In this document: positions 1 through 23,109 of the stretch, piece after piece
Layout: each line of letters starts with the position of its first letter
Position numbering within the stretch: the stretch's first letter is position 1
IMG/VR virus record: IMGVR_UViG_3300032524_000310
Span: 1 to 23,109 of that record
Source: a virus
Length of the DNA: 23,109 nt
Reading direction: 5' to 3' (one strand)
Notes under the pieces: model-generated
What the model saw: only the letters and a program-made list of their open reading frames with translations
Told to the model about the DNA's origin: nothing
Databases searched by the model: none
Made by a program: the position numbers and the translations under genes

Positions 1-115
1 CAACAACCCGAATTGAAGAGCTCAAGTCCGAATGCGAGATAGTCAAAAGCACCAGGAGACCATCATCGGTCTCCTGTGAAAACATGGCCGTTTGCATTTC
101 CGTACTTAGGGTCAC
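1..115 (-). CDS. DUF1833-like phage tail protein, N-terminal part
   Basis: Only the first 38 codons are in the window; the gene runs off the left edge. It begins with a GTG at 115-113 whose GTGA overlaps the TGA stop of the preceding minor tail gene by 4 nt, a typical coupled start. The peptide begins VTLSTEMQTAMFSQETDDG and continues LLVLLTISHSDLSSSIRVV. An N-terminus of the type '(T/A)AxFxQET...(L)VLLTIxHxDL...IRVV' is what I know from DUF1833 proteins, which sit directly after the tape measure and minor tail protein in many siphoviruses and probably build the tail tip. An internal ATG (codon 7) is an alternative start. Family assignment rests on a short piece and the gene order. Confidence 0.72.
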   Translation of the reverse strand, partial: MTLSTEMQTAMFSQETDDGLLVLLTISHSDLSSSIRVV

Positions 116-483
116 GGCAGCTTCTCCAACGGTAAGATAAGAATATACGTATTATATCCTGAAGGTGTAACCGGGTCTGGGGTTTTTGCAAAACCATAAG
201 TATCTGTGCTGCCGGTCCTTGGGTTGGTCATCGTGAAACTCAAAGAGCCAAAAGCTACCCCACCAACTGCATCGGCGGTATCCTCGAACCACGTTTTAAA
301 AATATCAACCTGGGCACTCGTAAGCTCGACCGGGTAAGTGTTCGGTTCAGGAGCTGCGGTGGAACGCATACGCTTCTTCTTTGGGCCGATATCCATTTGC
401 GAACGTTGGACAACATCCTTGAAGCCTTCACTGAAGCCATCCCGTAATACAAACTGAGGAAGTGTTGCAGGCCAACTAGCCAT
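112..483 (-). CDS. Minor tail protein (tail tip region), 123 aa
   Basis: This small protein directly follows the tape measure gene and shares one base with its stop (ATG at 483-481). A GGAGG ribosome binding site lies 7 nt upstream. Its N-terminus (MASWPATLPQ), a central 'RSQMDIGPKKKRMRSTAAPEP' region, an 'LTSAQVDIFKTWFEDT' helix and a C-terminal 'PRTGSTDTYGFAKTP...LILPLEKLP' β segment match a family commonly found between the tape measure and the DUF1833 protein of siphoviruses. By position it would form part of the distal tail or tail tip, comparable in place to lambda gpM. No catalytic motif is visible. The tail location is an inference from synteny, and the exact role is unknown. Confidence 0.75.
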   Translation of the reverse strand: MASWPATLPQFVLRDGFSEGFKDVVQRSQMDIGPKKKRMRSTAAPEPNTYPVELTSAQVDIFKTWFEDTADAVGGVAFGSLSFTMTNPRTGSTDTYGFAKTPDPVTPSGYNTYILILPLEKLP

Positions 484-2927
484 TATGTCCTCCGCACCAA
501 TGTAGCTTTTGAACCAAAGCGGTTTTTCATAGCGCCATCAAATTGACCGCCAGCAATTTGCCGCTTAACCGTATCGCGGATCATAATCGTAATTTGCTTA
601 CGGCCATCCCCGGTAACACCTTCTTCAACACCCACTGGTTCGGCGTCGCCGTCGCTACGCTGGTCAAATACCTGCACAACAACTCCACCTCCGCCGCCTC
701 CGCCTCCCCCACTACGCGACATTGAAGCAGGAGGCGCTGAGCTTCCTAACGAATTATCATTGATGGCCTGCAGCAGCGGCAGGAACTTACTCGCTGACAT
801 CGCGTTGACAACGAATTCACCATTAGACAACCGAGCGTTTACCAGATCGTCCGTGGGCCCACCGGGACCGGAAACCATACCACCCGTGGCGAATGGCGTC
901 CCTGCCCCGACTGCAGATGCCCCTGGGGTTATCGCAGCGATACCTGATCCAGCTGAAGGTGAAAAGAAATTACTCAACATGTTGGACAAAGGCCCAGTGA
1001 TGGCGGTGCGAATTTGGATGCGAATGAGGTCGGAAATAATACTGTCCGCAAGAGATTTAAAGTCGAGCTTGCCGGTCTGCACAAACTTGACCAGGGCATC
1101 TTCCATTCCCTGGAAAGCATTTGTAACAGATGTTTCTGCCAACGTGGCGAAGTCATCAAAGTCTTTTGCAGTTTTCAACAGCCCACGTTCGAAGCCGGAA
1201 GACAAGTCCGTCTGGGTTTCCAAAAACGCTAACCGTAAGTCCCGCAACTCATCGGCTGTCTTGGCAATTTCTCCCGGTTTGGGGGCAATATTGATTTTTA
1301 AAGGTTCCTTGGTTACGCCCTTCAGAAAACTTAAAACCTTATTGAGTGTCTCAACCTGCGCTGTCATTTTGGTAACAGCCTCTGAACCGGGGGAGATAAA
1401 TTCCTGAATGAGCAACCGTTGGCTGATCTCGCCCTTTAGTTTTTTAATACGATCGCCGAAATCAGTAAGTTGCTCCTTGGTCATGTTGGAAAACCCACCG
1501 AGCTTTTCAACTTCGGCCGACAGATTTGCCATTGCATTACCAAATTCTTGGACCTTGCCAATAGGGTTAGCGATTTCCTCAAAGACCCCAACAATAGATG
1601 TCTTCAACTCATTGAAAGTTTCCTCAATGGACTTACCATTGGCGGCAGCCACCGCAGCCATAATCGAAAAGGATGCTATGGCTGCAGAGGCGAGCAGAGG
1701 AAGGGTACGAGCGGAAAGGGCAAACATGGCTGCCCCAAGTTTCTTAAGACTGCTGAGCAGAAGGACGAGGGCACCCTGTACCAACTTAACCGTAATGACT
1801 GCGGACAATGCGGCCAGGGCTGTGGCTAATATGTCGGCATTGGAGGCAATGATGCGCAACAGGGTAGCCAGCCGTTCGAAGATCACGCGCAGGCTATTTT
1901 CCCCACCAGCTTGGCCCAGGGAGAGTGTAACACTTTCAAACGCCGACTTGACCCGCAGCAGTGCACCGTTAAGGTTGTCATCCATGACGGCGGCAACCTT
2001 CTTGGCCGTACCCGCAGCATTGATATTTTCCTGATTGAGTTCTTTCAACCGGGCAACATTATCTTTTAAAATCAACAGGGATGTGGCCTGCCGGACACCA
2101 ACCAGTGCCGCAGCATCTGCCAAGCCAATATTCTTTTCCCGGAGGAGTTCAATGACTGGGATCAAACCCTTTGACTTTACGTTCAGGTCAGAAACATTAA
2201 GCCCCATCTTCTCAATTACCTTCCGAGCTTTTGCCGTCGGAGATATTAGTTGGATGAAGATTTGCCGCAACCCGGTACCCGCCCTGGTGGCTTGGACGCC
2301 AGCATCAGATAAAACGCCCACGGAGGCAGCAGCAAGCTCAGCCTCCACGCCGATGGCCTTGGCAGCTGGAGCCGCGAAACTCATCGCCTGACCTAACTGC
2401 TCAACATCGGTGTTGGCACTATTAGCAGTGTTGGCCAAGATGTCAACAATACGTTCTGTACTGTCCGCCTCAAGGCCAAAACCTTTAATCACGTTGGAGG
2501 CGATATCCGCCGCACGAGCCAGCTCCAACGCCCCAGCTTGGGCCAGGTTGAGTGTATGGGGGATGGCCTGCAGCACTTCGTTGGCGTCGAAGCCTGCACG
2601 TGCCAAGAACGTCATACCATCGGCAGCTTGGGTGGCCGTGAACCTGGTTGTTGCACCCAACTGCTGGGCTGCCTCGTTCATCTCAATAAATTGGGCGGTG
2701 GTGGCACCAGAAACCGCCTTGACCGTAGACATGGCCTGGGCAAAATCTGCCATGGTCCGCACGGCACCAGTAAGTGCCAATGCGCCGCCAAGAAGTCCCA
2801 AGGCACGGCTGAGGAGCTGGACCGAGCCTTGGGCTCCCTTGGCGCTTGTGCCGATATTCCGGATGTTCCGGGATACCGTACGAGCACCACGTGATGAGAC
2901 CTGAATTTGAATTCTTTCCTGGACCAT
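483..2927 (-). CDS. Tail length tape measure protein (TP901 type), 814 aa
   Basis: This is the longest gene in the window. Residues about 50-270 carry the core of phage tape measure proteins of the TP901 family, including segments such as 'LGATTRFTATQAADGMTFLARAGF', 'SVGVLSDAGVQATRAGTGLRQIF' and repeated alanine-rich helices. Residues about 360-430 form long hydrophobic stretches that could span a membrane, as expected of a protein ejected with the DNA. Near residue 745 is a run of nine glycines, followed by a compact C-terminal segment. The protein fixes tail length and occupies the tube lumen; at the known rule of about 1.5 Å per residue, 814 aa suggests a tail near 120 nm. The start follows the gp10-like gene's TAA directly (TAAATG), with AAGGTGG upstream. 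Confidence 0.95.
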   Translation of the reverse strand: MVQERIQIQVSSRGARTVSRNIRNIGTSAKGAQGSVQLLSRALGLLGGALALTGAVRTMADFAQAMSTVKAVSGATTAQFIEMNEAAQQLGATTRFTATQAADGMTFLARAGFDANEVLQAIPHTLNLAQAGALELARAADIASNVIKGFGLEADSTERIVDILANTANSANTDVEQLGQAMSFAAPAAKAIGVEAELAAASVGVLSDAGVQATRAGTGLRQIFIQLISPTAKARKVIEKMGLNVSDLNVKSKGLIPVIELLREKNIGLADAAALVGVRQATSLLILKDNVARLKELNQENINAAGTAKKVAAVMDDNLNGALLRVKSAFESVTLSLGQAGGENSLRVIFERLATLLRIIASNADILATALAALSAVITVKLVQGALVLLLSSLKKLGAAMFALSARTLPLLASAAIASFSIMAAVAAANGKSIEETFNELKTSIVGVFEEIANPIGKVQEFGNAMANLSAEVEKLGGFSNMTKEQLTDFGDRIKKLKGEISQRLLIQEFISPGSEAVTKMTAQVETLNKVLSFLKGVTKEPLKINIAPKPGEIAKTADELRDLRLAFLETQTDLSSGFERGLLKTAKDFDDFATLAETSVTNAFQGMEDALVKFVQTGKLDFKSLADSIISDLIRIQIRTAITGPLSNMLSNFFSPSAGSGIAAITPGASAVGAGTPFATGGMVSGPGGPTDDLVNARLSNGEFVVNAMSASKFLPLLQAINDNSLGSSAPPASMSRSGGGGGGGGGVVVQVFDQRSDGDAEPVGVEEGVTGDGRKQITIMIRDTVKRQIAGGQFDGAMKNRFGSKATLVRRT

Positions 2928-3332
2928 TTACTTCACCACCTTAGACCGACGAATAAAATTCGTGGCAGTCTGAACCGCTTGCTCAACGAAGTTGGCAGGA
3001 GCCTGGGCCGATGAGCCATCATTCAACTTACCTATGTATGGCAGGTTATTGCTCAGAAAGATAGTTTGCCCTGATTTTGCACCACTGATTTTTGAATTGT
3101 TGGCGCTAATTCGGCCAGCGCCAGACTTATCCGTCTCAGTACTATCCCCCGTGATGGGCGAACCTACAGAAGCAAACCAATTACCCCGTGCACGTCCGGT
3201 GTCCACAGGGGTGGCAGAAATAACGGTTTGGTTGATAAGAATGGCAGTCTTGCGGACAGTGGCATCGACATTCTTCTCCACACGATCCCCAATGGCACGA
3301 ATACGGCGCGCAAATGTTTTTAAGTCAGCCAT
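2928..3332 (-). CDS. HK97 gp10-like tail completion protein, 134 aa
   Basis: The reading frame is open further upstream, but the best start is the ATG at 3332-3330, giving MADLKTFARRIRAIGDRVEK. That start overlaps the stop of the frameshifted chaperone (ATGGCTGA) by 8 nt and is preceded by AGAAGAAAG. The family signature is clear: an N-terminal helix, 'ISATPVDTGRARGNW' (residues 39-52), 'IFLSNNLPYIGKLNDGSSAQAP' (91-112) and 'NFVEQAV' (114-120). These small proteins act at the head-tail joint or tail completion step. Usually the gene lies before the tail terminator; here it sits between the chaperones and the tape measure, which is unusual. A longer 178-aa start would put about 44 unrelated residues in front and is rejected. 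Confidence 0.88.
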   Translation of the reverse strand: MADLKTFARRIRAIGDRVEKNVDATVRKTAILINQTVISATPVDTGRARGNWFASVGSPITGDSTETDKSGAGRISANNSKISGAKSGQTIFLSNNLPYIGKLNDGSSAQAPANFVEQAVQTATNFIRRSKVVK

Positions 3333-4076
3333 CTTTCTTCTGCTTCCAATCCCTAAACGTCTCATCCATGCGGGTAATATAGTAGTGAAGGTCCTCCGTT
3401 TGGTCGTCGTTAAATTCATAGACCTTGGCGTACTCGTGCATTGCCATCCATGAAATTGGACCATCCCCCATGCCGGTACGGCACGAGGTCAAGTCCATAA
3501 ATGCCCCGTAATATAATTCAAGCCCAAGGTAAAGCTCTGGCGCATTTTTAATTTTATTCGGGAGAGGCAGACGATCCCGCCTGCACTGCTCCAGAATTTT
3601 CTTTTCAGTCGGTCCCTGCTCTAGCGCATAGAGCAGGACCGAAGTCAGTTTCCCGCATTGGCCTCTTGGATGGACGCAAGGAACAATGCCATTTTACTGG
3701 CCTGCTCCTGTAAGTCCATGAAGATGTCCGGCAGGTTTTTCAGGGTCAATTCAACATTGTCGGCGTTGAACGGAAGCGGCTTGTCGCCTTCTTCGGCTTC
3801 GATGCCGACCTTGAATTTTCCATCGACCTTGGTTTCCCAATTCAGGACAATGGTTTCTGCGTAAACCCTACGCAGAATTTCCAGGGCCAAGTCCGGGTCC
3901 ATCGTGTCAGTTTGGATGGCACGGTTATGGGGCTTGGTGCGGGATGCTAGCAATTTTGCGAATTTCTTATTCGCGCCACCAGCACGTCCAACAGTTACCC
4001 GGAAATCACCATAGTCAATGATGATGCCTCCACGCTCAAGGTCAGGATCGGTCTTAAATTTTTCGTACATAGACAT
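3325..4076 (-). CDS. Tail assembly chaperone GT, -1 frameshift product, 250 aa
   Basis: Ribosomes that slip back one base on G GGA AAC (3654-3648) avoid the TGA stop at 3647-3645 and read on in the -1 frame to TGA at 3327-3325. The product is the 143-aa G part plus 107 residues beginning LTSVLLYALEQGPTEK. The extension contains 'YYGAFMDLTSCRTGMGDGPISW' and ends 'MDETFRDWKQKKDG', a pattern typical of the T extension of phage chaperones ('GPT...ILxxxRR...GPIxW'). GT binds the tape measure and recruits tail tube subunits during tail assembly, and is absent from the virion. The extension has no good start of its own directly after the G stop, which supports frameshifting rather than a separate gene. 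Confidence 0.9.
3609..3654 (-). promoter_or_regulatory. Programmed -1 ribosomal frameshift signal
   Basis: On the minus strand the slippery heptamer GGGAAAC lies at 3654-3648 in the correct phase (G GGA AAC). After a 5-nt spacer a stem-loop follows: left arm 3642-3629 (TCGGTCCTGCTCTA), loop TGCGC (3628-3624), right arm 3623-3609 (TAGAGCAGGGACCGA). Fourteen pairs form, with one bulged G. The zero-frame stop TGA is within the spacer. This is the classical arrangement of a bacterial -1 frameshift site: X XXY YYZ, short spacer, stable hairpin. Confidence 0.93.
3645..4076 (-). CDS. Tail assembly chaperone G (unshifted product), 143 aa
   Basis: This is the normal-frame product of the chaperone gene, ending ANAGN at a TGA placed immediately after the slippery heptamer. 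It follows the tail tube gene and has an AGAGGAG ribosome binding site 6-7 nt before the ATG. The protein is small, mixed α/β, without a signal peptide or membrane segment. Features such as 'LALEILRRVYAETIVLNWETKVDG' and 'FNADNVELTLKNLPDIFMDLQEQASK' fit the group of G-like chaperones whose C-terminal part resembles 'AxxIL.....W.V.D.dG' segments. G and GT are normally made in a ratio set by slippage, with G in large excess. Identification rests on position, the frameshift signal and the nature of the extension. Confidence 0.9.
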   Translation of the reverse strand: MSMYEKFKTDPDLERGGIIIDYGDFRVTVGRAGGANKKFAKLLASRTKPHNRAIQTDTMDPDLALEILRRVYAETIVLNWETKVDGKFKVGIEAEEGDKPLPFNADNVELTLKNLPDIFMDLQEQASKMALFLASIQEANAGN

Positions 4077-4105
4077 AGGCTTGCTCCTCTAAAGTTTGCC
4101 TGGTT

Positions 4106-5650
4106 TTAGACGTCAGCCACCGTAGGCAGATAGTCAAAGAACACCATCAAAGCGGTGTGGTCGAGATTGGCATCGATAGCGGCACCAGTCGCGGCTGCCA
4201 TGGTAAGCGGCAACGTGATTGGCTGGTCCTGCTCAACATTCGGTCGGCCATCGCCCAGAGAGATAAGCGGCAGGTCCATAACGACACCCGAATTGTCTTT
4301 CACGATTGCAAAGTCCATCGTGATATCAACGTTGTTGCGAACGGCAGTCACTGCCGAAACGTCTGCAAAGTAGGCTGTGATACTTCCACCAACCTCAAAG
4401 GTGCCGGCAGTCGCTTCAAAAGCTCCCAGGGTACCAACAGCCTTGGACGCCGAAACGTTGTTGTTGATGGTGATGGTAATTTCCTGAGCGAAGGCGAAGA
4501 GTGCCGTTGGTGCTTCAGTGCCGTCCGTATGCTGAGCCAGCTTGATACGCGAGAAGTCCGAGCTGGTATTGAAGGCGTCGCTTTCGGTCAAGGCCGGACG
4601 AGTGCCAGCCTTGAGGGAAGTCGGACCATCAATGGTGGAGCTGCCCGCTCCCACAAAGCTAAGATCGACCGTCAGCTTATCGCCAGTCGGTATATTGAAG
4701 CTGGCTTCATTGGGCACCTGGCCTTCCAGGTATTCAGCCTGGATATTGGCAGGGGAAGCATCGTCCGGAGCACCCAAGGTGCGTTCCAGATTGTAGGTCC
4801 GGCGAACGATAGAAGTGCTGACACTTTCGTTCTTGAGAACACGGCCAAAGTACATTTCCAAAAGTATAGCCGTGCCGGTTTCCGTAACCATGGCCGCATC
4901 CGACTTATCAAATTCCAAGCGGTTCGCGGCGATGGTGCGGATACGCTTGAAACCATTATTGCCGGCATTAACAAAATCGGAGCTGGCCGTATCCCCACCT
5001 ATAAAGATAAACTCACCAACGATTAGGCCGAGGGTGGTAAAGTCCAAGATGGTAGAGGTAAGAGCCGGGAAGGTGAGGGTGGCATCAACGTCGATATCGG
5101 CGGAGGCACCAACATGACCAACCACGGTAATTTGCGCAGTGGCCGGAGGTGAAACCTCGGTGGTCAAAACGCCATCGGCGACTTCCACGGAAACATCGGT
5201 CACAATCGCTGTTACTTCATTGACGGTGTTGTTGCCGGCATTGGTGAAATTGGAGCCTTCAATAAGGCTACCGACGAGGAAACCTGCGGTGGCGGCGACT
5301 TCATATTCGTCCGGGTTGGCAGTATCAATGTCGACGGCGGTGACAAGCTCTTCCCCCTTGGGCCGGAGATCGGCGAAGAAAAAGCCCTGCAGCAAATCTT
5401 CCAGGTTCGTCTGGGTAAGGTCGGTATTGAAACCGCCCGAAGCATCCAGGTCCGTTACAACACCCTTCTTGCGCTGGCGTCCGTCATTGATCGGGTTGCG
5501 AGCCACCGTGGTGATGGAGCCGCCGAAGTCCGAATAGGAATTCGGTTCCAGTGGGTTCCAAACTTCTGAACCACCCACCGTGTTAAAGGACGTTTCCTCG
5601 GCATAACGAAGTCCGGTGGCATTGCTATCAATTTTGTTAACCGCAGTCAT
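4106..5650 (-). CDS. Major tail tube protein with internal repeat insert, 514 aa
   Basis: The N-terminus (MTAVNKIDSNATGLRYAEET, then 'GSEVWNPLEPNSYSDFG' and 'RNPINDGRQRKKGVVTDLDASGGF') is that of the phage tail tube family often labelled TTP_2; about 300 residues is usual for simple tube proteins, so 514 is long. The extra length is explained by two similar segments, residues about 103-160 and 201-255, each with a 'VG(S/E)xI...F(T/V)NAGNN' core. They look like duplicated β modules that would decorate the outside of the tube. The C-terminus ends in a β-rich segment with 'LDHTALMVFFDYLP'. AGGAG precedes the start. The gene lies between tail terminator and chaperones, the standard position. Subunits polymerise around the tape measure. 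Confidence 0.88.
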   Translation of the reverse strand: MTAVNKIDSNATGLRYAEETSFNTVGGSEVWNPLEPNSYSDFGGSITTVARNPINDGRQRKKGVVTDLDASGGFNTDLTQTNLEDLLQGFFFADLRPKGEELVTAVDIDTANPDEYEVAATAGFLVGSLIEGSNFTNAGNNTVNEVTAIVTDVSVEVADGVLTTEVSPPATAQITVVGHVGASADIDVDATLTFPALTSTILDFTTLGLIVGEFIFIGGDTASSDFVNAGNNGFKRIRTIAANRLEFDKSDAAMVTETGTAILLEMYFGRVLKNESVSTSIVRRTYNLERTLGAPDDASPANIQAEYLEGQVPNEASFNIPTGDKLTVDLSFVGAGSSTIDGPTSLKAGTRPALTESDAFNTSSDFSRIKLAQHTDGTEAPTALFAFAQEITITINNNVSASKAVGTLGAFEATAGTFEVGGSITAYFADVSAVTAVRNNVDITMDFAIVKDNSGVVMDLPLISLGDGRPNVEQDQPITLPLTMAAATGAAIDANLDHTALMVFFDYLPTVADV

Positions 5651-5664
5651 GGGTTTTCTCCTGG

Positions 5665-6090
5665 TTACTTAACTTCGTCATAGGTGAAATCAATTAAAAC
5701 ATTAACTTGGTACCAGTCACCATCTGGACCAATCTCATTAACCCTGGCGTTACGGAACCAAACACCATTGGCGGTGGCCGTTCCTTCAAATGCGTCGGTG
5801 ATGATCTTAGCAAGATTGTGGGCTTCGAGCAAGCCTTCTCCTGCAGGGGTGAAAATTTGAATGGTTAGGATGCCGGCTCTGCTGTAGCGAGCAGTACCCA
5901 AACCACCCGTAAGGGAGGCTTGGTTACCAGTAACATGCTGTAACGTTACTCGCGCCCAAGGGTCGGAGCCGGTGGGGGGTTTCTGCGGGGTGGCAACGTT
6001 TGTATAAACGGCATCCCAGCCGGTCGTGTCCCAAGCAGTCTTGAACACGCCTAAAATATCGTCCGTCGCTTGGGCATACGTCGCGGTCAT
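5665..6090 (-). CDS. Tail terminator protein (DUF4128-like), 141 aa
   Basis: The protein begins with a helix (ILGVFKTAWD) and continues with 'WARVTLQHVTGNQASLTGG...YSRAGILTIQIFTPAGEGLLEAHNLAKIITDAFEG', the usual pattern of tail terminator or tail-to-head joining proteins of the lambda gpU/DUF4128 group. It caps the finished tail tube and provides the surface that joins the head. Its ATG overlaps the stop of the head closure gene by 4 nt (ATGA, 6090-6087), with GGGGTGAGG upstream, so translation is probably coupled. The tail tube gene follows after a 14-nt gap. No unusual features were seen. The identification depends on pattern and gene order rather than a diagnostic catalytic residue. Confidence 0.8.
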   Translation of the reverse strand: MTATYAQATDDILGVFKTAWDTTGWDAVYTNVATPQKPPTGSDPWARVTLQHVTGNQASLTGGLGTARYSRAGILTIQIFTPAGEGLLEAHNLAKIITDAFEGTATANGVWFRNARVNEIGPDGDWYQVNVLIDFTYDEVK

Positions 6091-6479
6091 CGCCTCACCC
6101 CAACATAACTAAGCATCACCGAGCTACCCGGCTTCAGCGTTTGCACCCCAACAATTTTCCATTGCGTGCTGTCGTCCGTTACCTCATTAAAGATACGCAA
6201 GTCCACAGCAGCTCCTGGAGAAACAACCATAATCTGTTCCGACCGTTTTAGCAAGTCACTGGTTTCCGCCTTCAAGCCCAAGGAGGCAGCCCCTGCTGGG
6301 CTAACAAAAACGGCATCCACCGTCAACGTACTATCCGGTGTTGTACGAGGATCAGTTGGGCCAAGCCAGGGTTTGGCTCCGTCGGTGGGGGTGCTATCAA
6401 ATTGCACAAACGTAACCGACCGACCATTTTCCGTAATGAGCCGTTGGGCCGTTGCAATAAGGGAAGCTGTCTCAACCAC
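6087..6479 (-). CDS. Head closure / stopper-like protein, 130 aa
   Basis: The gene starts with GTG at 6479-6477, preceded by GGAGGGG; the first codons read GTG GTT GAG. The start overlaps the connector gene's TGA by 8 nt. The sequence 'AQRLITENGRSVTFVQFDSTPTDGAKPWLGP', followed by 'SDLLKRSEQIMVVSP...DSTQWKIVGVQTLKPGSSVMLSYVGVRR', resembles small β-barrel head closure proteins found between the connector and the tail terminator in many siphoviruses. Such proteins plug the portal after DNA packaging and form the head side of the head-tail joint. Assignment is by this pattern and by its position, and is less certain than for the terminases or tape measure. Confidence 0.72.
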   Translation of the reverse strand: MVETASLIATAQRLITENGRSVTFVQFDSTPTDGAKPWLGPTDPRTTPDSTLTVDAVFVSPAGAASLGLKAETSDLLKRSEQIMVVSPGAAVDLRIFNEVTDDSTQWKIVGVQTLKPGSSVMLSYVGVRR

Positions 6480-7329
6480 GAATTACCCCTCCACCTGGTG
6501 TAATGTACTCCGACAATAGCCTGTCGGCAGCCGGATAGACACGAATGATATTGCTGGCGGCACCACCTTCCTCATACTGGGTATCCGTTTCGATTGGGCC
6601 AACCTTTTCCTTTTTACGAACCACTGCCTTGCCGGTGTCGTCGTAGGTCGGGTCGGGCATAAGATTGGTGGACGTGGAAACGGCGCGCACGGCATATTCG
6701 GCGGTGGCCTGCTTGAGCTTTGCCGGGATACCATAAACGTATTGGCCATCGCGGTCGACCAAGTTGATCCTCGGGAAGGACAAAGGCTGAGGGATTGCAA
6801 CATCACTCCCACCCACCAGGGTGGTGCTGCTCCAGGAGCCTCCTGTAACGGTCGTTACGGTGGTGATATCGTTGCCGGGGGTGCCGGTGACCACGCTTTC
6901 CAGCAGCATTGTGTCGCCAGCCTCTGCCGTCGCGGTAACGGTTGCGGAAAGGGAAGCGGCGATCGCCGTTACGAGGTTGTCAATACTTTCCTCGGTATCG
7001 GCTCCGATCGCTACCCCACTATCGAAGGTAAAGGTGGTGCCGTTGATGACAACCGTTTCCGTGGTCAGGGGGTTGGCCGTAAAGGTCAGTGTCGCCCTGG
7101 CGGTTGAAATGTCAATGAATTCCTTACGCCCAATGAAGCGTTGGCCCCAACGTTGCTCGATAAAGTCAGTGGCGGCGATGATCGCGGCTTCTTTGGCAGC
7201 AGTGGCGGCAGTGGACCAAAGGTTCTCCGCCTCACGGTTGCGGTCGGTCAGGTAGGTATCGACCTCCGCCTCTGTGGTATAGGCATTGGCCCCACTAACT
7301 CCGGTACCGTCTTCAATAATCATGGTCAT
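6472..7329 (-). CDS. DnaT-like head-tail connector with inserted domain, 285 aa
   Basis: The ends of this protein match the phage 'DnaT-like ssDNA-binding' family, which by position acts as a head-tail connector: 'DGTGVSGANAYTTEAEVDTYL' at the N-terminus, 'FIEQRWGQRFIGRKEF' (residues 56-71), then 'PLSFPRINLVDRDGQ' from residue 182 and 'KVGPIETDTQY' further on. In the usual family the second block follows the first closely. Here about 100 residues (about 76-176) are inserted: a β-rich module with 'VVINGTTFTF', 'TEESIDNLVTAIAASL' and 'TGTPGNDITT...TTLVGG'. A related module occurs in the 273-aa protein at 14743-15564. The start has AAGGAAATAAATT before ATG; a second ATG two codons later is possible. 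The true role is structural; the DnaT name is historical. Confidence 0.82.
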   Translation of the reverse strand: MTMIIEDGTGVSGANAYTTEAEVDTYLTDRNREAENLWSTAATAAKEAAIIAATDFIEQRWGQRFIGRKEFIDISTARATLTFTANPLTTETVVINGTTFTFDSGVAIGADTEESIDNLVTAIAASLSATVTATAEAGDTMLLESVVTGTPGNDITTVTTVTGGSWSSTTLVGGSDVAIPQPLSFPRINLVDRDGQYVYGIPAKLKQATAEYAVRAVSTSTNLMPDPTYDDTGKAVVRKKEKVGPIETDTQYEEGGAASNIIRVYPAADRLLSEYITPGGGVIRG

Positions 7330-7340
7330 AATTTATTTCC

Positions 7341-8084
7341 TTACGAAATTCTTTCTAACTCACCAAAAAAGCCAGCAGAAACAAGGGCAGCTTTATCAGT
7401 ATCGCACTGAAATCCAATTACCACACCAGAAGAAATAGTAAAAGGGGGTATATTACTTATTGCAAGACTAAGGTCCTGAACACCAACAGCAGCGAAAGGT
7501 ATCATTAAGCCATCCTGGGTATAGTCGTGCGCGTCTAAAACTGTTGTAAAAAATCGTACAACTACCCTTGCGGCAGCAGTACCACTAATTCCTCCGCCAT
7601 ACATTGCTACAATTCTTAACTTATAATTATTAGGTACCATTCGTGCAGACGATGAGTTTCGAATTTTATTTGCTGCAATTTGCCCGTAAGTAGTACCACT
7701 ATTTGTGGCAGTGACTATACCAGCTGTTTGCTTGGTAGCCCCAAATGTTTCTAAATGCATTGCATTAATAAAACGAATATCAGTAGCATTTGTAAGAACT
7801 GGTGTTAGCCCTTCAAGAAAAATTTGTTCTATTTGTTGGTCCAGGTTGACATCTAGGTAATGAATTTCGATACTTTGCGCACCTGTTCCTGCATCCTTAT
7901 CATCGTTTGCACTGGTGCTAACAAAAGTCATTTGCAAACCAGTTTCAGGGGGAACATTTAAATCAGGGCCATCTGGCCAAACAAGATGATTAGTAACAGC
8001 ACCAGCTACATCTAGCTCCCCGTAGGAACTAAATTGCGTGGCATTTGGGCCACGATAGCCACCATATGCACCAGAAAGAGACAT
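7341..8084 (-). CDS. Virion structural protein, 247 aa (AT-rich gene)
   Basis: The gene is visibly richer in A and T than its neighbours. The protein starts with a glycine-rich segment ('MSLSGAYGGYRGPNATQFSSYGELDV') and continues with 'SIEIHYLDVNLDQQIEQIFLEG...NATDIRFINAMHLETFGATKQTAGIVTATNSGTTYGQIAANK'. The pattern 'atDIRFIxxMHxxTxGxxKxAxGxItatNgGttYxqI' followed by 'SSARMVPxNYKLRIVAMYGGGISGTAA' is one I recognise from virion proteins of other phages, without a firm function. It is β-rich, with no signal peptide or transmembrane helix. Placed among capsid, connector and LamG-like genes, it may be a capsid surface fibre or decoration. The preceding gene's stop is 2 nt from its start. Confidence 0.6.
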   Translation of the reverse strand: MSLSGAYGGYRGPNATQFSSYGELDVAGAVTNHLVWPDGPDLNVPPETGLQMTFVSTSANDDKDAGTGAQSIEIHYLDVNLDQQIEQIFLEGLTPVLTNATDIRFINAMHLETFGATKQTAGIVTATNSGTTYGQIAANKIRNSSSARMVPNNYKLRIVAMYGGGISGTAAARVVVRFFTTVLDAHDYTQDGLMIPFAAVGVQDLSLAISNIPPFTISSGVVIGFQCDTDKAALVSAGFFGELERIS

Positions 8085-8086
8085 AA

Positions 8087-8458
8087 TTAAGTTCCATTAC
8101 ATGTGACAATTAATCTATAAAAATTAGCGCCAATAACTTCATTAGATGGTGTTGATTTTACTGTGCGTGTGTTTGCAGCCCATTCGATCGTTCTTGCCTT
8201 ATTTCCATTAACTGAATTATCTGGAATTGGTTCCCAGGCGGGGTAGGAATTCACTGTTTGAATAAGAATTAAAAAATCGCCTGAAGTGGGAGTTACCGAA
8301 ATTGTTCCTTCAGTATCAGAGAAAAATTGCAAGCCACAAAAGCAATGTGTTCGGTTTGCATCGATGCTGTCAAGAATTATTTCTTCACCAACAGCAACGA
8401 TTTCACTTTCAATTTGAGTGAATGTTTTATTCTCACGTTTGTTGGCTGGTGCGGTCAT
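8087..8458 (-). CDS. Hypothetical virion-associated protein, 123 aa (AT-rich gene)
   Basis: I do not recognise this family with confidence. The gene starts at TAATG, overlapping the upstream stop by one base, so it is translated together with the LamG-like gene before it. Its protein is β-rich, with 'FTQIESEIVAVGEEIIL', 'CFCGLQFFSDTEGTISVTPTSGDF' and 'TIEWAANTRTVKSTPSNEVIGANFYRLIVTCN'. The last block reads like the β edge strands of small phage surface proteins. Base composition is AT-rich like the following gene, so the pair may have been acquired together. Position suggests a capsid decoration or adhesin component; that is inference. Confidence 0.55.
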   Translation of the reverse strand: MTAPANKRENKTFTQIESEIVAVGEEIILDSIDANRTHCFCGLQFFSDTEGTISVTPTSGDFLILIQTVNSYPAWEPIPDNSVNGNKARTIEWAANTRTVKSTPSNEVIGANFYRLIVTCNGT

Positions 8459-9117
8459 TAGACAAAGTGCCTTGGCACCTGCCCCACGTAGACTGACAAC
8501 GGTTCAACGACCGTAAAGCCTGCTGGAGCTCCTTGAGAAATAGCAGGGACGTCCGGAATGACGGTTCCCTGCGCTGCGGAAGCAAAACTACCATTCGATG
8601 CAGCAGCCCAGGAACCAGCAATCCCGAAACCGTTTGAAGAGGCAGTGGAACGAGCGAGCTCATTTCCATTACCCCACATACGTACCCGACCATCCCCTGG
8701 TCGAGCAGCTACAATGATTTCTAACTCAAGCCCAACAGGAAGTTCCACTGTGTTGTCAAAAAGTGCCGTGGCTCCATTTACGGTGCCATCTTCTCCTGAA
8801 TGGAAACCAATGGTATTATCCCCGACCCAAAGAGCGGAGCCAATAGCATCGTCTCCAAATTCAAAAGCCAACCCGCGATGCTGCCCAGCATTTTCCGTGA
8901 TGGCAATCGCGGTTTTGAAAGTGATTGGCGCAGTACGTACCGGGAAGATTGTCCCGGCTGCAATATCCGCAACTTCCATGACCGTATCCCCGAACAACCG
9001 ATGAGATCGGTTCATTTCGGGGACACCGGCAAGAGAACGACGACGTTCCCTCGAGTGGAAGAAGATCGCCTGCTCTTGCCCATCCAACTCTTTAAGGGGT
9101 TGAGGCAAAGCAGCCAT
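8458..9117 (-). CDS. LamG/concanavalin-like virion protein, 219 aa
   Basis: The protein has an N-terminal helix-rich segment ('LKELDGQEQAIFFHSRERRRSL') and then a β-rich part with 'APITFKTAIAITENAGQHRGLAFEFGDDAIGSALWVGDNTIGFHSGEDGT', 'LELEIIVAARPGDGRVRMWGNGNELARS' and 'GSWAAASNGSFASAAQGT'. This order of strands resembles LamG or concanavalin A-like lectin domains, which in phage virions often bind host surface sugars. No catalytic residues can be named. The gene lies between capsid-associated proteins and the connector genes. AAGGG precedes the ATG. It may be a capsid-bound adhesin. The fold is inferred by eye, and a structural search would be needed to confirm it. Confidence 0.5.
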   Translation of the reverse strand: MAALPQPLKELDGQEQAIFFHSRERRRSLAGVPEMNRSHRLFGDTVMEVADIAAGTIFPVRTAPITFKTAIAITENAGQHRGLAFEFGDDAIGSALWVGDNTIGFHSGEDGTVNGATALFDNTVELPVGLELEIIVAARPGDGRVRMWGNGNELARSTASSNGFGIAGSWAAASNGSFASAAQGTVIPDVPAISQGAPAGFTVVEPLSVYVGQVPRHFV

Positions 9118-9128
9118 GGTCGTTACCC

Positions 9129-9920
9129 TTAGTATCTAGGCCGGGCTGATCCCCGTGCCGGTTTACGAGCACCCATGGCCCGGTCGATTGGAGCCTTGGG
9201 GTCGGTGGCGTTGGCAACATCCTTGGGATGAAGGCCAGTGCTCTCGATGAACTTGTTCATCCCCTGGGCACGTTGCACCCGGTTCTTGTTCTGTTGTTCC
9301 AGGTATGCCCGTACCCCGGCAGTGCCGTGGTTGGGATCAGCCTTTTCCATATGGGAAATCCGACCATTGAGGGCATTGACACCATTGGCCAAGGCATCCG
9401 CAACCTTTTTGATTTCTTCCAGGGCATTCTGGGCCTGCAGCATTTCGCTGGTCAAACGTTTCCGTTCCTCTTCCAACTCACCATATGGCATTTCCTGCAG
9501 GGCTTTGGCGGTGGGGATACCCAACTGGCGCAACTTCATGCCGCTCATGCTTTCTTCGGCTTCCGGCTCGGCTTCGGCTTTGGCGTCGGCTTTGGCGTCG
9601 GTATCGGCGATGGTGAAATCTGTTTCCGGCTCCAGATCAGCGGCTTCATCCAAACCAGCATTGGCGTCTGGCTCCAGATCAGCGGCTTCATTGGCAGCAT
9701 CCGGAGTGGGTACAGCATCTTCCCCGGCTGCCGGGTCCGGGTCGGGAACGTCGGCAGCCGTTTCACGGGTGAAGTCAGGGGCAGCGTTGGTCACGTCGGC
9801 ACGGGTAATAGATTTATCACCAACCAACCCCTCAACAACGTCCATGCGCGGAAGGCCATCAGCCGTCCACTGGTCGTCGTTCTTCGGGTCCAAGGTATTT
9901 AGTGCTTCCACGATGTTCAT
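9129..9920 (-). CDS. Capsid-region protein with acidic repeat linker, 263 aa
   Basis: The N-terminal part 'MNIVEALNTLDPKNDDQWTADGLPRMDVV...ITRADVTNAAPDF' is a segment I recognise from phages in the same place after the capsid gene, without a known function. Residues about 60-125 are a low-complexity acidic, alanine-rich linker with the duplicated element 'EAADLEP'. A coiled coil follows (about 145-200: 'YGELEEERKRLTSEMLQAQNALEEIKKVADAL'), and the C-terminus is basic (ARKPARGSARPRY). The shape (short head domain, acidic linker, coiled coil, basic tail) could suit an internal or decoration protein. A GAGGAG site lies before the start. A 22-bp direct repeat at 9628-9649 and 9670-9691 encodes the linker duplication. 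Confidence 0.62.
   Translation of the reverse strand: MNIVEALNTLDPKNDDQWTADGLPRMDVVEGLVGDKSITRADVTNAAPDFTRETAADVPDPDPAAGEDAVPTPDAANEAADLEPDANAGLDEAADLEPETDFTIADTDAKADAKAEAEPEAEESMSGMKLRQLGIPTAKALQEMPYGELEEERKRLTSEMLQAQNALEEIKKVADALANGVNALNGRISHMEKADPNHGTAGVRAYLEQQNKNRVQRAQGMNKFIESTGLHPKDVANATDPKAPIDRAMGARKPARGSARPRY
9628..9691. repeat. 22-bp direct repeat, 42-bp period
   Basis: The segments 9628-9649 and 9670-9691 are identical over 22 bp (they begin GGCTCCAGATCAGC). The period of 42 bp equals 14 codons, so the reading frame is kept and the acidic linker of the 263-aa protein is lengthened. Nearby (9570-9606) a GGCTTTGGCGTC-type short repeat encodes an Ala-Asp/Lys-rich stretch. This is likely a slippage-prone segment that varies in length between relatives. 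Confidence 0.85.
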
Positions 9921-9944
9921 TCGTCTGCTCCTCTATAATTTTGT

Positions 9945-9966
9945 GGGGTGAGGTTTCCCTCACCCC
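9945..9966 (-). other. Hairpin with GAAA tetraloop between capsid-region genes
   Basis: On the minus strand GGGGTGAGG, GAAA, CCTCACCCC form a 9-bp stem with a GNRA tetraloop between the stop of the 174-aa gene and the start of the 263-aa gene. No U-tract follows (ACAAAATTATAG), so it is a poor intrinsic terminator and more likely an RNA stabiliser or processing site. Confidence 0.65.
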
Positions 9967-9972
9967 GGGAAA

Positions 9973-10497
9973 TTAGTCGTCACCCAGCATACTAAACAGC
10001 AGCTGGACTTCGCCAGTGGCGGTCATGGCGATGCCATCGGCATCGATATCGGCATCGTCCACCAACACGTTCAAGTTTAGCTCGAGGGAGCCGTCCGTGT
10101 TATCATGAACTTCACCAGTGTCCGCATTGACGCTGGTACCACGGGTCCGGGGGCTAACTTCAGCCACCGCTGGGCCCAAGGCGGTAGAACCAACGATATC
10201 AATATCACCAGCAGTGATTGTGGCGTCGTCGGCGGGAGTTGTACCAACACCAAAGTCACCATTCCAGGTATCCACCAGGTTAGCACTGGAGCCGGGACCG
10301 GCCACCGAGATATAACCAGTGGCACCGAGGAAGAGCAAATTGCCTTCCGGCAACCCGCCCAAAACCACCGTACCAAAACCAATACCTGCGGCACCGTCGA
10401 CCGTAATGGCCAAGGCATCAAGGGTAAAGGTCTGCTTCATCGTGTGCTGTGTTAAAGCACTGCCGCGAGAGAGTGACCGTTCAAGTCCTTTTGTCAT
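9973..10497 (-). CDS. Capsid-associated structural protein, 174 aa
   Basis: This gene follows the major capsid gene across a terminator. The protein has 'FGTVVLGGLPEGNLLFLGATGYISV', 'SANLVDTWNGDFGVGTTPADDATI', 'STALGPAVAEVSPRTRG' and 'NTDGSLELNLNVLVDDADI' blocks, ending 'ATGEVQLLFSMLGDD'. I recognise this order (fGTVV...PEGNxLFLGA...NLVDTWxGDxGxGTTPA...DNTDGSLExNLNxLxDDAxI) from conserved phage proteins beside capsid genes; a decoration role is likely but not shown. The sequence is β-rich with no membrane segment. TAGGAAT precedes the ATG; an internal ATG at codon 20 (MKQTF) is a second possible start. Confidence 0.65.
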   Translation of the reverse strand: MTKGLERSLSRGSALTQHTMKQTFTLDALAITVDGAAGIGFGTVVLGGLPEGNLLFLGATGYISVAGPGSSANLVDTWNGDFGVGTTPADDATITAGDIDIVGSTALGPAVAEVSPRTRGTSVNADTGEVHDNTDGSLELNLNVLVDDADIDADGIAMTATGEVQLLFSMLGDD

Positions 10498-10528
10498 AAT
10501 AGAATTCCTACTTCAGAGGTTAAGGAAA

Positions 10529-10552
10529 GAAGGGAGGCCGAAGCCTCCCTTC
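10529..10552 (-). terminator. Intrinsic terminator after the major capsid gene
   Basis: On the minus strand a 10-bp perfect stem, GAAGGGAGGC with GCCTCCCTTC, is capped by a TTCG tetraloop and followed by TTTCCTT. It starts 6 nt after the capsid gene's stop. UUCG-capped GC-rich stems followed by U-rich sequence are typical rho-independent terminators. Confidence 0.85.
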
Positions 10553-10557
10553 AACTT

Positions 10558-11592
10558 TTAGGCCTCACGGGTGACCAATCGGGCAAACTTGATTTGCTTG
10601 CGTTCCGGGTAGACCCGGTTCCAAGAACCAGCGTTGTTCAGGTCGTTGGCACCGGTGGTATTGCCAGGTCCGCCATTCGGCGACGTGCCGGTGTAGGCAT
10701 GACCGACCGGATGCAGAGACCATTCATGACGGTTGTACAGGACTTCCTGGCCACCACCATTGCCGGCACCGGGAATGCGTTCGATTTCGGTCGGAACCTT
10801 CGGGGAACCAACACCAAGGCGAACTGCACCAGCACCGAACAGCCACGTTTCGTAAACGGAGCCAGTCACCGGCATACCATCATCAACCACGACTTCCCGA
10901 CCGAGGAAGGTCGGAATTTGAATTTCACCCCGTGCATCGGGAATGAAATCGATCAGGTTGTTTTTCTGCATGCGGGAGAAGACCACCGAGTGAACCATGA
11001 CGGCGGTAAGGTCTTCCATGCTGTCACCCATCGTTACCGAGGCATCGATAAAGGCTTCAGCAGAGAAGTCTGTAACACCGGCAACGTAGCTGACACCGGA
11101 AATGTCGTTGGAGTAATCACCAGCATCACCAGCCGTGTTGTCGGCGATAACACCGTTCATGGTGGCGATGAAAGCAGCCTGCAAACGACGTGTCCAGTAA
11201 TAGGCCACACGCATTGCAATTGACTCAAGCGGATCGGTACCAGCCAAAACAGCGGCCAGGTCCGAAGACGACCAAGAGTTGTTGCGGCTCAGTCGCACGG
11301 CGACTTCCTGGTCCGTTTCAACCTTCAGCGGATCGGGATCAGCAGTACCACCAGAGTGCGTGGCAGAACCAGTATCGGTAGAGACACGATCGGTATCATT
11401 GTCCAGGTCGCGGAACGACGGGACATTGAACGTCAGGCCACCACCGGCCAGCAAATTGTCAATGAAAGGATCACGAACAGCGACACCCGACTGGATGATA
11501 CGGGCTTTTTGTTCAGTGAGCTGTTGAATGTAGGGGGTAAAGATTTCAGGTACGACGACGTCGCTGACCTGAGTAACGGGACCGGCTGCCAT
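10558..11592 (-). CDS. Major capsid protein (gp13-like, HK97 fold), 344 aa
   Basis: The protein matches the gp13-like major capsid family: 'VSDVVVPEIFTPYIQQLTEQKARIIQSGVAVRD' at the N-terminus, 'GGGLTFNVPSFRDLDND' (about residues 50-66), 'VRLSRNNSWSSSDLAAVLAGTDPLESIAMRVAYYWTRRLQAAFI' (about 98-141), and 'MVHSVVFSRMQKNNLIDFIPDARGEIQIPTFLGREVVVDDGMPV' further on. It forms the icosahedral shell with the HK97 fold. No N-terminal cleaved delta domain is evident; a separate scaffold gene is present upstream. AGGAGG lies before the ATG. The gene has its own promoter (11708-11736) and lies between two terminators, fitting strong, separately set expression. Length is normal for the family. Confidence 0.92.
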   Translation of the reverse strand: MAAGPVTQVSDVVVPEIFTPYIQQLTEQKARIIQSGVAVRDPFIDNLLAGGGLTFNVPSFRDLDNDTDRVSTDTGSATHSGGTADPDPLKVETDQEVAVRLSRNNSWSSSDLAAVLAGTDPLESIAMRVAYYWTRRLQAAFIATMNGVIADNTAGDAGDYSNDISGVSYVAGVTDFSAEAFIDASVTMGDSMEDLTAVMVHSVVFSRMQKNNLIDFIPDARGEIQIPTFLGREVVVDDGMPVTGSVYETWLFGAGAVRLGVGSPKVPTEIERIPGAGNGGGQEVLYNRHEWSLHPVGHAYTGTSPNGGPGNTTGANDLNNAGSWNRVYPERKQIKFARLVTREA

Positions 11593-11707
11593 GATAAAGT
11601 CCTCCTATTAGGAATGGCTAAAGTTTGTTAAAACCTTCGCCGCGCACCATGGCCGGTTCGGGGGTGAATTGGAAGAAATGAAAACCATGTTCTCATTTGA
11701 TAATTTA

Positions 11708-11736
11708 CATATATCCCCTCTGGGTAGAGAGGGCAA
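11708..11736 (-). promoter_or_regulatory. Promoter for the major capsid gene
   Basis: On the minus strand TTGCCC (11736-11731), 17 bp and TATATG (11713-11708) form a sigma70-like promoter. It lies just after the scaffold terminator and 116 bp before the capsid start. An inverted repeat CCCTCT-ctaccc-AGAGGG spans the -35 edge and the spacer and might be an operator. Predicted from spacing and sequence only. Confidence 0.7.
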
Positions 11737-11745
11737 GGATAAAAT

Positions 11746-11780
11746 GAAGACGCTGGCCTTTGGTGGGGGCCAGCGTCTTC
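11746..11780 (-). terminator. Terminator between scaffold and capsid genes
   Basis: A 13-bp perfect stem (GAAGACGCTGGCC with GGCCAGCGTCTTC) and a 9-nt loop lie 3 nt beyond the scaffold stop. On the minus strand ATTTTAT follows. It is strong enough to end or weaken transcription from the scaffold gene before the capsid promoter. Confidence 0.8.
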
Positions 11781-11783
11781 TAT

Positions 11784-12608
11784 TTACTTCACGGGGGCAG
11801 GCTTGGTCCCGCCGACGGTTGTGCCGGCAGCCTGGGCCATACGACCAGCCTTGTCGGGATCAGCACGAACAGCTGCACCCTGCTTGGTCATATTCCAGTG
11901 AGCTGCGGAGAATGGGTTCTCGCTGAAGCCACCACCGGCATTACCACCACCGTTGGCTCCACCACCTTGGGCAGCAGGCCACCAATGCGGACGCTTCTCC
12001 TGCATTTCGGCCAGCCACGTTTCGGCATTAACACCGGGAGTGGCACCGATGCCATCCTTGGTGGTAACAGAACCATCTTCCTGGACTTCGAACACCCGTT
12101 CACCGAGCATCAACACATCGTCCATGGCCGTGGTTACAACTTTGGTCTCGGAAGCAGCACTGCGTACGGCGTCGGAGATTGTCCGGTTGGTTTCCTTGGT
12201 GGCATATTCGGTGTTGGTATTGACGAGCTCACCATTTTCTTCGGTGAGCTTGCGAATGTCCCGTTCCAGGGGAGCAACCTTGGTGGCCACACGGGCAGCA
12301 ACCAGGGCTTCAATTTTGTCTTCGTCGACTTGACCGTCACCATTTTCCAACCGGATACGGGCTTCCGCCAATTCGTCGGCGTCCTTGGCAATTTGTTCGG
12401 GATCGAGATCGGCCAATGGAACCAGCTTTTCCTTGGTGGCCTTGTGGTCGGTGCGTTCTTTGGTAAGGGAAGTTTGGAGCCGATCAACGTCGGCCTGGGT
12501 TTTCATTCCCTGAACTTCGGTAAGTTCCCACTTGCCGTCGCGTTCGGTATAAAGTTCCTGGAACTGTTCGGGAATGTCGTCTTGTTTATCGTATACTGCC
12601 TTGAGCAT
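11784..12608 (-). CDS. Capsid scaffold protein, 274 aa
   Basis: The gene precedes the major capsid gene, the usual scaffold position. Residues about 35-140 are a long charged helical region likely to be coiled coil ('VDRLQTSLTKERTDHKATKEKL', 'DADELAEARIRLENGDGQVDEDKIEALVAARVATKVAPLERDIRKLTEENGELV'). A C-terminal domain has 'RPHWWPAAQGGG', a Gly/Asn-rich linker and 'NPFSAAHWNMTKQGAAVRADPDKAGRMAQAAGT', a C-terminal capsid-binding pattern seen in scaffold proteins of related phages. It guides procapsid assembly and leaves before maturation. No protease motif is visible. AGAGGAG precedes the start, and transcription probably begins at the TATAAT promoter at 12669-12698. Confidence 0.82.
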   Translation of the reverse strand: MLKAVYDKQDDIPEQFQELYTERDGKWELTEVQGMKTQADVDRLQTSLTKERTDHKATKEKLVPLADLDPEQIAKDADELAEARIRLENGDGQVDEDKIEALVAARVATKVAPLERDIRKLTEENGELVNTNTEYATKETNRTISDAVRSAASETKVVTTAMDDVLMLGERVFEVQEDGSVTTKDGIGATPGVNAETWLAEMQEKRPHWWPAAQGGGANGGGNAGGGFSENPFSAAHWNMTKQGAAVRADPDKAGRMAQAAGTTVGGTKPAPVK

Positions 12609-12668
12609 ATTACGTCTCCTCTAGGGTTGTGCCATGCACGGTGGCCTTGATCATTCAAAGCTGGGCTG

Positions 12669-12698
12669 ATTATAAGCCCAAAAGAAGAAAATGAGCAA
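12669..12698 (-). promoter_or_regulatory. Promoter for the scaffold gene
   Basis: On the minus strand TTGCTC (12698-12693), 18 bp and a perfect TATAAT (12674-12669). The -10 box is enclosed by the inverted repeat TGGGCT-N7-AGCCCA, which could be a repressor site. It stands back to back with the rightward island 1 promoter at 12715-12743. Confidence 0.7.
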
Positions 12699-12714
12699 GG
12701 GGACAATTTAGTTG

Positions 12715-12743
12715 TTGCCTTTTGCGGGGAAGGGTGGTAAGGT
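12715..12743 (+). promoter_or_regulatory. Island 1 promoter (shared family)
   Basis: TTGCCT (12715-12720), 17 bp, TAAGGT (12738-12743). The box and the following leader TCAGGATTAGAAAAGGAG are nearly identical to those before island 2 at 15656-15684, and the 5' half is shared with island 3 at 21654-21682. The leader ends in the AGGAG ribosome binding site of the first island gene. Confidence 0.82.
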
Positions 12744-12773
12744 AAGGTCAGGATTAGAAAAGGAGAAAACGAA

Positions 12774-12986
12774 ATGACTACCTTCTACGCAATTAAAAAA
12801 CCTTCCCCCTACGGCGACAGCTTTGTTCGCGCAAGCGGCGACGACTATAAAGGGATGGGACCTTGCCCGACCCTCTTCAGCAGGAAGGAACGTGCTGAAA
12901 CGGTTATCGCCAACTACAAATGGATTTCCAAGAATTCCGGAAAGCCTGCTTCCACCCTTGAAATCATCGAAGTGGAGATCGGATAA
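12774..12986 (+). CDS. Small hypothetical protein, 70 aa, island 1 first gene
   Basis: I do not recognise this protein. It is the first gene behind the island 1 promoter, with AAAAGGAG 8 nt before the ATG. The sequence starts MTTFYAIKKPSPYGDSFVRA, has a short central 'GPCPTLFSRKERAETVIANYKW' segment and an acidic β-like end (ASTLEIIEVEIG). The arrangement 'PTLFxxKERAExVIxxY' and a final β strand suggests a small α/β fold. There is no membrane segment. Its stop overlaps the next start by one base (TAATG), so the two genes are probably translated together. Function unknown; an accessory role in infection is an inference from position. Confidence 0.78.
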   Translation: MTTFYAIKKPSPYGDSFVRASGDDYKGMGPCPTLFSRKERAETVIANYKWISKNSGKPASTLEIIEVEIG

Positions 12987-13225
12987 TGGGTATCGAACTT
13001 AAGTCCATCAATAACGCTTCCCCTCGCTGCATCGATATTTATAAAAGCGGGTGGACCCCAGCATCCCCCTGGTGCGCCGATGTTATTTTCGAGGATGGTC
13101 GTTCCTGGCCTGCATGGCAACAATCCTTTCGCACTAAAACTGCGATGGTGAAAAATATCAATACAGCTCTTGACAGTGTTGGTCTCCCAGACCTCCCCAT
13201 CATAAGGGTCAAGGACAAAGAATAA
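12986..13225 (+). CDS. Small hypothetical protein, 79 aa
   Basis: I do not recognise this family. The ATG overlaps the stop of the previous gene (TAATG), which argues for coupled translation. The protein is a compact α/β sequence: 'IELKSINNASPRCIDIYKSGW', 'ASPWCADVIFEDGRSWPAWQQSF' and a C-terminal helix 'TKTAMVKNINTALDSVGLPDL'. It has two cysteines (C15, C30) and several tryptophans but no clear metal-binding pattern. It is the last gene before the 198-nt structured spacer carrying two hairpin copies. Function unknown. Confidence 0.75.
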   Translation: MGIELKSINNASPRCIDIYKSGWTPASPWCADVIFEDGRSWPAWQQSFRTKTAMVKNINTALDSVGLPDLPIIRVKDKE

Positions 13226-13256
13226 TAATTAACCCCACCTGCGGACAACCCGCCCA

Positions 13257-13388
13257 CTCCCCGGAGCCTGTGAGAAGGTGGCCGGGGGTAAGGGGTGTAG
13301 GAACAAGGAGACTGTCATGAATATCGAGGGCTAAATCCCTCCCGCTCCCCGGAGCCTCTTCAATGAGGTGGCCGGGGGTAAGGGGTGT
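13257..13388 (+). repeat. Twin hairpin element in island 1 leader region
   Basis: Two copies, 13257-13298 and 13345-13388, share CTCCCCGGAGCCT on the left and AGGTGGCCGGGGGTAAGG then GGTGT on the right. Only the hairpin loop differs: GTGAGA in copy 1, CTTCAATG in copy 2. Each can fold with CCCCGG pairing CCGGGG and GCCT pairing AGGT; in copy 2 an extra C-G pair forms. The distal GGGGTGT could compete for the same CTCCCC. There is no U-tract, so these are not ordinary terminators. They enclose a five-codon frame with a strong ribosome binding site (13317-13334). The remainder of 13226-13423 holds no gene. Confidence 0.85.
13317..13334 (+). CDS. Possible five-residue leader peptide MNIEG
   Basis: AAGGAG lies 7 nt before an ATG that opens a five-codon frame, MNIEG, ending in TAA. 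The stop lies in the loop of a small hairpin (GAGGG-ctaaat-CCCTC, 13326-13341). The frame sits between the two copies of the hairpin element. It may be translated as a leader peptide that changes folding of the second copy and thus expression of the HTH gene at 13424. The evidence is the ribosome binding site and its setting only. Confidence 0.35.
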   Translation: MNIEG

Positions 13389-13423
13389 GAACTTTTTATA
13401 CTTAAAAATGGAGAACCAGTGTT

Positions 13424-13714
13424 ATGAAGAACCATCAAAAAGTCGGCACCAGCCACCTGCAAAGGGCCATGGATGAATTTGGCCTCAACAAGTCCGAACT
13501 CAGCGCTGCCCTGGGTATGAGCAATGGCTTTGTATCCACCTGTATGAGCGCTAACGAAGCACCGGCCTGGTCGCAGTTGGCTGTTGAATGCCTCTTCCGC
13601 CGTCAGGGCAAACACAAAGGTGAAGTCACCCTCATCATCAAAGTTCCCGGCTCCAAAAAAGAAGCCGTCACCTCTTTCCTTGACGCCCTGGGCATTGCTG
13701 CCTCGGTCGTCTAA
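13424..13714 (+). CDS. Small HTH DNA-binding protein, 96 aa
   Basis: Residues about 12-42 (LQRAMDEFGLNKSELSAALGMSNGFVSTCM) have the pattern of a helix-turn-helix: a first helix, 'LNKSELSAALGMSNGFVS' as the turn and recognition helix. This resembles Cro/XRE-type small DNA-binding proteins. The C-terminal part has a β strand (GEVTLIIKVPG) and a helix (KEAVTSFLDALGI) that may serve dimerisation. The gene follows the twin hairpin region; ATGGAGA lies before the ATG, and TATACT (13399-13404) resembles a -10 box, though without a clear -35. It is the only recognisable regulator in the window and a candidate controller of the island promoters or structural operons; its target is unknown. Confidence 0.72.
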   Translation: MKNHQKVGTSHLQRAMDEFGLNKSELSAALGMSNGFVSTCMSANEAPAWSQLAVECLFRRQGKHKGEVTLIIKVPGSKKEAVTSFLDALGIAASVV

Positions 13715-13723
13715 TCCTGCGAC

Positions 13724-13750
13724 GGGGACTTGGTAAGGTACCAAGTCCCC
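13724..13750. other. 12-bp perfect hairpin between island 1 genes
   Basis: GGGGACTTGGTA and TACCAAGTCCCC are exact reverse complements separated by AGG. The stem lies 9 nt after the HTH gene and 22 nt before the next start. No U-run follows (AGAGCGCATC), so it is unlikely to be an intrinsic terminator. It may protect or process the mRNA, or be a DNA palindrome bound by the neighbouring HTH protein. Confidence 0.75.
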
Positions 13751-13772
13751 AGAGCGCATCTGGAGAATTGAA

Positions 13773-14114
13773 ATGAAAGCCACCCTCCCAGACGGTAGAA
13801 TTATCGAAGGTAGCATTGTCCATATGAGTGAGGGGTATGTTTCGGATAATATCCAGCTGGAAGAACGGGACGTGCGGTACATGCTGCATCTGCTGGAGCA
13901 CAACCCCGACTATCTTCGCCGGACGCTGCTGCAATTGAAAAATCGATATCCGGTCAATCGGGTTGGCCATCGCGAAGAAAAAGAAGGCCCCTACATTTAT
14001 TGCGAGCAGGGCAATTCCAATTGCGGGAGCCAAACGTGCGGTTGCGTTGACAATCCAGTTTACCGGATCAAGTATTGGCTAGCAAAAAGGAAAAGGGAGA
14101 AAAGAAATGGCTAA
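13773..14114 (+). CDS. Hypothetical protein with four-cysteine motif, 113 aa
   Basis: I do not recognise this family. CTGGAGA lies 8 nt before the ATG. The protein starts with a β-like segment 'MKATLPDGRIIEGSIVHMSEGYVSD', a helical middle 'ERDVRYMLHLLEHNPDYLRRTLLQL', and a C-terminal segment with four cysteines at about residues 77, 84, 89 and 91 (C-x6-C-x4-C-x-C), a spacing that could hold one metal ion. The C-terminus is strongly basic (KYWLAKRKREKRNG), so nucleic acid binding is possible. The end overlaps the next gene by 8 nt. Metal binding is inferred from spacing only. Confidence 0.72.
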   Translation: MKATLPDGRIIEGSIVHMSEGYVSDNIQLEERDVRYMLHLLEHNPDYLRRTLLQLKNRYPVNRVGHREEKEGPYIYCEQGNSNCGSQTCGCVDNPVYRIKYWLAKRKREKRNG

Positions 14115-14487
14115 GGATTATCTCGCAGTGTTGCATCGGGGATATAGAAAGTTTGTGTCATACATTGCTGGTGAAGAAATGTATATAGAAGATACACCCC
14201 TGGATCAAACAATTTTACAGCGTGACTTCGAAGAGCGTGGGCGGATAATCTACAAGATGCGCAAGGCCCAACAGGAGACGCTTGATCTGCTGGAACAGGC
14301 TGTCAACTTCATCGTTCGGTCGCAAGCCCACAAGGGCTGCATGAACATGGAGCAAATTGCCCAGGAAGAGGAAAGGCTGCGCAAACAAGTGAGCCACGTT
14401 TGTTGCGCGCACAACTCCTCCGACGTGGGGGTTGGGTTCCAACTGCGGAAAGCGATTGAGATGATTGAGGAGGCGAAGAAGTCATGA
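14107..14487 (+). CDS. Hypothetical helical protein, 126 aa
   Basis: Function not recognised. AAAGGGAGA precedes the ATG, which lies inside the end of the previous gene. The sequence is largely helical: 'ILQRDFEERGRIIYKMRKAQQETLDLLEQAVNFIV' (about residues 37-70) and 'MEQIAQEEERLRKQV' (81-95) look like amphipathic or coiled-coil helices, with cysteines at about 78, 99 and 100. There is no membrane segment. The stop overlaps the start of the membrane protein gene that follows (ATGA), so both may act together. Confidence 0.72.
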   Translation: MAKDYLAVLHRGYRKFVSYIAGEEMYIEDTPLDQTILQRDFEERGRIIYKMRKAQQETLDLLEQAVNFIVRSQAHKGCMNMEQIAQEEERLRKQVSHVCCAHNSSDVGVGFQLRKAIEMIEEAKKS

Positions 14488-14717
14488 CCCTCTTGGAATT
14501 CATAAGAGACCAACTTGGATTTGTTGGGGTGCTTCTATTACTTCTCATGGGCTGTGGGGTAGGGATGATCATTTGGTGCATGACTATGGTGTTTAGGGAA
14601 TGGTATCAATCAATGGAAAAATCGATGGAAGAATGGTCCCTATCAATAGAATGCCGCAGAAAAGAACTGAATAACCGTAGAGCTGCACTTCAGAAAAGAA
14701 AAGGCCCCAGCGGTTAA
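14484..14717 (+). CDS. Small single-span membrane protein, 77 aa
   Basis: The first 10 residues are followed by a strongly hydrophobic segment (about residues 11-37, 'LGFVGVLLLLLMGCGVGMIIWCMTMVF') and then a charged helix (about 38-73) rich in Glu, Lys and Arg that may be coiled coil. This is the shape of a small inner-membrane protein with a cytoplasmic or periplasmic tail. It could be a superinfection exclusion or spanin-like protein, but no family motif allows a choice; there is no overlapping lipoprotein gene as expected of an Rz/Rz1 pair. The start overlaps the previous stop by 4 nt, and its stop codon lies in the loop of the terminator that ends island 1. Confidence 0.72.
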   Translation: MTLLEFIRDQLGFVGVLLLLLMGCGVGMIIWCMTMVFREWYQSMEKSMEEWSLSIECRRKELNNRRAALQKRKGPSG

Positions 14718-14726
14718 GCTGGGGCC
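14703..14726. terminator. Bidirectional terminator ending island 1
   Basis: GGCCCCAGC and GCTGGGGCC form a 9-bp stem with loop GGTTAA, which contains the stop codon of the 77-aa gene. On the plus strand GAGTTTTA follows. On the minus strand TTTTCTTTTCTG follows, a better U-tract. It therefore serves both island 1 and the convergent 273-aa gene ending at 14743. Confidence 0.85.
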
Positions 14727-14742
14727 GAGTTTTACAGGTCGG

Positions 14743-15564
14743 TTAGGTGCGGTCGCTGGCAACACCGTCGATTGCGGCTCGCCAGAATTTACCTTGGTTA
14801 AAGGTGGCATCGTTCGAACGGGCACCTGGGTAAGTCAGGACATTAACAACAACGTCCTCCAAAGCCTCGGCAACCGTATCCGTCGTCGGTACCAGGGTAT
14901 TGATACCCGTACCGGCATCGGCCAGAGCCACCGCAGTACCGGCCAGGGCCAAAGCCTTGGTGGTGGCGAAGCTGAACGTATCATCCGTCAGGCGGATAAT
15001 GTAATAGTCCGTTCCGTCAGCGCCATTCTGGAGAGTGGCGTTGTCGACGACCATCGTGCCATCCACCGAGGCCAGCGTGATGGCATTACCCACCGCAGCT
15101 TCCAGCGTCTTGGCCTGAACGGTGAGGACAGCGGCGTCGGTCACCATGGCCTTGATCGTCGGGTTGCCAACGGTGGCCTCGTCGTAAGTCGTCGCACTGG
15201 CCGGAACGTCCTGGTTGATGGCGGCAGCGATATTGGCCAGGGTCTTGGCGTCGCTGGCTCCAACGTCGACGTCACCGTCAACCGCCGGAGTGGCGATGAG
15301 CGTATAGCTCTTGCCGGCAGCCACCAAGACGTCGGTGGCGATCATCGTGGTGCCAGTCATAAAGGTCTCGGCATGCTTGGCCACGGTCAGGCCGGAAGGC
15401 GCATCGGCGATGGTATTCATAACCTTGTACGGTCCGGCTCCGGTCTCGAGACCGTGGGCCGATGCGGTAAGGATATTGCCGGAGGTACGAACGAACTCCT
15501 GCTTGGTACCGAAGGGCACAAGCGTTCCGCCCATGGCGGCGATAAATAGTGCTTTGGTTGACAT
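14743..15564 (-). CDS. Isolated virion-like protein with nested domain, 273 aa
   Basis: Function unknown. This structural-type gene stands alone between two plus-strand islands with its own promoter and terminator. Residues about 30-60 ('ILTASAHGLETGAGPYKVMNT') and 185-222 ('TDYYIIRLTDDTFSFATTKALALAGTAVALADAGTG') look like two halves of one β domain common in phage tail and virion proteins. Between them, about 85-184, lies a second module ('SYTLIATPAVDGDVDVGASDAKTLANIAAAIN...EAAVGNAITLAS...ATLQNGADG') related to that inserted in the connector at 6472-7329. The start uses AAGGGA, which lies beside a 10-bp palindrome. It may be a decoration or adhesion protein; that is inference. Confidence 0.62.
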   Translation of the reverse strand: MSTKALFIAAMGGTLVPFGTKQEFVRTSGNILTASAHGLETGAGPYKVMNTIADAPSGLTVAKHAETFMTGTTMIATDVLVAAGKSYTLIATPAVDGDVDVGASDAKTLANIAAAINQDVPASATTYDEATVGNPTIKAMVTDAAVLTVQAKTLEAAVGNAITLASVDGTMVVDNATLQNGADGTDYYIIRLTDDTFSFATTKALALAGTAVALADAGTGINTLVPTTDTVAEALEDVVVNVLTYPGARSNDATFNQGKFWRAAIDGVASDRT

Positions 15565-15609
15565 TGTATTGGTTCCCTTGCAAGGAAGTGATGCTCCTCT
15601 GATAATCAG

Positions 15610-15638
15610 GTTATATCGGGTTATCGGAGGAATAACAA
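15610..15638 (-). promoter_or_regulatory. Promoter for the 273-aa gene, with adjoining palindrome
   Basis: On the minus strand TTGTTA (15638-15633), 17 bp, TATAAC (15615-15610). The palindrome CTGATTATCAG (15609-15599) abuts the -10 box and covers the expected transcription start, a likely operator position. A second palindrome CCTTGCAAGG lies at 15576-15585 in the leader. It is back to back with the island 2 promoter. Confidence 0.7.
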
Positions 15639-15655
15639 TTAATTTAATTTAGGTG

Positions 15656-15684
15656 TTGCCTTTTGCGGGGAGTGGTGCTAAGAT
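15656..15684 (+). promoter_or_regulatory. Island 2 promoter (shared family)
   Basis: TTGCCT (15656-15661), 17 bp, TAAGAT (15679-15684), followed by the leader TCAGGATTAGAAAAGGAG found also in island 1. The segment from TGTTGCCTTTTGCGGGGA to the ribosome binding site matches island 1 at nearly every position. Confidence 0.85.
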
Positions 15685-15714
15685 GATCTCAGGATTAGAA
15701 AAGGAGTTACCCAA

Positions 15715-15945
15715 ATGACCACCACAACCACCCAGAAGATTAAAAAATGGACCGTCGACTACATCGTCGAAGAAAACGTTCGCAAGGTTCGCATCATGGA
15801 CACATGGCATGCAACCGGCGAATTGTTCACAGTCGAAGTCATTTCCTACCCGCGCAACCAATACACCGTGGATGAAATGGTTTCCGATCTCAACGAGCGT
15901 GGCTACTTCGGTGGCTCCGAATTCCGCGCAGCTTTTGGAGTATAA
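15715..15945 (+). CDS. Small hypothetical protein, 76 aa, island 2 first gene
   Basis: I do not recognise this protein. It is the first gene behind the island 2 promoter, with AAAAGGAG 9 nt before the ATG. After a threonine-rich start (MTTTTTQKIKKWTVDYIV) it has 'RKVRIMDTWHATGELFTVEVIS' and a helical end 'TVDEMVSDLNERGYFGGSEFRAAFG'. The pattern suggests a small α/β fold with three strands and a helix. There is no membrane segment or metal motif. Its end carries the ribosome binding site of the next gene (TTGGAG). It shows no obvious similarity to the first gene of island 1, although the leaders are nearly the same. Confidence 0.77.
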   Translation: MTTTTTQKIKKWTVDYIVEENVRKVRIMDTWHATGELFTVEVISYPRNQYTVDEMVSDLNERGYFGGSEFRAAFGV

Positions 15946-15949
15946 CGGC

Positions 15950-16159
15950 ATGACCTACTACCTCTTAGATTTCGCCCCCGACGGAACGCAAACCGTTATC
16001 ACCTATTGCCAAGAAGAAATGGAAGATGCCTTCACCGCCGACCAACGTGTAATGCTGGCCAATGGCGAACGGATTATCCACCACTGGCATCCTCGTCGCG
16101 CCAAGAACCATGCGATTGCTGACATGGTTGTTACTACTGAGCGTAAGTGGGGGAAGTGA
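15950..16159 (+). CDS. Small hypothetical protein, 69 aa
   Basis: The frame is open further upstream, but the best start is the ATG at 15950, 4 nt after the stop of the previous gene and 9 nt behind TTGGAG; the extension upstream would overlap that gene in another frame. The protein starts MTYYLLDFAPDGTQTVITYC, has a helical 'QEEMEDAFTADQRVMLANGERIIHHWHPRR' with two adjacent histidines, and ends basic. Family not recognised. It is followed at once by a GTG-started gene. Confidence 0.65.
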   Translation: MTYYLLDFAPDGTQTVITYCQEEMEDAFTADQRVMLANGERIIHHWHPRRAKNHAIADMVVTTERKWGK

Positions 16160-16160
16160 G

Positions 16161-16325
16161 GTGAAGAAAGTCATCCAAATCATCGAGACTGCAACCGATC
16201 GTGTCGAACACGAAATTGACGTTACCGGCCAGAGCGAGCGTTCAATTGAACGTACCGAAGATGGGGTAAACATTAATCTCAATCATGAACAATTTCATAC
16301 CAATGTAACTGAGGTGGAAGAATGA
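16161..16325 (+). CDS. Small hypothetical protein, 54 aa, GTG start
   Basis: The best start is GTG at 16161, immediately after the previous TGA, with GGGGGAAGTGAG ahead; the longer open frame upstream overlaps the previous gene. The protein reads VKKVIQIIETATDRVEHEID, then VTGQSERSIERTEDGVNINL and a short end. I recognise its pattern ('xKVIxIIExATxxVxxxIDVTGxSERxIxRxEdGxNINLNHxxF') from small accessory proteins in many phages, whose function I cannot name. It is a compact β-type protein. Its stop overlaps the next start by 4 nt (ATGA). Confidence 0.68.
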   Translation: MKKVIQIIETATDRVEHEIDVTGQSERSIERTEDGVNINLNHEQFHTNVTEVEE

Positions 16326-16756
16326 CCGACATAGAAGAAACATGGATTTATTATGGGGTTGTTAAGTTGAATGGTGGCGGCCATGGCCACAAGTTCATCC
16401 CCCTTGTTGAAGGGAAACTTGATCTTGACAACACCAGCATATTTGGAATGGGCAAGGGTTGGAGAACCTTTACCGTGGGAGGACATTACCGTGTCACGTT
16501 AGTGAACAAAGGCCAGTCGGTAAGTGGCTCCCCCAAATGGAACGGGAGTATGTGGAAGGACACCGAACTGGTAGCCCAATGGGGTGCTTCCTCCAAAGCC
16601 ATTGAAGGTGCAAAGCGGTTAGCTGCCAGAGAGAAAAAGCTCAAGGACGATCCTCTCAGGGAGGCCCTTGATCCAATTAGGCGAGCCATGCGTGGGGCCA
16701 GCGACCCAGAAAGGGCTGTGCTTTTATCTTGGGTGGTGAAGGAGTTGCTGAAATGA
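16322..16756 (+). CDS. Hypothetical protein, 144 aa
   Basis: Function not recognised. The ATG overlaps the previous stop (ATGA) and GAGGTGGAAG lies ahead. The N-terminal half is β-rich ('TWIYYGVVKLNGGGHGHKFIPLVEGKLDL', 'GWRTFTVGGHYRVTLVNKGQSVSGSPKWNGSMWKDTELVAQW'), and the C-terminal half is helical and charged ('SSKAIEGAKRLAAREKKLKDDPLREALDPIRRAMR', 'ERAVLLSWVVKELLK'). A β domain followed by a basic helical domain could suit a nucleic acid or protein adaptor, but this is speculative. Its stop overlaps the next ATG by 4 nt. Confidence 0.75.
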   Translation: MTDIEETWIYYGVVKLNGGGHGHKFIPLVEGKLDLDNTSIFGMGKGWRTFTVGGHYRVTLVNKGQSVSGSPKWNGSMWKDTELVAQWGASSKAIEGAKRLAAREKKLKDDPLREALDPIRRAMRGASDPERAVLLSWVVKELLK

Positions 16757-17079
16757 CAGCCCTCGGTGTTCAGTACCATGTGAAAAATCGTGGGTTGCGG
16801 TTGCCGGGCGCAGGCACCCTTCGGAGAACAATCCTTGGGCGTATGCTCTCTACTCAAGGACTGACCGGTCCGGAAGCGGTGAAGGATGGCCTAGTTACTG
16901 CAAGGAATGGCAAAGGCTACACAAACCTGCATACCGCGATGAACCATTTCCGGGATGAATTGTTCTTCGACGTTCGGCAAGTCAAAAGACCCGGCATGAA
17001 ATACACCGTCTACCTCATCGTTGGGCGGTGGGACAGCAAAGGACGGTACATTGATTATTTGGTAGGGAGGATAAAGTAA
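16753..17079 (+). CDS. Hypothetical protein, 108 aa
   Basis: Family not recognised. The chosen ATG at 16753 overlaps the stop of the 144-aa gene (ATGA), with GGAGTTG upstream; an earlier ATG in the same frame is less likely. The sequence has two helical stretches ('GTLRRTILGRMLSTQGLTGPEAVKDGLV' and 'YTNLHTAMNHFRDELFFDV') and a C-terminal β hairpin ('KYTVYLIVGRWDSKGRYIDYLVGRI'). Two or three helices before a β wing resemble a winged-helix fold, a weak suggestion only. The stop overlaps the next start by one base (TAATG). Confidence 0.7.
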   Translation: MTALGVQYHVKNRGLRLPGAGTLRRTILGRMLSTQGLTGPEAVKDGLVTARNGKGYTNLHTAMNHFRDELFFDVRQVKRPGMKYTVYLIVGRWDSKGRYIDYLVGRIK

Positions 17080-17318
17080 TGACCATAGAAACTGTAGAAA
17101 TGTACAAGACGAATGATGGGGTGGCGCATGAGACATATGAAAAAGCTGTTGCTCATATAATCGATAAAATTGGCGAAGAATTAGACGCTGTGCTCCTCCA
17201 CGATAAAAAATGCTGCGAGTTAATGGGCAGGCGTGAATTTTACCGAGTTATTTTGGCGCTCGTCGGGGACGAAGAGAAATTCACCAAGCTCGCTAAACTT
17301 TTGGAGAGGTGGGTTTAA
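17079..17318 (+). CDS. Small hypothetical protein, 79 aa, last of island 2
   Basis: I do not recognise this protein. Its start is coupled to the previous stop (TAATG), with GGGAGG ahead. A short β start 'MTIETVEMYKTNDGVAHETYEKAVAHII' followed by helices 'DKIGEELDAVLLHDKKCCELM' and 'REFYRVILALVGDEEKFTKLAKLLERWV' gives a mostly helical protein; 'KTNDGxxHxTYExAxxH' is a pattern I associate with small phage proteins. The stop TAA (17316-17318) overlaps the stop of the minus-strand head morphogenesis gene, so island 2 is packed against it without a spacer or terminator. Confidence 0.75.
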   Translation: MTIETVEMYKTNDGVAHETYEKAVAHIIDKIGEELDAVLLHDKKCCELMGRREFYRVILALVGDEEKFTKLAKLLERWV

Positions 17319-18517
17319 AGAAAGTCCTCGGGATCAAGCCCTGCCGCCCTGAACGCTTTGGCATTGGAGGCTGCCAATTGGCTGAGGGTAAGCTCGGAAC
17401 CGGCACGGTCGACGAACTTCGTCAACGGCAACTCCCCCTTGCGGAATAGTTTCCCTTTAGTATTTCCTAACACGTCATCCTGGAAATCTCCAGATTGACG
17501 TGTTAGCCATTCCTGGTAAGTAACCTTGGCCGGGACGGTGCCGGTCAATTCACGGATGCGCTTTTGGGAGAATTCATCAAACGATCCTTTCTTGCCGAAC
17601 GGAAGGTCAGCACGTTTGGAGACTGCGCTGATCTTATTGTCCTTGGCGAACTCCTTCAGCAATTGTCGCTGCGTGAATGGTCGGGCTGGCCTACGCCCAA
17701 GGGCCTCTTCGCTAATCACGGCAATGCGCATGGAACGGCATTGCATATGGGCAGGCGGGTAACGACCCTCCCCAACATTCCACCGTCGACCGTCCAGGCT
17801 CATACAGATATTGGTTGTGCGGTTATCCAATGTTGCAACCCACATTTCCTTTTTGAAGATGTCGGCATTGGCCATGTAGAATTCTCGCTTGGCCTGATTG
17901 GAGAATGCATTGACGGCTGTGCGTGTGATGGCGTTGGATTGTCGGCGGGTAATCTCAGTTACCCCATTCTTACCCTTCTGGGCCACAGTGCCCACCAGCC
18001 GCCGAGCAATGGCGTCGCCGGTTTCGCCGTTGACCATGCCAATACGCACCTGGGCTTCAAGCCGACTGATATCGGCAGCTGCTATGTTCTTCGACCATTG
18101 TTTGAGAGTTTTGCCTTCGAACGGTTTGACCTTCACCAGCGCAGTTAACAGTGCTGTTGGAGGCAAGACCGTTTCCAACGTTACCGGCACCACCGTCTTC
18201 AATATCCCGCTCATCGTAACCGGCTCAGTATTTACCAGGTCGACCATTTCCTTGAGCCAAAGCGCATCCACCTGCTTCCATGCCGTCAGGCGGGTGGCCC
18301 TAATAACCTTCAACAGCTTGTTCATCCGCTTTACGGAGGCAGGGCTGTCGAAGCCTTTGTGGTTGGCGAGGATGGTTCGGGTCTGCTTGGCGATATCGGC
18401 TTCGGTAGCGTTCAGCAGAGCATATACGTCATTGCGAATGGAACCGGAAAGGCGGAGCAAGCCTATCTGGTGGCGCACAACAGCATCGAAGAATTCTTCA
18501 TTGACAGTTAGGGCCAT
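17315..18517 (-). CDS. MuF/SPP1 gp7-type head morphogenesis protein, 400 aa
   Basis: Residues about 160-270 contain the phage Mu F/SPP1 gp7 domain: a helical part 'DAIARRLVG...ITRRQSNAITRTAVNAFSNQAKREFY', then 'MWVATLDNRTTNICMSLDGRRWNVGEGRYPPAHMQCRSMRIAV'. The signature TLDxRTxxxC (229-238) and PPAHMQCRS (254-262) is complete. Such proteins bind the portal, enter the procapsid in a few copies and aid DNA packaging or ejection. The gene follows the portal gene by 3 nt, with GGAGGAA before the ATG. A strong hairpin (17467-17506) lies in the coding region. The C-terminal part (270-400) is not recognised. Confidence 0.9.
   Translation of the reverse strand: MALTVNEEFFDAVVRHQIGLLRLSGSIRNDVYALLNATEADIAKQTRTILANHKGFDSPASVKRMNKLLKVIRATRLTAWKQVDALWLKEMVDLVNTEPVTMSGILKTVVPVTLETVLPPTALLTALVKVKPFEGKTLKQWSKNIAAADISRLEAQVRIGMVNGETGDAIARRLVGTVAQKGKNGVTEITRRQSNAITRTAVNAFSNQAKREFYMANADIFKKEMWVATLDNRTTNICMSLDGRRWNVGEGRYPPAHMQCRSMRIAVISEEALGRRPARPFTQRQLLKEFAKDNKISAVSKRADLPFGKKGSFDEFSQKRIRELTGTVPAKVTYQEWLTRQSGDFQDDVLGNTKGKLFRKGELPLTKFVDRAGSELTLSQLAASNAKAFRAAGLDPEDFL
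17467..17506. other. Long hairpin inside the head morphogenesis gene
   Basis: CTAACACGTCA (17467-17477) and TGACGTGTTAG (17496-17506) are exact reverse complements, and inside them CTGGA and TCCAG pair around a 4-nt loop. The 16 pairs are broken only by a 2x2 internal loop. It encodes residues about 338-351 of the minus-strand gene. On the plus strand it lies about 150 bp beyond the end of island 2. Role unknown. Confidence 0.75.
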
Positions 18518-18520
18518 GGA

Positions 18521-19972
18521 TTATTCCTCCGTGGCGTCGGGCTCACCAAGCTCTTCCTCTTCGCCACCTTCCACCAAGGGTACTTCTTCCTCGATCTCGT
18601 GGAGCTCATCTTCATAATCCAGGTCCGTGAGTGACTTGTCCTGCATTAAGGAATGGATGGTCTTGAGGGAGATTGGTGCGCCGAGGCTCTTGGCCGTCAT
18701 GTATTCGACCAGGGTCTTGCCTTCCATGCCATCGTCGACGAAGTCCGTATTGGCTTCAACACTAACATCTTCCGGGTTGGCCCCAACCCACTTGGCAGCC
18801 TGCTTCAAAGAAAGCTCCAGGCCGAAAGCCCCTGTCTTAGCGATCTGGTTCAGGGTGGCGGTGCGCGCCGTAACCCTTATCCGTAACGCTTCGCCACTTT
18901 CCTTATCCCTTGAAACAGCATCCAATAGCTGGCCTCCACGTTGGGAGGCTTCGGACTTGTCGTTCTCCAAGGCTTTGCGCATTTCTTCTAGGCCTTGGCT
19001 GTCGACGCCGATGAATTTTGCTTCCCCGCCCGTGGGTAAAACGATAGCGGCATTGGCCCCAGTGCGGAAGGTCTGGTCCGGATCAGATACTCCGGAAACA
19101 ACCAGGGTATCCTGGCCCTGCATGAACAATGCCTGCTGGTAGTCCGCAGAGGCCATGTAAATGCCAATGGCAAGCCGCGCAAGGCCCAAAAGGGGAGGCT
19201 GCGCTGGAGCCGGCACGACGTCCGTGGAATTAATGAAGGTGAATGGTATTTCGTCCAACGTGGTACCACCGATACTCGGTTGGACCATGGACGCCATATT
19301 GAAGGAGGTTTCCTTGTCAGTGAATTGGCCGACGCTATATACCCCACCACCGGCTGCTTCATTGATCTCCGGATCGCCGAGCACGGCCACCCGGTACTTG
19401 TTCTTGAACTCCCACTCGAAGTTGTCATTGCGGACGTATTCGCTCTCATCCAACACAACCAAGTTCAGGTTCTGCGACACGAGACCTTCGCGGGTACCAT
19501 TATCCCAATTCAAAATCTCCTTGGCCCCATACATTGCGATGTAGGGGGTTGATCCAACTGTTGATCCATCTGCAATGTCCAACAACAGGCCAAGTCGGCC
19601 GGACATGAGCTGTTGTTCATTAATACGGCGCAATAGGACTTCCAGCCCTTCGCCTTGTAATGTGGCGTTCCCCAACATTGGCTCCAGCTGGGGTGGGAGC
19701 TCAATGGTCGGGGGTTTGGAATGCAAGACGCCAGTCAATGCGTCGACGGCAGTCTTGACAACGTCGGGATATCTTGCCCGCAGCTTGTAAGCATCATAAG
19801 CCTTACGACCAGGTTGTTCGGATTGCATCCCGTCGGCATTTTGTCCGGACGTGGGTGGTAGATATTTCTCCCCTTCATCCTTGATAACCCGCTCACCGCC
19901 ATAATTATCGATCATGAGGTTCCAATCAGGAAGGAAGATCGAATAGTTGGGATGTACGCTTGAAATGGCCAT
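18521..19972 (-). CDS. Portal protein (DUF4055 type), 483 aa
   Basis: The protein matches the DUF4055 group of portal-like proteins found between the large terminase and the MuF-type gene. Typical parts are 'YLPPTSGQNADGM...YDAYKLRARYPDVVKTAVDALTGVLHSKPP' (about residues 38-90), 'RRINEQQLMSGRLGLLLDIAD' (about 115-135), and later 'GLARLAIGIYMASADYQQALFMQGQDTLVVSG'. It ends in an acidic tail (EEEVPLVEGGEEEELGEPDATEE). Twelve copies form the vertex ring through which DNA is packaged and ejected, and which nucleates the procapsid. CAGGAG lies 9 nt before the ATG. Length is normal for the family. Confidence 0.9.
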   Translation of the reverse strand: MAISSVHPNYSIFLPDWNLMIDNYGGERVIKDEGEKYLPPTSGQNADGMQSEQPGRKAYDAYKLRARYPDVVKTAVDALTGVLHSKPPTIELPPQLEPMLGNATLQGEGLEVLLRRINEQQLMSGRLGLLLDIADGSTVGSTPYIAMYGAKEILNWDNGTREGLVSQNLNLVVLDESEYVRNDNFEWEFKNKYRVAVLGDPEINEAAGGGVYSVGQFTDKETSFNMASMVQPSIGGTTLDEIPFTFINSTDVVPAPAQPPLLGLARLAIGIYMASADYQQALFMQGQDTLVVSGVSDPDQTFRTGANAAIVLPTGGEAKFIGVDSQGLEEMRKALENDKSEASQRGGQLLDAVSRDKESGEALRIRVTARTATLNQIAKTGAFGLELSLKQAAKWVGANPEDVSVEANTDFVDDGMEGKTLVEYMTAKSLGAPISLKTIHSLMQDKSLTDLDYEDELHEIEEEVPLVEGGEEEELGEPDATEE

Positions 19973-20035
19973 GGGTTAGGTCTCCTGTGCGGAAAGCAGT
20001 TTAATCTTATAGCCTCGGAACAACAATCAGTAAAG

Positions 20036-21622
20036 TTAATACATGCCCGTATGGTTGCCAGAGGAAGCCTCGGTTCCGAAGTAGCGAACGCGATAACGGG
20101 TCTCATCACCAATGTGATCTTCACTATCGGTGTCCACATCGTCCATATTCTTCTCATCCCGTGGCAGGCTCGGTACCGTCCGTAAGAATTGCGGACATTC
20201 TCGCCCGACGACGAACAGGCCAGGATTTTCCCTCGGCCGACCTTCATTGGGCCATGCCGCTTTGCACATCTTACGTAACGCTTCCCATCCCGTCTTCCTG
20301 GAGCCGGGTCGCTTGTCCGCTCGTCCCCAGGGGATGCCTTTATACATGATGTTACCAATACGCACGGGCTTGGCCATATCCTGGCCGATGCTTACACCAT
20401 TCTCCACGTCGAATATGGAACTGTCAGCTGGCCCAGGGCGGACGAACGTTTGATCGCCCTTGCGATACTCCCACAATAGCTCACGTTCAACAATTCCTTT
20501 GGCAATGTCAACTGCCAGGTAGCGCAGCCCTTGGTTCGCGCTTCCGTTCCAACCGTACCACTCCTTGATGCGGAATAGATCACCCTTCACTGTGGAGACA
20601 ATCCGACCATCGGGGAAACGTAGGTCCGTGCCATCCGATTGTGCCCACCAACCAACACTGAACGGTGCACTGCTGCCCCAATCGAAAGAACGGTCGACTT
20701 TCCAGCTTCGGGGGATGACGAAAGGTTCCACGATGTTGTACCTGGGGTCCCAAACATCTTCCAGCATGCCACCGGCCACGATCTCCCAGCTGCCGTGCAA
20801 CCAGGCTTCGGCCATTGCGGGATTGGCGGCGGAGGCAATGATGGTTTGCTTGTAGTGGGGGTCGGCGGCCAATAGGATTTTGTTCTCATCAATATGACCA
20901 TGGATGGAACAACGAATAGGCTCGTCGCGTCCGTCGATGTCCTTGGCGTCCATGATAACAATCGTCTTCCACCATTCCCCATAGAGGCGGAAGCGGTCCT
21001 TCACCCAATTGTGGCCGACGCCATACGGGTTGGTGGTGGCACGGACCATGCGAGGGATACCAGGAGTGGAGGACCGGCAGCAACTGAACATGGACTTGTA
21101 GCATTCGTCGGTGGCCCAGTTGGTAAGTTCTTCCCAGCCGATGAAGGGCAGCTCATGGCCGTGATAATTCCAATAATCGGAAGGCGACTTCATGTGGCGG
21201 AACATCAACACTTCGCCAGTGTCCCATTCCCACATCATCTTGGACTTGTTGAACTTCGCCTTGTTACCGAACATAAGCCGGAACCACTTTTCCGATTTGG
21301 CCTGGACGTCGGCCAGCTGGGGATAGCTCTCGCGGAAGATAACTCCGCGCCATGCTTCGCCGTGGCCTTTCCCAACGTGCTGAGCGAAGGCCATGAGCAG
21401 GCTGTCAGTTTTACCTGGACCACGAGTACCATGGAACAGGCATTCGAACAACCGGCACTGCAGGAAGTCAGTTTGTGAACCGTCTTGGGGAGACCATACG
21501 ATGGTCTGCCCATTAACCTTACGAACAGGGATGATGGCCTCTTGAACAGTGGCCTCCTTCAATCGGCGATTGAATTCTTCCTGTTCATCGGCGGAGGGTG
21601 TGTAGGCGTTCGGATCAGCCAT
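20036..21622 (-). CDS. terL: Terminase large subunit, 528 aa
   Basis: The packaging motor ATPase and nuclease. Walker A is GTRGPGKT (residues 65-72), Walker B LPFIGWEE (158-165), and the coupling motif ATTNP (195-199). The nuclease domain shows RSFDWGSSAP (D314), PGPADSSIF (D400) and a late DTDSEDHIGDETRY with D506, the three-acid pattern of RNase H-like terminase nucleases. The protein cuts concatemeric phage DNA and pumps it through the portal. It is full length and intact. The ribosome binding site is weak (TTGAG). Upstream lies island 3, so small and large terminase genes, usually neighbours, are separated by a plus-strand gene; no clear minus promoter was seen directly before this gene. 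Confidence 0.96.
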   Translation of the reverse strand: MADPNAYTPSADEQEEFNRRLKEATVQEAIIPVRKVNGQTIVWSPQDGSQTDFLQCRLFECLFHGTRGPGKTDSLLMAFAQHVGKGHGEAWRGVIFRESYPQLADVQAKSEKWFRLMFGNKAKFNKSKMMWEWDTGEVLMFRHMKSPSDYWNYHGHELPFIGWEELTNWATDECYKSMFSCCRSSTPGIPRMVRATTNPYGVGHNWVKDRFRLYGEWWKTIVIMDAKDIDGRDEPIRCSIHGHIDENKILLAADPHYKQTIIASAANPAMAEAWLHGSWEIVAGGMLEDVWDPRYNIVEPFVIPRSWKVDRSFDWGSSAPFSVGWWAQSDGTDLRFPDGRIVSTVKGDLFRIKEWYGWNGSANQGLRYLAVDIAKGIVERELLWEYRKGDQTFVRPGPADSSIFDVENGVSIGQDMAKPVRIGNIMYKGIPWGRADKRPGSRKTGWEALRKMCKAAWPNEGRPRENPGLFVVGRECPQFLRTVPSLPRDEKNMDDVDTDSEDHIGDETRYRVRYFGTEASSGNHTGMY

Positions 21623-21653
21623 AAATTAATCTCAACTTTCTTGTAGAAAGGTG

Positions 21654-21682
21654 TTGCCTTTTGCTGGCATACGTGCGAATAT
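21654..21682 (+). promoter_or_regulatory. Island 3 promoter (shared family)
   Basis: TTGCCT (21654-21659), 17 bp, GAATAT (21677-21682). The 5' part GGTGTTGCCTTTTGC is identical to that of island 2, and the leader ends with the same GAAAAGGAG. The -10 box differs more than in islands 1 and 2. Just 5' of it lies the inverted repeat CTTTCT-tgt-AGAAAG (21636-21650). Confidence 0.75.
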
Positions 21683-21704
21683 GATTGGAGAAAAGGAGAA
21701 TACC

Positions 21705-21983
21705 ATGACCATCTTACCCCGCACCCTGGCCGCAATGCAATTCCGCCCCACGTCCTATGAAGTCGTAGCCAAGACGGCAACTGAGGAGGTTCGCTTGGCG
21801 TTTACGGAACGCCGCACCAAAAGCAGCCTGTTGGTCCTTGCTCAATACAACGGAGATCAAATCCTCAAGCTCCTCGGCGATTGGAACGGTGAGGCGACGT
21901 ACAATAAGCGGGAAGGTTGGACCTTCGGACCAGTAAGGATTTGCTTCTCCGGTCGGACGGAACGGGAATTGGCTACCCATTAG
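21705..21983 (+). CDS. Small hypothetical protein, 92 aa, single gene of island 3
   Basis: The chosen ATG at 21705 follows AAAAGGAG by 6 nt. A longer frame from 21651 would place the promoter inside the coding sequence and is rejected. The protein reads MTILPRTLAAMQFRPTSYEV with 'AKTATEEVRLAFTERRTKSSLLVLAQYNGDQILKLLGDW' and 'REGWTFGPVRICFSGRTERELATH'. The order of strands and the 'GWTFGPVRIxFSGRTERE' end are not tied to a named family. Its TAG stop overlaps the TAA of the small terminase gene on the other strand, leaving no spacer. It divides the two terminase genes. Confidence 0.75.
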   Translation: MTILPRTLAAMQFRPTSYEVVAKTATEEVRLAFTERRTKSSLLVLAQYNGDQILKLLGDWNGEATYNKREGWTFGPVRICFSGRTERELATH

Positions 21984-22564
21984 TCCTTACTCCCAGGCTT
22001 CACCTTATCCTTGTTCGCCTCTTGCTGGCCGTTGATCCATTCTTCCGGGGTCATCTCAGCCGGTGCCACCAATACCCCACCACCGCTTTGGTTGACGTCG
22101 ATGGTCTGCTTTTCGCGGAAGGCCGGATCAACCCGCTTCAGCTCCAGCTCAATTAGCCGAATAGGATAGTCCATCCGCCTCTCAACAATGTCTCCGTCCT
22201 TGTTGTACTTAATGACCTCAATACCATCCAGCGCCAGGTTCGTGGCGTGTTCCACCACCCGATCTCGGTATGTCTCCAAGGCAGAAGCATATCCTTCCTG
22301 AAACTCGGGATCGTTTTCTAGGTGGTCTCGTACCAACTGCGCTGATACCCCAGCAGCTTCCGCGGACCGACCCTTCATGCCATGGGTGGCCAATGCGTTT
22401 AAGTAAATCTGTTTTTGGGGATCGTCGAACTTAATACGGCTGGTCATCAGCTTGGTGCGCCAATTAGATTGGTCGGCCTCAACGTTTACAACTTTGCCGG
22501 TGGATGATGGTCCCTTGATACCCTTACGGGGGGACACCCGCTTTGGTTTCTCTGTACTCGCCAT
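21980..22564 (-). CDS. terS: Terminase small subunit, 194 aa
   Basis: The first gene of the leftward module. After a basic N-terminal arm (residues 1-25) a helix-turn-helix region is visible (about 48-85: 'DPQKQIYLNALATHGMKGRSAEAAGVSAQLVRDHLENDPEFQEGY'), followed by a helical oligomerisation segment (about 92-115, 'SALETYRDRVVEHATNLALDG') and a C-terminal part with 'MDYPIRLIELELKRVDPAFREK', where phage small terminases contact the large subunit. It recognises the phage DNA at the packaging start site. TAGGAG precedes the ATG; the promoter is probably the one at 22626-22654. It lacks an adjoining large subunit gene because island 3 intervenes. Confidence 0.83.
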   Translation of the reverse strand: MASTEKPKRVSPRKGIKGPSSTGKVVNVEADQSNWRTKLMTSRIKFDDPQKQIYLNALATHGMKGRSAEAAGVSAQLVRDHLENDPEFQEGYASALETYRDRVVEHATNLALDGIEVIKYNKDGDIVERRMDYPIRLIELELKRVDPAFREKQTIDVNQSGGGVLVAPAEMTPEEWINGQQEANKDKVKPGSKD

Positions 22565-23004
22565 ATTCTCATGCTCCTAGGGCCATGCCCGGTCTGCCAG
22601 TGCGCGCATGCGCGTGGCTGGAGCAACTATATTCGCGACATCCTCCTCCGGCAACCCCTAAGCCCAGGGAGGAAACTCGACCTGCCTCGACCTAAGTGGA
22701 GCGATAAAATCAAGTCGAGGGAGAAATATCCCTTAAAAAACAAGGTCTAGGGCCTCTTTCTCTACTCCCTCTACTATATATAGGGGGGTTAGTAAATTAA
22801 GAGGGCTTAGGAGTTCCCCTGGGCAATACCCTAGCGAATTGAATTCTGGTAGAGAATGTCGAGCATGTAGAGCACCGCCTTGTTTTTACACAATACTCAA
22901 AACTCAAAACCGCATATTCCCTCGACCTGGGCTTATGGACAACTCAAATTGATTTACGATATTTCTCCACTCGCTATGGTTCGCTCCAGTAAGAGGAGAA
23001 TAAA
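22565..23004. other. Non-coding control region with repeated CTCGAC motif
   Basis: No gene is visible in these 440 bp. CTCGAC occurs at 22676 and 22686 (10 bp apart, within CTCGACCT) and 22921, and its complement GTCGAG at 22714 and 22858. TAAGCCCAGG (22659-22668) is the reverse complement of CCTGGGCTTA (22926-22935), and GTCGAGGGA (22714-22722) of TCCCTCGAC (22918-22926). A perfect 12-bp palindrome CGCGCATGCGCG lies at 22603-22614. An AT-rich stretch with TACTATATATAGG lies near 22775. The region separates divergent transcription units and could hold operators, a packaging site or an origin. Confidence 0.6.
22626..22654 (-). promoter_or_regulatory. Promoter for the small terminase gene
   Basis: On the minus strand TTGCCG (22654-22649), 17 bp, TATAGT (22631-22626), 62 bp ahead of the start. 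It resembles the other promoters of the window, with GAATATAGT near the island 3 box GAATATGAT. The 12-bp palindrome CGCGCATGCGCG lies downstream of it in the leader. Confidence 0.68.
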
Positions 23005-23109
23005 ATGAAAACCCGCTATGAGCGTTTCCACGAATTGATCCAGGCCTGGGTAGCAAGTTCCAGGTTCCAGCGTAAAATCCCCAAGTCAGTATTGTTGCAG
23101 CAATTGGAG
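23005..23109 (+). CDS. Start of a rightward gene, 35 codons, off the right edge
   Basis: AAGAGGAGAATAAA precedes an ATG at 23005, a strong ribosome binding site, and the frame stays open to the window end. The peptide starts MKTRYERFHELIQAWVASS and continues RFQRKIPKSVLLQQLE, a basic helical segment. The family cannot be told from this piece. It is the first gene of the unit facing away from the terminase operon, probably early or replication genes by comparison with other phages. The promoter is somewhere in 22770-22990 but none stands out. Confidence 0.7.
   Translation, partial: MKTRYERFHELIQAWVASSRFQRKIPKSVLLQQLE

Follow-up and report, generated by a model that had tools for sequence, protein, structure and literature searches.

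A putative repeated phage promoter ahead of gene islands in the structural module of a siphophage

What places three nearly identical promoter-like units among the head and terminase genes of a siphophage, each reading against the genes around it? The window, meaning the whole 23,109-base viral record analysed here, carries mainly minus-strand siphophage structural genes (terS, terL, portal, MuF head protein, gene 14743-15564, scaffold, major head protein and tail genes), and this block is interrupted by three plus-strand islands. TerL and head-gene homologues in family order place the window among Mesyanzhinovviridae-like siphophages. Its TerL is 54-58% identical to those of PaMx11, PaMx74, Mallos and RDJL3, several of which are filed under Mesyanzhinovviridae, and its head genes recur in the same order in dozens of contigs. 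The fragment covers the structural half of the genome, the polymerase/primase/thymidylate synthase half and any tandem-HTH gene lying outside its 23 kb.

The three sites very probably belong to a repeated promoter of the phage itself, one that precedes non-structural operons in Mesyanzhinovviridae relatives, and the islands would be small non-structural genes wired to it at junctions of the head block. From sequence we infer transcription starts at these sites, their early timing, an anti-host role for the island genes and recognition of the extended -35 by a phage protein.

The three sites and their surroundings

The features on which the argument turns are the following.

11784-12608, minus strand: head scaffolding protein, flanking island 1
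12705-12765, plus strand: putative promoter 1, with AT-rich AATTTAGTT, -35 TTGCCT and its TTTTGC extension (12715-12725), a 17-bp spacer, -10 TAAGGT (12738-12743) and a short leader ending GAAAAGGAG
12774-14717, plus strand: island 1, six small genes, nearly all orphans (12774-12986, 12986-13225, 13424-13714, which is HTH-like, 13773-14114, 14107-14487 and 14484-14717)
14703-14726, no strand assigned: strong hairpin (z -4.9), resembling a bidirectional terminator, at the convergent end of island 1
14743-15564, minus strand: gene between islands 1 and 2, no PHROG
15646-15706, plus strand: putative promoter 2, the same unit as promoter 1, with -10 TAAGAT at 15679-15684
15715-17318, plus strand: island 2, about six small genes, the first at 15715-15945, convergent with the 3' end of the MuF gene
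17315-18517, minus strand: MuF-type head morphogenesis protein, flanking island 2
20036-21622, minus strand: terminase large subunit, flanking island 3
21644-21698, plus strand: putative promoter 3, with GTTGCCTTTTGCTGG, -10 GAATAT at 17 bp or TATGAT at 20 bp, and a shorter leader ending GAGAAAAGGAG
21705-21983, plus strand: island 3, one gene between terL and terS, with a homologue in contig G006
21980-22564, minus strand: terminase small subunit, flanking island 3

A sequence-only reading of this DNA had proposed three near-identical promoters with a 17-bp spacer, and a leader kept between islands 1 and 2. The copies and the leader were borne out. Within the window, TTGCCTTTTGC occurs exactly at 12715, 15656 and 21654 only, on the plus strand at all three, and the 12-mer GTTGCCTTTTGC with at most one mismatch returns the same three matches and nothing on the minus strand; a reversed control gave no match. 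Three copies of GTTGCCTTTTGC-K-GG followed by the GAAAAGGAG leader are present, against 0 in 100 shuffles. A looser 11-mer with two mismatches is at chance in the window (10 matches, 10.1 expected), so that the signal is carried by the exact copies and their leader. From AATTTAG to GAAAAGGAG, sites 1 and 2 are identical at 53 of 61 positions. The proposed spacer holds at these two sites. At site 3, 17 bp lead to a poorer -10, so that the -10 rule ranks it as the weaker promoter, and a TATGAT stands 3 bp further on; the site 3 leader is without the TCAGGATTA part. As in a YuA-type set, at least three extended -35 copies with a 16-17 bp spacer lie upstream of gene starts.

Each site also falls, as proposed, at a junction of the structural module: site 1 (12715) is enclosed by scaffold (12608) and gene 14743-15564, site 2 (15656) by the latter gene and the MuF head protein (17315), and site 3 (21654) by terL (21622) and terS (21980). 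The islands behind them are almost entirely of no known function, in agreement with the same reading. Their proteins are nearly all orphans, and those tried, the island-3 gene aside, gave no homologue in phages or viral contigs. At 13257-13395, ahead of the HTH gene at 13424, a five-codon ORF (MNIEG) stands between two nearly identical blocks that can form hairpins (CTCCCCGGAGCCT..AGGTGGCCGGGGGTAAGGGGTGTG); the blocks fold mildly better than shuffles (z -1.1 and -2.0), and Rfam returned nothing near threshold.

Two other identities for the sites were set aside. Sigma54 promoters were rejected, as -24/-12 sites number 8 in the window against 13.7 expected and no GG-N10-GC fits the three elements. 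An origin as host promoters was rejected as well, since bacterial and archaeal genomes, when scanned, yielded 50 single, chance-like matches in unrelated organisms.

A promoter set shared with relatives

Relatives were found by scanning viral contigs for the motif and then for the same leader behind it. The 28-kb contig IMGVR_UViG_3300032524_000350 (G001) holds four copies of the window promoter with its leader. Its genes follow the order of the PaMx11 and YuA non-structural half, with which it is collinear; among them are those for DNA polymerase, primase, ribonucleotide reductase and thymidylate synthase, at about 50-59% identity. The contig is tied to the window by the common promoter version, and not necessarily by membership in the same genus. 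The PaMx11 genome contains nine copies, exact or near, of which the MuF-scaffold island has four and the non-structural half five; Lucjan resembles it in carrying the element in both places. In neither record are these sites annotated as promoters. Both phages (Abidjanvirus) resemble the window in CTTGCCTTTTGC, the 17-bp spacer and the AGAAAAGGAG leader; they differ in having sense islands and, in the leader of most copies, a GGTCGGGGCGGTTCCCG block, and no terS-terL copy was found in them. Related promoters occur within the MuF-scaffold island of L208, L128, L129, L131, L132 and L159, and L159, an antisense island with three promoters, is the nearest parallel to the window. RDJL3, PaMx74, Mallos and Donnerlittchen have no multi-copy promoter set.

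One such set has already been annotated. Record NC_010116 of phage YuA lists five 28-bp repeats, each as a 'putative sigma70 promoter requiring phage-encoded cofactor', which read CTTTACTTCTTCGG, a 17-bp spacer and then TATACT. The YuA and window units have in common a repeated sigma70-like layout, the spacer and a conserved extension behind the -35, and the post-reductase and post-primase positions in YuA match promoters of G001 and PaMx11. They differ in version (CTTTACTTCTTCGG in YuA, GTTGCCTTTTGCGG here); moreover, none of the YuA repeats is in the structural module, and the YuA late genes are annotated with -24/-12 promoters, sites of which the window has no excess. We take the window set to be a variant of the YuA-type promoter set and a real repeated unit, and the isolated YuA annotation is now tied to a family-wide set. 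No paper describing these promoters was found in the open literature.

The start-associated sequences (SAS/ESAS) of Cluster K mycobacteriophages offer a partial analogy, as far as the portion of the published account used here goes (PMC3203893). They too are repeated upstream of non-structural gene starts and include a Shine-Dalgarno, and the consensus of their extended part varies between subclusters, as the promoter version does between groups here. In that portion, SAS abuts the start codon, is confined to the non-structural half of unrelated phages and is described without a -35/-10 unit (PMC3203893). The 13-bp GGGATAGGAGCCC adjoining the start codon, as described there for SAS, was not found; the leaders here are GATTAGAAAAGGAG or GGAGAAAAGGAG.

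What interests us most is that the set diverges in concert, changing as one unit from phage to phage. The gene behind the post-ribonucleotide-reductase promoter is orthologous in YuA, SN1, CN1, Bhz59, PaMx11, Lucjan and G001, and a promoter follows the primase in YuA, PaMx11, G001, L109, L213, G004, G005 and G019; both positions fall outside the window, and the positional match was tested in the relatives. These sites are best read as corresponding promoters of different sequence. For 14-mers around the -35, mean mismatches amount to 0.91 between copies within a lineage versus 4.23 at orthologous positions between lineages, a contrast that in part reflects common descent of recent copies, because the lineages were drawn partly by relatedness. 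The common regulon of accessory genes envisaged by the sequence-only reading is well supported and larger than it proposed; it is not limited to accessory genes, since the conserved genes after ribonucleotide reductase and after the primase also belong to it.

Repeats of other kinds surround the -35 block in some relatives. Inverted repeats, with arms that differ from site to site, occur at L208:3672(-), L159:5792(-), YuA 29058 and 31098, and CN1 8690. Flanking arms of at least 6 bp are found at 9 of 57 sites, compared with 2.1 expected by permutation (0 of 2000 permutations reach 9), and are absent at the window sites. In YuA (L218) at 2877, 7722 and 22639, and in CN1 (L275) at 8690, 23940 and 29620, the -35 block CTTTACTTCTT recurs as a direct repeat in the -10 region CTATACTTCTT, at a distance of 23 bp. 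In L109, at 2619-2690 and 5260-5335, the leader carries an inverted copy of the -35 block (TTGTTGTCTTTTTCT ... AGAAAAGGACAACAA) and then a separate ribosome-binding site; the inverted copy resembles a second operator.

What may read the promoter

Since the set changes as a unit, a trans-acting recogniser would be expected, and the pattern suggests that a factor acting in trans reads the promoters. The HTH protein at 13424, put forward earlier as the regulator, makes a poor candidate, being an orphan with no relative found and an HTH match below threshold. The best candidate for recognising the extended -35, and for the missing cofactor of YuA, is a small protein whose two HTH domains are of XRE type (Pfam HTH_31, E 4e-13), encoded beside the primase, between it and a nuclease/helicase-like gene; it is gp58 in PaMx11 and gp25 in YuA. 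This tandem-HTH protein is found in 77 phage records, mostly of Pseudomonas phages, with some Bordetella, Stenotrophomonas and Sphaerotilus phages, and its recognition helices vary between phages that have different promoter versions. Among the first 12 genomes, a multi-copy promoter set was present in all 8 with the protein and in none of the 4 without it. As a perfect predictor, its presence failed beyond those genomes: in a second set, 12 of 16 contigs encode the protein, and a repeated 10-mer was found in only some of them, clearly in G004 and G013. The protein accompanies every promoter set found where the primase region is covered, yet it is not sufficient for one.

A fuller picture, possible but less likely than not, is that of a promoter code private to each lineage and read by the lineage's own tandem-HTH protein. 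The two HTH domains would bind a TTGC-NNN-TTGC-like block overlapping the -35, promoter and protein would co-evolve genome-wide, and any gene landing behind a copy, even in the virion module and on the other strand, would join the non-structural programme. Should this hold, the set would be a natural case of co-evolution between a regulator and its sites, with a named candidate regulator.

The same protein could act in the opposite sense. The conserved block may be mainly an operator, at which the tandem-HTH protein represses and so turns the non-structural genes off later in infection; the two XRE-type domains, the annotation of some orthologues as repressor, recognition helices that differ with promoter version and the inverted -35 copy in the L109 leader are all compatible with such a role. 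The correlation between protein and promoter is, however, confounded by descent, and G015, G006, G011, G012 and G009 bear the HTH protein but show no repeated motif in the 10-mer test, so that we regard repression as possible but doubtful.

Alternatively, the units could be plain host sigma70 promoters, alike merely through their strength and independent of any phage factor. Ordinary-looking -10s fit this idea (TATAAT/TATACT in L109 and L110, TATATC/TATATT after GC in L208/L209). It is nevertheless unlikely, because the TTTTGC extension is more strictly conserved than the -10, each lineage uses its own version at all its sites, which host sigma70 would not demand, several phages of the group are devoid of multi-copy sets, and the YuA record itself names a phage cofactor.

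Islands between structural genes

Comparison with relatives, a check suggested by the sequence-only reading, indeed found islands present in some phages and absent from others at junctions of conserved structural genes, in both orientations. From MuF to the homologue of gene 14743-15564, the window has 1.75 kb, L148 has 138 bp, and L104 has 245 bp that hold a different short sense ORF; the terS-terL gap is 360 bp in the window versus 16-65 bp in L109, L131 and L105. Island 2 is absent from L104 and G006/L148, and island 3 from L109, L131 and L105. The commonest insertion point is MuF-scaffold. Plus-strand islands in a minus-strand module, as had been described, are true of the window, and L159 is also antisense; they are not the rule, as the islands of PaMx11, Lucjan, L208, L128, L129, L131 and L132 are sense. 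Antisense islands also occupy the gap between scaffold and major head protein in PaMx74 (L222, 13498-15893) and Mallos (L220, 13787-16318), phages without this promoter set.

Genes behind these promoters have homologues elsewhere. The island-3 gene has one at 18444-18707 of G006 (49% identity, E 6e-19), in a run of small genes in the non-structural region, 5-6 kb from the primase and more than 70 kb from terL. No promoter of this type precedes that run, and gene and promoter are therefore separable. The L131 island opens with a gene homologous to the one behind the promoter at G001:27309 (4e-19). The structural module and the non-structural region thus exchange genes, and the promoter type sometimes travels with them and sometimes does not. 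A non-structural origin of all island genes is an extrapolation from island 3 and L131, most island genes having no homologue.

It is improbable that promoter and gene move together as mobile cassettes recombining at shared promoter sequences, as the earlier reading had offered: varying island content between conserved flanks, the L131 and G001 homologues directly behind their promoters and the 61-bp region of match between sites 1 and 2 would suit such units, but the element stands at a single end of each island, the G006 homologue lacks it, likeness stops at the start codon with copies in unrelated flanks, and concerted replacement across lineages indicates selection on recognition.

Lambdoid phage morons are additional genes that bring a promoter of their own and sit between structural genes which are otherwise neighbours. 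The islands likewise carry a promoter-like unit of their own between structural genes that are adjacent in relatives; they differ in that the promoter comes from a genome-wide phage set, and in that a clear terminator-like hairpin (14703-14726) was found at island 1 and no terminator for islands 2 and 3.

If the sites are copies of a phage-wide promoter, expression of the islands would most likely proceed as follows. The unit would be sigma70-like, with -35 TTGCCT, the conserved TTTTGC extension, a 16-17 bp spacer, a -10 and a short leader. A sigma70-type holoenzyme, probably with a phage factor reading TTGCCTTTTGC, would start about 7 bp after the -10 and yield a leader of some 27 nt with a strong Shine-Dalgarno. 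Islands, sited chiefly at the MuF/scaffold junction of the head-gene block, would be expressed alongside the other non-structural genes, independently of late transcription. The hairpin, whose best T-tail serves minus-strand transcripts leaving gene 14743-15564, would stop these ahead of island 1. Because the islands run against the late genes, late transcription would have to start anew beyond each of them; candidate minus-strand -35/-10 pairs are located before terS and scaffold.

On this promoter reading, GTTGCCTTTTGCKGG after the reductase and the primase, together with a tandem-HTH gene, would be expected in the rest of the window phage's genome. It also offers a simple pattern for spotting non-structural accessory genes between virion genes, and a place to look for anti-host and counter-defence genes. 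Finally, gene 14743-15564 varies in position within the structural module: the window and L148 have it between MuF and scaffold, whereas in L130, L133, L166 and L176 it follows the major head protein gene.

Follow-up and report, generated by a model that had tools for sequence, protein, structure and literature searches.

Two copies of a previously undescribed structured RNA family between genes of a viral contig

The early region of phage T7 carries RNase III sites, irregular hairpins that lie between cistrons and occur several times over. Phage-only repeats are known from the Cluster K mycobacteriophages, where SAS and ESAS, always in one orientation, precede numerous non-structural genes that are unrelated to each other. 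The 13-bp SAS motif doubles as the ribosome site, and for the ESAS inverted repeats the authors saw little support for RNA pairing (PMC3203893). Under the name RTS, stable mRNA structure has been described just past stop codons, close to where a terminating ribosome has its edge; its proposed role is to insulate the next start from re-initiation, and it is seen statistically, as a folding signal that has no sequence in common (PMC7518266). In phage HK022, put is an RNA of ~70 nt with two stem-loops that acts without a dedicated protein; each genome has two such sites, located behind the early promoters, and their effect extends over 10 kb (PMC9378689).

The stretch of virus DNA analysed here (the window) comprises the 23,109 bases of IMG/VR record IMGVR_UViG_3300032524_000310. 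It contains two copies of a structured repeat, copy 1 at 13257-13298 (42 nt) and copy 2 at 13345-13388 (44 nt), whose sequence difference is confined to the hairpin loop; with an apical stem of GCCTC/GAGGT against GCCT/AGGT in copy 1, copy 2 has one C-G pair more. An earlier reading of the sequence alone had described this pair of near-identical copies, their loop-only differences and the additional C-G pair, together with a strong ribosome binding site between them, all of which was borne out. Including the 5' hairpin P1 of each, the full units run from about 13234 to 13300 and from about 13322 to 13390. The small hairpin that had been noted around the stop codon of the five-codon frame MNIEG is present; it is P1 of copy 2, and hence part of the element, and that each copy has a P1 of its own had been missed. 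Coordinates are collected in Table 1. No match was returned by a PHROG search with the 96-aa gene behind copy 2. The portal, major head and terminase genes of the window are all on the minus strand, and the closest relatives of the portal among those listed are from Pseudomonas phages, e.g. PaMx25 (53% identity).

Table 1. Positions of the element and its surroundings in the window and, in the last row, of short sub-family members in other contigs
Feature	Position	Strand	Basis or remark
Upstream ORF	12986-13225	+	gene before copy 1
Spacer, 15 nt, from upstream stop codon to P1 of copy 1	13226-13240	+	family gap mostly 12-17 nt, mode 13
Copy 1 P1 hairpin GCGG-ACAAC-CCGC	13241-13253	+	P1 pairs covary over 83 copies
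Copy 1 conserved unpaired CC(A) and linker	13254-13258	+	C at alignment columns 26, 27, 29 in 81-82/83 copies
Copy 1 P2 CCCCGG/CCGGGG, internal loop A13265 / G13280-G13281; P2a GCCT/AGGT, loop GTGAGA	13259-13287	+	sequence, family covariation, RNAalifold
Copy 1 linker GTAA and conserved tail GGGGT	13288-13296	+	tail G80, G83, T84 in 77, 79, 81/83 copies
Shine-Dalgarno site AAGGAG behind copy 1	13305-13310	+	ribosome site and start after 75/83 family copies
Five-codon frame MNIEG (ATG AAT ATC GAG GGC TAA)	13317-13334	+	stop inside copy 2 P1 loop; not family-wide
Copy 2 P1 hairpin GAGGG-CTAAAT-CCCTC	13326-13341	+	sequence, family covariation
Copy 2 P2 CCCCGG/CCGGGG, A13353 / G13370-G13371; P2a GCCTC/GAGGT, loop TTCAAT	13347-13377	+	sequence, covariation
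Copy 2 linker GTAA and tail GGGGT	13378-13386	+	sequence, column conservation
GGAG ribosome site of gene behind copy 2	13410-13413	+	sequence
Downstream gene, 96 aa, weakly similar to phage CI / Xre-type HTH domains	13424-13714	+	Pfam E 0.003-0.005, below curated cut-offs
Short sub-family members	L015 7134-7196; L030 4591-4653; L104 1482-1544; L109 1916-1978; L380 11422-11483		

Two further features of the window were recorded. A perfect 12-bp hairpin (GGGGACTTGGTA / TACCAAGTCCCC, 3-nt loop) is found at 13724-13750, starting 9 nt past the HTH gene's stop codon and lying ahead of the next ribosome site; it has no T run and is a plain stop-proximal hairpin in the next junction. On the minus strand, ARAGORN placed a tRNA-Gly at 16522-16603, overlapping the plus-strand ORF 16322-16756, a call that may be false.

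Both window copies are members of a previously undescribed family of structured RNAs of ~70 nt. An initial search that used just the window's own sequence had given chance matches only. When the core pattern CCCCGGAGCC-N3..20-GGTGGCCGGGG was derived from the window copies, it was found in 31 IMG/VR virus contigs, 30 of which carried the full unit of a variable 4-bp hairpin, CCC(A/G), core and GG.GU tail; the match in contig L016 was judged to be due to chance and left out of the alignment. Covariance model R1, applied to the pattern-matched contigs, revealed extra copies invisible to the pattern, and the set was enlarged with looser core patterns and with patterns built from P1 alone. The P1-only scans are an unbiased test of P2: 12 new contigs were gained, every one with a P2 partner, among them the variants CCCAGG/CCTGGG (L299), CCCTGG/CCAGGG (L298), GGCGGG/CCCGCC (L354) and GCCTCCG/CGGAGGC (L291), as well as apical stems of AGC/GCU in L355, L380 and L392. 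Scanning with CCGGAYCAAGCGCCGG gave 107 contigs, mostly by chance, and supplied two short-variant members that lack the apical stem. The final alignment, A5, holds 83 distinct copies from 59 loci, namely 58 virus contigs and one alphaproteobacterial MAG. Phage contigs have one to six copies, grouped within a few kilobases and mostly on the same strand. In the window, the covariance model scored 66 bits (E 1.3e-15) for one copy and 48.5 bits (E 7e-11) for the other, the next-best match reaching 9.3 bits; both copies had sat in its training set, so that these scores are partly by construction and independent support comes from the further copies elsewhere.

The family folds as RNA into helices P1 and P2/P2a, and certain of its unpaired nucleotides are invariant. 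Across the 83 copies of A5, standard pairs occupied 98.3% of pair cells versus 79.4% after shuffling, and 145 two-sided changes were observed versus 39.8; such compensatory changes were seen in 11 of 13 pairs, and none of 500 shuffles reached the observed values. RNAalifold returned the identical structure unaided, and in a free column scan for covariation the pairs of P1, P2 and P2a ranked highest. The sequence-only reading had proposed a possible new RNA regulatory element, and had named the lack of further copies and of covariation as what would count against it; what was found instead is a family of 83 copies with strong covariation.

From 5' to 3', the architecture consists of the short hairpin P1, an unpaired CCC(A/G), and stem P2, which is interrupted by the internal loop A/GG and capped at its tip by GNRA or UMAC in most copies; a GG(C/G)GU tail follows. 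P1 has 4 bp and a loop of usually 4-6 nt, and C26, C27 and C29, which follow it, are nearly invariant. In most copies P2 comprises 6 bp or more; its terminal G-C pair is invariant, and its mean pair probability in predicted ensembles is 0.93. In the internal loop, the 5'-side A occurs in 75/83 copies, the two 3'-side Gs in 78 and 83 of 83. Of 78 apical loops on P2a, 46 are GNRA and 9 UMAC (together 55), and the tail reads GGCG in 53/83 copies. The pair that opens P2a is G.U in 69/83 copies; because the opposite strand would have an A.C mismatch at this place, the sense RNA is taken to be the functional molecule.

An alternative fold, in which the conserved flank pairs with CTCCCC, had also been suggested from the window. 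As a general feature, pairing of the tail with the 5' strand of P2 was rejected, being impossible for the 53/83 tails that are GGCG, and the 3' strand of P1 with CCC fits the tail better. For this candidate helix, P3, the predicted energy of pairing between a tail and its own upstream strand was −9.43, versus −8.46 ± 0.19 for swapped tails (0/2000), in a test that does not remove relatedness among copies. Column covariation for P3 was weak (83.2% paired versus 81.3% shuffled, 48/500). In predicted ensembles, P1 and P3 were mutually exclusive, with P3 favoured in 51 of the 83 copies, P1 in 27 and both in 4. A two-state switch between P1 and P3 is thus plausible but not proven.

Two kinds of structural variant were observed. 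In a short sub-family (L030, L015, L104 and L109, with L380 similar), P2a is replaced by a short loop, A-YCAAGC-G; these copies have CCGCA for CCCA and mostly GCGG for GGCG in the tail, a paired change compatible with P3. An extra variable hairpin (GTGCGGG...CCCGCAC) lies between tail and ribosome site in L022 (2823-2890 and 3197-3264), L003 (5261-5331) and L029 (2728-2796).

The distribution of the family was followed through several databases. Taking a covariance score at or above the family gathering cut-off as the criterion for membership, Rfam 15 had no match in the window, where a search allowing E up to 10 returned nothing beyond chance matches below threshold, in agreement with the earlier remark that the element fits no known class; at the loci of eight other members no relevant Rfam 15 match was seen. 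At the sensitivity used, blastn matched nothing in PLSDB or among 50,697 phage records. A core-plus-tail pattern was then run against 84,980 bacterial and archaeal genomes, where the model accepted one of 72 matches, L243, in an alphaproteobacterial MAG; the remainder were set aside as chance, and the five next-best, inspected individually (L262, L253 twice, L261, L233), look like chance. The same pattern found 40 stretches in virus contigs, all of them recognised by the model. A model search of 385 plus 369 whole genomes, at reduced sensitivity and for the 369 without a positive control, returned only the L243 MAG. In two member contigs the terminase has its closest relatives in Rhizobium and Caulobacter phages, which makes proteobacterial hosts likely. 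Limited searching of the literature found no description of the element, which is not proof of absence.

The position of the element relative to genes is strict. P1 mostly starts 12-17 nt past the stop codon of the same-strand upstream gene, with a mode of 13; stop codons in any frame amounted to 11.8 per position at gaps of 12-16 nt, versus 2.6 at 20-60 and 1.7 at 0-9. Composition upstream is that of coding sequence up to the stop codon, followed by a C/A-rich, G-poor spacer. No AT-rich, -10/-35-like promoter signature was seen upstream of the copies, and a promoter reading was dropped for that reason. Behind 75/83 copies, a ribosome site and start codon follow 14-60 nt past the tail. By inspection, no conserved anti-SD segment that would sequester the ribosome site was seen; predicted SD accessibility was intermediate (mean 0.49), and there were no U-rich terminators behind the copies that were read individually.

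The genes behind the copies encode, among others, helicase, RecT-like and Sak4-like proteins, serine recombinases, resolvase/integrase, pentapeptide and DUF932 proteins, as well as numerous small unknowns, so that control by or of the HTH gene is not supported as a general feature. As the same families are found upstream of the element in other phages, it is bound neither to one downstream gene nor to one upstream gene, and marks gene-cassette junctions rather than one gene. Pentapeptide-repeat protein genes adjoin it in several unrelated contigs (L028 12700-13404, L065 4173-4580, L084 3805-4404), and one lies upstream of it in L243 (about 2592-3000, minus strand). Flanking by the same families on either side is also what would be expected of a repeat acting as DNA, either a recombination seam or a protein-binding site between cassettes. 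We consider this barely credible: compensatory changes in both helices, the conserved G.U pair and the GNRA loops speak against it, and constant orientation to the genes and a fixed stop-codon distance, together with the covariation, require RNA. The variety of downstream genes counts against a metabolite riboswitch or self-cleaving ribozyme of a new class, as does the presence of several copies in one phage. Conserved unpaired nucleotides around a compact fold and two mutually exclusive helices would suit such an RNA, but neither conserved sequestration of the ribosome site nor, behind the copies read, a terminator was seen, nor any Rfam riboswitch or ribozyme match, and we regard this reading as quite improbable.

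In the fetched stretches of the 59 loci, no phage-encoded partner common to all was found, the most widespread protein family occurring at 9/59 loci only. This bears on the main rival, a put-like nascent-RNA antiterminator, which would bind host RNA polymerase and allow read-through of Rho-dependent or intrinsic terminators in early operons; placement at the stop codon would then only keep ribosomes from unfolding it. A phage-specific RNA of ~70 nt with two hairpins and conserved unpaired bases, among early genes and with no phage protein shared by the stretches fetched, is in keeping with such a role, and Rho could load on the C-rich, G-poor spacer ahead of P1. These are gene-junction elements, however, up to six per phage and without a promoter signature, whereas put is promoter-linked and occurs twice per genome; moreover, no U-rich terminators lie behind the copies read, and model R2 found nothing in HK022 24000-34000, the early region, in a one-sided comparison for which no put model was built. 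By analogy, put-like antitermination may apply, though we consider it doubtful.

The intercistronic setting, with several copies per early region and an irregular hairpin with an asymmetric internal loop, could also be read as a site for RNA processing or mRNA stability, comparable to the T7 RNase III sites, at which a nuclease cut would divide the early transcripts into single-gene messages. For this purpose the uninterrupted duplex is short, at about 11-16 bp including the internal loop, and it is the unpaired bases that are conserved, although RNase III substrates can do without these; nor did R2 match the T7 early region (1-8000). We judge a processing site to be improbable.

The twin arrangement in the window, with copies 88 nt apart and a tiny frame between them, is unusual and not defining for the family. 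A comparable pair of copies in L028 encloses the tiny frame MTRT. The linker and tail shared by the window copies suggest duplication or homogenisation. With its strong ribosome site and a stop codon inside the P1 loop of copy 2, MNIEG would melt that hairpin when translated, and in the window phage a leader-peptide attenuator might work in this manner, ribosomes on MNIEG deciding the fold before the HTH gene; the MTRT frame offers a parallel. A leader peptide had been put forward from the window, but as a general feature it is not supported: tiny frames follow just 3/83 copies (MNIEG, and MTRT and MNS in L028), their codons are not conserved, and the usual follower of a copy is a full gene. 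Relatives of the HTH gene were sought for conservation of MNIEG and none were found. Attenuation, even in the window phage, is therefore very unlikely.

The reading that we favour, with about even confidence and on the strength of sequence comparison, is that of a cis-acting, sense-strand, intercistronic RNA of uncultured phages that would control the gene behind it mainly at the post-transcriptional level, with a host factor as the probable mediator. The spacing of ~13 nt would set P1 just beyond a ribosome terminating on the upstream gene, such that the RNA could fold undisturbed and hold terminating ribosomes off the next start. The invariant A/GG loop, CCC and GG(C/G)GU tail would be read by a trans factor; invariance of loop and tail implies a specific receptor, and a host factor (ribosome, RNA-binding protein or RNA polymerase) is the more likely one because no common protein family was found in the fetched stretches. 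Against this reading stand the weak column covariation of P3, the lack of conserved sequestration of the ribosome site, the changing gene neighbours on both sides and the need to postulate a receptor at all, as sequence conservation of this kind would be superfluous in a plain insulator. More tentatively, we suggest that a two-state intercistronic RNA, placed by the upstream stop codon, may engage a host machine (ribosome or RNA polymerase) directly and set expression gene by gene across unrelated proteobacterial phages.

A well-supported structured-RNA family is thereby added where current libraries see nothing, along with a strict placement rule of stop codon, about 13 nt and P1. If the favoured reading is confirmed, diverse phages would share an RNA part, not a protein, for setting expression in early operons, and the element would be a ready-made part for gene tuning in synthetic operons. 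It would also become testable whether natural stop-proximal structures insulate or control the next gene.

Compared with the systems described, the element shares its intercistronic setting with the T7 RNase III sites, which differ in having no conserved unpaired core. With put it has in common a length of about 70 nt, two stem-loops, action in cis and occurrence in early phage operons, but it is intercistronic, lies ~13 nt past a stop codon and is present up to six times per phage. As with SAS and ESAS, these are phage-specific repeats ahead of many unrelated genes. The SAS 13-mer GGGATAGGAGCCC was absent, as a ribosome site 3-7 bp before the start, from the listed starts, and model R2 had no match in 12 kb of Anaya; unlike SAS/ESAS, the element shows strong pairing covariation, lies clear of the ribosome site and takes its position from the upstream stop codon. 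RTS resembles it in being stable structure directly downstream of a stop codon (P1 mostly at 12-17 nt, P2 pair probability 0.93), whereas the present family is a specific one in which certain unpaired bases are invariant.
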